From: Aquabacterium fontiphilum
GTDB lineage: Bacteria > Pseudomonadota > Gammaproteobacteria > Burkholderiales > Burkholderiaceae_C
NCBI RefSeq assembly: GCF_009909205.1
Contig: NZ_JAAAPN010000005.1
Location: 210,847-274,846, forward strand
Reading direction: 5' to 3'
DNA length: 64,000 nt
Under the pieces are notes generated by a model. That model ran no database searches. It saw nothing but the letters and a program-made list of their open reading frames with translations, and was not told the DNA's origin. Each line of letters opens with the position of its first letter. Within the stretch, counting starts at the first letter, position 1. The translations under genes and the position numbers were made by a program. Below are positions 1 through 64,000 of this stretch, one piece after another.

Positions 1-29
1 TGTGGGCGATGTGCGCCTGCGCTGGCGCC

Positions 30-781
30 TCAGCCCTGGGCGTCGAGCTCGGCCAGTCGCTGCGGTGTGCCCACGTCTGTCCACGGGCCGGTGTGCAGTT
101 GGCCACTGAGCCGGCCGGCGTCAATGGCCCGTTCCAGGAAGGGCCGCAGCGCGGCGCGCTCGCCCGGCTGGATGCCGGCCACCATGTCCGGGCGATACAG
201 CCCGATGGTGGAGTAGGTGTAGGCTGGACAGCCCGGTGCGGCATCGCGGCGTTGCACCCGGCTCTCGGCTGTCAGCGCGAAATCGCCTTGCGGCACATGG
301 GGCGGGTTGGGCACCAGCCACAGGCGGCCCCAGTCGTCGCCCCGCACAAACGTTTGCGCAGCGGCGGCCTCGAACCGGAAGCCCGGTACGAACACATCGC
401 CGGCCACCACCCAGAAGGCCTCGTGGCCCCCCGCGGCCTGCAGCAGCGGCAGCGCGTTGGCCATGCCGCCGGCGGTCTCCAGTGCGCCGCCGTGGTCGCG
501 TCGCTCGTGCGCATACTGGATGCGCAGGCCCCAGCGGCTGCCATCGCCCAGGGCCGGTTCGAACTGTTCTTCGAGGTGGGCGGTGTTGATGACCACCTCG
601 CGCACGCCATCGCGGGCCAGTGCTTCCAGGTGCCACACGATCAGTGGTTTGCCGCGCACCGGCAGCAGCGGCTTGGGCGTGTGGTCGGTCAGCGGGCGCA
701 TGCGCTCACCACGGCCCGCGGCCAGGATCAGCGCAGGCACTTGCCCGAGTGGGCGCGCTGCATGGCCTGTGTGTAGGGTGC

Positions 782-785
<4 letters not shown>
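30..785 (-). CDS. murU: N-acetylmuramate-1-phosphate uridylyltransferase (MurU-type nucleotidyltransferase)
   Basis: This 251-residue sugar-phosphate nucleotidyltransferase most likely joins UMP to MurNAc-1-phosphate in the cell-wall recycling route that bypasses MurA. The N-terminal signature LAAGRGERMR (residues 21-30) followed by KPLL (38-41) is the NTP-binding loop, and Asp130 in VAGDVF is the expected metal ligand. The ATG overlaps the stop of the upstream fbpC by 4 bases, so the two are probably cotranscribed despite unrelated roles. The usual kinase partner AmgK is not in this window, but anmK of the same recycling pathway lies at 21.1-22.2 kb. A generic NDP-sugar pyrophosphorylase is the alternative. 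Confidence 0.85.
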
Positions 786-1894
<1,109 letters not shown>

Positions 1895-1925
1895 GCTGGA
1901 CGGGAGGGCTGCAACAGAAAGAAAC

Positions 1926-1944
1926 GATCATAATTCTCAATTCA
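1926..1944 (+). promoter_or_regulatory. Weak Fur-box-like site between fbpC and fbpB
   Basis: The 19 bases starting GATCATAATTCTCA match 11 of 19 positions of the classical Fur consensus. They lie in the 52-base gap between the divergent fbpC and fbpB starts, ending 2 bases before the fbpB ATG. The match alone is modest. The second, stronger site in front of fbpA makes Fur control of this cluster plausible. Confidence 0.45.
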
Positions 1945-1946
1945 TC

Positions 1947-3632
1947 ATGCAGCTGGCTGTTCCTTCTCTTTCGTCGACGCCGTCCGGCCTCACGCCGCGC
2001 CGCCCCTCCTGGTTGGTGGGGGTGGCCGTGCTGGTCGGCGTGGCCGTGATGCTGCCCATCCTGGCCGTGGTGCTGCAGGTGTTCTCTCCTGGCACGGGCG
2101 ACACCTGGTCGCACCTGGCCTCGACCGTGCTGCCCGAGTACCTCTGGTCCACGCTGTGGCTGTGTCTGGGTGTGGGCATCGGCACGGCCAGCATGGGCGT
2201 GGGAGCGGCCTGGCTGGTCACGCGCTACGACTTCCCGATGCGCGGGGCGTTCGAGTGGGCGCTGGTGCTGCCGCTGGCGGTGCCGGGCTATGTGATGGCC
2301 TACACCTACACCGACCTGCTGCAGTTCGTCGGGCCGGTGCAGACCGCGTTGCGCGAGGCCTTTGGTTGGCGGCGCGGCGATTACTGGTTCCCGGATGTGC
2401 GCTCGCTGGGCGGGGCCGTCTTGCTGTTCTCGTTCGTGCTCTACCCCTATGTGTACATGCTGGCGCGCACCGCCTTCCTCGAGCGCGCGGGGGGCATGCT
2501 GGAGGTGGGGCGCTCGCTGGGGCTGGGCCCGTGGCGCAGTTTCTGGCGCGTCTCCCTGCCCCTGGCGCGGCCCGCCATTGCCGCAGGTGTGGCGCTGGCC
2601 CTGATGGAAACACTGGCCGATTTCGGTGCCGTGTCCTATTTCGGCGTGCAGACCTTCACCACCGGCATCTACCGCGCCTGGTTCTCGCTGGGCGACCGGG
2701 TGGCTGCGGCGCAACTGGCCTCTGCGCTGCTGGGCTTTGTCGTGCTCGTGTTGGCGTTCGAGCGGTTGTCGCGCGGCCGGGCGCGCTTCCATGACACCAC
2801 GCTGCGGCGCACGCCCTGGATGGGTCGCCGCCTGGGCTGGCTGGGAAGCCTGCTGGCCGTCGTCGGCTGCCTGATCCCGCTGGTGCTGGGTTTTCTGCTG
2901 CCGGCCGGTGTGTTGCTGCACATGGCGCTCACCGAGGGCGATGCCCAGTTTGGCCCGCGCTTCATCGAGCTGGCCCGCAACAGCATCACCGTTTCGGGCC
3001 TGACGGCGCTGTTCGCCGTCGTGCTGGCGTTGCTGCTGGCCTATGCCGCGCGCCTGCATCCGCATTGGCTGGTGCGGGGCGTGCACCGCCTGGGCGGCCT
3101 GGGTTATGCGTTGCCGGGCACGGTCATCGCCGTGGGTGTGCTGATCCCGGTCACGCGGGTGGACCAGGTCATCACGGGCTGGCTGGAGGTGGCCTTTCAG
3201 TGGCAGGGCGGCCTGGTGCTCACAGGCGGTATTGCAGGGCTGGTTTATGCCTGCGTGGTGCGTTTCTTGACGCCTGCCGTGCAGTCCATCGACGCCGGGT
3301 TGTCCAAGGTGACGCCCAACATGGACAACGCCGCGCGCAGCCTGGGGCTGAGCCCGTCTCAGACCCTGCGCCGGGTGCACTTCCCCTTGCTGCGCGGCAG
3401 CCTGCTGACCGCAGCGCTGCTGGTGTTCATCGACGTGATGAAAGAGCTGCCGGCCACGTTGGTGATGCGGCCGTTCAACTTCGACACCCTCGCCACCCAG
3501 GCCTATGTGCTGGCGTCAGACGAGCGGCTGGCCGAGGCCTCGACCTCGGCCCTGGCCATCGTCGTGGTGGGGCTGTTGCCGCTGGTGGTGATCAGCCGGC
3601 AGATCGCCCGCAGCAGGCGGGCGTCGGGCTGA
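1947..3632 (+). CDS. fbpB: Ferric iron ABC transporter, permease
   Basis: A 561-residue inner-membrane permease made of two fused BPD_transp_1 halves, each with about six membrane helices. This is the usual FbpB/SfuB architecture, where a single chain forms the whole channel. EAA-loop-like segments follow the fourth helix of each half (GRSLGLGPWRSFWRVSLP in the first and ARSLGLSPSQTLRRVHFP in the second). I place the start at ATG 1947, directly after the Fur-like site; the frame stays open 22 codons further upstream but that would read through the site. It works with fbpC (divergent) and fbpA (convergent). Confidence 0.93.
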   Translation: MQLAVPSLSSTPSGLTPRRPSWLVGVAVLVGVAVMLPILAVVLQVFSPGTGDTWSHLASTVLPEYLWSTLWLCLGVGIGTASMGVGAAWLVTRYDFPMRGAFEWALVLPLAVPGYVMAYTYTDLLQFVGPVQTALREAFGWRRGDYWFPDVRSLGGAVLLFSFVLYPYVYMLARTAFLERAGGMLEVGRSLGLGPWRSFWRVSLPLARPAIAAGVALALMETLADFGAVSYFGVQTFTTGIYRAWFSLGDRVAAAQLASALLGFVVLVLAFERLSRGRARFHDTTLRRTPWMGRRLGWLGSLLAVVGCLIPLVLGFLLPAGVLLHMALTEGDAQFGPRFIELARNSITVSGLTALFAVVLALLLAYAARLHPHWLVRGVHRLGGLGYALPGTVIAVGVLIPVTRVDQVITGWLEVAFQWQGGLVLTGGIAGLVYACVVRFLTPAVQSIDAGLSKVTPNMDNAARSLGLSPSQTLRRVHFPLLRGSLLTAALLVFIDVMKELPATLVMRPFNFDTLATQAYVLASDERLAEASTSALAIVVVGLLPLVVISRQIARSRRASG

Positions 3633-3679
3633 GTGCCGCAAGCTGACTTGAGCCAGCCCGCGAGACTTCAGCATGGTGC

Positions 3680-3697
3680 GGGCGGCTCGCGCCGCCC
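3680..3697. terminator. GC hairpin between convergent fbpB and fbpA
   Basis: A perfect 7-bp stem (GGGCGGC / GCCGCCC) with a 4-base loop lies between the stops of the two convergent genes. Neither strand has a U-tract after it, so it may act as a weak bidirectional terminator or an mRNA 3'-end barrier. Confidence 0.4.
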
Positions 3698-3702
3698 GAC
3701 GG

Positions 3703-4728
3703 TCAACGCCAGCCGGCGCGATCGAAGATGCGCTGAGCCTGGGCGGCGTTCTTGGCCAGCTCACCCACGTTGAGGGTGTCGGGCTTGAACGTGCCCATCG
3801 CCTTCAGTGCGGGGTTGTCCAGCTTCACGCTGGGCACGGCGGGCCACTCGTTGTTGCCGTTGGCGAAGTAGCTCTGAGCTTGATCGCTGGCCAGGTATTC
3901 GAGGAACTTGACGGCCGCATCGCGGTTCGGCGCGGTCTTGATGATGCCGGCGCCCGAGATGTTGATGTGCGTGCCCCAGCTCGCCTGATTGGGCCATACC
4001 ACGCCCAGCGATTCCACAACCTGACGGTCTTCCGGCTTGGTCGAGCGCATCAGGCGGGCGAGGTAGTAGCTGTTGGAGATGGCCACGCCGCATTCTCCTG
4101 CTGCCACCGCGCGCAGCTGGTCGGTGTCGCCGCCCTTGGGTGCGCGTGCGAAGTTCTGAACCAGGCCGCGAGCCCAGGCCTCGGCTTGCGCGGGGCCTTC
4201 GTGGGAAATCACGGCGGCGCCGAGCGACAGGTTGTAGGGGTGCGAGCCGGAGCGCACGCAGATCTGACCCTTCAGGCGCGGGTGAGCCAGGTCGCCATAG
4301 GTCTGCACCCACTCGGCCTTGACGTCACGCTTGTTGTAGACCACAAGACGGGCGCGGGTGGAAAACGCAATCCAGTTTGGCGTGCGCAGGTTGGCAGGAA
4401 TGCGCTGCTCCAGCACTTTGGACTGGATGGGTTGGAAGATGCCGGCCTGGTCGGCGATTTCCAGACGGGCGGCGTCGACCGTGATCAGGATGTCGGCAGG
4501 CGAGCGGGCGCCTTCGTTCTTGATGCGCTCGAGCAGCTCGTCTTCCTTGCCATCCAGCCGGTTGATCTTGATGCCGGTCTGTTTGGTGAAGTTGTCGTAC
4601 AGGGCCTCGTCGGTCTGGTAGTGACGGGCCGAGTAGATGTTCAGCACCTTCTCTTGCGCCTGGGCGCCGGTGTGGGCGGCCAGGGCGATCAGGGTCAGAG
4701 CGGTCCAGCGGGGCAGCGAACGGGCCAT
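3703..4728 (-). CDS. fbpA: Ferric iron ABC transporter, periplasmic binding protein
   Basis: A 341-residue periplasmic Fe(III)-binding protein that delivers iron to FbpBC. A Sec signal peptide covers residues 1-24 (cleavage after AQA). The mature protein begins with the family hallmark NIYSARHY, and the adjacent tyrosines 221-222 (ISNSYY) match the paired iron-ligating tyrosines of FbpA/FutA proteins. The start is set at ATG 4728 with GGAA 10-13 bases upstream; the open frame extends to 4833 but would run over the Fur box. It converges on fbpB and has its own Fur-type promoter. Confidence 0.93.
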   Translation of the reverse strand: MARSLPRWTALTLIALAAHTGAQAQEKVLNIYSARHYQTDEALYDNFTKQTGIKINRLDGKEDELLERIKNEGARSPADILITVDAARLEIADQAGIFQPIQSKVLEQRIPANLRTPNWIAFSTRARLVVYNKRDVKAEWVQTYGDLAHPRLKGQICVRSGSHPYNLSLGAAVISHEGPAQAEAWARGLVQNFARAPKGGDTDQLRAVAAGECGVAISNSYYLARLMRSTKPEDRQVVESLGVVWPNQASWGTHINISGAGIIKTAPNRDAAVKFLEYLASDQAQSYFANGNNEWPAVPSVKLDNPALKAMGTFKPDTLNVGELAKNAAQAQRIFDRAGWR

Positions 4729-4802
4729 GCTTTCAATTCCTTGTTCGTGGTGGGTGACGCTGCGCCGTCCCAAAACGGCGCAGCGAGAGATTACACGATA
4801 AC

Positions 4803-4821
4803 AAGAATGATTTTCATTGAC
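4803..4821 (-). promoter_or_regulatory. Fur box upstream of fbpA
   Basis: Read on the minus strand, AATGAAAATCATT (4806-4818) matches 12 of the 13 central positions of the Fur consensus, and the full 19-mer matches about 14. It lies about 75 bases upstream of the fbpA ATG, where a promoter would be. Iron-dependent repression by Fur is the natural reading. Confidence 0.75.
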
Positions 4822-4888
4822 CTTAATCTGCATCAGGGCGGATCGCCCGGCGGGGCAGCCCCGGTTGGGCGATCTTCCGCCCCCACAC

Positions 4889-5995
4889 TCACCGCGCCAG
4901 CACCGTTTCCGTGCTCGTCGACGGGGTCATGCTGAACCGGTTGGCGCGCCGGAACGTGCCGAAGTCGTTGAAACGCACGCCCATCTCGCGCATCACCTGG
5001 TGGGCGATGCCGGCGTTCCACTGACGGATGTAGAAGGGCTCTTTCACCGCGAAGTGGTGGATGGCGTGCGTGCTGCCGAAGTTGAAGCAGAACAGCTGCA
5101 TGGGCAGCAGCCACCAGGGGTTGAGCACCTGGCATTGCTGCATCACGTTGCGTGCCTCCACGTCACCGTAGTAGTGCATGTTCGAGCTGATGAAGTGCAG
5201 GCAGAAGGTGCGCAGCAGGCAGGGCAGGGCGTAGACCACGCCGAAGATGTCGAGGCCGGCCATCAGGTGCGGCATCCATTGCGGCCAGGGGATCTCGACG
5301 CCCAGCAGGGGAGCCGCCCACTGCACGGCGTGCAGCACCACCCAGCCGTGGAACGCGATGTAGTACACCTGCCCGATGGGCATGTAGGCGGTGAACTGCT
5401 CCAGCGCCATGCGGCGGGCTTCGGCGCGACTGGCGGGCTTCTGAGCCTTGATGTAGGCGGCGGTGGCGCGGCGCATCTCCAGCGGGCGCAGGAAGACGGC
5501 CAGCATGTTGTCACCCGTCATCAGCAGGCGGCGCAGGCCCCAGGGCACACCGTTGGTGATGCCGCGCTCTTCCAGGTCCGACTTGGTGCCCGACACCTTG
5601 TGGTGGTGCAGGTGCAGGTTGCGGCGCACAAAGGGGCTGACCGTGCTGGCGCGGGCCAGCCAGCCCAGCAGGAGCATCAGGTTGTTGGCCCAGGGGCGAT
5701 CACGGAAGTACATGTGGTGGATGAGGTCGTGCTCCAGCTCGTGGATGAACGACGCAAAGATGGCCGTGACCGGCACGCAGACCCACCAGGGGATCACGCC
5801 TTCCACATACAGCCAGCCGCTGGCCACCATGCCCAGCAGCGAGACCGCGAGGATGGTCACGCCAATGGCGTTCTGATGGCGCAGCCAGGGGTGGCGGGCC
5901 CGCAGGGCCACGCCGGCATCCAGCACCACCTTGCGGATGTGCTCGGCCTTCTGCGCGTCGGTCATGCGCTGAGGGTTCAGCTTGTTCTTGCTCAT
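4889..5995 (-). CDS. Membrane fatty acid desaturase
   Basis: A 368-residue integral-membrane di-iron desaturase (FA_desaturase family) that would introduce a double bond into acyl chains or a related lipid. All three histidine clusters are present: HELEHDLIHH (85-94), HLHHH (128-132) and HAIHHF (310-315), with hydrophobic segments around 41-62, 68-84 and 220-265. The ATG at 5995 follows GAGGAG at good spacing; the longer frame to 6070 lacks a ribosome site. It lies 91 bases downstream of an AraC-type regulator on the same strand, which may control it. The substrate cannot be told from sequence. Confidence 0.85.
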   Translation of the reverse strand: MSKNKLNPQRMTDAQKAEHIRKVVLDAGVALRARHPWLRHQNAIGVTILAVSLLGMVASGWLYVEGVIPWWVCVPVTAIFASFIHELEHDLIHHMYFRDRPWANNLMLLLGWLARASTVSPFVRRNLHLHHHKVSGTKSDLEERGITNGVPWGLRRLLMTGDNMLAVFLRPLEMRRATAAYIKAQKPASRAEARRMALEQFTAYMPIGQVYYIAFHGWVVLHAVQWAAPLLGVEIPWPQWMPHLMAGLDIFGVVYALPCLLRTFCLHFISSNMHYYGDVEARNVMQQCQVLNPWWLLPMQLFCFNFGSTHAIHHFAVKEPFYIRQWNAGIAHQVMREMGVRFNDFGTFRRANRFSMTPSTSTETVLAR

Positions 5996-6086
5996 GTGCT
6001 CCTCGGATCTGATGTCCATCAACAGTGGAGCGAAGATTAGCGATCCGCGTTTTCCCTGCGTGAGGGGCAATCAGGCCGAAAACTTG

Positions 6087-7133
6087 TCATTTCGGGCCAT
6101 GGCGCTGGCGCCAGTCCCGAGGCGACAGGCCCGTCCAGCGTGCGAAAGCCCGGGCGAAGTTGGCCGGGTCGGTGTAGCCCACGGCTTCGGCCACCTCGGC
6201 CACGGCGAGCGCCGGGTTGCCGAGCAGGCGCATCGCATCGCGCTGGCGAACCTGGTCGAGCAGCACCTGATATGACGTGCCCTCGGCCTGCAGGCGGCGT
6301 TTCAGCGTGCGCTCGGACACATGCAGCATCTCGGCCATGTCGCCGATGTCGGGGTAGCGCTGATCCCTGCACACCAGACGGGTCAGCACCTGGGAGCTGG
6401 TCGTGTGGTCCTGCGCCTGGCGGGCCATCTCTTGTTCGAGGCGTTCGATGGCCAGTTGCACGCTGACCGGGTCGGCGGTCGCGATGGGCTCGTCGAGCAT
6501 GCGGGCCGGAAAGCGGATCTGCACAGCCGGTTGCCCGAAACGGAAGGGCGGGATGCGGTCCCGGTAGCGGGCATAGGCCGGTGGCTCGGCGTGGGGGACG
6601 CAGATGGTGCTGAGCCAACCCTGTTTGGCCGGGTCCATGTCCATGATCTTGGCAAACAGGCTGCACAACTCGACGGCCACCAGGTCCATGATGAAGGCCC
6701 GGTGGGGGCCGAGCGGGATGGTCTCGTGCAGCGTGACGACCACCTCAGCGCCCTCGACGCTCAGGCTGCTGCGGAAGGCCGGGACGCGGGCCTGGAAGTA
6801 GCGCTCGCTGAACGCAATCGCATCGCGCAGCGTGCTGCAGCTGATCAGGCCAAAGCCCACGAAGCCGTGCTTGGTGACCTGGCTGCGCAGCCCGAGCTCG
6901 TAAGCCAGCCCGCGGTCGCCTTCCAGGCTGTTGGCGCGGCCCAGCAGCATGGCGTATTGCCAGGCCTCGATCTGCGCGCGGGTGTCTTGCAACACCGCGA
7001 GGGTGAGCTGGCTGCCAGCGAGCACGGCCTCAGCCTCGTGGCCGCGCTCCTGCATCAGGTTGAGCAGCGAGAGGCCATAGGTGGCCGGAATCTTCAGGCG
7101 CAGGTCAGGGCTGATGGATGTGCTGGCGGGCAT
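6087..7133 (-). CDS. AraC family transcriptional regulator (arabinose-binding-domain type)
   Basis: A 348-residue regulator. The N-terminal two thirds look like the Arabinose_bd sensory domain common in AraC proteins that govern lipid and alkane genes. The C-terminal AraC double helix-turn-helix covers about residues 250-345 and contains DIGDMAEMLHVSERTLKRRL and the second-helix segment VAEAVGYTDPANFARAFARW. It precedes the fatty acid desaturase on the same strand with a 91-base gap, so control of membrane lipid desaturation is a reasonable guess, not shown by sequence. Confidence 0.88.
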   Translation of the reverse strand: MPASTSISPDLRLKIPATYGLSLLNLMQERGHEAEAVLAGSQLTLAVLQDTRAQIEAWQYAMLLGRANSLEGDRGLAYELGLRSQVTKHGFVGFGLISCSTLRDAIAFSERYFQARVPAFRSSLSVEGAEVVVTLHETIPLGPHRAFIMDLVAVELCSLFAKIMDMDPAKQGWLSTICVPHAEPPAYARYRDRIPPFRFGQPAVQIRFPARMLDEPIATADPVSVQLAIERLEQEMARQAQDHTTSSQVLTRLVCRDQRYPDIGDMAEMLHVSERTLKRRLQAEGTSYQVLLDQVRQRDAMRLLGNPALAVAEVAEAVGYTDPANFARAFARWTGLSPRDWRQRHGPK

Positions 7134-7163
7134 GGGGGCCAGATTGTGGCGCAGTGTGGCGCG

Positions 7164-7904
7164 TCAGGCCAGCCATCGCGCCAGCAAGGGAGCCAGCAGC
7201 ACCAGGGCGATGCCCGAGAAAATCATCGTCAGACTGGAGACAGCGCCTTCCTGCGCGCCGATCTGCCAGGCCTTGGCCGTGCCCACGCCATGGGTGGCGG
7301 CGCCAAAGGCTGAGCCCACTGCCACACTGTGGCGCACCTTGAGCCACATCAGCCAGCCTTGCCCCACCAGCATGCCGAACACGCCGGTGACCAGCACGCA
7401 CATCACCGCCAGCTCGGGCTCCACACCCAGCGTGGTGGCCACGGGCATCGCGAAGGGCGACGACACGGAGCGCGGCAGGATGCTGCGCATCACCTCGTCG
7501 GGCAGCCCCAGCAGCCAGGCGAGTGCCCACGAACTCGACACGCCCAGCACCACGCCGGTCATCACGCCGATGGCCAGCGTCAGCGGGTAGCGCCGGATCA
7601 GCCCGCGCTGCTGGAAGATCGGGAAGGCGAAGGCCACCGTGGCCGGCCCCAGCATCCACGTCAGCCAGCGGGTGTGCAGCGCGTAGACCTCATAGGGGGT
7701 GGCCGTGATCAGCAAGGCGGCGATCAGGACCGTGGGTGTCAGGATGATGGGCGACAGCCACAGGCTGGACACGCGCTGGTGCAGGCGGCGCGAACCATAG
7801 AACAGCAGCAAGGTCAGCACCAGCCAGCCGGCGCCCTGAGCCTGCACCCACGGCGAGGCGAGGTCGATGCCGAGCTGGGCGCTGCTGGAGGTGAGCGCGC
7901 TCAT
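7164..7904 (-). CDS. lrgB: LrgB family membrane protein
   Basis: A 246-residue hydrophobic protein of the LrgB/CidB (YohK) family with multiple predicted membrane helices. The conserved segments SVSSPFAMPVA and AFGAATHGVGTAKA are typical. LrgA/LrgB pairs are linked to control of murein hydrolase activity and, in other bacteria, to organic acid export. The ATG at 7904 overlaps the lrgA stop by 4 bases (ATGA), which decides the start over the much longer open frame. It is the last gene of tetR-lrgA-lrgB. Confidence 0.9.
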   Translation of the reverse strand: MSALTSSSAQLGIDLASPWVQAQGAGWLVLTLLLFYGSRRLHQRVSSLWLSPIILTPTVLIAALLITATPYEVYALHTRWLTWMLGPATVAFAFPIFQQRGLIRRYPLTLAIGVMTGVVLGVSSSWALAWLLGLPDEVMRSILPRSVSSPFAMPVATTLGVEPELAVMCVLVTGVFGMLVGQGWLMWLKVRHSVAVGSAFGAATHGVGTAKAWQIGAQEGAVSSLTMIFSGIALVLLAPLLARWLA

Positions 7905-8326
7905 CGGGCGTCCTCCCAGCGGATGGCCCGCTCGACCACCCAGCCCACGCCACCCATGACGAACAGCGTACCGGCCGCCACAGCAATGGCCAGCTTCACG
8001 CCCATCCAGCCGAACAGCTCCTGGTGACGGATCAAGGCCATCAGCGGGGGAATGAAGAACAGCAGCATGTCGCCGAGCAGCCAGCGTGCGCCGCGCTCGA
8101 TGTGGCGTGACGGCAGCCAGCCCATGACGAGCACAGCCGTCAGCGCCATCAGGCCCACCACCCCGCTGGGCACGGGCCAGTGCCAGGTGCGCACAGCCAG
8201 GTCGGCGGCGGCCCACAGGGCAACAAAGCTCAGCACCTCGACCAGCCAGCGCGCGCGGGCGCGCAGGACCGAGCCGGCAGGCCGGGCGTTGGGGGCGTGC
8301 TCAGGCGTCGGCATGCCCGTCATCAT
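7901..8326 (-). CDS. lrgA: LrgA/CidA family holin-like protein
   Basis: A 141-residue protein with about four membrane helices after a basic, hydrophilic N-terminus of some 28 residues. LrgA/CidA proteins resemble holins and work with LrgB. The segment MLLFFIPPLMALI is characteristic of the family. The start is taken at ATG 8326, which overlaps the tetR stop by 4 bases; a second ATG follows immediately and a third is at 8314. The translational coupling of tetR, lrgA and lrgB suggests that the regulator is co-produced with the pair. Confidence 0.88.
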   Translation of the reverse strand: MMTGMPTPEHAPNARPAGSVLRARARWLVEVLSFVALWAAADLAVRTWHWPVPSGVVGLMALTAVLVMGWLPSRHIERGARWLLGDMLLFFIPPLMALIRHQELFGWMGVKLAIAVAAGTLFVMGGVGWVVERAIRWEDAR

Positions 8327-8877
8327 GACGCATTCAGGCCCGCCACGAAGACGGCGAGCCCGAATGCCAGCGTCTGGTCGACCTCGGCTGCGCTCATCAT
8401 GCCGGCGCGGTCCAGTTCGACCAGCCCGTGCATGTAGGCCCACAACGCGTGAGCCAGTTGCGCATCGTCGCGCTGGCCCGGCAGCGCGGCGGCCATGGCG
8501 AGCACCCGATCCCACACGGCGGTGTGGCTGGGCGGCTCGGTGCCATCGTGGCGGCACCATCGCATCATCACCTCGTACACCGCCGGCCGCTCGCGTGCGA
8601 AGCGCAGATAGGCCTGGGCGGCGGCCAGGATGTCGGCCAGGGTGTCTTCACCGCGCATGGCGGCCTCCAGGTGCTGCAGCAGCAACCGGCCCGCTTCATC
8701 GGCGAGCGTGAACTCCAGCGCGGCCTTGTTCTCGACATGGCGGTACAGCGCGTTGGGCGCCACGCCCAGTTCGGTGGCAAGCATGCGCATGGACAACTGC
8801 GCCAGGCCGTGCTGCTCCAGCAGCCGCAACGCAGTGGCGGTCAGGGTGTCAGGGTCGATCTTGCGCGGATAGGACAT
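8323..8877 (-). CDS. TetR/AcrR family transcriptional regulator
   Basis: A 184-residue repressor-type protein. The N-terminal helix-turn-helix (about 8-55) includes LSMRMLATELGVAPNALYRHVENK, written here as the recognisable TetR pattern; the C-terminal part with FARERPAVYEVMM resembles the WHG-type ligand domain. It is first in an operon with lrgA and lrgB and divergent from a molybdenum hydroxylase operon. A perfect palindrome at 8916-8930 in the shared gap is its probable operator. An ATG at 8895 would add six residues; 8877 fits the family better. Confidence 0.88.
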   Translation of the reverse strand: MSYPRKIDPDTLTATALRLLEQHGLAQLSMRMLATELGVAPNALYRHVENKAALEFTLADEAGRLLLQHLEAAMRGEDTLADILAAAQAYLRFARERPAVYEVMMRWCRHDGTEPPSHTAVWDRVLAMAAALPGQRDDAQLAHALWAYMHGLVELDRAGMMSAAEVDQTLAFGLAVFVAGLNAS

Positions 8878-8894
8878 GGGCAGTCTGGCCGCCA

Positions 8895-8931
8895 TTGACG
8901 GCGGCGCGGATGAAAGTGTACGCTGTACACC
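8895..8931 (+). promoter_or_regulatory. Promoter and TetR-type operator of the molybdenum hydroxylase operon
   Basis: A perfect 6-bp inverted repeat, GTGTAC-GCT-GTACAC, occupies 8916-8930. A TTGACG -35 (8895-8900) lies 18 bases before TACGCT (8919-8924), which sits inside the repeat. The start codon at 8932 is one base after the repeat, so repressor bound here would cover the -10 and the transcription start. There is no Shine-Dalgarno sequence in front of the ATG, consistent with a leaderless or nearly leaderless mRNA. Confidence 0.65.
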
Positions 8932-9396
8932 ATGCAGACGTTTCAGCTCAACGGAAAGCCAGTGTCGGTGGATGTCGAAGACGACATGCCGCTGTTGTGG
9001 GTCTTGCGCGACGAACTGGGCCACACCGGCACCAAGTTCGGCTGCGGCGTCGCGGCCTGTGGGGCCTGCACGGTGCACCTGGAAGGCCAGGCGATCCGTT
9101 CGTGCGTGTTCCCGGTCTCGGCCGTGGCGGGTAAATCGGTCCACACCATCGAAGCCACCGAAGACCCGATTCTGCAGCGCCTGCAGCAGGCCTGGGTCGA
9201 CCACCAGGTTCCTCAGTGCGGCTACTGCCAGTCGGGCATGCTGATGGCCGCCACGGCCCTCTTGCGCAATCAGCCTCGGCCGAGCGACGCTGACATCGAT
9301 GCCGGCCTCACCAACCTGTGCCGCTGCGGCACCTACCAACGCATCCGCGCCGCCATCCATGATGCCGCGCAGGCCTTGCAAAGGGGCACGCCATGA
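8932..9396 (+). CDS. (2Fe-2S)-binding subunit of a xanthine-dehydrogenase-family oxidoreductase (IorA-like)
   Basis: A 154-residue electron-transfer subunit with two [2Fe-2S] clusters. The plant-ferredoxin-type cluster uses Cys38, 43, 46 and 58; the C-terminal helical cluster uses Cys96, 99, 130 and 132 (CGYCQSG and CRC). It would pass electrons from the Mo-containing subunit encoded next, with which it overlaps by 4 bases. Two-subunit enzymes of this kind without a FAD subunit resemble isoquinoline 1-oxidoreductase or membrane aldehyde dehydrogenases that donate to cytochromes. The substrate is unknown. It is the first gene after the palindromic operator. Confidence 0.92.
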   Translation: MQTFQLNGKPVSVDVEDDMPLLWVLRDELGHTGTKFGCGVAACGACTVHLEGQAIRSCVFPVSAVAGKSVHTIEATEDPILQRLQQAWVDHQVPQCGYCQSGMLMAATALLRNQPRPSDADIDAGLTNLCRCGTYQRIRAAIHDAAQALQRGTP

Positions 9397-11690
9397 GCGC
9401 CGACACCGCATCGCGCAGCAAGCTCAGTCGCCGGGCCTTTCTGATCGTGGGCGCGGCGGCAGCGGGCGGCCTCGTGGTGGGCTGTGGTGCCCCGTCGGCC
9501 CGAGATCGGTTGGGCGATGCGGCGCCCGCGGGGGCCGATGGCGCTGTGGCGCTCAATGGCTGGGTGCGTATCTCGCCTGACGGGCGTGTGCATGTGGCCG
9601 TGCCCCGAGCCGAGATGGGGCAGGGCGTGCTCACGGCGCTCCCTATGCTGCTGGTGGAAGAACTCGATGCGCGTTGGGATGACGTCCAGGTGGAACACGC
9701 CCCCGTCGCCCAGATCTACGCCAACCAGGCCTTGCTGCTCAACGTGCTGCCGTTCGGTCTGGATGACGAGGGTTGGGTGGCGCGGCTGGCGCGGGCTGGC
9801 GCCCAGCGCCTGGGCCACGCGTTGCACCTGCAGGTCACTGGCGGCTCCAGCAGCGTGCGCGACGCCTGGGAGCCCATGCGCCTGGCCGGGGCCACAGCGC
9901 GCGCCATGCTGGTGTCGGCCGCCGCGGCGCGCTGGGGCGTGCGCCCCGAGGCCTGTGCCGTGGCCGATGGCATCGTGCGCCATGCCGCATCCGGACGCCA
10001 GGCCGGGTTCGGCGAGCTGGCGGCCGATGCGGCCCGGCTCGCCCCGCCCGACGACGTGCCGTTCAAGCCGCCTGCTCACTACCGCCTGATCGGCCGTGCC
10101 ACGCCGCGCAAGGACATTCCCGCCAAGACCAATGGCCAGGCGCGCTTCGGCATCGACGTGCGCGAGCCCGACATGCTGTACGCCGCCATCGTGCAGCCGC
10201 CGGTCTTTGGCGCACAGGTGGCCTCGTTTGACGCGGTCGAAGCCGCGCGGGCGCGCGGTGTGCACAAGGTGCTGCAGATTCCGCAAGGCATCGTGGTGGT
10301 GGCCGACAGCTGGTGGCGTGCCCGCCAGGCCGCAGCCCGCGTGGCCGTGCGCTACACCGAGACCCCGTCCGACGCGCTGACATCGGCCGACATCGAGCAG
10401 CAGTTCGCTCAGGCACTTGACGCCGAAACCGGCACCCGCTTCGCCCGCCGAGGCGATGGGCGCGATGCCTTGCAGCAGGCCGAGCGGGTGATCGAGGCGC
10501 GCTACTGGGCACCGTATCTTGCCCATTCCGCACTGGAGCCGATCAACTGCACCGCCCGCGTGCATGAGGGTCAGGTTGACGTCTGGGTGTCCACCCAGGT
10601 GCCCTCGCTTGCCAAGTGGCGTGCGGCGCAGGTGGCGGGCGTCGAGACCGACCAGGTCCGCCTGCACCTGCCCTTGCTGGGCGGCGGCTTTGGCCGTCGG
10701 TTGGAGGTCGACATGGTCGAGCAGGCGGTGGCCATTGCGATGCAGCTGCCGGGGCGCCCCATCAAGCTGGTGTGGACGCGTGAAGACGACACGCAGCACG
10801 ACATGTACCGCCCGGCGGCCCTGGCGGTGTTCCGCGCCGGGTTGGATGCCAAGGGCGAGGTGCGCGTGTGGACAAACACCGTGGCAGCGCAATCGGTGAG
10901 CCACGATGCCATGCGCAGGCTGCTGCCCTGGGCGGCTGCCGACGCACCCGACAAGAACCAGATCGAAGGCGCGTTCGACCTGCCCTACGACATCCCGCAC
11001 CTGGAAGTGCGCCAGGTGCGCACGCAGACCCACGTGCCCGTGGGATCCTGGCGCAGCGTGGGGCACTCGTACAACGCGTTTTTCACCGAGTGCTTCATGG
11101 ACGAGCTGGCCCATGCGGCCGGCGCCGATCCGCTGGCTTTCCGGCGGGCCCGCCTGCAGCACAAACCCCGCCATCTGGCGGTGCTTGAACTGGCTGCGCG
11201 CCAGGCCGGCTGGGGTCAGCCACTGCCGCCTGGTCGGGCGCGTGGCATCGCGTTGCACGAATCATTTGCGTCCATCTGCGCCCAGGTGGCCGAGGTGTCC
11301 ATCGACAACGGGCAAATCCGCGTGCACCGCGTCGTGTGCGCGGTGGATTGCGGCCTGGTCGTCAACCCCGACACCGTCGAGGCGCAGATGCAGGGCGGCA
11401 TCGTCTACGGGCTCAGCGCCGCACTGATGGGCGAGATCACGTTGAATGAAGGCCGCGTGGCGCAGTCGAGCTACCACGACTACGACGCCGTGCGCCTGCA
11501 GCACATGCCGGTGATCGAGACCCACATCGTGCCCAGCACCCGCGCGCCCGGTGGCGTGGGCGAGCCTTCGACCCCACCGATCGCACCGGCCGTGGCCAAT
11601 GCGGTGTTCGCGCTCACGGGCCAACGCCTGCGCAGGCTGCCGCTGCGGCTGGATGCCACCGAGCGCGGCAGCTCGCCTGTCACCACCTGA
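9393..11690 (+). CDS. Molybdopterin-binding large subunit, Tat-exported (IorB-like aldehyde/N-heterocycle oxidoreductase)
   Basis: A 765-residue catalytic subunit of the xanthine dehydrogenase family. The N-terminus has a Tat motif SRRAFL (12-17), a hydrophobic stretch and VVGC with Cys31, suggesting export and possibly lipidation. Ald_Xan_dh-type segments follow, including GRATPRKDIPAK near 230, the cofactor-binding GGGFGRR near 430 and the C-terminal GGVGEPSTPP with the glutamate that serves as base in this family. It pairs with the upstream 2Fe-2S protein, and xdhC and mocA follow to mature the cofactor. The substrate is not predictable; aldehydes or N-heterocycles are typical. Confidence 0.9.
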   Translation: MSADTASRSKLSRRAFLIVGAAAAGGLVVGCGAPSARDRLGDAAPAGADGAVALNGWVRISPDGRVHVAVPRAEMGQGVLTALPMLLVEELDARWDDVQVEHAPVAQIYANQALLLNVLPFGLDDEGWVARLARAGAQRLGHALHLQVTGGSSSVRDAWEPMRLAGATARAMLVSAAAARWGVRPEACAVADGIVRHAASGRQAGFGELAADAARLAPPDDVPFKPPAHYRLIGRATPRKDIPAKTNGQARFGIDVREPDMLYAAIVQPPVFGAQVASFDAVEAARARGVHKVLQIPQGIVVVADSWWRARQAAARVAVRYTETPSDALTSADIEQQFAQALDAETGTRFARRGDGRDALQQAERVIEARYWAPYLAHSALEPINCTARVHEGQVDVWVSTQVPSLAKWRAAQVAGVETDQVRLHLPLLGGGFGRRLEVDMVEQAVAIAMQLPGRPIKLVWTREDDTQHDMYRPAALAVFRAGLDAKGEVRVWTNTVAAQSVSHDAMRRLLPWAAADAPDKNQIEGAFDLPYDIPHLEVRQVRTQTHVPVGSWRSVGHSYNAFFTECFMDELAHAAGADPLAFRRARLQHKPRHLAVLELAARQAGWGQPLPPGRARGIALHESFASICAQVAEVSIDNGQIRVHRVVCAVDCGLVVNPDTVEAQMQGGIVYGLSAALMGEITLNEGRVAQSSYHDYDAVRLQHMPVIETHIVPSTRAPGGVGEPSTPPIAPAVANAVFALTGQRLRRLPLRLDATERGSSPVTT

Positions 11691-11693
11691 GTC

Positions 11694-12719
11694 ATGCACA
11701 GCAACGACCACAGCGTGTTGACCCAGGCGCTGGCCTGGCGCGAGGCTGGCCAGCGCTGTGTGCTCATCACCGTGCGCCAGACCTACGGCGCCAGCCCGCG
11801 CCCGCCTGGCGCCATGGCGGCCATCTCCGAGCAGGGCCAGATCGTGGGCTCGGTCTCGGGGGGCTGTGTGGAAGATGACCTGCTCGAAGAGGTACGGGCG
11901 GGCGCCTTCTGGGCGCCTGGCGCGCCGGCCGTGGCCTTGCGCGAGTACGGGCGGGACGCCGCAGAGCGCAGCCGCTACCGCCTGCCGTGTGGCCACAGCC
12001 TCAAGCTCGCCATTGAAACCCACTGGCCCACCGCACCCGTCGCCCAGGCCTTGGCCGCCATGGCTGCGCACCGGCCCGTGTTGCGCCGGCTGCGCTACGA
12101 CACGGGCACCGTGACGCTGAGCCTGGCGCCCGACGCGCTGGCCGGCCACCCCGCTTTGCGCGAAGACGCCGAAGGGCTCACCGTGGTGTGGGGCCCTCGG
12201 CTGCGCCTGCTGCTGATCGGCGCCAGCGAAGTGGCGCGCTACCTCGCGCCCATCGCCCAGGCGCTGGGCTACGCCGTGACCGTGTGCGACCCGCGCGAAG
12301 AGTACCGACTCAGCTGGCCGTCAAGCGACGTGGAGCTGACCGTCGGCATGCCTGACGACGTGGTGCAGGCCTTCGCCTGCGACGCGCGCACGGCAGTGGT
12401 CACCGTCTCGCACGACCCCAAGCTGGACGACCTTGCGCTGATGGAGGCGCTGCGCACGCCGGCCTTTTATGTCGGTGCGCTGGGCTCGCAGGCCAACAGC
12501 CGTTTGCGCCGCGACCGCCTGAGGCTGTTTGACCTGAGCGAGCCGCAACTCGACCGGCTGCATGCGCCCGTGGGTCTGGCCATCGGCTCACGCACGCCGG
12601 CCGAAATCGCCGTGTCGATCGCCGCCGAGCTGGTGGCGGCGCAGCGTGCGCAAGAGCAGGCGGATCTGGTTGGGCGTGCTGCACAGGCTCAGCCCGCACC
12701 GCTCGCCTGCCATGTCTGA
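11694..12719 (+). CDS. xdhC: XdhC family molybdenum-hydroxylase maturation protein
   Basis: A 341-residue XdhC/CoxI protein. The N-terminal XdhC_CoxI domain includes ASPRPPGAMAA and GSVSGGCVEDD (about 30-62), and a C-terminal Rossmann-like domain starts with LRLLLIGASEVARYL near 175. XdhC proteins bind the molybdenum cofactor, support its sulfuration and hand it to the large subunit. Here the target is the preceding oxidoreductase, four bases upstream. Its stop overlaps mocA by 8 bases, so all four genes form one operon. Confidence 0.9.
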   Translation: MHSNDHSVLTQALAWREAGQRCVLITVRQTYGASPRPPGAMAAISEQGQIVGSVSGGCVEDDLLEEVRAGAFWAPGAPAVALREYGRDAAERSRYRLPCGHSLKLAIETHWPTAPVAQALAAMAAHRPVLRRLRYDTGTVTLSLAPDALAGHPALREDAEGLTVVWGPRLRLLLIGASEVARYLAPIAQALGYAVTVCDPREEYRLSWPSSDVELTVGMPDDVVQAFACDARTAVVTVSHDPKLDDLALMEALRTPAFYVGALGSQANSRLRRDRLRLFDLSEPQLDRLHAPVGLAIGSRTPAEIAVSIAAELVAAQRAQEQADLVGRAAQAQPAPLACHV

Positions 12720-13284
12720 CCCGGTCGTGGCCCTGGTGCTGGCCGCCGGTCAGGCCCGCCGCTTTGGCAGCGACAAGCGCTGGGCCCGCCTGCCCGATGG
12801 CCGTTCGCTGTTGGATGCGGTGATCGAGACTGCCCGCCTTGCTGGGCTGCCCGTCCACGTGGTGCTGCGCCCGGGCGACGAAGCTGGCGCGGCCTGCTGC
12901 GCGCGACAAGGTGCCCAGCCGGTGTGGGCGGCGGCCGCCGGGCAGGGCATGGGCGCGTCGCTGGCGGCGGGGCTGCGCCAGCTCACGGACCACACCGACG
13001 CCGAGGCAGCGGTGGTGATGCTGGCTGACATGCCGTGGGTGCAGCCCGAGACGGTTCGCGCCTTGTGCGCGGCCTTCGCGCGTGAGCGCGGCCTGACATG
13101 GCCCTGGCACCAGGGGCAGCCCGGACACCCGCGCTTGCTGCCGCGCGCGCAGTGGCCTGCGCTGCTGGATCTGGGCGGGGACGAGGGCGCGCGCGGGCTC
13201 GACTGGGCACGGGCAACGCGGGTGGTCGTGGCCGATGCCGGCGTGCTGCGGGACGTCGATGTACCGCAGGATCTACAGGGGTGA
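12712..13284 (+). CDS. mocA: Molybdenum cofactor cytidylyltransferase (MocA-like)
   Basis: A 190-residue MobA-like NTP transferase. The signature LVLAAGQARRFGSDK (8-22) binds the nucleotide, and MLADMPWV near 105 carries the metal-binding aspartate. In operons with XdhC and xanthine-dehydrogenase-type enzymes the product makes the CMP form of the cofactor (MCD), which fits its position as last gene. The ATG at 12712 overlaps xdhC by 8 bases. MobA, the guanylyl enzyme, is the less likely alternative given the context. Confidence 0.85.
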   Translation: MSDPVVALVLAAGQARRFGSDKRWARLPDGRSLLDAVIETARLAGLPVHVVLRPGDEAGAACCARQGAQPVWAAAAGQGMGASLAAGLRQLTDHTDAEAAVVMLADMPWVQPETVRALCAAFARERGLTWPWHQGQPGHPRLLPRAQWPALLDLGGDEGARGLDWARATRVVVADAGVLRDVDVPQDLQG

Positions 13285-13330
13285 CCTTGTTGACGTGGCC
13301 GGATGCGGCCCGCAGGCCGGAAAGCCCGCA

Positions 13331-13365
13331 AACAGAAAAGCCTTGCAGCGTGTGCTGCAAGGCTT
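13331..13365 (-). terminator. Rho-independent terminator of tRNA-Met (also 3' of mocA)
   Basis: A perfect 12-bp stem (AAGCCTTGCAGC / GCTGCAAGGCTT) with a GTGT loop. On the minus strand it is followed by TTTTCTGTTT, a good termination tract seven bases beyond the tRNA CCA end. On the plus strand it lies after mocA but has only a poor U-tract. Confidence 0.85.
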
Positions 13366-13372
13366 CATATTC

Positions 13373-13449
<77 letters not shown>

Positions 13450-13461
13450 ATCAAGACCAAG

Positions 13462-13491
13462 ATCATACACCGAATTTTTCGGGGTTGGCAA
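13462..13491 (-). promoter_or_regulatory. Sigma-70 promoter of tRNA-Met
   Basis: On the minus strand, TTGCCA (13491-13486) is separated by 18 bases from TATGAT (13467-13462), which lies 12 bases before the mature tRNA 5' end. The spacer contains the inverted repeat CCGAA-AAA-TTCGG. Confidence 0.7.
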
Positions 13492-13515
13492 GTGGCGTGG
13501 CGCGAACGCACCCGT

Positions 13516-13543
13516 CTTGAAATCGCCTGATGTGGCCCCACAT
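13516..13543 (+). promoter_or_regulatory. Heat-shock (RpoH, sigma-32) promoter of htpG
   Basis: CTTGAAA (13516-13522), a 13-base spacer and CCCCACAT (13536-13543) match the sigma-32 consensus CTTGAAA-N13/14-CCCCATNT at all but one defined position. It lies 80 bases upstream of the htpG start, and HtpG is a classical heat-shock protein. Confidence 0.88.
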
Positions 13544-13623
13544 TCGCCACACGCGCACCACGGCCGCAACACGGCGTGTGCCACGCGCGTCTCCGTATCC
13601 ACGCATCCTCTACAAGAACAGCC

Positions 13624-15522
13624 ATGGACAAGACCACCCATTCCTTCCAGGCCGAGGTCAAGCAACTGCTGCACCTGGTCACCCACTCGCTGTACTCCAA
13701 CAAGGAGATCTTCCTGCGCGAGCTGATCTCCAACGCGTCGGACGCCTGCGACAAGCTGCGCTTCGAGGCGCTGGACAACAGCGGCCTGTACGAAGACGCG
13801 CCCAACCTCGAGGTGCGCATCCTGATCGACAAGGAAGCCCGCACGCTGACCATCCGCGACAACGGCATCGGCATGAGCGCGCAAGAGGCCATCGACCACC
13901 TCGGCACCATCGCCAAGTCGGGCACCAAGGAGTTCATGGGTCGCCTGTCGGGCGACCAGGCCAAGGATGCTCAGCTCATCGGCCAGTTTGGCGTGGGCTT
14001 CTACAGCGGCTACATCGTGGCCGACAAGATCACGGTTGAATCGCGCCGCGCCGGTCTGACGGCCGACGAGGGTGTGCGCTGGACCAGCGAGGGCACCGGC
14101 GACTTCGAGGTCGAGGCCATCCACAAGCCCACCCGTGGCACCGACATCATCCTGCACCTGCGCGAGGGCGAAGACGACTTCCTGGCCCGCTGGAAGCTGC
14201 GCAGCATCATCGGCAAATACTCCGACCACATCTCTCTGCCCATCCTCATGCAGAAAGAAGAGTGGAATCAGGAGAAGGGCGAGCACGAGCTCAAGGACGA
14301 GTGGGAAACCGTCAACCAGGCCGCCGCCCTGTGGACGCGCAGCAAGAGCGACATCACCGAAGAGCAGTACCACGCGTTCTATCAGCAGCTCAGCCACGAC
14401 CACGACGCGCCCCTGGCCTACACCCACAACCGCGTGGAAGGCCGCAGCGAGTACACGCAGCTGCTCTACATCCCCAAGAACGCGCCCTACGACATCTGGA
14501 ACCGCGACAAGAAGGGCGGTCTGAAGCTGTACGTGAAGCGCGTCTTCATCATGGACGATGCCGAGGCCTTGCTCCCGAACTACCTGCGCTTCGTCAAGGG
14601 CGTGGTGGATTCGGCTGATCTGCCGCTGAACGTCAGCCGCGAGATCCTGCAGGAAAGCCGCGACGTCAAGGCCATCCGCGAGGGCTGCACCAAGCGCGTG
14701 CTGGCCATGCTGGAAGATCTGGCCAACAACGAAGACCAGACCAAGCGCGATCAGTACGCCGCCTTCTGGAAAGAGTTTGGCGCGGTGCTGAAAGAAGGCA
14801 TGGGCGAAGACTTCGCCAACCGCGAGCGCCTGAGCAAGCTGCTGCGGTTCGCCTCGACCCATGACGAATCCGGCGAGCCCAGCGTGTCGCTGGCCGACTA
14901 TGTGGCGCGCATGAAGGAAGGCCAGGAGGCGATCTATGTGATCACGGCCGACAGCCTGGCCGCCGCCAAGCACAGCCCGCAACTGGAGCTCTTCAAGAAG
15001 AAGGGCATCGAGGTGCTGTTGCTGACGGACCGCGTCGACGAGTGGCTGCTGTCACATCTGTATGACTTCGACGGCAAGCCGCTGCAGAACGTCACCAAGG
15101 GCGCAGTGGATCTGGGCAAGCTGCAAGACGAGGAAGAAAAGAAGAAGGCTGAAGAGGCCGCTGCCACGTTCAAGCCGGTGCTGGAGCGCCTGAAGACGGC
15201 GTTGGGCGAGCGCGCCAAGGATGTGCGCGTGACCACCCGCCTGGTGGATTCGCCCGCCTGTCTGGTGACCGAGTCGGGCGACATGAGCGCCCATCTGGCG
15301 CGCCTGCTCAAGCAGGCGGGTCAGAGCGCCCCCGAGGTCAAGCCCATCCTGGAGGTGAATCCCGACCACGCCCTGGTCAAGAAACTGGAAGCCAGCGAGC
15401 ACTTTGACGACCTGGCCCACATCCTGTTCGATCAGGCGCTGCTGGCCGAGGGTGGGCAACTGGATGACCCGGCGGCCTATGTGCGCCGCGTCAACGCGCT
15501 GCTGACCACGGCGCAGGTCTGA
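13624..15522 (+). CDS. htpG: Molecular chaperone HtpG (Hsp90)
   Basis: The 632-residue bacterial Hsp90, an ATP-dependent dimeric chaperone in the cytosol. The N-terminal GHKL ATPase shows [15 protein letters not shown] (30s), DNGIGMS (about 82) and [11 protein letters not shown] (about 120). The middle and dimerisation domains are full length. The start is ATG 13624, because the heat-shock promoter and a short AAGAA lie just upstream; the frame remains open to 13576. It stands alone between a divergent tRNA and a convergent gene. Confidence 0.97.
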
Positions 15523-15526
15523 GCGA

Positions 15527-15547
15527 GCCGGGCCGGTCAGGCCCGGC
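15527..15547. terminator. Hairpin between convergent htpG and DUF2726 gene
   Basis: A perfect 8-bp stem (GCCGGGCC / GGCCCGGC) with loop GGTCA overlaps the stop codon of the minus-strand gene and begins 4 bases after the htpG stop. No U-tract follows on either strand. Confidence 0.45.
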
Positions 15548-16265
15548 GAGGTTCGCGCAGCGCTGCCTCCTCGCTCAGCTCGGACAGCGGGGACGGCGAG
15601 GTGGTCACGGGTTCGCCGTGCGCGTCGAACGCGAAGAAAGAGTCGGGCGCGAAACCCGATTCGGCCCAACGTGCGGCTCGCTCGGCGCGCCGCTCCCGCA
15701 GCCTGCGCGCCAGCTGGTCGCCAGCGTCGTGCAGCGCCTGCCTGGGGGGCGTGCCGGCGGGGCGCCCTTCGGGGCTGTGGCCCAGCGCCCAAGTGGCCAG
15801 CAGGCTGGCATGGGGCCACTGTCCAGGCCGGCAGCGAAGGTAGCGCACGCGACACGCCTCCAGCACCGCCTCCTTCAGGCGTTGCCCTTTGCTCTGGTTG
15901 GCCCCTGGCGCTGGCTCGAAATCAATGGCCGACACCACGGCGCCGTTGGGGTGGCACACCAGCAACGACACATGAAGGCCCATCAGCCGGTCGTACCACA
16001 GCCTGGCCTGCGCAGCCTGTCCGGGCTGACAGAAACGCACCAGGCTGACCTTCGCCAGCACCAGGTGATCGGGCAGGGCGGCGCGCAGCTCACGGTGCAG
16101 TGCCCGCTCCTGTGCGTTGAAAAGGGGGCGGGCTTGCAAATCCCAGCGGGTAGGCCAGGCGCGTAGGCGCGCTTTTTCCTGGCGCCCCCGCCACCACCAC
16201 CCCAGCAGCGCGCCCCCGAGGGCCGCCGCTGGCGCAACCATCCACCATGCCAGCTGGGCTTCCAT
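15537..16265 (-). CDS. DUF2726 domain membrane-anchored protein
   Basis: A 242-residue protein of unknown function. One membrane helix lies at residues 8-24 (ending in GGALLGWWWRG), followed by a basic stretch and a DUF2726-like domain (about 40-160) with LFNAQERALHRELRAAL and VSLLVCHPNGAVVSAIDFE. The C-terminal 80 residues are charged and low in conservation. The ATG at 16265 follows GGAGGA; the longer frame has no ribosome site. The fold of this domain resembles nuclease-like proteins, but no activity can be assigned. Confidence 0.7.
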   Translation of the reverse strand: MEAQLAWWMVAPAAALGGALLGWWWRGRQEKARLRAWPTRWDLQARPLFNAQERALHRELRAALPDHLVLAKVSLVRFCQPGQAAQARLWYDRLMGLHVSLLVCHPNGAVVSAIDFEPAPGANQSKGQRLKEAVLEACRVRYLRCRPGQWPHASLLATWALGHSPEGRPAGTPPRQALHDAGDQLARRLRERRAERAARWAESGFAPDSFFAFDAHGEPVTTSPSPLSELSEEAALREPRRA

Positions 16266-16388
16266 GCCTGCACCATCCTCCCGTTTCGTGAAGGATGTTA
16301 CAGAAAAAGCCCCTGCCTGCCCACCCGCGACACGGTGGGGCCCCCGCAAGGGCGAATGCCGTGAAAAACGGAGGGCGCCGCAGCCGGC

Positions 16389-17087
16389 TCAGGCCGAGGC
16401 GATCAGGCGCAACCAATCGGCAATGTGCATCACACGGTACTTCACGCGGTAGATCACCTCCGCGGCCAGCGAGTGCAATGAGCTGTCGATGTGGCTGCCC
16501 ACCGTGTCGGGCGGCAGCTTGAGCCACGCTTCGGCGTCTGGCCCGTCGCGCTCGACGGTGGCGCCGGCTTTGGCCGCAATGCGCAGCATCGGCGCGTTCT
16601 CGCTGAGCGCGTGAATCATCATGTGGCTGGCGCCCTGGTTGCGCGCGTGCATGATCGCGTGCTGGAACAGCCGCATGCCGAGGCCTTTGCCTCGCCCGCT
16701 TTCCAGCACCGACACGCCAAACTCCATGGCCCGTCCGCGTGACGAATCGCCATGCGGGCCCTGCCCGGGCATCGCGGCCAGATGCGCCACGGCCACCAAC
16801 TGCAGCTTGCGGTTGAAGATGCCGAACACCTCGTCGCGCTTGAAGTCGATTGACGCCACGTAGCGCGCCATCTGATCCTGGGTGATTTGAAAGCCGAAGC
16901 GCAGGTAGCGGTCGCGCTCGTCCAGTTGCAGCAGGTGATCCAGGATGCGACGGCGATGTCGGGCATGCAGGTCCCGAATGGGAATCCAGCCGTCCAGCGT
17001 CGGCCGACGCTGGTTTGCAGCCGCCCCGTCGGAGGGGGGCTGCAGACCGAAACGGTCGAGTGAGCGGGGCGGTTGAGTGTGGGTCAC
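16389..17087 (-). CDS. GNAT family N-acetyltransferase
   Basis: A 232-residue acetyltransferase. The GNAT core covers about residues 40-185, with the acetyl-CoA-binding segment LESGRGKGLGMRLFQHAI followed by MMIHALSENAPMLRIAAKAG. The substrate is unknown. The start is a GTG at 17087 preceded by AAAGGG; a sigma-70-like promoter lies about 60 bases further upstream. It is divergent from rplM. The C-terminal 40 residues extend past the core domain. Confidence 0.82.
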   Translation of the reverse strand: MTHTQPPRSLDRFGLQPPSDGAAANQRRPTLDGWIPIRDLHARHRRRILDHLLQLDERDRYLRFGFQITQDQMARYVASIDFKRDEVFGIFNRKLQLVAVAHLAAMPGQGPHGDSSRGRAMEFGVSVLESGRGKGLGMRLFQHAIMHARNQGASHMMIHALSENAPMLRIAAKAGATVERDGPDAEAWLKLPPDTVGSHIDSSLHSLAAEVIYRVKYRVMHIADWLRLIASA

Positions 17088-17147
17088 GGTGAGCCCTTTC
17101 CAGGTCGATCTCAGCTTCTGTCGCGAAAAGAACCTAGGGTTTGCACT

Positions 17148-17176
17148 AATGTACGTGAATCATTCAAGCCCTGCAA
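17148..17176 (-). promoter_or_regulatory. Candidate promoter of the GNAT gene
   Basis: On the minus strand TTGCAG (17176-17171) and TACATT (17153-17148) are 17 bases apart. The implied start leaves a 5' untranslated region of about 55 bases before the GTG. Confidence 0.45.
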
Positions 17177-17231
17177 GGCGGCTGGACAGGTTTTACGGAT
17201 GGTTGCGTCATCGTGCACGCGGTTGCGCCGC

Positions 17232-17417
17232 TTGTGGATCGCGCTCGGGCTGTGATAGCATCGCAGGCTTTCCCGAAATGGTTGCCGGGAAAACGGCGCA
17301 TGGGCAAACCCATTTTGTTCTTGCGCTGACACCAAGCCATCCGCGAGGCCACCAGCATGGATCAGAAGTGGTGCCAACGACGGCGGTCAACCAGATTCAC
17401 CCATTAGGACACATCTC
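17232..17417 (+). promoter_or_regulatory. rplM promoter and structured leader
   Basis: The gap 17088-17417 has no gene. A promoter-like pair TTGTGG (17232-17237) and TAGCAT (17256-17261), 18 bases apart, would give a leader of about 150 bases before rplM. It contains a perfect 7-bp hairpin TTTCCCG / CGGGAAA (17269-17292) and then ATGGG-CAAA-CCCAT (17300-17313) followed by the T-rich TTTTGTTCTT. The second hairpin looks like a weak attenuator. Ribosomal-protein leaders are often autoregulated, but I know of no described family for this one. Confidence 0.45.
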
Positions 17418-17846
17418 ATGAAGACCTTCAGCGCCAAGCCGGCCGAAGTGAAGCACGAGTGGTTTGTGATTGACGCCACCGATAAGGTGCTCGGACGTGT
17501 CGCCAGCGAAGTGGCACTCCGTCTGCGCGGCAAGCACAAGGCCATTTACACGCCTCACGTGGACACCGGCGATTTCATCGTCATCGTCAACGCCGACAAG
17601 ATCCGCGTCACCGGCACCAAGGCCAACGACAAGATCTACTACCGTCACTCGGGCTTCCCTGGCGGCATCTACGCCACGAAGTTCAAGGACATGCAGGCCA
17701 AGCACCCCGGCCGCGCCCTCGAGAAGGCGGTCAAGGGCATGCTGCCCAAGGGTCCGCTGGGCTACGCCATGATCAAGAAGCTGAAGGTCTATGCAGGCAG
17801 CGAGCATCCGCACACTGCTCAGCAGCCCAAGGCCCTGGAAATCTGA
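17418..17846 (+). CDS. rplM: 50S ribosomal protein L13
   Basis: The 142-residue large-subunit protein L13, full length. It starts [20 protein letters not shown] and contains the family segments [13 protein letters not shown] and [12 protein letters not shown]. It is the first gene of the rplM-rpsI operon, 11 bases ahead of rpsI, and is preceded by a long structured leader. Confidence 0.98.
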
Positions 17847-17857
17847 GGAGCGGTCAC

Positions 17858-18250
17858 ATGATCGGTAACTGGAATTACGGCACCGGCCGTCGCAAGTCTT
17901 CCGTCGCCCGCGTCTTCATCAAGAAGGGCACCGGCCAGATCATCGTCAACGGCAAGCCTGTTGAGCAGTACTTCGGCCGCCAGACCTCCATCATGGTGGT
18001 CAAGCAGCCTCTGGTGCTGACCAACAATGTTGAAGCCTTCGACATCAAGGTCAACGTCCACGGTGGTGGCGAATCCGGTCAAGCCGGCGCCGTCCGTCAT
18101 GGCGTCACCCGCGCCCTGATCGACTTCGACGCTGCCCTGAAGCCCGAGCTGAGCCGCGCTGGTTTCGTGACCCGCGACGCCCGTGAAGTCGAGCGTAAGA
18201 AGGTCGGTCTGCACGGCGCCCGTCGCCGCAAGCAGTTCAGCAAGCGCTGA
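17858..18250 (+). CDS. rpsI: 30S ribosomal protein S9
   Basis: The 130-residue small-subunit protein S9. [14 protein letters not shown] near the start and the C-terminal [14 protein letters not shown], whose lysine/arginine tail reaches the P-site tRNA, are both intact. It follows rplM with an AGGAG ribosome site in the 11-base gap and is followed by a terminator. Confidence 0.98.
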
Positions 18251-18288
18251 TCGATGCCTCCGGCCGGCCCGCATGGGCTGGCCCAGCC

Positions 18289-18325
18289 AACCCGCCCCTG
18301 GCCTCGGCCCCGGGCGGGTTTGTCA
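18289..18325 (+). terminator. Terminator after rpsI
   Basis: A 9-bp stem AACCCGCCC / GGGCGGGTT with a 14-base loop (stem arms 18289-18297 and 18312-18320), followed by the short T-rich TGTCATTC. It separates the ribosomal operon from argC. Confidence 0.6.
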
Positions 18326-18391
18326 TTCATGGTGGGCGCCTTCCTGTTCAATGCTTTCTACAATGGCGCCTCACAGTTGAAAGGATCCAAG

Positions 18392-19429
18392 ATGATCAAG
18401 GTCGGCATCGTCGGTGGCACCGGCTACACCGGGGTCGAGTTGCTGCGCCTGCTGTCGCAGCATCCGCAGGTCGAAATCAAGGCCATCACCTCCCGCAAGG
18501 AGGCTGGTATGCCTGTGGCCGACATGTACCCCAGCCTGCGCGGCCACGTGGATCTGGCCTTCGTCACCCCTGACGATGCCAAGCTCACCGAGTGCGACGT
18601 GGTCTTCTTCGCCACCCCCCACGGTGTGGCCATGGCCCAGGCGCGCGAGCTGCTGGCCGCGGGCGTCAAGGTCATCGATCTGGCGGCCGACTTCCGCCTC
18701 AAGAACACGGCCGAGTTCGAGCAGTGGTATGGCATGGCCCACACCTGCCCGGACATCCTCGAAGAGGCCGTCTACGGCCTGCCGGAGCTGAACCGCGAGG
18801 CCATCCGGCGCGCCCGCGTCATCGGCAACCCGGGCTGCTATCCCACCTCGGTGCAACTGGGCTTTGCGCCCCTGCTCAAGCACAAGCTGATCGAGACCAC
18901 CGGCCTGATTGCCAACTGCGCTTCGGGCATCTCGGGTGCTGGCCGCAAGGCCGAGGTGCACACCTTGCACGCCGAGGCTTCGGACAACTTCAAGGCCTAT
19001 GGCGTCAAGGGCCACCGCCACGGCCCCGAGATCAATCAGCAGCTGCGTGCCATCGCGGGCGATGCCAGCGTGCACTGCCTGTTCGTGCCCCACCTGCTGC
19101 CCATCATCCGCGGCATCCACTCGACGCTGTACGCGCGACTGAACAGCGCCGGCCAGGCGGCCGACCTGCAAGCCGTCTTTGAAGACGCCTACCGCGGCGA
19201 GCGCTTCGTCGACGTGCTGCCGGCGGGCAGTGCCCCCGAAACCCGCAGCGTGCGCGCCTCCAACACCGTGCGCATCGCGGTGCACCGTCCGCTGCCCGAT
19301 ACCGTCATGGTGCTGGTGGTGGAAGACAACCTCACCAAGGGTGCCTCGGGTCAGGCCGTGCAGTGCATGAACCTGATGTGCGGCCTGGATGAGCACCTCG
19401 GCCTGACCGGCGTGCCGGTGCTGCCCTGA
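18392..19429 (+). CDS. argC: N-acetyl-gamma-glutamyl-phosphate reductase
   Basis: The 345-residue enzyme that reduces N-acetylglutamyl phosphate with NADPH in arginine synthesis. The NADPH-binding [10 protein letters not shown] is at residues 5-14 and the catalytic Cys149 lies in NPGCYPTS. The ATG at 18392 follows AAGGA; the frame is open upstream through the rpsI terminator, which argues against the longer start. Its TGA overlaps the next gene's ATG by one base. argH of the same pathway is at 61-62.5 kb. Confidence 0.96.
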
Positions 19430-20154
19430 TGCGTTGGCGCCTGCTGCGTCGGCGGCTGTCGATCAGCGCGCCGCGCATGGCGGTTCGCAGCCACCTGCCC
19501 TGGCCGCTGCGCTGGGCGGTGGTGGCGCTGGTGCTGGGCTTCTCGGGCGCGCTGGCCTTCTGGGCCTTCGAGTTCGGTCGGGAGCTGGCCGGGCTCGATG
19601 GCAGCGGGCGGCAGGTTTCTCAACAACTGGCCGAGACGCGTGCCCAGCTGGAGGCCGTGCGCCGCGACCGCGACCGGGCCCAGTCGATCGCCAACACGGC
19701 CGACAGCCTGCTCAGGGCTGAGCGTGTCACCCAGGCGCGCCTGCTGGAACAGGTCAAGGCGCTGGAGGCTGAGAACGAGGCGCTCAAGGCTGATCTGGGC
19801 TTTTTTGAGCGCCTGCTGCCGGCTTCCTCCTCCGGTGTGGCCATTCGCGGCGCCCAAGTCGAGCCCTTGGGGGGCGGTCAATGGCGCTACCAGGTGCTGA
19901 TCATGCAGCCCGGTGGGCGTCAAGCCAGCGAGTTCGTCGGCCGTTTGAGCGTGCAGCCCAGCGGCAGCAAGGACGGGCAGACCTGGACAGCGGCGGGCGA
20001 GCCCCCTGGTGCTGCCGACACGCTGCGGCTGCGCCAGCACCGCCGGGTGGAGGGGGTGCTGTCCGTGCCCGCGGGCGTCCAGCTCCGGCAGGTTCAGTTC
20101 CGGGTGCTGGACGCTGGTGGTGTGGTACGTGCCACGCAAGTGGTGCGTTTGTGA
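19429..20154 (+). CDS. DUF6776-like membrane-anchored coiled-coil protein
   Basis: A 241-residue protein of unknown function. A membrane helix (about 27-48) follows a basic N-terminus, then a coiled coil of some 65 residues (about 60-125, rich in Arg, Glu, Leu and Ala), then a beta-rich C-terminal domain. This matches the family found between argC and a bactofilin in many Burkholderiales, which I recall as DUF6776. The start overlaps the argC stop by one base, and the bactofilin gene begins 55 bases downstream, so a role at the cell envelope with the bactofilin is plausible inference. Confidence 0.72.
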   Translation: MRWRLLRRRLSISAPRMAVRSHLPWPLRWAVVALVLGFSGALAFWAFEFGRELAGLDGSGRQVSQQLAETRAQLEAVRRDRDRAQSIANTADSLLRAERVTQARLLEQVKALEAENEALKADLGFFERLLPASSSGVAIRGAQVEPLGGGQWRYQVLIMQPGGRQASEFVGRLSVQPSGSKDGQTWTAAGEPPGAADTLRLRQHRRVEGVLSVPAGVQLRQVQFRVLDAGGVVRATQVVRL

Positions 20155-20209
20155 CCCCGCGGTGACAACCGATTGGGCACAATGGCAGACTGGTTCTGAG
20201 GAGCAAACG

Positions 20210-20635
20210 ATGTTCGGCTGGAAGAAGACCCCCCCGATCAACACGCTGATCGGCGAAGGCACCGTGCTGACTGGTGAGGTGCGTTTCACCCACGGGCTGC
20301 GCATTGACGGCGAGGTCCAGGGCAATGTCACCGCCGTGGGCGACAGCCGAACCGTGCTCATCATCAGCGAAAAAGCCCGCATCCACGGCAAGGTCAGGGC
20401 GGGCCATGTCATCATTAACGGGTCGGTCGAGGGGCCGGTGCGCGCCGAAGAGCTGCTTGAGCTGCAACCGAAGGCCCGGATCGTGGGCGACGTCCACTAT
20501 GAGGCCCTGGAGATGCACCAGGGGGCCACCATCGACGGCGAATTGCGACCCCTCAAGGCCGAAGGCCAGCCTCCGCTGAAACTGGCGGCCAGTGCAGGCG
20601 CGCCGTCGAACCTGACAGACCGCGCTGCATCCTGA
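20210..20635 (+). CDS. Bactofilin (polymer-forming cytoskeletal protein)
   Basis: A 141-residue bactofilin. After a short N-terminal tail (MFGWKK) comes the right-handed beta-helix DUF583/bactofilin domain, about residues 15-110, with the regular repeats TVLTGEVRF, GLRIDGEVQGNV, KARIHGKVRAGHV and KARIVGDVHYEAL. Bactofilins assemble into filaments without nucleotide and organise wall synthesis or stalk and pole structures. The ATG at 20210 has GAGGAG upstream. The C-terminal tail of about 25 residues is disordered and rich in Ala. Confidence 0.92.
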   Translation: MFGWKKTPPINTLIGEGTVLTGEVRFTHGLRIDGEVQGNVTAVGDSRTVLIISEKARIHGKVRAGHVIINGSVEGPVRAEELLELQPKARIVGDVHYEALEMHQGATIDGELRPLKAEGQPPLKLAASAGAPSNLTDRAAS

Positions 20636-20686
20636 TTTTGACGGGGCGGCTGTGCGCGCCCCTTCCGATGTTTTCTGGAGAACACC

Positions 20687-21064
20687 ATGACTGCCGTTGC
20701 CGAATCCACCACGACCTCGTTTGCCGAGGAGATGCCCACGCCCATCGTCTTCACGGATGCCGCGGCGGCCAAGGTGGCTGAACTGGTTGCCGAAGAGGGC
20801 AACCCGGATCTGAAGCTGCGCGTGTTCGTGCAGGGTGGCGGATGCTCTGGCTTCCAGTACGGCTTCACCTTCGACGAGATCACCAACGAAGACGACACCG
20901 CCATGGTCAAGAACGGCGTGACGCTGCTGATCGACGCCATGAGCCTGCAGTATCTGGTCGGTGCCGAGATCGATTACAAGGACGATCTCGAAGGCGCCCA
21001 GTTCGTGATCCGCAACCCGAATGCCACGACGACCTGCGGTTGCGGGTCGAGCTTCTCGGTCTGA
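20687..21064 (+). CDS. erpA: Iron-sulfur cluster insertion protein ErpA
   Basis: A 125-residue A-type carrier that passes [Fe-S] clusters to target proteins. The three conserved cysteines are Cys53 in GGCSGFQYG and Cys117 and Cys119 in CGCGSSFSV at the end. The N-terminal 18 residues are an extension usual for betaproteobacterial ErpA. The ATG follows GGAG; the gene is separated from the bactofilin by 51 bases and faces anmK. Confidence 0.95.
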
Positions 21065-21078
21065 CCGTCGCGATGCGC

Positions 21079-21098
21079 GGCCGCTGCTTTCAGCGGCC
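21079..21098. terminator. Hairpin between convergent erpA and anmK
   Basis: A perfect 8-bp stem GGCCGCTG / CAGCGGCC with loop CTTT fills the 37-base gap between the two stop codons. No clear U-tract is present, so its strength is uncertain. Confidence 0.5.
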
Positions 21099-21101
21099 CG
21101 C

Positions 21102-22241
21102 TCAGCCCGCCGGGTACAAAGCGCCCAGCACGCGTGCGCCCCGCGCGCCCGTGACTCCGGGCACATTGCCGGCCTGTCGGTTCACGTGACACCAGGCCAG
21201 CCACGCGAAAGCCGCGGCTTCAACCTGCATGACGTCCAGCCCGTGAGCGTCTGAGCGGCCCACCCGCACGCCCGACAGCTGTTCGCTCAGGCGCCGCATC
21301 AGGTCGCCATTGAGCGCGCCACCCCCACATACCACCACCTCGGCCGCGTCCGGTGCATGGTCGCGGATGGCCAGCGCGGCGCTGCGCGCAGTGAGTTCGC
21401 ACAAGGTGGCTTGAACGTCTCGTGCCAGGTCGCCATCGCCCAACGGCCCGTCTGTCAGGCCGTGTGGCGCCAACCAGCGGTTGAGCCAGTCGGCATTGAA
21501 CAGGTCGCGCCCTGTGCTCTTGGGCGGCGGCAGTGCAAAGTAAGGGTCGGCCAGCGCGTCGGCCAGCCAGTCTTCACGGACCTCGCCCGCCGCGCCCCAT
21601 TCGCCGTTGGCATCAAAGGCGTGGCCGGTCTGCCAGGCGCACCACATGTCGAGCAGTGCATTGCCAGGCCCGCAATCGAAGCCGAGCGGCGGTGCGTCGG
21701 GTCGCAGGATGCTGATGTTGGCCATGCCGCCCACGTTCAACACCGCCACGGTGTGATCCGGGCGCCCGAAGATGGCCTGGTGGAAGGCTGGCACCAGCGG
21801 TGCGCCCTGGCCGCCGGCCGCGATGTCGCGGCTGCGAAAGTCGGCCACCACGTCGATGCCGGTGCGCTCGGCCAAGAGGGCCGGGTGGTTGATCTGCCAG
21901 GTGTACGCCAGATCAGGCCGGTGGCGCACCGTCTGCCCATGCGCGCCGATGGCCCGCACCGCGGCGGCGGGGCGTCGTGCGCTGGTCAACAGCGCTTCCA
22001 CCACCTCGGCGTAGACGGCCACGAGCGCCTGCGCGGCCAGCGCGCTGCGATGCAGTTCGTCGGGCCCGGGGGTGTTGAGTTCGAGCAGATCCTGACGCAG
22101 TGCGTGGGGGAAGGGACGGTGGGCGTGGCCCAGTGTGAGCCAGCGTGTGCCTTCGCCTTGTACCAGCACGCCGTCGACCCCGTCGAGCGAGGTGCCCGAC
22201 ATCAGGCCGATGAACAACTCACCCGGCGTGTCTGCGCTCAT
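21102..22241 (-). CDS. anmK: Anhydro-N-acetylmuramic acid kinase
   Basis: A 379-residue kinase that opens and phosphorylates 1,6-anhydro-MurNAc to MurNAc-6-phosphate during peptidoglycan recycling. The ATP-binding GLMSGTSLDGVDG is near the N-terminus and the sugar-kinase segment NVGGMANIS is around residue 170. Its ATG overlaps the stop of the M23 peptidase gene by 4 bases, so cell-wall hydrolysis and recycling are translationally coupled. Confidence 0.95.
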   Translation of the reverse strand: MSADTPGELFIGLMSGTSLDGVDGVLVQGEGTRWLTLGHAHRPFPHALRQDLLELNTPGPDELHRSALAAQALVAVYAEVVEALLTSARRPAAAVRAIGAHGQTVRHRPDLAYTWQINHPALLAERTGIDVVADFRSRDIAAGGQGAPLVPAFHQAIFGRPDHTVAVLNVGGMANISILRPDAPPLGFDCGPGNALLDMWCAWQTGHAFDANGEWGAAGEVREDWLADALADPYFALPPPKSTGRDLFNADWLNRWLAPHGLTDGPLGDGDLARDVQATLCELTARSAALAIRDHAPDAAEVVVCGGGALNGDLMRRLSEQLSGVRVGRSDAHGLDVMQVEAAAFAWLAWCHVNRQAGNVPGVTGARGARVLGALYPAG

Positions 22242-23665
22242 TCGAAGCGCGGCGTGCCGGTCACGCCAGCGGTCTGGCGGTCGTCTGCCATGTCCAGCCG
22301 CTGCGCGATCACCGTGGCGCTCTGGCGGAACTGCGCCAGCGCCTGGGGTGACAGCTGCAGGCTTTCGGCCGCACGCGCAATCGTCATGGGGTCGACATGG
22401 CGTCCGCCCACCTTGAACTCGAAGTGAAGGTGGGGGCCCGTGGCCCAGCCGGTGGCCCCCACGGCGCCAATGCGGCTGCCCTGGTCCACACGCTCGCCCC
22501 GCCGCACATCAATGCGGCTCAAGTGGGCGTACACCGTGGTGCGGTCGCCAGCATGCTGGATGTGAACCACGTTGCCATAGCCGTTTTGCCACCCTGCGAA
22601 GCTCACCACCCCATCGCCCACCGAACGCACCGGGGTGCCCGTCGGCGCCCCGTAGTCGACGCCAAGGTGAGCGCGCCAGGTCTTGTGGATGGGGTGGAAG
22701 CGCATCGCAAAGCCGGAGGTCACACGCGAGAACGCCAGCGGCGAGGCCAGGAACGCGCGGTTCTTGCTGCGGCCGGTCAGGTCGAAGTAAGCGCCCTTGC
22801 GGCCGGCCTCCTGGAACCACACGGCGTTGTGCGCCTTGCCCTGGTTGATGAAGCGTGCCGCCAGCACGCGCCCCGCCGACCCCGTCCAGGTCACGGGCTC
22901 ATCGTCGGCCAAGTAGGATTCATACAGCACGCTGAAGGCGTCACCCTGGCGCAGCTCGCGGCGGAAGTCGATGTCGGTGCCGAAAATCTCGGCGATCTGC
23001 GTTGTGACGCTGTCTGGAATGCCGGCCGCATCGGCGGCGGCAAACAGCGATGAGCGGATGGTGCCCGAAGCCATGCGCTCGGTGACCTGCAGCGGCACAA
23101 GCTCGCGCCTGGTTTCGAATCGCTCGCCGGCCGCATCGCTCACGCGCTCGACCGTCAGGCGCACGAAATGCGTGTCGAAATCGCTGGTGGTGTCCGCCGG
23201 GCCGCGCACGACCATGCGCATCAGGCGGCCGTCATGGGCTTCCACTTTCACCGACTTGCCGGTGCGCCCCTGCAGCAGCGTGCCGGCCACGGGGTCATTG
23301 CGGATGAACTGTGCGGCCACCATGTCGTCCACGCCCAAGCGCTTGAGCAGGCTGTCGACCGTGTCTGCGTGGCGGGTGACATCGCTGCGCCACAGTGGCA
23401 GGGTGGCGTCTTCCAGTGCCTGGATCTGAACGGTGAGCAGCGGCGAGGTGACCGGTTCGGTCAGCTGGGTCACGGCAGGCGGGGTGGCCTCGGGCAAGGC
23501 GGCCAGCGGTGCCACACCAAATGCCGTGACGGCCGAGCCACCGAGCAGCACGAGCACGGCGGCGCTCACACGGCGGGGATGGCGGTGTGCCGCAAGCTGG
23601 AAAGCGGTCAGGGCACGGGTCAGCGGGTGGTTGGCGCGAGAGCGGAAAAACTTGGAAGCAGTCAA
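22238..23665 (-). CDS. M23 family murein endopeptidase (MepM-like)
   Basis: A 475-residue periplasmic or membrane-anchored peptidase that cleaves peptide cross-links in murein. A signal-anchor helix covers about 34-57. The Csd3/MepM-type N-terminal domain spans to about 290, and the M23 zinc domain follows with HLGVDY (first zinc ligands) and HLHFEF (catalytic and ligand His). The start is uncertain: no ATG lies in the right place and I accept a TTG at 23665, which gives a basic N-terminus in front of the helix. anmK follows with a 4-base overlap, and tyrS is divergent. Confidence 0.88.
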
Positions 23666-23821
23666 AACGAGATCCCGTCAACAGTGAAGGGCGGGGCCCC
23701 AAGTCCCCTAAAATCGGCAACCCGCGCGAACGCACAACCCATGCCAACGCGCACACAATCATTCAAGTATACCGGCGCACCCCCCGTTGGAGGGTGTTTT
23801 ATTGTGAAGCACAGGCCATCC

Positions 23822-25090
23822 ATGCTGCCATCCGAAAAAGCCCCAGAAGCCCAGCCTGAATTCCCCATCACCGACCGGGTGCGGGAAGCCCTGGCGGTGA
23901 CCCAGCGCGGCGTGGAAGAACTCCTGCCCGAGGCCGAATGGGTGCGCAAGCTGGCACGCTCGGAAGCCACGGGCGTGCCGCTGCGCATCAAGCTCGGTCT
24001 CGACCCGACAGCCCCGGACATCCACCTGGGCCACACCGTGGTGCTCAACAAGCTGCGCCAGCTTCAGGATATCGGCCATTCGGTGATTTTCCTGATCGGC
24101 GATTTCACCTCGCTGATCGGCGACCCGTCCGGCCGCAATAGCACGCGCCCGCCGCTCACGCCCGAGCAGGTCAAGGCCAATGCCGAAACCTATTACAAGC
24201 AGGCCAGCCTGGTGCTCGACCCGGCGCGCACCGAGGTTCGCTACAACAGCGAATGGTGCGACGCGCTGGGCGCGCGCGGCATGATCCAGCTCGCCAGCCG
24301 CTACACGGTGGCGCGCATGATGGAGCGCGACGACTTCACCAAGCGCTTCAAGGGCGGCACGCCCATCAGCGTGCACGAGTTCCTCTACCCGCTGATGCAG
24401 GGCTACGACTCGGTGGCCCTCAAGGCCGACCTGGAGCTGGGTGGCACCGACCAGAAGTTCAACTTGCTGATGGGCCGCCACCTGCAGGCCGAGTACGACC
24501 AGGAGCCCCAGTGCATCCTGACCATGCCGCTGCTGGAGGGGCTGGACGGCGTCGAGAAGATGAGCAAGTCGAAGAACAACTACGTGGGCATCACCGAGGC
24601 GCCCAACGAGATGTTTGGCAAGCTCATGAGCATCAGCGACGAGCTGATGTGGAAGTACTTCACGCTGCTGAGCTTCCGCCCCATGCCCGAAATCGCGGCA
24701 CTGAAGGCCGAGTGTGCGGCGGGACGCAACCCGCGCGACGCCAAGGTCATGCTCGCACAAGAGATCGTGACGCGCTTCCATGACGCGGCAGCGGCGACGG
24801 CGGCGCTGGAAGACTTCAACAATCGGGCGCGGGGCGGCGTGCCGGATGAGTTGCCTCGTGTTGCGCTGAGCTTGCCCGAAGGCAGCATGGGACTGGGCGT
24901 CGCTGCCATGCTTCGGCAGGCCGGGCTGGCGCCCTCGGCCAGCGAGGCGAATCGCCTCATTGAGCAAGGGGGCGTGCGCATTGGTGGTGCGGCGGTCAGC
25001 GACAAGGGGCTGAAGCTCCCGTCTGGCACCTATGTGGTGCAGGTCGGCAAGCGCAAGTTCGCTGAAGTGGTGATCAGCGCCGCCAACTGA
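23822..25090 (+). CDS. tyrS: Tyrosyl-tRNA synthetase
   Basis: A 422-residue class I synthetase. The HIGH motif is HLGH (68-71), the KMSKS motif is at 246-250, and the C-terminal S4 RNA-binding domain covers about 355-420. This spacing fits the TyrRS-2 (TyrZ) type. The start is ATG 23822, giving the family length, although the frame is open far upstream through the divergent promoter region (23666-23821). Confidence 0.95.
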
Positions 25091-25422
25091 GGCGTTCCGA
25101 AGTTCAATAAATGTGACAAATTGCACGAAGCGCGGGCCCCAGATCATGACGGGCTCATTTCGCACGTGCTTCGTTGTCGCTAGGGCGAAGTTCACGGCGA
25201 TGCGGGTTATCCCGTGCGCCAGATTCGGGAAATCATCCCATTCGCTGACGCGAGCCCAGTAACGATTTGGGTCCATGCATCCGGTCCACCCCGGTTGCCT
25301 TCTCAGCTTCTTGTGTCTAGGCTGCCTTTCGGCAGGTGAAAGCCTGCTCGGATGGAGGGAGCCGCGGCTGCCTTTTGTCCAGAACAAACAAAGGGCCGCA
25401 TTCCAAAAGTGGAGAAAGACAC
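25091..25422. other. Intergenic region tyrS - first PEP-CTERM gene
   Basis: These 332 bases carry no gene I can name. On the minus strand, 25276 down to about 25091 reads as protein-like sequence beginning MDPNRYWARVSEWDDF and continuing with ordinary codon use, but with no ribosome site; it may be a remnant. A hairpin CTGCC-TTTC-GGCAG lies at 25322-25335. The last 60 bases contain the leader block shared with the next two PEP-CTERM genes. Confidence 0.5.
25364..25399 (+). promoter_or_regulatory. Shared upstream block, PEP-CTERM gene 1
   Basis: GCGGCTGCC (25364-25372) and AAAGGGCCGC (25390-25399) lie 17 bases apart, 24 bases before the start codon. The same pair occurs ahead of the next two paralogues. 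It may be a promoter with its transcribed leader or a regulator site; it does not match the sigma-54 pattern reported for some PEP-CTERM genes. Confidence 0.5.
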
Positions 25423-26175
25423 ATGAAATTTGCACTCAAGACTCTGGTGGCCGCAGCCGCCTTCGCAGCTGCTGGCGTGGCTTCTGCTGCCACCGTGGCA
25501 CCCGGCGGTAGCCTGGGCGGCGGCCTGATCTTCGAATCGGGCTCCGGCAAGCTCGAGTTCAGCGGCGCCCTGCTGGAAGCCCTGGACGTGGGTCAGATCG
25601 AGATCACCGAAATCCCGACGCTGATCAGCTCCGAGATCAACATCCACCCCGATGGTTACTACACCGGCGTGAGCGCCACCGCGGGCATCAATGCTCTGAC
25701 CGTGGACGGCGACCTGAACGTGCTGTCGGCTGCCACGAGCGGCGGTCTGCTGCAGACCGCTCCGGTGCTGCGCAGCGTGTCGCGCGGCGGCTTCCTGGGC
25801 GTGAGCAACCTGAACGTTGATCTGACCACCAAGCGCGTTTATGCCGACATCAGCGGCGGCAACGGCGTGGGCAATCTGACCAACTTCTACCTGTGGGACA
25901 TCGCGGACATCACTGGCCCGACCCAGGTCACTGGCCCCGGCACCTTTGTGACCACGCTGTCCGGCCTGTCGATCACGCAGGAAGGCTTCAACGTGTTCTC
26001 GCAATCGCTGGGTCTGCTGACCCTGGGCGTTGGCGCGCTGCAAACCGTGGACAACTTCGGCACGATCACCTCGACGATCACCGTGGCTGTGCCCGAGCCC
26101 TCGACCTACGCCCTGATGGGCATCGGTCTGGTGACGGTCGGTCTGGTGGCCCGTCGCCGCGCCAAGGCTCAGTGA
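25423..26175 (+). CDS. PEP-CTERM sorting domain protein, paralogue 1
   Basis: A 250-residue secreted protein of unknown function. Residues 1-22 are a Sec signal peptide (cleaved near ASAA). The body is cysteine-free, rich in Gly, Thr and Val, and shares with its three neighbours the segments LLEALDVGQI, GGNGVGNLTNF and LSGLSITQEGFNVF. The C-terminus has the exosortase signal PEPSTYALMG followed by a hydrophobic helix and RRRAK. No exosortase gene is in the window. The ATG follows GGAG. It is the most divergent of the first three copies, and ends before a strong terminator. Confidence 0.88.
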   Translation: MKFALKTLVAAAAFAAAGVASAATVAPGGSLGGGLIFESGSGKLEFSGALLEALDVGQIEITEIPTLISSEINIHPDGYYTGVSATAGINALTVDGDLNVLSAATSGGLLQTAPVLRSVSRGGFLGVSNLNVDLTTKRVYADISGGNGVGNLTNFYLWDIADITGPTQVTGPGTFVTTLSGLSITQEGFNVFSQSLGLLTLGVGALQTVDNFGTITSTITVAVPEPSTYALMGIGLVTVGLVARRRAKAQ

Positions 26176-26231
26176 GCCTGAGCTGACCTGAAGGCGTTCG
26201 GGCTCGTCCACTCGGCCTGACGCCCATTTTG

Positions 26232-26267
26232 AGCCCGGTGCTCGCGAAAGCGGGCGTCGGGCTTTTT
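26232..26267 (+). terminator. Terminator after PEP-CTERM gene 1
   Basis: Stem AGCCCG (26232-26237) / CGGGCT (26258-26263) with an inner CTCGC-GAAA-GCGGG hairpin, followed by a run of five T including the last stem base. It ends the transcript of the first paralogue. Confidence 0.8.
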
Positions 26268-26501
26268 GCTGTCAGCTCGGGGGATTCCTCCCCCCCGGGT
26301 AAGGGGGGGGTGGGTTCGCTTCAAGGGAACTCTCGCGCCTTTTGCAACCGTTATGCGGGATAACGCGGGTTGTGAGGGCGTTGAGCGGCGCTAAATTCAT
26401 TCAACAGAGTCCGGAAAGGCCTCTGAACGCGCGCAAGGAACCCGCGGATGCCTTGAGCCGACAAGCAAGATAAAAGGGCCGCAATTGAGTGGAGAAACGA
26501 C
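26268..26501. other. Intergenic region with G/C runs before PEP-CTERM gene 2
   Basis: No gene is seen. Seven C (26290-26296) and eight G (26303-26310) flank GGGTAA and could form a C7/G7 hairpin; such runs are prone to slippage. A 5-bp inverted repeat GTTAT-GCGGG-ATAAC lies at 26350-26364. The 3' end carries the leader block of gene 2. Confidence 0.5.
26444..26482 (+). promoter_or_regulatory. Shared upstream block, PEP-CTERM gene 2
   Basis: GCGGATGCC (26444-26452) and AAAAGGGCCGC (26472-26482), 19 bases apart and 19 bases before the start codon, preceded by AAGAT that could serve as part of a -10. It corresponds to the blocks ahead of paralogues 1 and 3. Confidence 0.5.
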
Positions 26502-27263
26502 ATGAAGTTTGCATTGAAGAGCGTGGTCGCTGCCGCTGCCTTCGTGATGGCTGGTGCTGCCTCGGCCGCGGCAGTTACCGTCACCCCCAGCGACACTTAC
26601 AAGGGCCTGACGGCCACTGGTACGGGCGAGCTGAAGTTCAGTGATGCGTTGCTGGAAGCGCTGGACGTGGGGCAGATCGCCATCACCCCCTACGGCTCGC
26701 TGGCTGGCGCCGTCATCGACAACTCGCTGGGCTACTACACAGATGTTCGCGCCAAGGCCAACATCACTTCCCTGACCATTGACGACGCCACGGACGAGGT
26801 GCTGCGTGCCTCTACCACCGGCGGCCTGACCCAGACCGCTGAGTTCCTGCGTTCGGTGACCACCGGCGGTTCGCTGACCGTGACCGATCTGAACGTCGAC
26901 CTGGTCGGCAAGAAGGTGTTTGCCACCATCATCGGCGGCAACGGCGTGGGTACGCTGACCAACTTCCACCTGTGGAACATCGGCAACATCGCTGGCCCCA
27001 CCACCGTGGCTGGTGCTGGCACCTATGTCACGACGCTGAGCCAGCTGTCCATCACTCAGGCCGGTTTCGACACCTTCGTGCAGTCTCTGGGCCTGCTGAG
27101 CCTGGGTCGCGGCGCGCTGCAGACCGTCACAGACTTCGGCGTGATCACCTCGACCATCACGGCCACCGCCGTGACGCCGGCCATCCCCGAGCCTTCCACC
27201 TACGCCCTGATGGGCCTGGGTCTGGTCGGCATCGCGCTGGCTGCCCGCCGTCGCGCCAAGTGA
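26502..27263 (+). CDS. PEP-CTERM sorting domain protein, paralogue 2
   Basis: A 253-residue secreted protein closely related to paralogue 3. The signal peptide covers residues 1-23. The cysteine-free body contains DALLEALDVGQIAITPYG, TGGLTQTAEFLRSVTTGGSL, GGNGVGTLTNFHLWNIGN and LSITQAGFDTFVQSLGLLSL. The C-terminus is PEPSTYALMGLGL plus a hydrophobic segment and RRRAK. Copies 2 and 3 remain almost identical over the central region at DNA level, which points to recent duplication or gene conversion. GGAG precedes the ATG. Function unknown; surface or biofilm-matrix roles are usual guesses for PEP-CTERM proteins. Confidence 0.88.
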   Translation: MKFALKSVVAAAAFVMAGAASAAAVTVTPSDTYKGLTATGTGELKFSDALLEALDVGQIAITPYGSLAGAVIDNSLGYYTDVRAKANITSLTIDDATDEVLRASTTGGLTQTAEFLRSVTTGGSLTVTDLNVDLVGKKVFATIIGGNGVGTLTNFHLWNIGNIAGPTTVAGAGTYVTTLSQLSITQAGFDTFVQSLGLLSLGRGALQTVTDFGVITSTITATAVTPAIPEPSTYALMGLGLVGIALAARRRAK

Positions 27264-27294
27264 ACGCGGGCCGGCTGCACGCCGGCCGCGTCGG

Positions 27295-27325
27295 AAAACC
27301 CGCTGCCTCGCAGCGGGTTTTTTTT
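27295..27325 (+). terminator. Terminator after PEP-CTERM gene 2
   Basis: A perfect 10-bp stem AACCCGCTGC / GCAGCGGGTT with loop CTC and eight T after the stem start. A textbook intrinsic terminator. Confidence 0.93.
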
Positions 27326-27594
27326 CGGGCGCATCACCCATCGGGCGGGAATAAATCGCGTGCTTGAGGGGTTAGCCCGCCCCGCGATCGCGGGGGGTGA
27401 GCGTGGGGGAGTCGGCAAATCGCGGCCCCCGTCACGTTTTGCCGCGCTTGTCCCGTTGTGACACACCGCGATCCCGTCTTATCCTTCAGTTAACAGATGC
27501 CGATATGGGCTCTGACCCGGCACACGGAGACAAGCGGATGCCACCGTGCCGGGGCAGTGGGTAGTAAAAGGGCCGCTTAGAAGTGGAAGTAAAC
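27326..27594. other. Intergenic region before PEP-CTERM gene 3
   Basis: No gene is seen. A perfect 16-bp palindrome CCCCGCGATCGCGGGG lies at 27380-27395, within a longer GC-rich run. The 3' end holds the leader block of gene 3. The rest shows nothing I can name. Confidence 0.5.
27534..27576 (+). promoter_or_regulatory. Shared upstream block, PEP-CTERM gene 3
   Basis: GCGGATGCC (27534-27542) and AAAAGGGCCGC (27566-27576), 23 bases apart and 18 bases before the start codon. TAGT directly precedes the A-run. The spacing between the two elements differs from copies 1 and 2 (17 and 19), while the second element keeps its place relative to the ATG. Confidence 0.5.
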
Positions 27595-28359
27595 ATGAAA
27601 TTCGCGATCAAGAGCATTGTTGCCGCCACCGCCTTCGTTGCTGCTGGCTTGGCCTCTGCAGCCCCCGTCGTGGTGGCCGCCCAAACGGGTGTCTTCAATG
27701 GTCTGAGCATGGAAGGCACCGGCACGCTGAAGTTCAGCGACGCCCTGCTTGAGGCCCTGGACGTCGGTCAGATCGTCATCAACCCCTACGGCGGTCTGGT
27801 GTCTTCGGTTGTCGACAATAGCCTGGGCTACTACACCAACGTGCAGGCCACGGCCCGCATCAACAGCCTGACCGTGGAGTCGACGAACGGCAACGTGCTG
27901 AGCGCAGCCACCACCGGCGGCCTGACCCAGACCGCCACCTTCCTGCGTTCGGTGACCAACGGCGGTTCGCTGACTGTGACCGACCTGAACGTTGATCTGG
28001 CCAACAAGAAGGTGTTTGCCACCATCATCGGCGGCAACGGCGTGGGCACGCTGACCAACTTCCACCTGTGGAACATCGCCAGCATCACCGGCGCCACCTC
28101 GGTGACCGGCGCTGGTACCTTCACGACCGACATCTCGGGTCTGTCGATCACGTCGACCGGTTTCGATGTGTTCGTGCAATCGCTGGGCCTGCTGTCGCTG
28201 GGCCGCGGTGCACTGGCCACCGTGGAAGACTTCGGCACCATCAAGTCGACCATCGTGGCAACGGCTGTGACGCCTGCCATCCCCGAGCCGTCGACGTACG
28301 CCCTGATGGGTCTGGGCCTGGTTGGCATCGCCCTGGCTGCCCGTCGTCGCGCCAAGTAA
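27595..28359 (+). CDS. PEP-CTERM sorting domain protein, paralogue 3
   Basis: A 254-residue secreted protein with a signal peptide (1-21, ending ASA), a cysteine-free body and the C-terminal PEPSTYALMGLGL sorting signal with RRRAK. It is nearest to paralogue 2: TGGLTQTATFLRSVTNGGSL, KKVFATIIGGNGVGTLTNF and LSITSTGFDVFVQSLGLLSL are shared almost residue for residue. The ATG at 27595 is preferred; an in-frame GTG at 27583 lies within the ribosome site region. A terminator with nine T follows. Confidence 0.88.
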   Translation: MKFAIKSIVAATAFVAAGLASAAPVVVAAQTGVFNGLSMEGTGTLKFSDALLEALDVGQIVINPYGGLVSSVVDNSLGYYTNVQATARINSLTVESTNGNVLSAATTGGLTQTATFLRSVTNGGSLTVTDLNVDLANKKVFATIIGGNGVGTLTNFHLWNIASITGATSVTGAGTFTTDISGLSITSTGFDVFVQSLGLLSLGRGALATVEDFGTIKSTIVATAVTPAIPEPSTYALMGLGLVGIALAARRRAK

Positions 28360-28403
28360 GTCCTGAATCTGGCCGGCCCTGGGTCGGCTGGATCTGGCAA
28401 AAG

Positions 28404-28429
28404 CCGCTGCTCCGCAGCGGTTTTTTTTT
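28404..28429 (+). terminator. Terminator after PEP-CTERM gene 3
   Basis: A 7-bp stem CCGCTGC / GCAGCGG with loop TCC and nine T. Stem and loop resemble the terminator after gene 2, as expected if the unit was duplicated with its terminator. Confidence 0.93.
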
Positions 28430-28639
28430 GTCGTGCGGTGGGTGTACGCGATGGGATATTTGCCGTCATATCGGGGCAACCCGTCCCGTGTTTGCGGGGG
28501 CGTCAGCCTGAGGTGCCTTCTGGATGGGATGCTTGCGACACTGCGGCGCGGGCTGACGGGTTCGGCAGCGGGTGTGATCGTCCTATGCTGAAGGCCTCGC
28601 TCCGACGAGACCCACATTGCCAATAAATTGCAGGACACC

Positions 28640-29407
28640 ATGACACTCGCGATCAAGAATCTTGTTGCCGCTGCCGCCTTCGTGGCCGCCGGAATGGCAT
28701 CGGCCGCTCCCGTCACTGTGGTGACAGGCTCTGACAACTACAACGGGTACCCCATTTCCGGCACCGGGACGCTGGCTTTCAGCGCGGCGCTGTTGGAGGC
28801 GCTGGACGTGGGCCAGATCGTCATCTCGCCCTACGGTGACCTGGTGTCGTCTGTGGTGGACAACGATCAAGGCTACTATGAGGCGGTCTCTGCGACCGCC
28901 CGCGTCACCAGTCTGTCGATCGACTCAGCCACCGGTACGGTGCTGAGCGCTGCCACGACAGGGGGTCTCCAGCAGATCGCGCCGTTTCAGCGCTCCGTGT
29001 CGACTGGCGGCTCGCTGATCGTGACCGATCTCAATGTGGATCTGGGCGCCCAAAGGGTGTTCGCCACGGTCATCGGTGGCAACGGTGTGGGTACCTTGAC
29101 CAACTTCCATCTGTGGAACATCGACAGCATCACCGGCGCCACCGCCGTGACGGGGCCGGGTGAGTACACCACCTACCTCTCGGGCTTGTCGATCACAGAA
29201 GCGGGCTTCAACACCTTTGTACAGTCGCTGGGCCTGCTGAGCCTCGGGCGCGGCGCGCTGGCCACCGTGGAGGACTTTGGCACCATCACGTCGACCATTC
29301 TCGTCGCCGGTCCCCTGACGCCGCCCATCCCGGAGCCCTCAACGTATGCGCTGATGGGCGTGGGGCTGTTGGGCATCGCACTCGCTGTGCGTCGTCGTCC
29401 GAAGTGA
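28640..29407 (+). CDS. PEP-CTERM sorting domain protein, paralogue 4
   Basis: A 255-residue member of the same family: signal peptide 1-22 (ending ASA), body with LLEALDVGQIVISPYG, GGNGVGTLTNFHLWNI, LSGLSITEAGFNTFVQSL and C-terminal PEPSTYALMGVGL with RRRPK. It differs from the other three in starting MTLAIKN rather than MKFA.K, and the GCGG.TGCC/AAAGGGCCGC block is absent upstream, so its expression is probably separate. AGGA precedes the ATG. Codon choice also differs in places (more rare synonymous codons than in copies 2 and 3), suggesting an older split. Confidence 0.87.
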   Translation: MTLAIKNLVAAAAFVAAGMASAAPVTVVTGSDNYNGYPISGTGTLAFSAALLEALDVGQIVISPYGDLVSSVVDNDQGYYEAVSATARVTSLSIDSATGTVLSAATTGGLQQIAPFQRSVSTGGSLIVTDLNVDLGAQRVFATVIGGNGVGTLTNFHLWNIDSITGATAVTGPGEYTTYLSGLSITEAGFNTFVQSLGLLSLGRGALATVEDFGTITSTILVAGPLTPPIPEPSTYALMGVGLLGIALAVRRRPK

Positions 29408-29446
29408 CACCATGCTGTGATCGTCAACGATGATTTGGTTTCGAAG

Positions 29447-29476
29447 GCGGTTGCCGCAAGGCAGCCGCGTTCTTTT
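29447..29476 (+). terminator. Terminator after PEP-CTERM gene 4
   Basis: A 9-bp stem GCGGTTGCC / GGCAGCCGC (one G-T pair) with loop GCAA, followed by GTTCTTTTTG. It separates the PEP-CTERM array from the outer-membrane genes. Confidence 0.85.
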
Positions 29477-29515
29477 TGTTGCATGCCGGTGTTGCGTCAT
29501 CGGGCTTACGCCGAA

Positions 29516-29542
29516 TTGACAGCCCGCGCCCCCTGGTAAAAC
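29516..29542 (+). promoter_or_regulatory. Promoter of the OmpW-like gene
   Basis: A perfect -35 TTGACA (29516-29521) and an extended -10 of TG-G-TAAAAC (29534-29542), with a 15-base spacer. It lies about 70 bases before the ATG of the outer-membrane gene. Confidence 0.55.
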
Positions 29543-29614
29543 ATCACACATTCTGCGCATGCAGGGCGCTTGCATCACACGCGCGCCACTGATCTGATTC
29601 TTCGAGGAGACAAC

Positions 29615-30838
29615 ATGACCTTACCGGCCCGGATGCGAGCAGGACTCGCAACGGTACTGGCAGCTTCGGCTGCTTCCTGGGTGGCCCCTGCGGTAGCGCA
29701 GACCTCGCCCATTGACACGATCTTTTCGCAGGTCACCCCGTCGCTGCGCGACCGCATGTTCATGCGGTTGAACTACATCCATGTGAATGTAAAGACGTCT
29801 TCGGGCGAAACCTATGACGTCACCGGGCCGGTGGTGCAGCGCGGCGATCTGGCGACCTATTTGGGGGCCGGCACGCCTTTTCTTGCCTTCAACGGCAACC
29901 TTTCCCTCTACAACTCCAGTGCGAACTTTCTCAGAAAGTATGGCGACGCCAATCTGAGCGCGCCGCCCACTGCAGCCACACCCAATGCCAACGGACTGCT
30001 GGAGGAAGCCATCGACCAGCAGCTCGAGGCAACGCCTGGTTGTGTGCGTTTGAGCGAGGGGCTCGGGACGCCGTGCGGCATCTACGCGCGCAGCGACAGC
30101 ACGGTGGGCACGCCGGCCATCAGCGTGGGCTACTTCCTCGACGAGGCGCGAAATTGGAGCATTGAGGCCTTCTTGCTGGCCGCGCCGCTCAAAGTGGACG
30201 TCATGGGTGACGGCAACAATGCCCTCAATGGCGTGAACATCATCAAGACCAAGCTTCTTCCGCCAACGGCTTCCATCTCACGCCACTTCGGTGCGCGTGA
30301 TGCCGCCTTGCGCCCGCATGTGGGTTTGATGGCTTCTTACGCGGTGTTTTTCGACACCAAGGCCACCCAAGGGCTGGCCGACTATGTGGGTGGCGACACG
30401 CGCATCTCGATCAAGAACGCCTTCGGGTGGGGCCCGACGGCGGGCTTCAAGTACCAGCTCAATGACGACTGGCACGTGAACCTGGGCGTGGGCAAGATCC
30501 GCTATCGAACCGAGGCCACCCTGGTGACGCCCGTGACTGTGATCCGCAGCGAAACCGCGGTGCTCAACGACTACGGGTCTTACATCACCAACGCGATTGG
30601 CGCGACCCAGGTCCTGTTCCGGCCGGGTTCGAGCAACGGTGGCAACCATGTGGCCGGGCCGAATGACCCTGCGGGTTATGCGCCGGGCGAGGCCGTCCCG
30701 GCGATCACCGGTCTGATGTGCGATCTGGCGTCAGCCAAGGCTGGACGCGCCACCTGCGACCACGGCAGCTTCACCCGCAAGCAGTCCACCAAGCTGGACA
30801 ACACGCTCTTTGTCTTCAGTGTTGGCCGCTCATTCTGA
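29615..30838 (+). CDS. OmpW-like outer membrane beta-barrel protein with large insertion
   Basis: A 407-residue outer-membrane protein. The signal peptide ends at about residue 29 (AVAQ). OmpW-like features are the glycine/aromatic strands, SVGYFLDEARNWSIEAFLLAAPLK, FGWGPTAGFKYQLNDDWHVNLGVG and the C-terminal phenylalanine (VFSVGRSF). OmpW proteins are usually near 210-230 residues, so this one carries long extra loops, including a cysteine pair region CVRLSEGLGTPC and another CDLASAKAGRATC. GAGGAG precedes the ATG. It is followed by a second barrel gene after 10 bases. Confidence 0.75.
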   Translation: MTLPARMRAGLATVLAASAASWVAPAVAQTSPIDTIFSQVTPSLRDRMFMRLNYIHVNVKTSSGETYDVTGPVVQRGDLATYLGAGTPFLAFNGNLSLYNSSANFLRKYGDANLSAPPTAATPNANGLLEEAIDQQLEATPGCVRLSEGLGTPCGIYARSDSTVGTPAISVGYFLDEARNWSIEAFLLAAPLKVDVMGDGNNALNGVNIIKTKLLPPTASISRHFGARDAALRPHVGLMASYAVFFDTKATQGLADYVGGDTRISIKNAFGWGPTAGFKYQLNDDWHVNLGVGKIRYRTEATLVTPVTVIRSETAVLNDYGSYITNAIGATQVLFRPGSSNGGNHVAGPNDPAGYAPGEAVPAITGLMCDLASAKAGRATCDHGSFTRKQSTKLDNTLFVFSVGRSF

Positions 30839-30848
30839 TAGGTTTTTC

Positions 30849-31478
30849 ATGCGCAAAACTCTCATTCAACTGGGCGCGGCGTTCGCCCTTGGTTCGGTCT
30901 TTGTGAGCCCCGCTGCGGCCCAGGGCTACGCAGGGGCCGTGTTGTCGCTCTCCAAGGTGTCGGATGGCTGCCCGCTGCCGGAGAAATGCGATGACTCGGG
31001 CCGGGGCGGCAAGCTCTACTTCGGCACCCGCATGGCCGAGCCGCTCCTCCGCTTGGGCGCCTTCAAGGTGGCAGCCATGGAGGTGGGGCTGTTGCGGTCC
31101 AGCAAGGCCCGTTCTCAGGGGGTGGAGCTGGTGGATATCGTCGACGAGGGCGAGCTGCCGTTCGCCGTGCGCAACACCATCAAGGCCGATGCGCTGACGT
31201 TCGCGCTGGTCGGTTCATTGCCGGTGGCGGATCGGCTGGCACTCGACGTCAAGGCGGGCGCAGCCTATGTGTCGTCGACCATCCGATACGAATTTGACGG
31301 ACGCTCTGACGGGTCGCGCACCCGGAACCGGCTGAGCCCCTATGCGGGTCTGGCGCTGCAGTATGGCGTGCTCTCGAACGTGCGCGTGGGCGCAGCGGTG
31401 GACGTGTTCCGCTTCAACGTCGCAGGCGAAAGCGGTGTCGTGTCCCAGCTGGGCTTCGGCGCAGAAGTCGACTTCTAA
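30849..31478 (+). CDS. Outer membrane beta-barrel protein
   Basis: A 209-residue protein with a signal peptide (1-25, ending AAAQ) and alternating hydrophobic strands ending LGFGAEVDF, so probably an eight-stranded barrel of the OmpA/OMP_b-brl type. An early CPLPEKCDDSG segment may form a disulfide loop. It lies 10 bases after the OmpW-like gene and is probably cotranscribed. Its stop overlaps that of the minus-strand gene by 4 bases. The function is unknown. Confidence 0.75.
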   Translation: MRKTLIQLGAAFALGSVFVSPAAAQGYAGAVLSLSKVSDGCPLPEKCDDSGRGGKLYFGTRMAEPLLRLGAFKVAAMEVGLLRSSKARSQGVELVDIVDEGELPFAVRNTIKADALTFALVGSLPVADRLALDVKAGAAYVSSTIRYEFDGRSDGSRTRNRLSPYAGLALQYGVLSNVRVGAAVDVFRFNVAGESGVVSQLGFGAEVDF

Positions 31479-32080
31479 GGCCCAGGCCGGTGGGTTCGCC
31501 GGCTGGCGAGCCTCACCGGCTCAATGCGCGATTGAAGCGGCGGCTCGACTGATGGCCTGAGCGGGGCATCCACCATGTCGACAGCGACGTCCGCAGAGGG
31601 GTATCTGGCGAGCAGGCGAGTCAGATCCTGTCCGGATTGGATTCGGATGAGCTCGGAATAGAACTCGGCGCCGAACCCGATGGGATAACAAGGCAAGCCC
31701 TGGTGCGTCGGCACCACCAGCGCGTGGCGCTGCAAAGCGTGGGCGATGCGCTGGAGGCTTGCGCCGCTGGGCAGATCGGCCGAAGCTGGCTGGTACAGCC
31801 AGCCGGGACTTTGCGAAGTAGCCTGAACCACCCGCGCCAGCGTGTGGATGGAGGTCGCGGCAGCCGCACTGGCGCGCGGTTGTTCGAGAACCCAGCATGT
31901 CGGTGGCAGCGATACCGTCCCTTGTGCCACGCCGTACGGTAGCGCGCACACTGCCGGCATGCCGCTGTCCGCCGCGTTGCGCACGATGTGGCTCATGCGC
32001 TGCCATAGCCCGTCAGCCCGTTCCGGGAATGCTGCCGAGCACGGCGTCGCCACGATGATGAGTGTGGGTTGTCCGGCCAT
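31475..32080 (-). CDS. Degenerate MobA-like NTP transferase fold protein
   Basis: A 201-residue protein. Its C-terminal half, VPTHQGLPCYPIGFGAEF followed by SGQDLTRLLARYPSADVAVDMVD, resembles the end of MobA/MocA-like nucleotidyltransferases. The N-terminal signature LAAGxSxRxG is missing and reads LIIVATPCSAAFPERADG, so catalysis is doubtful. The start is set at ATG 32080; the frame stays open to 32134. The codon pattern is coding-like. It may be a pseudoenzyme or a family of its own. It converges on the barrel gene and is divergent from pdxH. Confidence 0.55.
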   Translation of the reverse strand: MAGQPTLIIVATPCSAAFPERADGLWQRMSHIVRNAADSGMPAVCALPYGVAQGTVSLPPTCWVLEQPRASAAAATSIHTLARVVQATSQSPGWLYQPASADLPSGASLQRIAHALQRHALVVPTHQGLPCYPIGFGAEFYSELIRIQSGQDLTRLLARYPSADVAVDMVDAPLRPSVEPPLQSRIEPVRLASRRTHRPGP

Positions 32081-32194
32081 ACGGTTGCTGGTGTTGACGA
32101 AGCCAGTCTGCGCCCCCCTGCTGCACCGCACCACGGCAGCTTCACTTACGGGCTTACCCTCGCGCAGGCTTGATCCCGCTCATTTCAGGTGGGA

Positions 32195-32872
32195 ATGGAT
32201 CTGGTCGATACTTCCAGCATGGACAAGACCCCACATGATCTGGCGCAGATGCGCCGCCAGTACGAGCTGGCCGAATTGGACGAGACCCACGTTGCGGCCG
32301 ATCCGCTCCATCAGTTTCAGCGCTGGTTCGACGAAGCCGTGAGGGCCAAGGCGCTCGAACCCAACGCCATGACGCTGGCCACCGTATCCGCAGAAGGCCG
32401 GCCGTCCACCCGCGTGGTGCTGCTCAAAGGGTTGGATGAGCGCGGCCTGGTCTGGTACACCAATTACGAAAGCCGCAAGGGTGCGGAGCTGGCGGTCAAC
32501 CCGCACGCTGCGCTGCAGTTCTTCTGGCCCGAGCTGGAGCGTGTGGTGCGTGTCGAGGGCGTGGTCAGCAAGCTGGCAGACGCCGAATCGGACGAGTACT
32601 ACCGCACCCGGCCCCTGGGCTCGCGAATCGGTGCCTGGGCATCGCCGCAAAGCCAGGTGATCCCCTCGCGGGCTGCGCTGGAGGCCACCTGGGCTGCCGA
32701 ACAGGCCCGTCAGGGCGATGACCCGGTGCGCCCGCCGCAGTGGGGCGGCTACCGCCTGCAGCCGCTGTACTGGGAGTTCTGGCAGGGACGCGCCTCGCGT
32801 TTGCATGACCGGCTGGTGTTCCAGCGCACCGAAGAAGGCGCGGTCTGGCAGCTGTCTCGCCTGGCGCCCTGA
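32195..32872 (+). CDS. pdxH: Pyridoxamine 5'-phosphate oxidase
   Basis: An FMN enzyme of about 217-225 residues that makes pyridoxal 5'-phosphate from PNP or PMP. Family segments are [22 protein letters not shown] (FMN phosphate site), [27 protein letters not shown] and the C-terminal RLHDRLVF followed by WQLSRLAP. The start is open: ATG 32195 has AGGTGG close upstream; ATG 32219 gives the usual length but no ribosome site; a GTG is at 32189. PLP supplied here would serve GlyA at 36.7 kb among others. Confidence 0.93.
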
Positions 32873-32904
32873 TTCGGTTCCAGACGCGGTGGCGCCGACC
32901 GCGC

Positions 32905-33477
32905 TCAGCGCGCCGCCTGGTCGACCCAGTCCGGAAAGCTGCGCTGGAAGGCTTCAACCTTTGGAGCCACCACGAAGGCGCAGTAGCCCTGATACGGATG
33001 GCGGTCGAAATAGCGGTGGTGTTCGTCTTCGGCCACGTGGTAGTTCGCCACCGGTGCCACTTCGGTGACGATGGGCGCGTCGTACGCGCCTGATTGCGTC
33101 AACGTGGCGATCGCTTCGCGGGCCTCGGCGGCCTGCTCTGCGTCGTGCGTGTAGATGCCGGAGCGGTACTGCGTGCCCACATCGTGCCCCTGGCGGTTCG
33201 GCGTGGTGGGGTCGTGGATGCGGAAGAAGACCGCCAGCAGTTGCCGGTAGCTGACCACGGCCGGGTCGTAGCGCAGCCGGACCACCTCGGCATGCCCCGT
33301 GTCGCCGCGGCACACGCGTTCATAGGTGGGCGAAGGGTGTGGGCCGTTGCTGTAACCGGGCTCGACGTGCGCGACGCCACGCACGCGCAGGAAGACGGCT
33401 TCCAGGCACCAGAAACAGCCGCCCGCAAAGGTGGCTTCGGCCAACGGCCCGGTGGAGGGGGCGGACGAGGTGTTCAT
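32905..33477 (-). CDS. msrA: Peptide-methionine (S)-S-oxide reductase MsrA
   Basis: The 190-residue repair enzyme that reduces methionine S-sulfoxide. The catalytic motif GCFWC is at residues 20-24 with Cys21 as nucleophile, and GYSNGPHPSPTYERVCRGDTGHAE follows as in the family. The ATG is followed by a short hydrophilic lead. Immediately upstream (from 33503) is an array of strong hairpins that would be transcribed into or end just before this mRNA. Confidence 0.96.
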   Translation of the reverse strand: MNTSSAPSTGPLAEATFAGGCFWCLEAVFLRVRGVAHVEPGYSNGPHPSPTYERVCRGDTGHAEVVRLRYDPAVVSYRQLLAVFFRIHDPTTPNRQGHDVGTQYRSGIYTHDAEQAAEAREAIATLTQSGAYDAPIVTEVAPVANYHVAEDEHHRYFDRHPYQGYCAFVVAPKVEAFQRSFPDWVDQAAR

Positions 33478-33502
33478 GCCTCGATGCTAGCCAGAAATGA
33501 GA

Positions 33503-33630
33503 AACCCCCGGGCTGAGCCGGGGGTTGGGCGGGCGCACCGCCCAAGAAAGCGGCAGAGGGTCTGTCTGCCAGCTTTCCGACCGCAGTGACTGCGGCCTGA
33601 GGAGATGCCTGTTTCGACAGGCAAGCTCAG
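33503..33630. other. Array of five consecutive perfect hairpins (candidate structured RNA)
   Basis: In the 237-base gap between msrA and ubiD, five inverted repeats follow each other almost without spacing: 33503-33526 (9-bp stem AACCCCCGG), 33525-33545 (8-bp stem TTGGGCGG), 33546-33577 (12 bp, GAAAGC and GGCAGA arms, one bulged A), 33581-33595 (CCGCAGT/ACTGCGG) and 33597-33630 (CTGAG plus TGCCTGT around a TTCG loop). On the minus strand the last stem to be transcribed ends GGGGGTTTCTCATTTC, like an intrinsic terminator. A 6S-type or other small RNA, a ubiD 3' structure or an msrA leader are all possible. Confidence 0.6.
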
Positions 33631-33714
33631 ATTACGGCAATTCGGGCTCCCGTGCAAGTGGTTGCAGGTACGCGCCGTACGCGCGTTCCCGTGCGGGGGC
33701 GATGGCAGCGAAGC

Positions 33715-35289
33715 TCACCGGCGCGCGCCCAAGATCTGCGCCACCAGGCTGTCGACGCGCTCGTTCACAGCGGCCGGCATGGTGATGGTGCGCCCCCATT
33801 CGCGTTGGGTTTCGCCGGGCCATTTGTTGGTCGCGTCCAGCCCCATCTTGCCGCCCAGGCCGCTGACAGGCGAGGCGAAATCCAGATAGTCGATCGGCGT
33901 GTTGTCCACCAGGGTGGTGTCGCGCACCGGGTCCATCCGGGTGGTGATGGCCCAGATCACTTCCTGCCAGTCGCGGATGTTCACGTCGTCGTCGACGATG
34001 ACGATGAACTTGGTGTACATGAACTGGCGCAGGAAGCTCCACAGGCCGAACATCAGGCGCTTGCTGTGGCCTGGATAGGCCTTCTTCATGCTGATGATGG
34101 CCATGCGGTAGCTGCACCCTTCGGGCGGCAAATAGAAGTCGACGATCTCGGGAAACTGCTTTTGCAGGATGGGCACAAAGACCTCGTTGAGCGCCACGCC
34201 CAGCACGGCGGGCTCGTCGGGCGGTTTGCCGGTGTAGGTCGAGTGGTAGACCGGCTTGTCGCGGTGGGTGATGCGGTTCACCTCGAACACCGGGAACCAG
34301 TCCTGTTCGTTGTAATAGCCCGTGTGGTCACCAAAAGGCCCCTCGAGTGCGTGCAGGTAGCCGCCGCGTTCCATCAGCGGCACGCCGTGCTCGCTTTCGC
34401 CTTTGTAGCCGGCCGGGGCGGGCGGAATGTGGCCCTCCAGCACGAACTCGGCGCTGGCGGGCACCTGCAGGCGTGCCTCGCCTTCGCCCACGCCGGTGTC
34501 CACCACCTCGGTGCGGCTGCCGCGCAGCAGGCCGGCGAACTGGTACTCGCTCAGCGAGTCAGGCACGGGGGTGACGGCGCCCAGGATGGTGGCCGGATCG
34601 GCCCCAAGGGCCACGGCGATCGGGAAGGGCTGGCCTGGGTTGGCCAGCGCGAACTCGCGGAAGTCGAGTGCACCGCCGCGGTGGGCCAGCCAGCGCATGA
34701 TCAGTTGCCGCTTGCCGATCAGTTGCTGGCGGTAGATGCCCAGGTTCTGACGGCGGCGCGGGTTGGGGACGCCTTGCGGGCCGCGGGTGACCACCAGCCC
34801 CCAGGTCAGCAGCGGTGCGGCGTCATCCGGCCAGCAGTGCTGGATGGGCAGCTGCGTCAGGTCCACCTCGCTGCCTTGCAGCTTGACCTGCTGGCAGGGG
34901 GCGCTGCGCGAGGCACTCGGCTTCATGTCCCACAGGGCCTTGGCCATCTGCAGCAGCTTGCCGGCGTCTTTCAGGCCGCGGGGCGGCTCGGGCTCTTTCA
35001 GGCTGGCCAGGACGCGGCCGATGTCGCGCAATTCGCTGACGTCATCTGCCCCCATGCCCATGGCCACCCTTTTGGGGGTGCCGAACAGATTGGCGAGCAC
35101 CGGGACGCTGCTGGCGCGGCCGTCGGCCAACCGCGGCGACTCGAACCACAGTGCGGGGCCGCCTGCGCGCAGCACCCGGTCACTGAGGGCGGTCATCTCA
35201 AGATGGGTGGAAACGGGCGCGGTGACACGCTGCAGTTCGCCTTGCTGCTCCAGCCCGGCCACGAAGTCTCGAAGGTCTCGATATTTCAT
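33715..35289 (-). CDS. ubiD: UbiD family decarboxylase (3-octaprenyl-4-hydroxybenzoate carboxy-lyase)
   Basis: A 524-residue prenylated-FMN-dependent decarboxylase acting in ubiquinone synthesis. It opens with the family sequence [19 protein letters not shown] and carries [19 protein letters not shown], the [20 protein letters not shown] segment with the conserved acidic residues of the active site, and [16 protein letters not shown] near the end. Length and content fit UbiD rather than aromatic-acid homologues. The ATG has no good ribosome site. The maturase UbiX is not in the window. Confidence 0.93.
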
Positions 35290-35319
35290 TTTTCAATATA
35301 AGAGATAGGCTTCTTATGC

Positions 35320-35349
35320 TTGACTGGTTATTTCAAGGCTGCCTAGAAT
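35320..35349 (+). promoter_or_regulatory. Strong sigma-70 promoter of the lytic transglycosylase
   Basis: TTGACT (35320-35325) and TAGAAT (35344-35349) are 18 bases apart and each match 5 of 6 consensus positions. Transcription would begin near 35356, leaving a 5' leader of about 177 bases. Confidence 0.75.
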
Positions 35350-35355
35350 CCGCCC

Positions 35356-35532
35356 CGTCCCGACCTGGGCCGTGTTAACCCCAGGTTGTCCTGGTCCCGC
35401 AGTCGGGGACCGCGCGTCCGCAAGCTGGGGCGCACGCTGCGTCTTCTGAAGGGCGCGGCCATTATCACCGTGGTCCATGCGGCCCGCGTTCGTCAAACGC
35501 GAGACCGCCCGCCTGGTGAGGAAAGGAGCAGC
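35356..35532 (+). other. Long structured 5' leader of the lytic transglycosylase mRNA
   Basis: Three clear hairpins are seen: ACCTGGG / CCCAGGT (35363-35386), GGTCCC / GGGACC (35393-35411) and GCGTT-CGTCA-AACGC (35486-35500). The leader ends with AAAGGAG before the ATG. I do not recognise a known riboswitch class. The reading frame stays open through part of it from a TTG at 35386, so a longer protein cannot be fully excluded. Confidence 0.4.
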
Positions 35533-36483
35533 ATGGCAGAGCTTGTTCACAAGGGCGCGTCGCGCTCGACGACGGCGCTGAATGATGTGTTGGAAGGCAT
35601 GCGGGTGGTCAGCCACAATTCGCTGGCCCTGCTGGGGCTGTGCGCCGTGGTGGCCGTGGTCTTCCTCGCAGGCCGTCCGGAGTGGCGTCATCAAATGGAG
35701 GCGCGCGCCCTGACATGGTTGATGGATCGCGCCACCGCACGCAGCGATGTGGCCGAACTCGACGACGGCGAGGTGTTGCTGGCCATGGCCGAGCCCGAAG
35801 CGATTCAGCGTGTCACGGCGGCGCCTGTGTCGGAACTGACGAGCCAGCAGGCCGCGGTCACGATGTGGATTGCGCGCCGCTACAGCGTGGCCCCCGAGCC
35901 CGTGGGGCGCATCGTGCAGGAGGCCTGGCACGTGGGCAAGCGCATGGGTGTGGAGCCGACGCTGGTGCTGGCCGTCATGGCCATCGAGTCAGGGTTCAAC
36001 CCGTTTGCGCAAAGCCAGGTGGGCGCCCAGGGGTTGATGCAGGTGATGACCCGGGTGCACCACGACAAGTACGAGGCGTTCGGTGGCCGCCACGCGGCGT
36101 TTGACCCGTTGACCAATGTCAAGGTGGGCGTGCAGGTGCTCAAGGACTGCATTCGCCGGGCCGGCAGCCTGGAAGGCGGCTTGAAGTTTTACGTTGGCGC
36201 GGCCAACCTGCCGCATGACCGTGGCTACGTCGCCAAGGTGCTGGCCGAGCAGGGCTATCTGCGCCAGGTGGCATCCGGTGGCAAGGTGGCGCTCAATGCG
36301 CCGCTGCCCCAAGGCGTGTTGATGTACTCCACCCGTCCTGCCGCAGCTGCCGATGCCGAGGCGCTGGATGGTGGTGTGGCGCCTGCGGCTCCGGGCGTCA
36401 GCCCGTCGGCACCGAAGTCGCATGAGGCTCCCTCGCCTTTGCCGGCTTCTCCGGACCGCCCAGAACGGGTGGCGGCCGCCTGA
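35533..36483 (+). CDS. Lytic transglycosylase (SLT domain), membrane anchored
   Basis: A 316-residue murein-cleaving enzyme. One membrane helix lies at about 29-47, followed by a linker and an SLT domain (about 135-240) with the catalytic glutamate in MAIESGFNPFAQSQ and the signature GAQGLMQVM. The C-terminal 60 residues are Ala/Pro-rich and disordered. AAAGGAG precedes the ATG. It stands alone between the divergent ubiD and the glyA riboswitch. The substrate is assigned from the family only. Confidence 0.88.
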   Translation: MAELVHKGASRSTTALNDVLEGMRVVSHNSLALLGLCAVVAVVFLAGRPEWRHQMEARALTWLMDRATARSDVAELDDGEVLLAMAEPEAIQRVTAAPVSELTSQQAAVTMWIARRYSVAPEPVGRIVQEAWHVGKRMGVEPTLVLAVMAIESGFNPFAQSQVGAQGLMQVMTRVHHDKYEAFGGRHAAFDPLTNVKVGVQVLKDCIRRAGSLEGGLKFYVGAANLPHDRGYVAKVLAEQGYLRQVASGGKVALNAPLPQGVLMYSTRPAAAADAEALDGGVAPAAPGVSPSAPKSHEAPSPLPASPDRPERVAAA

Positions 36484-36508
36484 CAGACCGGGCGCAACTC
36501 GCTACAAT
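36480..36508 (+). promoter_or_regulatory. Promoter of the riboswitch-glyA transcript
   Basis: CTGACA (36480-36485) and TACAAT (36503-36508), spaced by 17 bases, each match 5 of 6 consensus positions. Transcription would start near 36515, at the 5' edge of the ZTP riboswitch. The -35 overlaps the stop codon of the transglycosylase. Confidence 0.75.
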
Positions 36509-36513
36509 CCGCC

Positions 36514-36645
36514 CGTCACGCGACTGGCGATACCGGGGCGTGCGGTCGGTCTGACCGCGGCGGCCCGCAGGTGGTGAACCACCGGGGAGCGTGACCGGCC
36601 CTGAGCACTGTTGGGCCGTTCCGCCGTGCGCCTGGGCAGCCCTCA
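36514..36645 (+). promoter_or_regulatory. ZMP/ZTP riboswitch (pfl motif)
   Basis: The conserved parts of the pfl RNA are all present in order: CGACTGGCGATA (36521-36532), a variable stem CGGTCGGTCTGACCG, GTGGTGAACCACCGGGGAGC (36571-36590), and the 3' half CCGCCGTGCGCCTGGGCA (36621-36638). This aptamer senses ZMP/ZTP, which accumulates when 10-formyl-tetrahydrofolate is short, and is known upstream of one-carbon genes such as glyA. The 70 bases after it must hold the switch that controls glyA expression; no strong terminator with a U-tract is visible there, so control of translation is possible. Confidence 0.92.
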
Positions 36646-36714
36646 CCCCCGACGTTGCTGGATCAGCCAGGCGTCGGCCTGCGGGTCTTCCACTTCGAAG
36701 AGAACTGCCACGTC

Positions 36715-37977
36715 ATGTTTGACCGCGCCAAGCACACCATCGCCAATGTCGATCCCGAGCTGTTCGCCGCCATCCAGGCCGAGAACCAGCGCCAGGAAGA
36801 CCACATCGAGCTGATCGCTTCCGAGAACTACACCTCGCCGGCCGTGATGGAAGCCCAGGGCTCCCAGCTGACCAACAAGTACGCCGAGGGCTACCCCGGC
36901 AAGCGCTACTACGGCGGTTGCGAGCATGTCGATGTTGTCGAGCAATTGGCCATTGATCGCCTGAAACAGCTGTACGGGGCAAACTTTGCCAACGTGCAGG
37001 CCAACTCCGGTTCGCAGGCCAACCAGTCGGTGTTCTTTGCGTTGCTGCAGCCCGGCGACACCATCATGGGCATGAGTCTGGCCGAGGGCGGCCACCTGAC
37101 CCATGGCATGCAGCTCAACATGTCGGGCAAGTGGTTCAAGGTCGTGTCCTACGGCCTGAACGAGCAGGAAGACATCGACTACGACAAGATGGAAGCTCTG
37201 GCGCGCGAGCACAAGCCCAAGCTGATCATCGCTGGCGCCTCCGCCTTCGCCCTGCGCATCGACTTCGAGCGTTTCGCCAAGATCGCCAAGGAAGTCGGTG
37301 CCTACTTCATGGTCGACATGGCCCACTACGCCGGCCTGATTGCCGCGGGTGTGTACCCCAACCCCGTGCCGCACGCCGATGTGGTCACCTCGACCACCCA
37401 CAAGAGCCTGCGTGGCCCGCGTGGCGGCATCGTGCTGAGCAACAACGAAGAGATCGCCAAGAAAATCAACTCGGCCATCTTCCCCGGGATCCAGGGTGGT
37501 CCGCTGATGCACGTCATTGCTGGTAAGGCCGTGGCCTTCAAGGAAGCCCTGTCGCCCGAGTTCAAGGCCTATCAGCAGCAGGTCGTCAAGAACGCTGCGG
37601 CCCTGGCCGACACGCTGACCCAGCGTGGCCTGCGCATCGTCTCGGGGCGCACTGAAAGCCACGTGATGCTGGTCGACCTGCGCCCCAAGAACCTGACGGG
37701 CAAGGAAGCCGAAGCCATCCTGGGCGCCGCGCACATCACCTGCAACAAGAACGGCATCCCCAACGACCCGCAGAAGCCGATGGTGACCTCGGGCATCCGT
37801 CTGGGCTCGCCGGCCATGACCACCCGCGGCTTCAAGGAAGAGCAGGCTGTGATCGTGGGCAACCTGATTGCCGATGTGCTGGACAACCCGCACGACGAGG
37901 CCACCATCGCACGCGTGCGCGAGCAGGTCTCGGCGCTGACGCGTCAGTTCCCGGTGTACACCGGCCAGGCCGCCTGA
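36715..37977 (+). CDS. glyA: Serine hydroxymethyltransferase
   Basis: A 420-residue PLP enzyme that converts serine and tetrahydrofolate to glycine and methylene-tetrahydrofolate. The PLP lysine lies in [16 protein letters not shown] (about residues 222-237), and IELIASENY and [13 protein letters not shown] near the start are diagnostic. The ATG at 36715 is chosen over the frame opening at 36655, which would lie inside the regulatory leader. The ZTP riboswitch upstream ties its expression to folate one-carbon status. nrdR follows after 7 bases. Confidence 0.98.
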
Positions 37978-37984
37978 GTCGGCG

Positions 37985-38452
37985 ATGCGCTGCCCCTTCT
38001 GCGGCCATCTGGAGACCCAGGTCGTCGAGACCCGCGATTCGGCGGAAGGGGACAGCATCCGCCGCCGCCGCAAATGCGGCGGCTGCGACAAGCGCTTCAC
38101 CACGTATGAGCGCGCTGAGATCGAGTTGCCGGCCATCGTCAAGCGCGATGGCCGCCGCACCGATTTCGACCGAGCCAAGCTCAAGGGCTCGATGATGCTG
38201 GCGCTGCGCAAGCGACCGGTCAGCGCCGAGGCGCTGGAAAGCGCCCTGGAGGCCATCGAGGCGCGCCTGCGCCAGTCTGGCGAGAAGGAAGTCGACTCGA
38301 CTTGGCTGGGTGAGGCGGTGATGCGCGAGCTGCGCAAGCTCGACAAGGTAGCCTACGTGCGCTTTGCGTCCGTCTACCGCAGCTTCGATGACGTCAACGA
38401 GTTTGTGGCGGCCATCAAGGAAACGGGCAAGAAGGCGCGTGACGCGGATTGA
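37985..38452 (+). CDS. nrdR: Transcriptional repressor NrdR
   Basis: The 155-residue repressor of ribonucleotide reductase genes. The N-terminal zinc ribbon uses CPFC (3-6) and CGGC, followed by FTTYER and an ATP-cone domain (about 49-139) that reads ATP/dATP. It is cotranscribed with glyA, a frequent arrangement that links one-carbon supply for thymidylate with deoxynucleotide synthesis. Confidence 0.97.
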
Positions 38453-38489
38453 GGCGTCGCGCTGCCCCCACTGCTCCCCCCTGGCGCGT

Positions 38490-38942
38490 TCAGCGCCAGC
38501 AATCCTGAACTGTGGCGCCGCTTCCCGTGACGCCTCTGGCCCCCGTGTGGGTGAGGGTGAAGTTGCCGCAGCGGTCGTTGGCCTGTGCACCTGTTGCGGT
38601 CGCGGTGAGCGTGAAAGCGCCAGCGTCGACGGCACTGATGCTCAAGGTATAAGCCGCGGTGCCGGCTCTGGGCGAGGCTTGCAGCGTGCCGGGCAGCGCA
38701 TTGGCGGTGGCGCCATCAAGTTGGAGGTCGTACCGGTTGTGGGCGGCATAGAAGCGCTGCATGTGCTGCGCGGCTTCCATCAGTACGGCCTGCGCATCGG
38801 CCCGGCGGCTGCGTGCCACCTGCTCCGTGTAGGCCGGGTAGGCCACGCTGGCGAGGATGGCGACGATGGCCACCGTGATCATCAGCTCGATCAGGGTGAA
38901 GCCGCGCAGCGTGGCCGGGAGTGGGTGGAAATGGTTTGTCAT
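38490..38942 (-). CDS. pilE: Type IV pilin-like protein (PilE minor pilin)
   Basis: A 150-residue pilin. After a 13-residue leader, prepilin peptidase would cut RG|FTLIELM, leaving methylated Phe and the glutamate at position +5; the hydrophobic helix runs to about residue 40. The globular part has two cysteines (DRCGNF near 123 and DCWR at the end) that would close the D-region disulfide. It is last in the minor pilin operon and overlaps pilY1 by 4 bases. Confidence 0.9.
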   Translation of the reverse strand: MTNHFHPLPATLRGFTLIELMITVAIVAILASVAYPAYTEQVARSRRADAQAVLMEAAQHMQRFYAAHNRYDLQLDGATANALPGTLQASPRAGTAAYTLSISAVDAGAFTLTATATGAQANDRCGNFTLTHTGARGVTGSGATVQDCWR

Positions 38943-41900
38943 CGGGCAGCCGGGGGCAGGATGCGTTGCCAGACGCGGTCCTGGATGGTGAGGGTGGTGG
39001 GCTCAGGCGGATCTTCCGGGCGCGGGTACACCTTGATCGCGATGCCGCCGTCGCTGAACTCGGACCGGCCAGGCGTGCCGTCTGGCGTGCCGTTGCCACG
39101 CAGCAGGGCCGGGTCGCCGGTGGCCGTGCGGGCCAGGCCGGCGTAGCTGGCATCGTTGCCATCGACCACCCCATTGCCATCGGTGTCATACACCGGACGG
39201 CTGAACTGGCCGCCGTACCAGACGGGCAGCAGGAAGTCGTAGGCCCGCCCGCGGCTCGCTTCGCAGCCTACGGCGCCCACGGCGGGGGTCAGCGTGCTGA
39301 AGTAGACAAAGTCGTCAAACAGCTTGGGCGCGAAGGTCACACGCGGGCGGTCTGCGGGCGCGCCCTCGCCCGCCGGTATGTCGAGGTCGACATACCAACC
39401 GCGCTGTGATCCGCTGACGGTGTTGCTACTGAGAGCCAGAAAGCGGGTGTCCTGGGTGCGCGAGATGGTCTGGCTGGCAAGGTCCATACGACGAACCACT
39501 GCGGTGCCTGCGGGCGCCGGGCTGGGAGCCGCTGAATCGGTGATGCCATACATGGTCTGAACCTGGGTGGTCTGCCGGTCGCGCTCTTCCAGCAGCTTGC
39601 CGGTGCCGAACAGCACGATCAGCTCATCGCGCCGGCGCCACACTGTCGGAGCGGCGGTGATGGGCTGAGCGTTGCCTGCCGCATCGACCGCCTCAAACAG
39701 CGGTTGACCGCCATGGCCCACCACCACGTTGCCGCCGTCGACGTCGAAGCGCCAGAGCCGGCCCTGCAAATCCCCACCAAACACCGCCAGCACGTTCTTC
39801 TGCGCATTGCGTACCAGCGTCACGCCAGACAGTCCATTTGCGCCGGCTGCGCCGACCGGTATACGCTGCACAGCGCCGCTTGCCAAGTCGATCATCAGCA
39901 AGTTGGCCTGGCCGTTTGCGCTGGCCGCGCCATTGCCGACGAACACCTTCCATTCCCCATTGGGCAAGCGGCCGACCTCGGCGCGGGACAGGATGTGTCC
40001 GACGTGGGGTGCGAGGTCGCTTGGCCATCCAGCTGTCAAATCCCACAGCAGTTCTGGCTCGTCGTCGTTCAGTGGAAGCTTCAACGCAAACAGGCCTTTG
40101 CCGCCGGCGCCCAGGCTGCCGAGCAGCACATTGGTCCATTCGCCGCGGATCTGGCTGTCGTGTTCAGACAAGGGCCCATCCACGAAGTAGCGGTGGCCGC
40201 TGGCGCCCGTGCCTGTGCCGTAATCCTGCGCCGTCAACAGATGCAGGTTGGGCAGCACGCCTCGCGGGACGAAGGCGAAGCGCTCCGAGCCGTTCGCCAG
40301 GTCGAAGCCATGCAGCATGCCGCCGTTGCTGCCGATGAAGGCCAGAGGAAGTGGGCGATTCAGCTTGCGCGAGCGAAAGCCGGCGTAGCCGTTGTCGATG
40401 CCCGTGCCGTCGTCGGCGTAGCCCATGTCCACACCGCCTCGTGCGAGCACAGGCGCGCTGTTGATGATGTCCGCCAGCAGGCTGTCGCGGCTCCTGAACC
40501 GCCCCTCTTCGCCTCCTTCACGCTGGCGATTGCCGCGAAGGTAGTCGACCAGCTCGAACGAGCCTTGCGTGAGTTCGCTTCGGTTGGTGGCACCCATGGC
40601 ATCCCATGTGAAGTCAGTCAGACGAGCGGTGTCGGGGTTGTAGATGCGAATCTGGCGCACAGGCGTGCCCTGGTTGAGCCAGCTGCTTGCTCGCCACATC
40701 GGCAAGTTGGTCGGAAGCCCGCTTTCGTCCACGGTCCGCCCTTGGGCGTCCAGGCGGAACGCGTAGACCTCACCTGTCCATTCGCCGGTCAGATACTCGG
40801 AGACGAGCTTGATGTTGCCGGACTGCAGATTGGGGCCCGCCGTGGCCACGGCGCCTTCCCGCAGGCTTTCGGCGCGGGCTTGGCCCACGGCCTTGCGGAC
40901 GGCTTCCTGCAGGTCACCCGCCGAGCGCACACTGAAGTAGGCCCCACGGCTGTTGACGGCGGCGTGCCAGAGGTCGTCGATCTTCGCGGCATCGTTCGTG
41001 GCAGGGTCGGGCCATTCCAGCCGGCCCGCCTCGATGTCGGCCAGGGCGGTGCGGCGGTCCAGCGTGCCGTCCACCCCCATGCCGACGGTGAACTGGCTGA
41101 GATGCTGCCAGGTGGCCGGGTTGCGACGGCTGGCCACGACCTGGTTGGGCGCGCCCGACAGGTCGTTGGCCCAGTACTTGAGCGCGAAGTCGGCCAGTGT
41201 GTTGCTGTAGCCTGTGGCTGAGGTGCTCGCTCGGTCGCGGTAGGGGCGCTCCGGCTGGTAGACGGTACCCACGCCAGCTTGGGTGATCGTGCTGCCGTCC
41301 AGGTTGCCGACCAATCGCGCCGAACCGATGCTGCCACCGAGCGCACCTTCGTTGATGGGGTCGTCGTTGTAGTAGCCGTCTGTCGTCAGGATGTTGTATG
41401 AGCGGCGGCATGCGGCAAGGGTGGTCGCGCTGCTGCCTGGCGCGTCTGCCCAGGGGCTGTCCGAGCCTGCACGCTGGAAATAGCGACCGACTTCGTCCAG
41501 TGCCGTGCGCAGCGGTGTGCCTTGATAGCTCGTGAAGCGCGAGCTGGTCTGGATGGCACTCAGGAAGTTTCGCCGGTGCGCTGGCGATAGGTCCCGCACG
41601 CCTTGAATGATGGGGTTTCCGCCGTCGTGCCATCGGTTTATCCGGGTGTGATGGAGCGTGGTCCAGCCCAGGCGGACGATGTCGTCCAGGCTGTGGAAGG
41701 CTTCGCTCAGCGCACCCTTGGCGACGAGGCTGCGTGTGCGGTAATAGACGAACCAGTTTGCAAAGTTGCGCTGCTCTTCTGCGCGGCTGCAGCGATTGCG
41801 GGCTGCCAGCGAGACGCAGTCGGTGCGCCCCGGTCCACGCGGAAAGTCGGCATCGTTGGCGACGTCGTGCAGATGCCAGCTCGTGACCTCATTGGGGTGG

Positions 41901-42538
41901 CTGTTGGGCTTGAGCGTGTAGTAGATCGCGGGGTGATGCGACCGCGAGTCCAACGTGAATGTGTTGGCCAGGTTGACGAACGGCTCGGTGCTGGTGCGCG
42001 TACCGCCTGCGCCACGCGGGATGGGGTTGATGTAGGCGCGTGTGAAAACGCCGTCGTCGTAGCGCTGGCCCGTCGACGTGCCGTCGTGGCGGACCCAGGG
42101 GCGGTAGCGTACCTCGGGGTTGTAGTAAATGGTGTTGATGGCGGCCGATCGAAGCTTGATCTGTTCGCGGAGGGGGTCTACACGGGTTTCGGCCTTGAAC
42201 GCCGGCATCACCCCGCCGAACCGTGTGGCTCCGCGCTCGTAGTCGTCATCGGGATGGGGCACCCACTGCGTCGGCCCCTTGACCGAGAAAGCGACGGTCT
42301 CGACCCGACCGTTGAGCGTGAAGGTGAGCTTGGCGCTGTCTTCTGGCATGTGCCTCAAGGACATCGAGCCCGACGTGTCGAGCGTCAGCATGAGATTGGG
42401 CTTGGGCAGGGCGCCACTGTCGGCCACCAGCGGGCGCTGAGCCAGCTCTAGCGCCCAGGCCGATGTACTGGTCAGTTGCATGGCCGACAGCGACAGCCAG
42501 ACGAACACACGGTGGGCTGCGGGTTGCAGAGATGACAT
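38939..42538 (-). CDS. pilY1: Type IV pilus tip-associated protein PilY1
   Basis: A 1199-residue secreted protein with a signal peptide (about 1-30) and a von Willebrand A-like region starting LMLTLDTSGSMS, where Asp54, Ser56 and Ser58 form the metal site. The C-terminal half is the PilY1 beta-propeller (PilC-type), with WRFDVDGGNVVVGHGG and an aspartate-rich calcium loop DTDGNGVVDGNDASY near residue 1120. PilY1 primes pilus assembly and acts in adhesion and surface sensing. The ATG at 42538 follows AGGAGG; the longer frame reads into pilX. It sits between pilX and pilE. Confidence 0.93.
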   Translation of the reverse strand: MSSLQPAAHRVFVWLSLSAMQLTSTSAWALELAQRPLVADSGALPKPNLMLTLDTSGSMSLRHMPEDSAKLTFTLNGRVETVAFSVKGPTQWVPHPDDDYERGATRFGGVMPAFKAETRVDPLREQIKLRSAAINTIYYNPEVRYRPWVRHDGTSTGQRYDDGVFTRAYINPIPRGAGGTRTSTEPFVNLANTFTLDSRSHHPAIYYTLKPNSHPNEVTSWHLHDVANDADFPRGPGRTDCVSLAARNRCSRAEEQRNFANWFVYYRTRSLVAKGALSEAFHSLDDIVRLGWTTLHHTRINRWHDGGNPIIQGVRDLSPAHRRNFLSAIQTSSRFTSYQGTPLRTALDEVGRYFQRAGSDSPWADAPGSSATTLAACRRSYNILTTDGYYNDDPINEGALGGSIGSARLVGNLDGSTITQAGVGTVYQPERPYRDRASTSATGYSNTLADFALKYWANDLSGAPNQVVASRRNPATWQHLSQFTVGMGVDGTLDRRTALADIEAGRLEWPDPATNDAAKIDDLWHAAVNSRGAYFSVRSAGDLQEAVRKAVGQARAESLREGAVATAGPNLQSGNIKLVSEYLTGEWTGEVYAFRLDAQGRTVDESGLPTNLPMWRASSWLNQGTPVRQIRIYNPDTARLTDFTWDAMGATNRSELTQGSFELVDYLRGNRQREGGEEGRFRSRDSLLADIINSAPVLARGGVDMGYADDGTGIDNGYAGFRSRKLNRPLPLAFIGSNGGMLHGFDLANGSERFAFVPRGVLPNLHLLTAQDYGTGTGASGHRYFVDGPLSEHDSQIRGEWTNVLLGSLGAGGKGLFALKLPLNDDEPELLWDLTAGWPSDLAPHVGHILSRAEVGRLPNGEWKVFVGNGAASANGQANLLMIDLASGAVQRIPVGAAGANGLSGVTLVRNAQKNVLAVFGGDLQGRLWRFDVDGGNVVVGHGGQPLFEAVDAAGNAQPITAAPTVWRRRDELIVLFGTGKLLEERDRQTTQVQTMYGITDSAAPSPAPAGTAVVRRMDLASQTISRTQDTRFLALSSNTVSGSQRGWYVDLDIPAGEGAPADRPRVTFAPKLFDDFVYFSTLTPAVGAVGCEASRGRAYDFLLPVWYGGQFSRPVYDTDGNGVVDGNDASYAGLARTATGDPALLRGNGTPDGTPGRSEFSDGGIAIKVYPRPEDPPEPTTLTIQDRVWQRILPPAAR

Positions 42539-42570
42539 GGGACCCTCCTGATGGATGTGGCGCTGGGCGT

Positions 42571-43086
42571 TCAGCGCTGTATCCGCAGCGTGGACTGAAG
42601 CCACACCACCGAGCCGCGGATGGTTTCGCCTGTGTTGTTGGCCTCGTGGTCCGGGCTGAAGCCGCGTGCGGTGACGATGACCACGCTCTGGCCGTTGCCC
42701 ACGCTGCTGTACTCGGCCATGCACTGAGGCAGCCGCGTGGGCGTGAAGGAAGCCTCAGCGCTGGCCACGTCCTCCCTCGTGAGCGTCACGGGCGCGGATG
42801 TGCCCGCCGCGGCATCCCAGTTGTTGCGGTTGTCCCAATGCGCCGGGACCTGATAGGCCTTGATGTCCAGCGGCACCGTCGTCCGCACAATGCCGGCTTC
42901 ACAGTGACGCAGGGCAATCTGCGCGGCTTCTTGCGCGAGCGCTTCGCTTCGCAGGTTCTGGGTGACCGTGTCGCTGCTGAGCGATTGCCGCATGGTGCCC
43001 ACGCTGGCCAGGCCGATGACGACCAGCATCACGAGCACGACGATGAGCACCACGCCGCGTGGCGGATGAGACGGAATCGGGCGCAT
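42571..43086 (-). CDS. pilX: Minor pilin PilX
   Basis: A 171-residue minor pilin. It has a short leader and RG|VVLIVVLVMLVVIGLASVG as the N-terminal helix; like PilX of other bacteria it lacks the usual glutamate +5. The following segment MRQSLSSDTVTQNLRSEALAQEAAQ is the PilX N-terminal family pattern. It lies 3 bases after pilW and 32 before pilY1. Confidence 0.88.
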   Translation of the reverse strand: MRPIPSHPPRGVVLIVVLVMLVVIGLASVGTMRQSLSSDTVTQNLRSEALAQEAAQIALRHCEAGIVRTTVPLDIKAYQVPAHWDNRNNWDAAAGTSAPVTLTREDVASAEASFTPTRLPQCMAEYSSVGNGQSVVIVTARGFSPDHEANNTGETIRGSVVWLQSTLRIQR

Positions 43087-43089
43087 GGC

Positions 43090-44019
43090 TCAGCCTCCCA
43101 GCCGGTTGGGCAGGTGGATCGTGGAGGTATAGGCGCGGTAGAGCCGGCGATCACCCGGTGTGACCGTGTTGGTTGCTGTCGTACTGGTGGCCGCCTGACA
43201 GGGGTAGTAGGGGGTTGGCGCGTCGAACACCGGCTCTGCACTGACCATCAGCAGGCACACGCGCACGGCCGTCACCGTGCGCCAGTCGGCCTGGGTGACC
43301 GCGCCGATGTTGGCGGCTTCAACGTAGCGGTTGACGATCTGGTCGGGCCGGCCGTTCCCGTTGACGCCGCTCAGGCCGAACCAAATACGCATGTCGGCAA
43401 CGTTCCCCAGCAACTCGCCAGCGGCGGGCAGGTTGGCGCCAGCAGCAGGCGGCGTCGTTGTGCCGCCGTTACCGGCAATGTGCAGACCGTTGTTGATGAC
43501 CAGAAAGCGCGCCTGCGCAAGATAGGGTGGGGTCGTGGAAGCATGAAGGACCTGGCCCATCAGGTCGGTGGGCTCCTGTGGCCCGCCGGGCCGACGCCCT
43601 GGCAAGGAGTTCGCGAGCGTGGCCTGGTAGACCACGGCCAGCGCATCGGGGCGTTCTGTGCCGTTGGAAGCGGTACAGCTCAGGCCAGAGATATCGCGCG
43701 CCAGCGGGTTGGCAAAGCCATGGCTGCAGCCGAAGACGGCTCGACCGGCAAACGCGCGGCTGAGCCCCGTCTCCGTCGCGTTGTCCACGGTGCTGTAGCC
43801 CGCCATGGACACGTAGCGTCGCATCACGCTGAAGGCTGCGCTCGCATCTTCGGTCATGCGGCTGAGCGCCACGCTGGTGCGCTGAGCCTGCCGGGCACTG
43901 AGGTAATTGGCCAGCACGACGCCCACGACCACCAGCCCGAGGGTGAGGGCCACCATCAACTCCACCAGAGTCAGGCCGCGCGCGTGTCGGCGACTGTAAA
44001 GGGTGCAATCGCGTGTCAT
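43090..44019 (-). CDS. pilW: Minor pilin PilW
   Basis: A 309-residue minor pilin. The prepilin cleavage site is RG|LTLVELMVAL with glutamate +5 present, followed by a long helix LGLVVVGVVLANYLSARQAQ. Length and the position between pilV and pilX match PilW. The ATG at 44019 overlaps the pilV stop by 4 bases, which rules against the longer open frame. Several cysteines (for example CSHGFANPLARDISGLSC) probably form disulfides in the periplasm. Confidence 0.88.
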   Translation of the reverse strand: MTRDCTLYSRRHARGLTLVELMVALTLGLVVVGVVLANYLSARQAQRTSVALSRMTEDASAAFSVMRRYVSMAGYSTVDNATETGLSRAFAGRAVFGCSHGFANPLARDISGLSCTASNGTERPDALAVVYQATLANSLPGRRPGGPQEPTDLMGQVLHASTTPPYLAQARFLVINNGLHIAGNGGTTTPPAAGANLPAAGELLGNVADMRIWFGLSGVNGNGRPDQIVNRYVEAANIGAVTQADWRTVTAVRVCLLMVSAEPVFDAPTPYYPCQAATSTTATNTVTPGDRRLYRAYTSTIHLPNRLGG

Positions 44020-44606
44020 GACGCGCTTCCTGCGGCGATGGCGATGCTGAAGTACGCGCAGCGTGGGCGTTCCGACGTGGCTTGCACGCCGGGCGCCGAA
44101 TCCGGGACGAAGGCGGCAGGACACTCACGCGTGTCGTTGCTGGTGTTGCCGACGGCTTCGCCGCTGCCAGCCGGATCGCGCCAAGCGATCCAGACGTCCG
44201 CCAGGCCGCTCGCGCTGTCGACCTGGATGTACGCGTCAGCCTGGGGCAGACTCTGATAAAGCAGCCGGCGCCACTCTGAGAGGTCTTGTGCGGCCATGGC
44301 GTCGGGCGTGGCGCAGGGCTGTGTGCCGGACGCATGGCAGGGTGTGTACGCTGGCTGTGCCGTCATGGCCTCGTACGGCGTCTGGCGGTTGTACAGGCCC
44401 AGCGTGGCTGCGCTCGCGTTGGCGCGCATGCGTTCGCCCAGGTCGGTGGCCAGCAGCGTGGCCTGCGCGCGCAGTTCAGTGGTCTTGTTGAACTTGATCG
44501 CGTTGTTCTGCAGCGCCAGAAGCGCCAGCAGACCGAATGACACGATCAGAAAGGACACCAGCAGCTCAATCATGGTGGCGCCCCGGTGATAAACAGGTAG
44601 AGACAT
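44016..44606 (-). CDS. pilV: Minor pilin PilV
   Basis: A 196-residue minor pilin with cleavage at RG|ATMIELLVSFLIVSFGLL (glutamate +5). Cysteine pairs CHASGTQPC and two further cysteines lie in the globular domain. The ATG at 44606 lies 11 bases downstream of the fimT stop, and pilW follows with a 4-base overlap. Minor pilins of this set form the tip complex that initiates type IV pilus assembly. Confidence 0.87.
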   Translation of the reverse strand: MSLPVYHRGATMIELLVSFLIVSFGLLALLALQNNAIKFNKTTELRAQATLLATDLGERMRANASAATLGLYNRQTPYEAMTAQPAYTPCHASGTQPCATPDAMAAQDLSEWRRLLYQSLPQADAYIQVDSASGLADVWIAWRDPAGSGEAVGNTSNDTRECPAAFVPDSAPGVQATSERPRCAYFSIAIAAGSAS

Positions 44607-44617
44607 GAGCGGGCACC

Positions 44618-45172
44618 TCAGCAGTTGTTCGTGCCGGCCGGCCTGATGGCGACGCGGCCGATCAGGTTCATGCACAGCGTGCGCTGATGAGCGTTGCCGC
44701 TGCCTGGCGTCAGCGTGAGGCGACCTTGGCCGCCGTGGACCACGCCTGTGCTCTGGAAGGTGATGAAGCGCTGGTTGCCTGCGTCCAGCAGGCTGGTGAC
44801 CAGGCTGCCTGCGGCCTCTTGCTCGCGCAACACGGTTTCACCGGTGTCCCGTACGCCGTTGGCGTTGAAGTCTGCAAAGACCAGCCAACCCGATGCGAAG
44901 CCACGGTTGCCGGCGCGTGCGGCGCAGGTCGGCCCGTTTGCCCCGGGCGTGCCCACGACGCACAGGCTGACAGCCTGGCCGCGCTTGAGCGCCTCGCTGC
45001 GCGCAAAACGCAAGTCGCCAGTGAACCGCTCGATGGCGCTCTGCGTGGCCTGCTGCTCGAGAAAGCGCCCCATTGCCGGTGCGGCCAATGACAACGCGAT
45101 GGCCAGCACGGCCAGCGTGATCATCAGCTCGACCAGCGTCACTCCCCGCTGTGTCGAAGTCTTTGTTTTCAT
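44618..45172 (-). CDS. fimT: GspH/FimT family minor pseudopilin
   Basis: A 184-residue pseudopilin with cleavage at RG|VTLVELMITLAVLAIAL and the GspH/FimT domain pattern FTGDLRFARSEALKRGQAVSLC and NRGFASGWLVFADFNANG. In Burkholderiales and pseudomonads FimT heads the fimT-pilV-W-X-Y1-E operon, as here. It is divergent from ribD, with about 108 bases between the starts holding the promoters. Confidence 0.9.
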   Translation of the reverse strand: MKTKTSTQRGVTLVELMITLAVLAIALSLAAPAMGRFLEQQATQSAIERFTGDLRFARSEALKRGQAVSLCVVGTPGANGPTCAARAGNRGFASGWLVFADFNANGVRDTGETVLREQEAAGSLVTSLLDAGNQRFITFQSTGVVHGGQGRLTLTPGSGNAHQRTLCMNLIGRVAIRPAGTNNC

Positions 45173-45280
45173 GCGCGCAGTGTGGTCTGCCTGCGTGTAA
45201 GCGGGTGCAACGGCGGAGACGAGCGGCTGTCCTTGGGCGACGAACGGTCATGCGTCCCCGAAAGGGGGGACAATGTCGCC

Positions 45281-46417
45281 ATGCCCATTACCCCTGTCGA
45301 CGCTGCATTCCTGCAACACGCGCTGGATCTGGCCCAGGCTGCGGTGGGCTTGTCCGAGCCCAACCCGAGGGTGGGCTGCGTGCTCACCGCGGCAGACGGC
45401 CGCGTGATCGGTGAGGGCCACACGCAACAGGCCGGCGGTCCGCACGCCGAGGTGATGGCCTTGCGCGACGCTGAGGCCCGGGGCGAATCCACCATCGGGG
45501 CCACGGCCCACGTGACGCTGGAGCCCTGTGCCCACCATGGGCGCACGCCGCCGTGCGCCGATGCGCTGGTGCGTGCGGGTGTGGCGCGCGTCACCATTGC
45601 CCTGGGCGACCCCAACCCGCTGGTGGGCGGGCAGGGCGTGGCGCGCTTGCGCTCGGCGGGCATCGTGGTGGATGTGCTGGCGCCGGATCATCCTGTGGCC
45701 CAGGGCGCGCGCGAACTGAACATCGGTTTCCTGTCGCGCATGGTGCGGCAGCGACCGTGGGTCCGGCTCAAGGTGGCGACCTCGCTGGATGGCCGCACCG
45801 CGCTGCACAATGGTCAGAGCCAGTGGATCACCGGCGAGGCGGCGCGAGCCGACGGCCATCGATGGCGGGCGCGGGCGGGCGCGGTGCTGACCGGCGTGGG
45901 CACGGTGTTGGCCGACGACCCTCGGTTGGACGTGCGGGCCATCCCGGTCGCGCGCCAGCCGGTGCGGGTGGTGCTGGACAGCCGCTGGCGCACGCCACCT
46001 GGTGCCCGTTTGCTTGTGCCGCCCGGCGAGACCTGGCTGTACGGTCTTGCCGATCCTGCGACCGAGGCGGCGCAGGCGTCCCTGGGCGAACGCGCGCAGG
46101 CCATCGTCGTGCCGGCTGACACATCGGGCGCCCGCGTGGATCTCACCGCGGTGCTGGCCGATCTGGCCCGGCGCGGTGTCAACGAATTGCATCTGGAAGC
46201 CGGCGGCGAACTGAATGCGGCGTTCATCACAGGCGGCTGGGTCGACGAGTACCTGATGTATCTTGCGCCTTGCCTGATCGGTCCCGGACGCGGGCTGGCC
46301 GAGCTGCCTGCACTGGCGTCGCTGGACCAGGCCGTGCGGCTGAATCTGCACGAGGCCGTGCAGGTGGGGCCGGACCTTCGCCTGCGGCTGCGGCCGCCAG
46401 GGCGAGCTGATTTCTGA
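45281..46417 (+). CDS. ribD: Bifunctional riboflavin deaminase/reductase RibD
   Basis: A 378-residue two-domain enzyme for the second and third steps of riboflavin synthesis. The N-terminal zinc deaminase has HAEV and PCAHHGRTPPC (zinc ligands). The C-terminal NADPH-dependent reductase domain starts near 150 with RPWVRLKVATSLDGRTA and ends with a complete LHLEAGGELNAAF. The ATG at 45281 is the only start that gives the family length. It opens the operon ribD-ribE-ribBA-ribH-nusB. Confidence 0.96.
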   Translation: MPITPVDAAFLQHALDLAQAAVGLSEPNPRVGCVLTAADGRVIGEGHTQQAGGPHAEVMALRDAEARGESTIGATAHVTLEPCAHHGRTPPCADALVRAGVARVTIALGDPNPLVGGQGVARLRSAGIVVDVLAPDHPVAQGARELNIGFLSRMVRQRPWVRLKVATSLDGRTALHNGQSQWITGEAARADGHRWRARAGAVLTGVGTVLADDPRLDVRAIPVARQPVRVVLDSRWRTPPGARLLVPPGETWLYGLADPATEAAQASLGERAQAIVVPADTSGARVDLTAVLADLARRGVNELHLEAGGELNAAFITGGWVDEYLMYLAPCLIGPGRGLAELPALASLDQAVRLNLHEAVQVGPDLRLRLRPPGRADF

Positions 46418-46446
46418 GTTTGTACTTTTTGCCTTCTGGAATCCAC

Positions 46447-47082
46447 ATGTTCACCGGCATCATTTCTGGCCTGGGCCAGATCACCGAGACGCAAGCCCTG
46501 GGCGATCAGCCCACACACGGCCGGCGACTGACCGTCCAGGTCACGCCAGATTACCTGGCCGATGTGGGCCTGGGCGACAGCATCGCCATCAACGGCGCCT
46601 GCATGACCGTCACCACGCTGGACAAGGCCGCAGGCCGGTTCACCTTTGACGTCTCGGCCGAAAGCCTGGCGCGCACCGTGGGCCTCGATGGCCTGGGTCG
46701 CGTCAACCTCGAGAAAGCGCTGGCTGCACACGAGCGGCTGGGGGGCCACATCGTGACGGGCCACGTCGACGGTGTGGGCGAGGTCAGCGCGTTCGAGCCG
46801 GTGGGCGAGTCGTGGCTGCTGCGCGTGCGTGCGCCGCGCGAACTGGCCCGTTTCCTGGCCTACAAGGGCTCGGTCACCATCAATGGCGTGAGCCTGACGG
46901 TCAACAACGTGGTGGATGCGCCCGAGGGCCACACCGAGTTCAGCATCAACCTGATCCCGCACACCCTGCAGCACACCACGCTGGGCGACCTGAAGGCCGG
47001 TGCGCGCGTGAACCTCGAGATCGACCTGATCGCCCGGTATGTGGAGCGCATGCTGAGCGCGGACGGCCGGCTGGCGGGCTGA
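46447..47082 (+). CDS. ribE: Riboflavin synthase, alpha subunit
   Basis: A 211-residue enzyme that dismutates two lumazine molecules to riboflavin. It consists of two lumazine-binding repeats: the first begins MFTGIISGLGQI with SIAINGACMTV, the second begins HIVTGHVDGVGEV with SVTINGVSLTV. Both repeats are intact. It follows ribD after 29 bases and precedes ribBA by 84 bases. Confidence 0.96.
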   Translation: MFTGIISGLGQITETQALGDQPTHGRRLTVQVTPDYLADVGLGDSIAINGACMTVTTLDKAAGRFTFDVSAESLARTVGLDGLGRVNLEKALAAHERLGGHIVTGHVDGVGEVSAFEPVGESWLLRVRAPRELARFLAYKGSVTINGVSLTVNNVVDAPEGHTEFSINLIPHTLQHTTLGDLKAGARVNLEIDLIARYVERMLSADGRLAG

Positions 47083-47166
47083 GCTTGGTCATCCTGCCCG
47101 GCAATCCTGCCGGGTCTCCGGCGCGTGCCCCCGTCGCGGCAGGCAGCGCGCGCCTACAATGGCAGG

Positions 47167-48282
47167 ATGCCGATTTCTCCCATTCCTGAACTGATTGCCG
47201 AGCTTGCCGCCGGTCGCATGGTCATCCTCGTGGATGAAGAAGACCGCGAAAACGAAGGCGATCTCGTCCTGGCGGCCGACCACGTCACGCCCGAGGCCAT
47301 CAACTTCATGGCCAAGTACGGTCGTGGCCTGATCTGCCTCACACTGACCCGCGAGCGCTGCGAGCAGCTCAAGCTGCCGCCCATGGTCGTGCGCAACGGC
47401 ACCAAGCACGGCACGGCGTTCACGGTGTCCATCGAGGCCACCGAAGGCGTGACCACCGGCATTTCCGCCGCCGACCGGGCGCGCACCGTGCAGGCCGCCG
47501 TGGCACGTCATGCCAAACCGACCGATCTGGTTCAGCCTGGCCACATCTTCCCGCTGCAGGCGCAAGACGGCGGCGTGCTCATGCGCGCTGGCCACACCGA
47601 AGCCGGGTGCGACCTGTCGGCCATGGCCGGTCTGACGCCCGCGTCGGTGATTTGCGAGATCATGAACGACGATGGCACCATGGCCCGCCTGCCGGATCTC
47701 GAGGTGTTCGCGCGTGAACACGGTCTGAAGATCGGCACCATTGCCGACCTGATTCAGTACCGCAGCCGCAACGAGTCGCTCATCGAGCGGCAGGGCCGCC
47801 GCCCCATGGTCACGCCCGAGGGCGAGTTCGACGCCACCGTGTTCAAGGACCGCACCGGCGCGCTGCACCTGGCCCTGAGCCTGGGCCAGTGGGGCCGCGA
47901 CGACGAGGTGCTGGTGCGGGTGCACGAGCCGTTTTCGGTGCTCGACTGGCTGGACGCCGGCACGCGCAGCCACTCCTGGCCGCTGCCCAAGGCGCTGGCT
48001 TCGGTGCGCGAGGCGGGCCGGGGTGTGATCGTGCTGCTCAACGTGGGCGACGATGCCGAGCGCCTGCTCGACCGCCTGCTGCCCGCCGGCCCCACGGCCG
48101 CGCCCAAGGCGCCGGCCGACCTGCGCACCTACGGCGTGGGCGCTCAAATCCTGCGCTCGCTGGGTGTGCAGCGCATGCGCCTGATGGGCAATCAGCAACG
48201 CCTGCCGTCCATGGTAGGGTTCGGGCTGGAAGTCACCGGTTTCCTGACGGCCGACGGGCAGACACTCGCCCCGACGCCCTGA
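47167..48282 (+). CDS. ribBA: 3,4-dihydroxy-2-butanone-4-phosphate synthase fused to a degenerate GTP cyclohydrolase II domain
   Basis: A 371-residue protein. The N-terminal RibB domain (1-205) is intact: [32 protein letters not shown] and the closing [16 protein letters not shown]. The C-terminal part (about 215-371) has the RibA fold pattern but lacks the zinc cysteines (C-x2-GD... RCDCG) of active GTP cyclohydrolase II; that stretch reads [19 protein letters not shown]. It is therefore of the RibBX type, and a separate RibA must exist elsewhere. Gene order ribE-ribBA-ribH supports the assignment. Confidence 0.93.
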
Positions 48283-48345
48283 GCACCGCGATTTGCATTT
48301 TTTGCTCTTTCTCTTCAATCCTTCGCTCTTTCGGAATCATTTCAC

Positions 48346-48810
48346 ATGCAAGGCGCTGACAAAGGACAAGCGGGTCGCCTCGACGGCAAGGACCTGCACA
48401 TCGGCATCGTCCAGGCGCGTTTCAACGACGCCATCACCGGCAAGCTGGCCGAAAACTGCATCGACGAGCTGGTGCAGATGGGCGTGGTGCGCAAGCACAT
48501 CGAGCACGTCACCGTGCCGGGCGCGCTGGAGGTGCCTGTGGCGCTGCAGGCCATGGCCGACAGCGAGCGCTTCGACGCCCTGATCGCCCTGGGCTGCATC
48601 ATCCGCGGCGAGACCTATCACTTCGAGCTGGTGGCCAACGAAAGCGGCGCCGGCGTGACCCGCGTGAGCCTAGATCACCATGTGCCGGTGGCCAATGCCA
48701 TCCTGACGGTCGAGAACGAAGAACAGGCCTGGGCCCGTGTCGACGAAAAGGGGCGCGATGCCGCCCGCGTCGCGGTCGAGATGGCCAATCTGCTGGAAGA
48801 CCTGCTGTGA
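48346..48810 (+). CDS. ribH: 6,7-dimethyl-8-ribityllumazine synthase
   Basis: A 154-residue enzyme that condenses the RibB product with the pyrimidine from RibD. The substrate segments [14 protein letters not shown] and the catalytic region [17 protein letters not shown] are complete. It follows ribBA by 63 bases and its stop overlaps the GTG start of nusB (GTGA). Confidence 0.97.
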
Positions 48811-49331
48811 GCGAGCCATCCCACCCGACCTCCGGACCGTTGCAAGGCCGTCCTGCCCGCAAGCAGGCGCCTGCCGGCCAGCGTGACCGCGCCAAGTCGG
48901 CGCGTCGCCGTGCGCGCGAGTTCGCGCTGCAGGGCCTGTACGAATGGCAGCTCAATCCGCGCGACACGGGGGCAATCGACGCCCACGTGCGCGAGCAGGA
49001 CGATTTCGCCCGTTGTGACCGGGGCCACTACGATGCGCTGCTGCACGGTTGCATCGACCAGGCCGCCCAGCTCGACGCCGCGCTGACCCGTTTTCTGGAT
49101 CGGCCCGTCGAAGAGCTCTCGCCGGTGGAGCATGCCGTGCTGTGGATCGGTGCATACGAGCTGAAGCACTGCCTGGATGTACCCTACAAGGTGGCCATCA
49201 ACGAGGCGGTCGAGTTGGCCAAGGGCTTCGGCGGCACGGACGGCCACAAGTACGTCAATGGCGTGCTGGATCACCTCGCGCCGGAAATGCGGCCGCAGGA
49301 AGTGGCCGCCGCACGCTCCGCCCGCCGCTGA
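48807..49331 (+). CDS. nusB: Transcription antitermination factor NusB
   Basis: A 174-residue RNA-binding protein of the rRNA antitermination complex, here with a basic N-terminal extension of about 30 residues. The core shows [18 protein letters not shown] and the C-terminal [27 protein letters not shown]. The start is a GTG overlapping the ribH stop by 4 bases; ribH-nusB coupling is common. Confidence 0.95.
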
Positions 49332-49350
49332 ACGGGCAGCCACGCCGACC

Positions 49351-50865
49351 GTGAGCACGACCCCACCACTGCCTCCGACTGCACCGCCTGCCGGTGGGGG
49401 GGCGCATGGTGACGAGCTGGATGTGACGCTGGACACCCAGCCCCTGCCGCTGGCCGAACTGCCAGAATCCGGGCCGCGCGCGGCGCCCAAGGATCTGCCC
49501 ACCATTGGCCAGATCGGTCGCTACGATCTGAAGTACGTGATCGGCGAAGGCGGCCTGGGCACGGTGTATGCGGCCTATGACCCGGTGCTGTCGCGGCTGA
49601 TCGCGATCAAGACCCTGCATGTCGACCTGCCGCAGGCCGATCTGCCCGCGTTCAATGCGATGTTCCTCAACGAGGCGCGGGCGGTGGCGGGGCTGAGCCA
49701 CCCGCACATCGTGACGGTGCACGACGCAGGCGTGAGCGAGCACGGCGCCTACATCGCGATGGCGCTGCTCAAGGGCAAGGACCTGCGCCAGTTGCTGGCC
49801 ATGGGATGGCGCCCCACACCGTCTCAGGCGGCGCTCATCGTCCGACGGCTGGCCGATGCACTGGCCTACGCCCACCACAAGGGCGTGGTCCACCGCGACA
49901 TCAAGCCGGCCAACGTCTTCATGACGGGCCGTACGCAGCCGTGCATTCTTGATTTCGGTATCGCGCGCATTCGCCAGGCCGAAGGTCTGGGCGCCCGGGA
50001 CGATCCGGAGAGCCGCCTGCAGGAAGTCGTGGGGGGATCGCCCTATTACATGGCACCAGAGCAGGTGCGGCGTGAGCAAGTCGACGCCCGTGTCGACGTG
50101 TATGCGCTGGGCGTGCTGCTGTATGAGCTGCTGGCGGGCAAGCGGGCTTTCTCGGGCGACAGCCTCGAGGCCATTGCCGACGCGGTGCTGCGCAGCGAAG
50201 TGCCACCGGTGCACCAGCTCAACGTGGCCGTGCCGCCGTCCTTGTCGGACATCGTGACCCGAGCCATGCACCGCGACCCGGCCCAGCGCATCCGCTCGGC
50301 ACGGCGGCTGGCGCAGGAGCTGCGCGCCTGGCTGGTCACGCAGGATGACGCCCGACGCGCCGCGACCGCGCCCGCCGAGGTGCCAGCCCGCGAGGCGCGC
50401 ATGCGGCGCAGCCTGAGCTGGCTGGCCGGTGCGGGCTGGGCCATGGCGCTGGGCGGCGTGCTCTGGGCCTGGCTGGGGCAGCGTCCTGATGTGCCACTGG
50501 CCGATGTGGCCAGTCCGGCGGCTGCCGCGTCACCGGCCGGCGCCTTGCCCGCCAGCTTGCCGTCTGCGGCGTCGGCGCCTGCTGCTGCTGTGGTGGCTGG
50601 CGCAGCGTCCGAAGAAATCGAGGCGGCGTCTGATGAGGCTCAGGACGCGCCAGCGACCGGCGCGGGCGAGGTGCGCCTGGCCGTCAGCCCCTGGGGTGAA
50701 ATCTGGGTCAATGGCAGCTTCCGGGGCGTCACCCCGCCGCTGACCCAGCTGAGTCTGCCCGCTGGGCAACATGAGCTGGTCGTCCGCAATGGCGAGTCGC
50801 CCGACCACCGTGTCACACTGACCGTGCGCGCGGGCGAGACGCTGCGCGTGCAACACCGTTTCTGA
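49351..50865 (+). CDS. Membrane Ser/Thr protein kinase with C-terminal PEGA-like domain
   Basis: A 504-residue Hanks-type kinase. A Pro/Asp-rich lead of 55 residues precedes the kinase domain (about 58-325) with GEGGLGTVY, Lys87 in IAIKTL, HRDIKPANV (catalytic Asp183), DFG (201-203) and the APEQ segment. A membrane helix is near 355-375, then an Ala-rich linker, and a PEGA-like domain from about 435 (VRLAVSPWGEIWVNGSFRG). The start must be the GTG at 49351, because no ATG is available. A small lipoprotein gene follows after 10 bases, so the pair may act together at the envelope. Confidence 0.9.
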   Translation: MSTTPPLPPTAPPAGGGAHGDELDVTLDTQPLPLAELPESGPRAAPKDLPTIGQIGRYDLKYVIGEGGLGTVYAAYDPVLSRLIAIKTLHVDLPQADLPAFNAMFLNEARAVAGLSHPHIVTVHDAGVSEHGAYIAMALLKGKDLRQLLAMGWRPTPSQAALIVRRLADALAYAHHKGVVHRDIKPANVFMTGRTQPCILDFGIARIRQAEGLGARDDPESRLQEVVGGSPYYMAPEQVRREQVDARVDVYALGVLLYELLAGKRAFSGDSLEAIADAVLRSEVPPVHQLNVAVPPSLSDIVTRAMHRDPAQRIRSARRLAQELRAWLVTQDDARRAATAPAEVPAREARMRRSLSWLAGAGWAMALGGVLWAWLGQRPDVPLADVASPAAAASPAGALPASLPSAASAPAAAVVAGAASEEIEAASDEAQDAPATGAGEVRLAVSPWGEIWVNGSFRGVTPPLTQLSLPAGQHELVVRNGESPDHRVTLTVRAGETLRVQHRF

Positions 50866-50875
50866 TGTCCTGCCC

Positions 50876-51385
50876 ATGAACCTTCGCTTTTTTCGTCCTG
50901 TGTTTCGGGTGCTCGCGCTGATGGGCATGAGTCTGGCGCTCGTCGCCTGTGGCAGCCTGCGGCCTCGCCCGGGTGCGTCGGAGCCGCCCAAGCAGCCTGC
51001 CCCGGTGGTTTCGGCCGCACCGGCTGCGACGCCGCCCGCTCCGGCCACGCCGCCAGCCCCGCAGGGTGCGCCGGCTGCCCGGCCTGCTGGCGCCGCTGCC
51101 GAGACAGCACTGGCCCAGGGACTGAAGGCGTATCAGGATGGCAAATATGCGCTGGCTGAGGCGCAGTTGCGCATCGCCGTGCGCGCCGGCCTGAGCGCGC
51201 CCGCCGATCAGGCCAACGCCCACAAGCACCTGGCCTTCATTTACTGCACCAGCGAGCGTCAGGCGCTGTGCGCCGAGTCGTTCCGCTCGGCGCGGCGCGC
51301 TGATCCGGCCTTCCGGCTCAGCAAGGCTGAGGCTGGCCACCCCATGTGGGGTCGGACCTACCGCCGCGCGCTGGGCATCAAGTGA
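50876..51385 (+). CDS. TPR-like lipoprotein (possibly TssQ-like)
   Basis: A 169-residue lipoprotein. The signal peptide ends in the lipobox LVAC (Cys25 lipidated). A Pro/Ala-rich linker of about 50 residues leads to a TPR-like helical domain (about 78-150) with ALAQGLKAYQDGKYALAEAQL and HKHLAFIYCTSERQALC. The domain resembles the TssQ lipoproteins found with some type VI secretion systems, but no T6SS genes are in the window. It is 10 bases after the Ser/Thr kinase, and its 3' end overlaps ppx by 8 bases. Confidence 0.72.
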   Translation: MNLRFFRPVFRVLALMGMSLALVACGSLRPRPGASEPPKQPAPVVSAAPAATPPAPATPPAPQGAPAARPAGAAAETALAQGLKAYQDGKYALAEAQLRIAVRAGLSAPADQANAHKHLAFIYCTSERQALCAESFRSARRADPAFRLSKAEAGHPMWGRTYRRALGIK

Positions 51386-52934
51386 GCTGAACCTCGATGC
51401 GGCGGTTGGCTTGAGCCAGCCAGCGTCGGCACTCTTCATCGAGCAGGTGCAGCGTGCGGGGGTGCTCCTGCGCCCACCGGCGTGACAGCGACAGCACCAC
51501 CCGACCGCGCTGGCGCTGCAATGCCGTGGCACGTGCCGGCAAGGCAATGCGCGCGTGGTGCAGGATGATGGCCAGCCGCAGGCACAGCACCTGGCTCATC
51601 AGGGCATCGTCGCCCAGGTGTTCCACCAGCTTGGTGAGTTCGCCACGTTGCCCCAGCACCAGCACCGCCAACTGACGCAGTTGCGACTGCGAGAAGCCAG
51701 GCGCGTCCACATGGCCGAGCAGGTAGGCGCTGTGGCGATGGTGGTCGTGGTGCGAGACCATCATGCCGATCTCGTGTAGGGCGGCCGCCCAACCCAGCTC
51801 GCGGGCATCTTCGCCATCCGGTCGCGCCTGCGGATGGGCCAGGCTGTGCCACAGCAGCAGGGCGCGCTGGCGCACGCGGTCGGCCTGTGCGGCATCCACC
51901 CGAAAGCGCGACTGCAGTTCGCGCACCGACAGGTCGCGCGGATCGGGCAGCCGGTGGTTGCGCACGGCGTCCAGGCGCTCTTCGAGGTCGAAGATCACGC
52001 CCTGGCGCAATGCGCCCTTGGCCGGGCGCAGCGCCTCGATGCGGAAGTGCTGCAGCAGGGTGTAGAGAATCGACAAGCCGCCACCGAGCACGGCCTTGCG
52101 GTCGGGTTTGAGGCCGGGCAGCTGCAGGTCTTCCATGCTGCCGGCTTCGATGCAGCGCTCGATGCACCAGCGCAGCGCTTCGGCCGTGATGGTGCCGTCG
52201 GTCACGCCGCTGGCCGCGAGGATTTGCGAGACTGCGCCGACTGTGCCCGACGAGCCCAGCGCTTCCTGCCACAAGGCGCGGTCGAAGGTGCCCAAGGCTT
52301 CTTCGAACTCGGCGCCTGCGGCGATTTGGGCCGCGCGAAAGCCGGTGGCGGTGAAGCGCCCGCCAGGGAAATGCTGCAGCGACAGGCTGACCGACCCCAC
52401 GCCGAAGGATTCGGCCTGATGCGCCTGGCGACCTTGCCCGAGGATCATCTCGGTCGAGCGCCCGCCGATGTCGATCACCAGTCGGGGGAGGTCGCTGGGT
52501 TGCAACCGTGAGACGCCCTGGAAGATCAGCCGCGCCTCTTCGCGGCCGGACACCACTTCGATCGGGTGGCCCAGCACGCGGTTGGCGCGCGCGAGGAAGG
52601 CATCGCGGTTACGGGCTTCACGCAGGGTTTGCGTGGCCACGGCCCGAACCTGCCACGCGGCAAAGCCTTTGAGCCGTTGCGCGAAGCGCGCCAAGCAGGC
52701 CAGACCGCGCTGGGTGGCTTCTTCGGTCAGCAGGCCGTGCACGTCGAGGCCACCACCCAGGCGTACGGTTTCCTTGAGGTAGTCAACCCGCTTGTAGCGC
52801 CCGCGGCTCAGTTCGGCAATCTCCAGGCGGAAGCTGTTGGAGCCCATGTCGATGGCCGCCAGCAGGTGTGGGAATCGGCTGCCCGACAGAGCGGCCTGGG
52901 TCTTGCTTGGCTTGGGTGTCAGCGGTTTGTCCAT
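51378..52934 (-). CDS. ppx: Exopolyphosphatase (Ppx/GppA family)
   Basis: A 518-residue phosphatase that releases phosphate from polyphosphate and may also act on pppGpp. The ASKHA core is clear: AAIDMGSNSFRLEIAEL at the start, GREEARLIFQGV, and the phosphate loop VIDIGGRSTEMILG. The C-terminal HD-like helical part includes LHEIGMMVSHHDHHRHSAYL. The ATG at 52934 is chosen for family length; the open frame continues upstream through the divergent promoter region. It faces the lipoprotein gene with an 8-base overlap. Confidence 0.93.
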   Translation of the reverse strand: MDKPLTPKPSKTQAALSGSRFPHLLAAIDMGSNSFRLEIAELSRGRYKRVDYLKETVRLGGGLDVHGLLTEEATQRGLACLARFAQRLKGFAAWQVRAVATQTLREARNRDAFLARANRVLGHPIEVVSGREEARLIFQGVSRLQPSDLPRLVIDIGGRSTEMILGQGRQAHQAESFGVGSVSLSLQHFPGGRFTATGFRAAQIAAGAEFEEALGTFDRALWQEALGSSGTVGAVSQILAASGVTDGTITAEALRWCIERCIEAGSMEDLQLPGLKPDRKAVLGGGLSILYTLLQHFRIEALRPAKGALRQGVIFDLEERLDAVRNHRLPDPRDLSVRELQSRFRVDAAQADRVRQRALLLWHSLAHPQARPDGEDARELGWAAALHEIGMMVSHHDHHRHSAYLLGHVDAPGFSQSQLRQLAVLVLGQRGELTKLVEHLGDDALMSQVLCLRLAIILHHARIALPARATALQRQRGRVVLSLSRRWAQEHPRTLHLLDEECRRWLAQANRRIEVQLT

Positions 52935-52996
52935 GCGCCTATTGTCTCGCTGTTTGTCTTGCGCCCTGCCGTTGACAGCATTGCTAAGATCAACGC

Positions 52997-53848
52997 ATGA
53001 CCCTTTCCTATATTCTCGCCGCCACCTTTGTCGGCGGCGCGGCCTCGGTGCTGCTCGCGGCGGCACTGACGGCACCGATGCTGGCGGTGCTGGTGCGTCA
53101 CCTGGTCAGCCTCTCGACCGGGGTCTTGCTGGGAACAGCCTTGCTGCATGTCCTGCCCGAGGCATTCGAGTCCAATGTGTCGCCCCATGCGCTGTTCCTG
53201 ACCTTGCTGGGCGGCCTGCTGTTCTTCTTTCTGCTGGAAAAGGCCGAGTTGTATCGGCACGGTCACCACCACGAGCATGACGATCACCACCACCATCACG
53301 GCTTCGACGCCGAGCAGGCCGGGCGCGGCGGCTGGAGCGTGCTGGTGGGCGACAGCATCCACAACTTCTGTGACGGTGTGCTGATCGCGGCCGCCTTCCT
53401 GGTCGACGTGGAAGTGGGTGTGTTCACCGCGGCGGCCATCATCGCCCATGAGATCCCACAAGAGGTCGGCGATTACATCGTGCTCATCAACGCCGGCTTC
53501 AGCAAGGCCAAGGCGCTGCTGTTCAACCTGCTGTCCGGCATGGCCGCCGTGGTGGGGGGCGTGCTGGGCTACTTCCTGTTGGGTCCGTGGAACGACCTGC
53601 TGCCCTACCTCATGGTGGTTGCAGCCAGCAGCTTTGTCTACGTGGCCGTGGCCGACCTGATCCCCCAGCTGCAGAAACGGTTGAGCATGAAGGACACCTT
53701 TGCGCAGGTGGCCTGGCTGGCTGCCGGCCTCGGGGTGATCGCGTTGCTGGTGGGCGGTCATGGGCACGATCACGCCCATGACCACGACCATGCCGAGCCG
53801 GCCGCTGCCCACCGCGAGGCGCCCGCCAGTGCCCCTGTGCCGCGTTGA
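52997..53848 (+). CDS. ZIP family metal transporter
   Basis: A 283-residue inner-membrane transporter with about eight helices. The ZIP signature helices are visible: DSIHNFCDGVLIAAAF and AIIAHEIPQEVGDYIVLI, both carrying the metal-site His/Asp/Glu residues. A His-rich cytoplasmic loop (HGHHHEHDDHHHHHHG, about 86-103) and a second His-rich tail (HGHDHAHDHDHAE) probably bind zinc. It is divergent from ppx and stands alone. Zinc or iron import is the family role; the metal is not determined. Confidence 0.92.
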   Translation: MTLSYILAATFVGGAASVLLAAALTAPMLAVLVRHLVSLSTGVLLGTALLHVLPEAFESNVSPHALFLTLLGGLLFFFLLEKAELYRHGHHHEHDDHHHHHGFDAEQAGRGGWSVLVGDSIHNFCDGVLIAAAFLVDVEVGVFTAAAIIAHEIPQEVGDYIVLINAGFSKAKALLFNLLSGMAAVVGGVLGYFLLGPWNDLLPYLMVVAASSFVYVAVADLIPQLQKRLSMKDTFAQVAWLAAGLGVIALLVGGHGHDHAHDHDHAEPAAAHREAPASAPVPR

Positions 53849-53854
53849 CGCAGG

Positions 53855-54775
53855 TCAGCGCGGTGCCGTGGGCGATGCCCGTCGGAAGCGGGTGGCCGCG
53901 ACGCCGGCTGCCACGATCAGGACGGTGCCGATGATGCCGGCTGCGTCGATCGGGTCATCAAAGAGCAGGATGCCCAGCACGAAGGCGTGTGCGATGCCCA
54001 GGTACTGCAGGCTGGCCATGGCCAGCGGCTCGCCTTCGGCATAAGCCCGGGTCATCAGCAACTGCGCCAGCGTGGCGAACACGCCCAGGCCGATCAGCCA
54101 CACCCAGCCCCACGTGCTGGGCTGGCTCCAGGCCTTCAGGCCCGAAGCCGTCATGCCGGCGCTGATGAGCAGGCCTGCCACCGTGCCGAACAACGAGAAG
54201 TAGAAGACCACGCGGTACTCGGGTTCGCCCAGGCGGCCCAGTTGCATCACCTGCACATAGGCCCAGGCCGCCAGCATGCCCGAGGCCATGCCCATCAAGC
54301 CTTCACGCCACTGGTCGGCCTCAAGCGTGGGGCGCAGCACCAGCGCCACCCCCGCGAAGCCCACGGCGATCGCCAGCAGCAGCGGGCCAGGCACAGGGGT
54401 GCTGGCCTGACCGCGCCAGCGCAGCCAGGCCGTCTGCAGCACGAAGAACACCGCCATCCAGACCGATGAGGTGTAGTTGAAGGTCACAGCGGTGCCCAAC
54501 GGCAGCTTGGCGATGGCATAGAACCACAGGCTCAGCGCCACCACGCCCGCGAACCCGCGCCAGAAATGCAGCATCGGCACGGCGCTGCGCAGGGGCAGGC
54601 CGCGCCATCCCGCCATGGCGCCGACCACCACCACACCCACCAGCCCGCGAAAGAACACGACCTCGGCGGTCGAGACCTCGCGCGAGGCCAGCTTGACGCA
54701 CACCCCCATGGCTGCGAACAGCAGCGTGGCCAGCACCATCAGCAGGGCCGGCGAGGTGCGTGCGCGGCCCGTCAA
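53855..54775 (-). CDS. DMT superfamily (EamA) transporter
   Basis: A protein of about 306 residues with ten predicted membrane helices in two EamA repeats, the first starting LLMVLATLLFAAMGVCVKLAS and the second around LLLAIAVGFAGVALVL. Such carriers export metabolites or amino acids. The start is uncertain: I prefer TTG 54775, which overlaps the stop of the upstream Rieske gene (TTGA); a GTG at 54805 and an ATG at 54739 are alternatives. It is probably cotranscribed with the Rieske oxygenase. Confidence 0.85.
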   Translation of the reverse strand: MTGRARTSPALLMVLATLLFAAMGVCVKLASREVSTAEVVFFRGLVGVVVVGAMAGWRGLPLRSAVPMLHFWRGFAGVVALSLWFYAIAKLPLGTAVTFNYTSSVWMAVFFVLQTAWLRWRGQASTPVPGPLLLAIAVGFAGVALVLRPTLEADQWREGLMGMASGMLAAWAYVQVMQLGRLGEPEYRVVFYFSLFGTVAGLLISAGMTASGLKAWSQPSTWGWVWLIGLGVFATLAQLLMTRAYAEGEPLAMASLQYLGIAHAFVLGILLFDDPIDAAGIIGTVLIVAAGVAATRFRRASPTAPR

Positions 54776-55896
54776 TCCTTGAAGGCCATCACGCGGCGGT
54801 ACCACTCGTGGAAGTGCTGCATGCCGTCTTCCATCGGGCTCTGATAGGGGCCGATTTCGTTGTCACCGCGCAGCATCAGGGCGCGGCGGCCCGCATCCAT
54901 ACGCTCGGCGATCTCGTCGTCCTCGATGCAGGTCTCCATGTAGGCGGCACGCTGGGCTTCGACGAACTCGCGCTCGAAGGCGGCGATCTCTTCGGGGTAG
55001 TAGAACTCCACCACGTTGAGCGTCTTCTGCGGCCCTTGCGGGTACATGTTGGACACCACCAGCACGTGCGGGTACCACTCCACCATCATCGTGGGGTAGT
55101 AGGTGAGCCACACCGCGCCCTGCGACGGTTTTTCGCCGCCGCGGTAGTTCATCAAGACCTCGCGCCACTTCTTGTAGACGTCGGAGCCCGGCTTGTCGAA
55201 GCTCTTGGCCACGCCCACCGTCTGGACGGAGTACTGGTCGGCCATGTCCCAGCGCAGGTCGTCGCAGGTCACGAAGTTGCCCAGACCGGGGTGGAAGGGG
55301 CCGACGTGGTAGTCCTCCAGATAGACCTCGATGAAGGTCTTCCAGTTGTAGTGGCACTCGTGCAGCTCGACGTGGTCCAGCACGTAGCCACTGAAGTCGA
55401 GGTCGCCGCCCGGCTTGAAGCGCGCATCGATGCCCGCCAGGTCAGCCGCGATGTCGCGTCCGTTGTCTTCGAACAGCAGCCCGTTCCAGTTGCGAACCTT
55501 GTAGTTGTTCAGGTTCAGGCAGGGGTCATGGTCGAAGTGCGGCGCGCCGATCAGTTCACCCTGATGGGAGTACGTCCAGCGGTGCAAGGGGCAGACGATG
55601 TTGTGCTTGGTGTTGCCGCGGCCCTTGAGCATGATGGCCTGGCGGTGGCGACAGACATTGGAGATCAGCTCGATGCCGTCTTTCGTGCGCACGAGCACAC
55701 GGCCTTCCTTTTCCTGCGGCAGCGCGTAGTAATCGCCCACCTCGGGCACGCTCAGGGCGTGACCGAGGTAGCGGGGACCGGACTGAAAGATGCGCTCAAG
55801 CTCCTCTTTGTAAAGCGACTCGTCGAAGTAGACGGACACGGGCAGCTGCGTACGGCTGCGATGAAGGGCGTTGAGTGCGTTACTCAGGTCGGACAT
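54772..55896 (-). CDS. Rieske non-heme iron oxygenase, alpha subunit
   Basis: A 374-residue aromatic-ring-hydroxylating-type oxygenase. The Rieske cluster motif is CRHR followed after 17 residues by CPLH, and the mononuclear iron site is DYHVGPFHPG (D-x2-H-x4-H) near 205-214, with the bridging acidic residue just before it. Both centres are complete. No reductase or beta subunit is nearby; the only partner is the DMT transporter downstream. The substrate is unknown; choline/betaine-like and aromatic substrates are possible in this family. The ATG at 55896 follows GGGGA. Confidence 0.88.
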   Translation of the reverse strand: MSDLSNALNALHRSRTQLPVSVYFDESLYKEELERIFQSGPRYLGHALSVPEVGDYYALPQEKEGRVLVRTKDGIELISNVCRHRQAIMLKGRGNTKHNIVCPLHRWTYSHQGELIGAPHFDHDPCLNLNNYKVRNWNGLLFEDNGRDIAADLAGIDARFKPGGDLDFSGYVLDHVELHECHYNWKTFIEVYLEDYHVGPFHPGLGNFVTCDDLRWDMADQYSVQTVGVAKSFDKPGSDVYKKWREVLMNYRGGEKPSQGAVWLTYYPTMMVEWYPHVLVVSNMYPQGPQKTLNVVEFYYPEEIAAFEREFVEAQRAAYMETCIEDDEIAERMDAGRRALMLRGDNEIGPYQSPMEDGMQHFHEWYRRVMAFKD

Positions 55897-56234
55897 GATC
55901 CCCAGGATCTCCAAAAACCAATGTCAACCCCCCTTGCGTGGCGAGCATGGCGCACGCGGCGCGCAAGGGCTGAATTCCCCGAATCCGACGTCTCGCGGAA
56001 GCCGGGGGGCGTGGCGCTCCGACAGACACAGCAGGCCTGCCAAAGAGCCCGAAATTGTAGCCGCTCGGGAAACCCCGGGGGGATGCCGCCCCACTGCGCA
56101 AGGTCAATGTCGTGGGCGAATCCCCCCGAAGGGCGTCGCGGGTAGAACCGGGGCGCGGGGGCGGGGTGCGTGCCTCGAAATAGAATACGCGTTTGCCCTT
56201 TTCCCCCTCCCTCCTCCTCCCCCGGCAGCACCGC
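55897..56234. other. Divergent intergenic region, Rieske gene - xseB
   Basis: No gene is seen in these 338 bases. On the plus strand TAGAAT (56181-56186), 49 bases before xseB, is a plausible -10 without a clear -35. On the minus strand TACAAT (56059-56054) could be the -10 for the Rieske gene, again without a good -35. Runs of C and G (56068-56082, 56128-56134, 56152-56164) give the region a very high GC content. Confidence 0.4.
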
Positions 56235-56480
56235 ATGGCCCGTTCAGCCAAACCCGACACCAACACGCCGGCTTTGCCCGCGACCTACGAAGAGGCCCTG
56301 GCCGAGCTGGAGCAGCTCGTCGGTCGCATGGAGTCGGGTGCGTTGCCGCTGGACCAGCTGTCGACCAGCTATGCGCGGGGCGCCCAGTTGCTGCAGTTCT
56401 GCCGCACCCGGCTGGAAGCGGTGGAGCAGCAGGTCAAACTGCTGGAAGACGGGCAGCTCAAGCGCTGGGACGAGGCATGA
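56235..56480 (+). CDS. xseB: Exodeoxyribonuclease VII small subunit
   Basis: An 81-residue helical protein that joins XseA to form the single-strand nuclease Exo[36 protein letters not shown] is split here into its two family parts: the [11 protein letters not shown] helix and [11 protein letters not shown]. The C-terminal segment includes [13 protein letters not shown]. Its stop overlaps the ispA ATG by 4 bases; xseB-ispA-dxs is a conserved order. Confidence 0.94.
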
Positions 56481-57403
56481 ACACCGACGCCTTCCTGGCC
56501 TGGACGACTCGCACGCTGGCTGAGGTCGAAACCGCGCTTGATGCTTGGGTGCCCGCTGCGGCGCCTGCCGGCCTGGGCGACGCCATGCGCTATGGTGTGC
56601 TCGATGGTGGTAAACGCTTGCGCGCCCTGCTGGTACAGGCCGCGGCGGAGGCTGTGGGCGCCCGCGCGACGCCGGCGGGCCGCGAGGCGGCGTTGCGCGC
56701 GGCGTGTGCAGTGGAGTTGATCCATGCTTATTCGCTGGTGCATGACGACATGCCGTGCATGGACAACGATGTGTTGCGCCGGGGCAAGCCGACGGTACAC
56801 GTGGCTTTCGGGGAGGCCCAGGCGATGCTGGCGGGCGACGCCATGCAGGCTCTGGCCTTCGAGGTGCTGACGCCCGATGAGGGTGAGGGCGCTGGTGTGT
56901 CGCCCGTGTTGCAGGCACGTCTGGTGCGCCTGCTGGCGCGCGCCTCCGGGCAAGCCGGCATGGCCGGTGGGCAGGCCATCGACCTGGCCAGCGTGGGCCA
57001 GGCGCTCAACGAAGCCACCCTGCGCGACATGCACCAGCGCAAGACGGGCGCCTTGCTGCGCGCCAGCGTTCAGATGGGCGCGGCCTGCGGCGGCGGTGCG
57101 CCCGAGGGCGCGATCTGGCAGGCACTGACAGCCTACGGTCACGCCATGGGCCTGGCCTTTCAGATTGTCGATGACGTGCTGGACGAAACGCAGGCATCAG
57201 ACAAGCTTGGCAAGACGGCAGGCAAGGATGCCGATGCCAACAAGCCGACCTATGTCGCCCTGCTGGGACTGGACGGTGCCCGTCGCGAGGCGGCTCGCCT
57301 GCTGGGCGAAGCCCTGGCTGCGCTGGACCGTAGCGGCTTGCCGCCCACGGCCACCACCTGGTTGCGCGCCCTGGCCGAGCGCATCGTGCACCGCGACCAC
57401 TGA
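56477..57403 (+). CDS. ispA: Farnesyl diphosphate synthase (polyprenyl synthetase)
   Basis: A 308-residue trans-isoprenyl diphosphate synthase. GGKRLRALL (44-52) binds IPP, the first aspartate-rich motif is DDMPCMD (90-96), and the second is DDVLDE near 232. The motif spacing fits FPP synthases of the IspA type. It overlaps xseB by 4 bases and precedes dxs by 32 bases, so isoprenoid precursor and chain-forming steps are cotranscribed. Confidence 0.95.
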
Positions 57404-57435
57404 TGCCCCATGACCATACACCCAAGGATGTACCG

Positions 57436-59334
57436 ATGAGCCACCCGCTGCTGTCCAGGATCGACAAGCCGGCCGACCTCCGGCACCTGTCCCGGTCCGA
57501 GCTCAAGCAACTCGCCGTCGAGTTGCGTGACTACCTGCTGCACAGCGTGTCGCGCACCGGCGGGCACCTGTCGTCCAACCTTGGCACGGTGGAGCTGACG
57601 ATTGCGCTGCACCACGTGTTCAACACCCCGGAAGACCGCCTGGTGTGGGACGTGGGCCACCAGACCTACCCGCACAAGATCCTGACCGGGCGGCGTGATC
57701 GCATGGCGACGCTGCGCCAGTTCGGCGGCATGAGCGGTTTTCCCCGCCGCGATGAAAGCGAATACGACACCTTTGGGACGGCCCATTCGTCGACCTCGAT
57801 CTCGGCCGCGCTGGGCATGGCGCTGGGCGCGCAGCTACGCGGCGAATCGCGCAAGGCGGTGGCCATCATCGGCGATGGTGCGATGACCGCTGGCATGGCA
57901 TTCGAGGCGCTCAACAACGCGGGTGTGCCCCATGCGGGCAAGATGCCCGACCTGCTGGTGGTGCTCAACGACAACGACATGTCGATCTCGCCGCCTGTCG
58001 GCGCGCTCAACCGTTATCTGGCCCGCCTGATGTCGGGGCGCTTCTACATGAGCGCGCGCGAGAGCGCCAAGCAGGTCTTGCGCAACGCACCGCCGCTGTT
58101 TGAGCTGGCCAAGCGACTGGAAGAGCATGCCAAGGGCATGGTCGTGCCCGGCACCATCTTCGAGGAGTTCGGCTTCAACTATGTAGGCCCCATCGATGGC
58201 CACGACCTCGATAGCCTGATCCCCACACTCGAGAACCTCAAGCAGGCCAGCGGGCCGCAGTTCCTGCACGTGGTGACCAAGAAGGGCTACGGCTACAAGC
58301 TGGCCGAGGCCGACCCCATCGCCTACCACGGGCCGGGCAAGTTCGACCCGGCCGTGGGCCTGCAGAAGCCCGCGCCGACCGACACCCCGCCCAAGCCCAC
58401 GTTCACGCAGGTGTTCGGGCGCTGGCTGTGCGACATGGCGGCAGCCGACCCGCGTCTGGTGGGCATCACGCCGGCCATGCGCGAGGGCTCGGGCATGGTG
58501 GAGTTTCACCAGAAGTTTCCTGGGCGTTACTTCGATGTGGGCATCGCCGAGCAGCACGCCGTGACCTTTGCGGCGGGCCTCGCGTGTGAAGGGCTCAAGC
58601 CGGTCGTGGCGATCTACTCGACCTTTCTGCAGCGGGCGTATGACCAGCTGATCCACGACGTGGCCATCCAGAACCTGCCGGTGGTGTTCGCGCTCGACCG
58701 TGCGGGCATCGTGGGCGCGGATGGCGCCACGCACATGGGCGCATTTGACATTGCCTTTGTGCGCTGCATCCCGAACGTGAGCATGCTGACGCCGGCCGAC
58801 GAGGCCGAGACGCGCCAGGCGCTCAGCGCCGCCTACGCCCAGAGCCACCCGGTGGCCGTGCGCTACCCGCGCGGCACGGGCGCCGGCGTCGCGGTGCCTG
58901 CCGATCTGCAGCCCATGCCCTGGGGCAAGGGCGAGATCCGCCGCCAGGGCAGCGAGGCACGCGCCGCCGGTCAGCGTGTGGCCATCCTGGCTTTTGGCAC
59001 GCTGTTGTATCCGGCCCTGCAGGCCGCCGAGGGGCTGGACGCCACCGTGGCCAACATGCGTTTCGTCAAGCCGCTGGATGTGGATCTGGTCAAGCAGCTG
59101 GCCGCGTCGCACGACCTGCTGGTGACGGTGGAAGAGGGGTGCACCCAGGGTGGCGCGGGCGCGGCCGTGGCCGAGGCGCTGGCCGTGGCCGGGCTGAGCA
59201 TCCCGACGCTGATGCTGGGCTTGCCGGACCAGTTCATCGAACATGGCGACCCTGCCAAGCTGCTGGGCCTGTGTGGGCTGGACGCGGCCGGCATCGAGCA
59301 GGCCATCCGTCACCGGCTGGCGGCGACCGCCTGA
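57436..59334 (+). CDS. dxs: 1-deoxy-D-xylulose-5-phosphate synthase
   Basis: The 632-residue TPP enzyme that starts the MEP isoprenoid pathway. The TPP-binding motif [18 protein letters not shown] (about 153-170), the catalytic-side segment [16 protein letters not shown] near the start, and the transketolase-like middle domain with [15 protein letters not shown] are intact. The ATG at 57436 has AAGGA upstream; an in-frame ATG at 57403 overlaps the ispA stop but lacks this site. Confidence 0.97.
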
Positions 59335-59438
59335 GGCCGATGACGCAAGGCCGGGCACGCGATGCCCGCGCCGCGTCTCCCATTCTTCTTACACAGACGA
59401 CAGCGAAAGCGGCGACGGCAACGTGGCGTGCCGTCTGA

Positions 59439-59978
59439 TCAGACTGCGGCGGGCTGGGCCTCGGCCGGCTGGGAACTGCAAGCGCCACCGCAACCGCTGA
59501 TGGCCTCTTGGGGCAGCGCCTCGGGCTGGGCCACGGCGCGTGTGAGCGGGTCGTAGCCGACGCTCTTGAGGTGCAATGCCAGCCCGGCATCCATGTTCTG
59601 GGCGTGATGCGGGAACCACAATGTCAGCTCATGGGCCATCTGCCGAATGGGCTGCAGCTGCCCTTGCTGGCCCGATGCCAGCCCTTCTCGCAAGACCTTC
59701 AACACCACGGCGTGCTGCGTCATGTGGCAGCTGCCGGGTGCAAAGCCTGTGTCCAGCATCCAGCGGTCTTCCTGGTCGAAGTGCGCCTGAGTGTGGTCGA
59801 TCAAGGCCTGCCAGCGGTCGACCAGGTCGGCGTCCTCCGCTTGCTGCACGGCGGCCAGCAGGTCGACAAACTCGACGTGGGTCTGGTCCATGACGGGCAT
59901 GGACAGGCTGAGGGCGTCAGACCACACCAGGCCGGGAGGCACCGGGGCGGTGTGTACAGAGGAGGCAACTTCAGGCAT
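59439..59978 (-). CDS. Hemerythrin domain protein
   Basis: A 179-residue protein with a bacteriohemerythrin fold (about 18-140) that binds O2 or senses oxygen at a di-iron site. Candidate ligands are in DQTHVEFVDLL, HTQAHFDQEDRWM, HMTQHAVVL and HHAQNMD, which match the expected H...HxxxE...HxxxH...HxxxxD pattern. The C-terminal 25 residues contain a CGGAC motif that may bind metal. The ATG at 59978 follows GGAGG; it is divergent from the lipase gene. Confidence 0.85.
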   Translation of the reverse strand: MPEVASSVHTAPVPPGLVWSDALSLSMPVMDQTHVEFVDLLAAVQQAEDADLVDRWQALIDHTQAHFDQEDRWMLDTGFAPGSCHMTQHAVVLKVLREGLASGQQGQLQPIRQMAHELTLWFPHHAQNMDAGLALHLKSVGYDPLTRAVAQPEALPQEAISGCGGACSSQPAEAQPAAV

Positions 59979-60169
59979 GGACGCAGCGTAGCCGGGACAC
60001 CTCTGAAGCACCTTGCGTTGCCTCAAGGTCTGGTGTCTGACGGCCGGCGTGGAGGTGTCGCACGATGCGCCTTGTTCAGTCGCAAGCGTAGGTAATCCCC
60101 GATGCTGGGCCGGGCTCAAGGGCCTAGATTCGGCGCGATTCGTGTCTTGCATCACCAAGGAGGTGCCCC

Positions 60170-61093
60170 GTGCGTCAACTCTCCGCTTTGAAGCGCCGTG
60201 TCCTGGTCATCGCCACGCTCCTGTGGGCGGTTGGCGGCGGGGGCGCTGTGCAAGCCGCGGGCGTGCCCACCGGCACCGAAGCCCGGACACGCCACCCCAT
60301 CGTGCTGGTACACGGACTGATGGGATGGGACAACATCCTCGGCCTGGACTACTGGTACAACATTCCGGCTGCCTTGCGCCGCTCGGGGGCCACTGTGCTG
60401 GTGGCCAAGGTGTCCGCAGTGAACGACAACAACGCCCGTGGCGAGCAACTGCTCAAGCAACTGCGCGAGTGGCAGGCGGCCCATGGTTACACCAAGTTCA
60501 ACCTGGTGGGACACAGCCAGGGCGGCCCCACCGCCCGTTATGCCGCCGGTGTGGCGCCAGCGCTGGTGGCCAGCGTGACCTTGGTGCAGTCGCCCAATGT
60601 GATTGACGCCACCGAGCCAGACTCCATCCTGTCCTTGCTGTCGTCCCGGCCTGGTCTGTTTGCCACCCTGGGAAAGGTCATCGACTGGCTTTCCGGCAAC
60701 GGGTCACTGCCCCAGGATCCCGCGGCACTGCAGGCCTGGGCCACTGACACGGCGTCTTTCAATGCACAGTGGCCGGCTGGAATGCCGACCACCCCGTGCG
60801 GACAGGGGGCCGAGCTGGCCTCCAATGGGGTGCGCTACTACTCAGTGGCTGGTAACGTGGCCAAGACGAACGCCTGGGACCCGTCTGACCTGATCTTCAA
60901 GGAGGGGGCCGCGCCCAGTGATGGCCTGGTGCCGGTGTGCGCCGCGCGCTGGGGCCGCGTGCTGCGCGACGACTATCCCTGGAACCACTTTGATGGCGTC
61001 AATCAGTTCTTCGGGCTGATCGGCAAGGGCGCACCTGACCCGGTGGCGTTCTACGTGCAGCAGGCCAACCGGCTCAAGAGCCTGGGCCTCTGA
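60170..61093 (+). CDS. Secreted triacylglycerol lipase (family I.1/I.2 type)
   Basis: A 307-residue alpha/beta hydrolase with a signal peptide (1-29, ending VQAA). PIVLVHGLMGWDN gives the oxyanion loop, the nucleophile is Ser116 in GHSQGG, and Asp251 (SDGLVPV) with His273 (WNHFDG) complete the triad. Cys210 and Cys257 fit the conserved disulfide of family I.1/I.2 lipases. These normally need a foldase (Lif/LipB) gene directly downstream, which is absent; argH follows on the other strand. The start is a GTG with a strong AAGGAGGT site. Confidence 0.92.
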   Translation: MRQLSALKRRVLVIATLLWAVGGGGAVQAAGVPTGTEARTRHPIVLVHGLMGWDNILGLDYWYNIPAALRRSGATVLVAKVSAVNDNNARGEQLLKQLREWQAAHGYTKFNLVGHSQGGPTARYAAGVAPALVASVTLVQSPNVIDATEPDSILSLLSSRPGLFATLGKVIDWLSGNGSLPQDPAALQAWATDTASFNAQWPAGMPTTPCGQGAELASNGVRYYSVAGNVAKTNAWDPSDLIFKEGAAPSDGLVPVCAARWGRVLRDDYPWNHFDGVNQFFGLIGKGAPDPVAFYVQQANRLKSLGL

Positions 61094-61105
61094 GCCTCGT
61101 CCCGA

Positions 61106-62521
61106 TCAGGGTTGGGTCTTGCCGTCGCCCAGGCGCTGGCGGTGCCGCGCCACTTGCGCTCGCACCTGTTCGGGCGCGGTGCCGCCCAGGATGTTGCGGG
61201 CGTTGAGCGAGCCACGCAGGCTCAGCACCTCGTACACATCCTGTTCGATGGCCGGGTTGTAGGCCTTGAGCTTGTCCAGCGGCAGCTCTGACAGGTCCAC
61301 GCCAGCGGCGATCGCGTCCTTCACGGCGTGGGCCACCACTTCGTGGGCATCACGGAAGGGCAGACCCTTCTTGACCAGGTAGTCGGCCAGGTCGGTGGCG
61401 GTGGCGTAGCCTTTCTTGGCGGCGCGCTCCATGGCTTCGGGCTTGACGGTGATGCCGGCGGCCATCTCGGCGAAGATGCGCAGCGTGTCCTTCAAGGTGT
61501 CGACCGTGTCGAACAGCGGCTCCTTGTCTTCCTGGTTGTCCTTGTTGTAGGCCAGGGGTTGGCCCTTCATCAGGGTGATCAGGCCCATCAGGTGGCCGAC
61601 CACGCGACCCGTCTTGCCGCGCGCCAGTTCGGGCACATCGGGGTTCTTCTTCTGCGGCATGATGGACGAGCCCGTGCAGAAGCGGTCAGCCAGGTCGATG
61701 AAGCCGAAGCTCTGGCTCATCCACAGGATCAGTTCTTCACTCAGGCGCGAGATGTGCACCATCAAGAGCGAGGCGGCGGCGGTGAATTCGATGGCGAAGT
61801 CGCGGTCCGAGACCCCGTCCAGGCTGTTCTGGCACACCGCCTCGAAGCCCAGTGTGCGGGCGACGCGTTCGCGGTCGAGCGGGTAGCTGGTGCCGGCCAG
61901 TGCGGCCGAGCCCAGCGGCAGGCGATTCACGCGGCGGCGCAGGTCGGTCATGCGTTCGGCGTCGCGGGCGAACATCTCCACATAGGCCAGCAGGTGATGG
62001 CCGAAGGCCACCGGCTGGGCCACCTGCAGGTGGGTGAAGCCAGGCAGGATCACGTCGGCGTTCTGCTCGGCCACATCCACGAGGGCCTTTTGCAGCTCCG
62101 TCAGCAGCACACCGATCTCATCGATCTCGCCGCGTAGCCACAGGCGCACGTCGGTGGCGACCTGGTCGTTGCGCGAGCGGCCGGTGTGCAGACGCTTGCC
62201 GGCATCGCCCACGAGCTGGGTCAGGCGGGCCTCGATGTTCAGGTGCACGTCTTCCAGGTCGAGCTTCCACTCGAAGGCGCCCGATTCGATCTCTTGCGTG
62301 ATCTGGGCCATGCCTTTCTGGATGGCGGCCAGATCGTCTGCGCTGATGAGGCCCTGGGCGCACAGCATGTCGGCGTGGGCCAGCGAGCCCTGGATGTCGG
62401 CCCGCCATAGGCGCTTGTCGAAGAAGACGCTGGCGGTGTAGCGCTTGACCAGCTCGCTCATGGGCTCGGAAAACAGGGCCGACCAGGCCTGGGACTTCTT
62501 GTCGAGTTGGTTGTTGCTCAT
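61106..62521 (-). CDS. argH: Argininosuccinate lyase
   Basis: A 471-residue enzyme releasing arginine and fumarate, the final step of arginine synthesis. The superfamily signature [12 protein letters not shown] is present, together with [13 protein letters not shown] and [18 protein letters not shown]; family length is normal. The start at ATG 62521 leaves 43 bases to the divergent histidine kinase gene, which must contain both promoters. Confidence 0.97.
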
Positions 62522-62564
62522 GGGGCGATCCGGTGGCGCGTGCTTCACGCAGAATGTGCAAACC

Positions 62565-63737
62565 ATGCATTCTAAAGAGCCTGCCCGTTCCGATGTGCCG
62601 TCCGGCAGCGATGCGTCGCTGTGGGGGGCGTCCACGCAGTTCGGTTCAATCCCCTTGGCGAGTGGGGGTGCGCGGCCTGCATTGCCCTCGGCGTTCGATG
62701 TCTGCCACGTCGGGGTGGTGCTGCGGGTGGTGCTGGGCGTGCAGGGGGTCACGGGTCTGGGCAGCCTGTTTGTCGCAAGCGGCCCCGCCGATGCCCTGGC
62801 CCGCTGGGCCCAGGCGTCTCTGGTGTCCCTGCCCGCGAGCCTGTTGTGGCTGCTGTTGGCCTGTGCGCTGCGTCCGTGGGTGGATCGGCAGTCGCCGTGG
62901 GTGCAGTGGGGGGCGGCCGTGTTGCTGGGTGCGATGTGTGGCGGGCTGGGGCAGTGGCAGGCCAACTGGCTGTTCATGGCCGTCGAGGGGGGCGGTCTGA
63001 CTGCGACATGGGCGGCGTGGACCCTGGTGGGCCCCGCGACGGCCGGCGGCACGCTGGGGGCCGTGGGCCTGTACTGGTTGCGGCAGCGGGCCCGCAGTGA
63101 GCTGCCAGCCCATGTGTCGGCGCGCCTGGACGAACTGCAGGCCCGCATCCGGCCACACTTTCTGTTCAACACCCTCAATACCGCCATCGCCCTCGTGCAG
63201 GTCGACCCGCAGCGCGCCGAGCGCGTGCTGGAGGACCTGGCCGAGCTGTTTCGTCAGGCGCTGTTGTCGCCTGCCGCGCGCACCACGTTGGGTGAGGAGG
63301 TGGACCTGGCGCGTCGCTATCTGGACATCGAGCAGCTTCGCTTTGGCGAGCGCCTCACCGTGCGCTGGGAGATCGATGCGGACGTGCAGGACGCGCAGGT
63401 ACCGGCCCTGCTGCTGCAGCCCTTGGTCGAGAACGCCGTGCGACACGGTGTCGAACCTGATCCAAAGGGCGGCTGGATCGTGGTGCGGGCCCGGCGGGAT
63501 GGCGGCAAGGTGGAAGTTGACATTCGCAACTCGGTGGCGGACGTCAGCCAATCTGGCGCACGACCAGGTCACGGCATGGCCTTGCGCAACGTCCGCCAGC
63601 GTCTGGTGTTGATGCACGATGTCGAGGCCGTGTTCCAGGCGGGACTGCAGCGCCACGCACATGGTCCGCAGCCGCCGGTGTTCATCGTCAATCTGTCTTT
63701 CCCGTATCAGCCCATGAACCGGGCTGCAGGAGCGTGA
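62565..63737 (+). CDS. LytS/AlgZ-type sensor histidine kinase
   Basis: A 390-residue membrane histidine kinase. Four hydrophobic helices (about 46-72, 84-104, 112-130, 148-172) precede the His_kinase domain, with phosphoacceptor His198 in [12 protein letters not shown] and the ATP site LVENAVRHG near 295 and [13 protein letters not shown] near 345. The argH-kinase-regulator order matches the AlgZ/AlgR (FimS) arrangement of pseudomonads and Burkholderiales, where the pair influences type IV pili, as in the pil genes at 38-45 kb. The regulator starts 2 bases downstream. Confidence 0.9.
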
Positions 63738-63739
63738 GC

Positions 63740-64000
63740 ATGGAGCCCTTGCGTGTGGCCCTGGTCGACGACGAGCCGCTGGCGCGCATGCGCCTGAAGG
63801 CCTTACTCAATGGCATGACTCTGCCCAACCGTGTGGTGGGTGAGTATGGCGAGCCGGTCACGGCGCTCATGGCGCTCAAGGAGCGCGATCTGGGCGTAGA
63901 CGCTGCCGACGTCTTGCTGCTGGACATCCAGATGCCAGGGCTGGACGGGATGGTGCTGGCGGCTCGGCTGCGAGACATGGTGCGCCCGCCGGCGGTGGTG
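63740..64000 (+). CDS. LytTR-type response regulator (AlgR-like), partial at window end
   Basis: The first 87 codons of a response regulator, cut by the window edge. The receiver domain shows Asp10-Asp11 in LVDDEPLAR (Mg site) and phosphoacceptor Asp62 in LLLDIQMPG. The ATG is 2 bases after the kinase stop and has AGGAG upstream. A LytTR DNA-binding domain would be expected beyond the edge, based on the kinase type, but is not visible here. Confidence 0.88.
   Translation, partial: MEPLRVALVDDEPLARMRLKALLNGMTLPNRVVGEYGEPVTALMALKERDLGVDAADVLLLDIQMPGLDGMVLAARLRDMVRPPAVV

Follow-up and report, generated by a model that had tools for sequence, protein, structure and literature searches.

In the freshwater bacterium Aquabacterium fontiphilum, four tandem paralogous genes encoding PEP-CTERM proteins of 250-255 aa were identified at positions 25423-29407 of the analysed window (the whole 64,000-nucleotide stretch), all on the plus strand. 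The first three, and not the fourth, are preceded by a conserved 5' leader of ~80 nt running to the start codon, and the array is followed by two barrel genes. The features of the locus are as follows (E values of the leaders are those in their own genome).

25340-25422, plus strand: copy 1 leader RNA, E 3.7e-9; P2 formed by 25364-25369 (GCGGCT) with 25394-25399 (GGCCGC); Shine-Dalgarno 25409-25414
25423-26175, plus strand: copy 1, PEP-CTERM protein, 250 aa
26231-26264, plus strand: terminator-like hairpin after copy 1, from the scan
26420-26501, plus strand: copy 2 leader RNA, E 3.0e-12; P2 formed by 26444-26449 with 26477-26482; Shine-Dalgarno 26489-26494
26502-27263, plus strand: copy 2, PEP-CTERM protein, 253 aa
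about 27296-27325, plus strand: terminator-like hairpin after copy 2, recognized by eye and not reported in the scan
27510-27594, plus strand: copy 3 leader RNA, E 2.4e-7; P2 formed by 27534-27539 with 27571-27576; Shine-Dalgarno 27583-27588
27595-28359, plus strand: copy 3, 254 aa; mature part modelled by AlphaFold2
28399-28425, plus strand: terminator-like hairpin after copy 3, from the scan
28640-29407, plus strand: copy 4, PEP-CTERM protein, 255 aa; RNA leader absent upstream
29447-29468, plus strand: terminator-like hairpin after copy 4, from the scan
29615-30838, plus strand: OmpW-like outer-membrane barrel (PF03922), conserved neighbour of the array
30846-31478, plus strand: small OmpA-like barrel

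The four ORFs bear out the row of paralogous genes described in the initial annotation: measured against copy 3, the other three copies show 75, 74 and 65% identity. A search with copy 3 as query retrieved them at E values of 5e-111, 1e-107 and 1e-80, so that the clustering is not due to chance. The body motifs quoted in that annotation are present and mostly invariant across the four copies, none of which contains a cysteine, as had been stated. A Sec signal was assigned to each protein by eye. All four C-terminal tails were shown to carry the PEP-CTERM sorting signal, scoring 29.9-32.1 bits against a Pfam cut-off of 20.7 and exceeding both curated cut-offs (PF07589 and TIGR02595). Three PF09721 matches, each above the XrtB cut-off, provide the exosortase for which a search of the same genome had been suggested and, together with 39 PEP-CTERM matches in that genome, support the earlier reading of a surface or matrix protein family. 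The four proteins are thus probably displayed on the cell surface; judged from sequence, an XrtB-type exosortase would cleave the PEP-CTERM tail, and a function in the matrix may be proposed.

The array lies in a conserved Aquabacterium locus that is bounded by tyrS and pdxH and marked by the leader. Between the two flanking genes stand, in this order, one to five PEP-CTERM genes, the OmpW-like barrel and then the small barrel, two anchor-less paralogs or both; such a paralog pair is present in this last part in many relatives. The adjacent barrel reported previously was confirmed by its PF03922 (OmpW) match and by its conservation as a neighbour across relatives. It was found at 29 of 41 leader-bearing loci versus none of 38 leader-less family loci, the latter often comprising only ~2.5 kb of flank and so offering less room to observe the barrel or tyrS. 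Of the terminators proposed for each copy, those of copies 1, 3 and 4 correspond to sites from the scan, whereas the site after copy 2 was recognized by eye only; as the scan total for a hairpin plus T-run (5) is close to that of shuffled sequences (mean 4.1, sd 2.1), only the proximity of these sites to each stop codon argues for terminators.

The copies were compared in pairs and placed in a family tree (FastTree, long branches flagged). Copies 2 and 3, said to be nearly identical over the middle, share 89% DNA identity over 191 middle columns, so that the claim is overstated, although this exceeds their overall identity of 74% (70-76% for the remaining five pairs) and fits gene conversion. 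The initial annotation suggested a dosage- or variant-driven family. A surface family generating variants through recombination between its copies would be in line with this local similarity, with the grouping of the window copies in one clade (local SH-like support 98) and with the same-strand clusters of two to six ORFs present in many genomes. Such a family is nonetheless quite unlikely, as dN was lower than dS in all six copy pairs (ratio about 0.2-0.55), giving no sign of diversifying selection.

Comparison of the body with Pfam, NCBIfam and PDB sequences yielded no match, consistent with the initial statement that it has no described function insofar as no characterized family is recognizable by sequence. 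A body-only profile matched 35 of 42 Aquabacterium genomes and, outside the genus, none of 295 family genomes (from a search of 299 family genomes, part of a sample of about 300 drawn from a larger group). Profile A1 matched all 42 genus genomes, a number that falls to 35 when the search is restricted to the body; its matches outside the genus (best E 4.9e-8) were taken to represent PEP-CTERM tails, because they are absent from the body-only search of the 299 family genomes. The family set comprises 171 ORFs, 11 of which fall short of E 1e-5 with the body-only model, including four (two of the A. fontiphilum genome, L073 and L074) that are unmatched altogether; these probably represent unrelated bodies recruited through signal and tail. 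The family extends across the genus, its tandem copies being specific to lineages, and the array is one of its versions. The body occurs with three kinds of end, i.e. a PEP-CTERM, a CBM2 cellulose-binding domain (CBM_2 above the cut-off in four of eight scanned proteins) or none, and because it is also made with CBM2 or anchor-less, we read it as a polysaccharide-matrix module.

In contrast to its sequence, the predicted fold of the body is recognizable as HtaA-like. The model of mature copy 3 (mean pLDDT 86.7) and that of an anchor-less paralog (pLDDT 68.9), built on largely the same alignment rows, both returned an HtaA chain as the best PDB match in Foldseek (E 1.4e-4, TM 0.45/0.58, and E 9.9e-5, TM 0.53/0.61, respectively), with a probability of 1.00 to the HtaA/CR β-sandwich in each case and with HtaA occupying all top seven rows for the paralog. 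These models point to the β-sandwich of the HtaA (CR) haem-binding domain. No match was obtained in the viral structure library at E <= 0.001. The PF04213 (HtaA) profile matched neither the 16 members of alignment A2 nor any of the 42 genus genomes. Haem-binding hemophores, as a Gram-negative counterpart of HtaA/ChtA with the OmpW-like barrel serving uptake, would accord with the fold of both models, with the conserved barrel and with the F or Y that precedes the last strand of the body, 43 of the 146 rows in the alignment having Y. However, the axial tyrosine of HtaA is located in helix α-1 according to the available text of PMC12494546, and in helix 1 of the body (mature residues 27-35), over the 146 aligned rows, which include copy 3 twice, Tyr occurs at most once at each position and His at none; the loop between strands 6 and 7 likewise has no position with more than one His. 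The residue correspondence between HtaA and the body was set by us from the order of structural elements. Given the missing tyrosine and the absence of PF04213, haem binding was rejected, and a hemophore role is considered highly improbable. Compared with the HtaA/CR domain (PF04213) of Corynebacterium HtaA and ChtA, the body is similar in predicted fold and differs in lacking a profile match and the axial tyrosine, in its Gram-negative host and in its exosortase-type tail. An HtaA fold without the haem ligand, occurring in a Gram-negative genus and with three alternative ends, would make this sandwich a general display module rather than one of hemophores only.

The leader is composed of a hairpin (P1) whose loop pairs with a strand immediately 5' of the Shine-Dalgarno sequence (P2), i.e. 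an H-type pseudoknot, with the downstream P2 strand ending mostly 17-23 nt before the start codon. It is conserved as sequence in a GGA block, a GCC block, the part upstream of P1 and an A-rich stretch directly before P2b, while few unpaired positions are invariant by inspection. No Rfam family, c-di-GMP riboswitches included, matched the leaders up to E 5 in the window region or E 1 at eight other loci, and by this comparison the leader is a previously uncatalogued folded RNA; the 'Burkholderiales-1' motif of Weinberg 2010, listed without an Rfam number (PMC2864571), lies outside the comparison.

In the A. fontiphilum genome, the leader search returned three hits at E <= 1, all located ahead of copies 1-3, and with 39 PEP-CTERM matches present, a role as a general regulator of the PEP-CTERM genes of this genome was rejected. 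Across the genus, 57 hits were obtained in 37 of 42 genomes, and a family gene lies directly behind 56 of these; the sole exception is G004:C23 (E 2.9e-4). Of the 79 family loci, 38 lack the leader. Outside the genus, the 299 family genomes gave a single weak hit (G256, E 1.5e-4), with no start codon behind it, and the 300 order genomes gave four hits (E 0.006-0.01), about the chance expectation; both samples were drawn from larger groups and searched with stricter filters, by which weak RNA matches are lost. The 10-mer AAAGGGCCGC was discarded as a genome-wide motif, since its 16 sites compare with 14 for the reversed pattern, and the block alone is therefore without meaning.

Both leader helices show compensatory changes. 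Among 43 leaders, two-sided changes were observed at six of eight P1 pairs and four of six P2 pairs, and P1 and P2 together were 81.2% paired versus at most 50.1% with slid partners. For P2 alone, the values were 89.5% and at most 41.2%, a figure inflated by the selection of seed leaders with hand-written patterns, partly by P2 form; the fairer count, from an alignment fitted to P1 only, still gave 88.0% versus at most 40.6%. In a simulation along a tree, run without two rows (L193, a chance hit, and a fragment of 49 bases), six of the nine top-scoring column pairs (3,081 in total) were among the 14 predicted pairs. No single pair was strongly significant (best E 0.05), eight of the 14 had E >30, partly since they hardly vary, and the unpredicted pairs 15-114 and 38-114 scored roughly as high as the third predicted pair; the simulation is somewhat lenient, with 6.4 changes per column versus 8.1 in the data. 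Two measures gave weak signals in the shuffles, the number of pair types being reached by 102, 176 and 258 of 500 and that of pairs with double changes by 16, 20 and 16 of 500. The P2 column pair 30/76 was unpaired in 28 of 54 rows (20 A-G, 6 A-A and 2 other). Conservation of the element as DNA, i.e. as a promoter-proximal operator with incidental RNA helices, would be compatible with the conserved blocks and the region upstream of P1, and with covariation that is borderline at single pairs. This is deemed very unlikely in view of the two-sided changes at both helices, the loss of pairing upon sliding, and the coincidence of the element's end with the Shine-Dalgarno sequence and start codon.

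Taken as a whole, we consider it reasonably probable that the array is a locus of exosortase-displayed, HtaA-fold matrix proteins under translational control by a new pseudoknotted leader. The array would represent this species' form of the conserved tyrS-pdxH locus; each protein would be a Sec substrate whose PEP-CTERM tail is processed by an XrtB-type exosortase, and it would be presented at the cell surface or within the extracellular matrix. The presented body would be a β-sandwich of the HtaA (CR) fold lacking the haem-ligand Tyr. The leader probably governs the protein output of the leader-bearing genes, copies 1-3 in this species: their translation would be set by folding or unfolding of the pseudoknot against the Shine-Dalgarno sequence, and hence by ribosome access, although any direction and trigger of this control are conjectural. 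A constitutive mRNA stabilizer or translation enhancer, acting through a long-lived mRNA or an open Shine-Dalgarno sequence, is a less probable alternative. It is consistent with the few conserved unpaired bases, the fixed position beside the Shine-Dalgarno sequence, the restriction to a single gene family and the A-rich stretch before P2b, which is typical of ordinary H-type pseudoknots. Selective use nevertheless fits better than a general need, as the leader was kept (E 5e-14 to 1e-8) before six genes with a highly diverged body (body-only E 4.5e-7 to 7.5e-6) and many other copies are without it.

A more specific form of translational control, in which the leader is a new class of pseudoknotted riboswitch, perhaps for a second messenger of biofilm formation, c-di-GMP for example, that switches translation of the exosortase-anchored matrix proteins directly at the Shine-Dalgarno sequence, is unlikely, and the scarcity of invariant unpaired positions speaks against a classic small-molecule aptamer. 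In the available text of PMC12530212, c-di-GMP riboswitches of Methylophaga nitratireducenticrescens GP59 are likewise structured RNAs beside several clustered PEP-CTERM genes, whereas the array leader is an ~80-nt H-type pseudoknot without any Rfam match. With H-type pseudoknot translational riboswitches (SAM/SAH, preQ1 and others), as far as the partial sources describe them, the leader shares a hairpin loop paired beside the Shine-Dalgarno sequence, and differs in having no Rfam match or assigned ligand and in its confinement to one genus and one gene family.

The timing of PEP-CTERM protein display in Gram-negative bacteria is little known. The detailed case in the available text of PMC9850573 is transcriptional, pepA of Aquincola tertiaricarbonis RN12 being RpoN-dependent. 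A GG/GC consensus scan tolerating up to four mismatches outside the invariant GG and GC (consensus taken in part from PMC9850573) revealed no RpoN -24/-12 site in the 330 bases upstream of copies 1-3, and the single RpoN-type match before copy 4 (28323) falls within the coding region of copy 3; pepA-type control of the array was therefore rejected. A small RNA pseudoknot at the ribosome-binding site, without a counterpart in Rfam and linked to a single protein family, would, if true, constitute a second, easily testable control route. Based on the same partial source, PepA, NF033554 floc_PepA and the array proteins share a signal-like N-terminus, a PEP-CTERM tail, a betaproteobacterial exosortase host and a likely matrix role; against NF033554, the array copies score 27-31 bits, compared with a cut-off of 80.

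The four plus-strand ORFs of 250-255 codons at window positions 25423-29407, described in the initial annotation as a tandem array of cysteine-free PEP-CTERM proteins, were recovered as such: all four copies lack cysteine, share a C-terminus composed of PEPSTYALMG, a hydrophobic stretch and RRR, and pass the Pfam cut-off for the PEP-CTERM tail. Protein identity to copy 3 is 75, 74 and 65% for the other three copies, while copies 2 and 3 exhibit 74% DNA identity overall and 89% across 191 middle columns; dN was lower than dS in all six copy pairs. On the protein tree the four copies group in a single clade with a local SH-like support of 98, indicative of a lineage-specific expansion. Within the 3.65 Mb genome, PF07589 matched 39 places, all above cut-off, and none in 14 control genomes. 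The suggested search for an exosortase in the same genome identified three with PF09721, each scoring above the cut-off for XrtB but not above that for XrtA:

C18 (contig of 10,574 bases):831-1595, XrtB-type exosortase
C18:6599-7366, XrtB-type exosortase
C6:34356-35123, XrtB-type exosortase

Contig C18 thus carries two of the three exosortases, together with two PEP-CTERM matches (C18:4204 and C18:5144).

The profile of the four whole copies matched 42/42 genomes of the genus, including that of the window, and 75/149 relatives in total, counts that are not specific to the body (the protein without signal and tail) since this profile takes in the PEP-CTERM tail. A body-only profile lowered the genus count to 35 of 42 (28 of the 31 good genomes), which leaves the odds of the readings unchanged, and matched none of 295 genomes of the taxonomic family outside the genus (4/299 matched, all four from the genus). 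Among the seven genus genomes lacking a body-only match, four (G004, G006, G016 and G039) possess the leader described below, and three that are 75-88% complete (G009, G023 and G032) yielded neither.

An iterated profile search over 81 stretches (the window and 80 fetched) produced 171 ORFs, 160 of which scored E 1e-5 or better against a body-only model built from PEP-type members; 118 of the 171 lie in 45 same-strand clusters. Simple text rules assigned 138 PEP-CTERM ends, 26 short ends (..PYVAK/PYVPAP) without tail and seven other ends, at least two short-ended ORFs (L085_12394 and L075_10000) being misfiled as PEP. In four scanned ORFs among the seven, the cellulose-binding domain CBM_2 (PF00553) replaces the tail above cut-off:

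L077:2912-4039, body and CBM2 fusion
L077:4040-5107, body and CBM2 fusion
L083:2551-3618, body and CBM2 fusion
L103:2383-3357, body and CBM2 fusion

By appearance, L087:2350-3411, which lay outside the PF00553 scan, resembles these genes. Sequence comparison indicates that the anchor-less group is homologous to PEP-type members: against a model built solely from PEP-type bodies, all 24 anchor-less ORFs with a called start scored E 9.1e-5 or lower (22 of them 1.7e-8 or lower), the best non-family ORF reached only E 1.9, and profile-profile comparison gave a probability of 97.7%. In the window's own genome, C14:53577-53987, a weak body-only match (E 3.2e-5) absent from the PF07589 list, is possibly a distant anchor-less paralog. 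Two other genes look disrupted, L088:5174-5947 (the same gene as L020:10406-11179), whose N-terminal part is apparently out of frame, and L137:3024-4078, split across two frames; these may be decayed array members, or else assembly errors.

Among the upstream regions listed from a comparison of 163 family genes, copies 1-3 and many relatives' genes were preceded by a shared element, the leader, ordered P1a - GGA - P2a - GCC/P1b - spacer with a conserved AAA - P2b - GTGGAG - ATG. P2a lies within the P1 loop and is complementary to P2b. P2b usually precedes GTGGAG by 4-12 nt, and the distance from its end to the start codon is 17-23 nt in most cases and 29 nt in L116. P2 takes forms such as GCGGAC/GTCCGC, GCGAAC/GTTCGC, TCGATC/GATCGA, GCGATC/GATCGT, CGGTC/GACCG, GCGGG/CCCGC, GCAGGT/GCCTGC and, in copy 1, GCGGCT/GGCCGC.

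In an alignment of 43 leaders, 75.0% of P1 and 89.5% of P2 positions were paired, with double changes in 6/8 and 4/6 pairs, respectively; sliding the partners by 1-3 columns reduced pairing to at most 50.1% for both helices and 41.2% for P2 alone. The covariation score was reached by 0/500 shuffles, and the number of pair types by 102 and 176 of 500. Because seeds had partly been selected by P2 form, a covariance model was built with P1 only and searched against 90 sources; on the alignment of its 61 hits, P2 was 88.0% paired (slides at most 40.6%) with double changes in 4/6 pairs, column pair 30/76 being unpaired in 28/54 rows. In a simulation along a tree built from 53 distinct leaders, six of the nine highest-ranking of 3,081 column pairs were predicted ones, but their single-pair E-values were only 0.05, 0.05, 0.13, 1.25, 3.2 and 3.3, and those of the remaining eight predicted pairs exceeded 30.

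Three leader hits were obtained in the window's genome, each before one of copies 1-3; copy 4 had none, the best score with filters disabled being 4.5 bits. Across the genus, 57 hits were distributed over 37/42 genomes (30/31 good ones), 56 of them followed by a family gene. When 52 hits were placed against genes, 49 lay directly before a family start; for the other three (L130, L088 and L116) the coordinates suggest two genes with a start assigned too far upstream and one gene truncated at the edge of its contig. Seven of nine further places (L116 again among them) were followed within 2 nt by a family-like start, three of these running off the contig after 18, 26 and 73 residues; behind the hits in G004:C23 and G256 no family-like start was found. 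Outside the genus, one weak hit was observed among 295 genomes of the family, and four near threshold in 300 genomes of the order. The leader is probably old and often lost, as it is present in many deep branches of the protein tree and requires at least 21 changes of state. It has also been retained (leader E 5e-14 to 1e-8) in front of six genes whose bodies are strongly diverged, with body-only E-values of 4.5e-7 to 7.5e-6. The CBM2-type L077:4040-5107 and L083 and the CBM2-like L087 have leaders whose P2 is different yet complementary.

Given its placement against the Shine-Dalgarno sequence, translational control would be the most economical reading of the leader, which may sense a ligand, protein or small RNA, or merely stabilise the mRNA. 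Searches of Rfam gave no hit at the leaders (to E 5 in the window region, to E 1 at eight other loci, at gathering for the whole window), in which they differ from the c-di-GMP riboswitches that adjoin PEP-CTERM genes in Methylophaga, as described in PMC12530212.

The AlphaFold2 model of mature copy 3 (16 sequences, pLDDT 86.7) matched HtaA CR (haem-binding) domains best in the PDB (6jsc_A, E 1.4e-4, probability 1.00, TM 0.45/0.58; 8smu_C, E 6.9e-4), the first non-HtaA protein following at E 0.048. For an anchor-less paralog (pLDDT 68.9), whose alignment is largely common to that of copy 3, ranks 1-7 were all HtaA (best E 9.9e-5, TM 0.53/0.61). However, PF04213 matched 0/42 genus genomes. In HtaA, according to PMC12494546, the haem-ligand tyrosine sits in helix 1; helix 1 of the family (mature 27-35) held at most one Tyr per position and no His in 146 aligned rows. 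The family is therefore predicted to share the HtaA fold but, judged by profile and ligand residue, is not an HtaA member.

Judging by the tail and by what is generally known of exosortase systems, the copies would be exported by Sec, processed by an XrtB-type exosortase and displayed in the matrix. Such a putative matrix role draws support from the genes with CBM2 in place of the tail and, by analogy, from PepA of Aquincola, overproduction of which makes exopolysaccharide bind to cells (PMC9850573).

Numerous PEP-CTERM proteins, and structured leaders as a kind, are already known. In the literature collection searched, nothing joined exosortase with pseudoknot, nor PEP-CTERM with 'untranslated region', and none of the searches described here brought up the protein family, its HtaA fold or, above all, the leader.

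An OmpW-like barrel was present at 29 of 41 leader loci, and at least one of barrel, small barrel, tyrS, pdxH and msrA at 32; barrel or tyrS occurred at none of 38 family loci without leader, where the flank is shorter. The nine marker-free leader loci include three CBM2-type (L077, L083 and, by likeness, L087) and the short contig L146. In many genomes, paired secreted anchor-less paralogs follow downstream of this barrel, in the segment that a small OmpA-like barrel occupies in the window, including:

L134:7689-9493, anchor-less pair
L136:7700-9579, anchor-less pair
L140:1259-3107, anchor-less pair
L141:1015-2866, anchor-less pair

Rfam identified two further RNA features in the window:

36510-36644, plus strand, ZMP/ZTP riboswitch (45.6 bits, gathering cut-off 39)
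13376-13449, minus strand, tRNA gene (RF00005, 67.3 bits)
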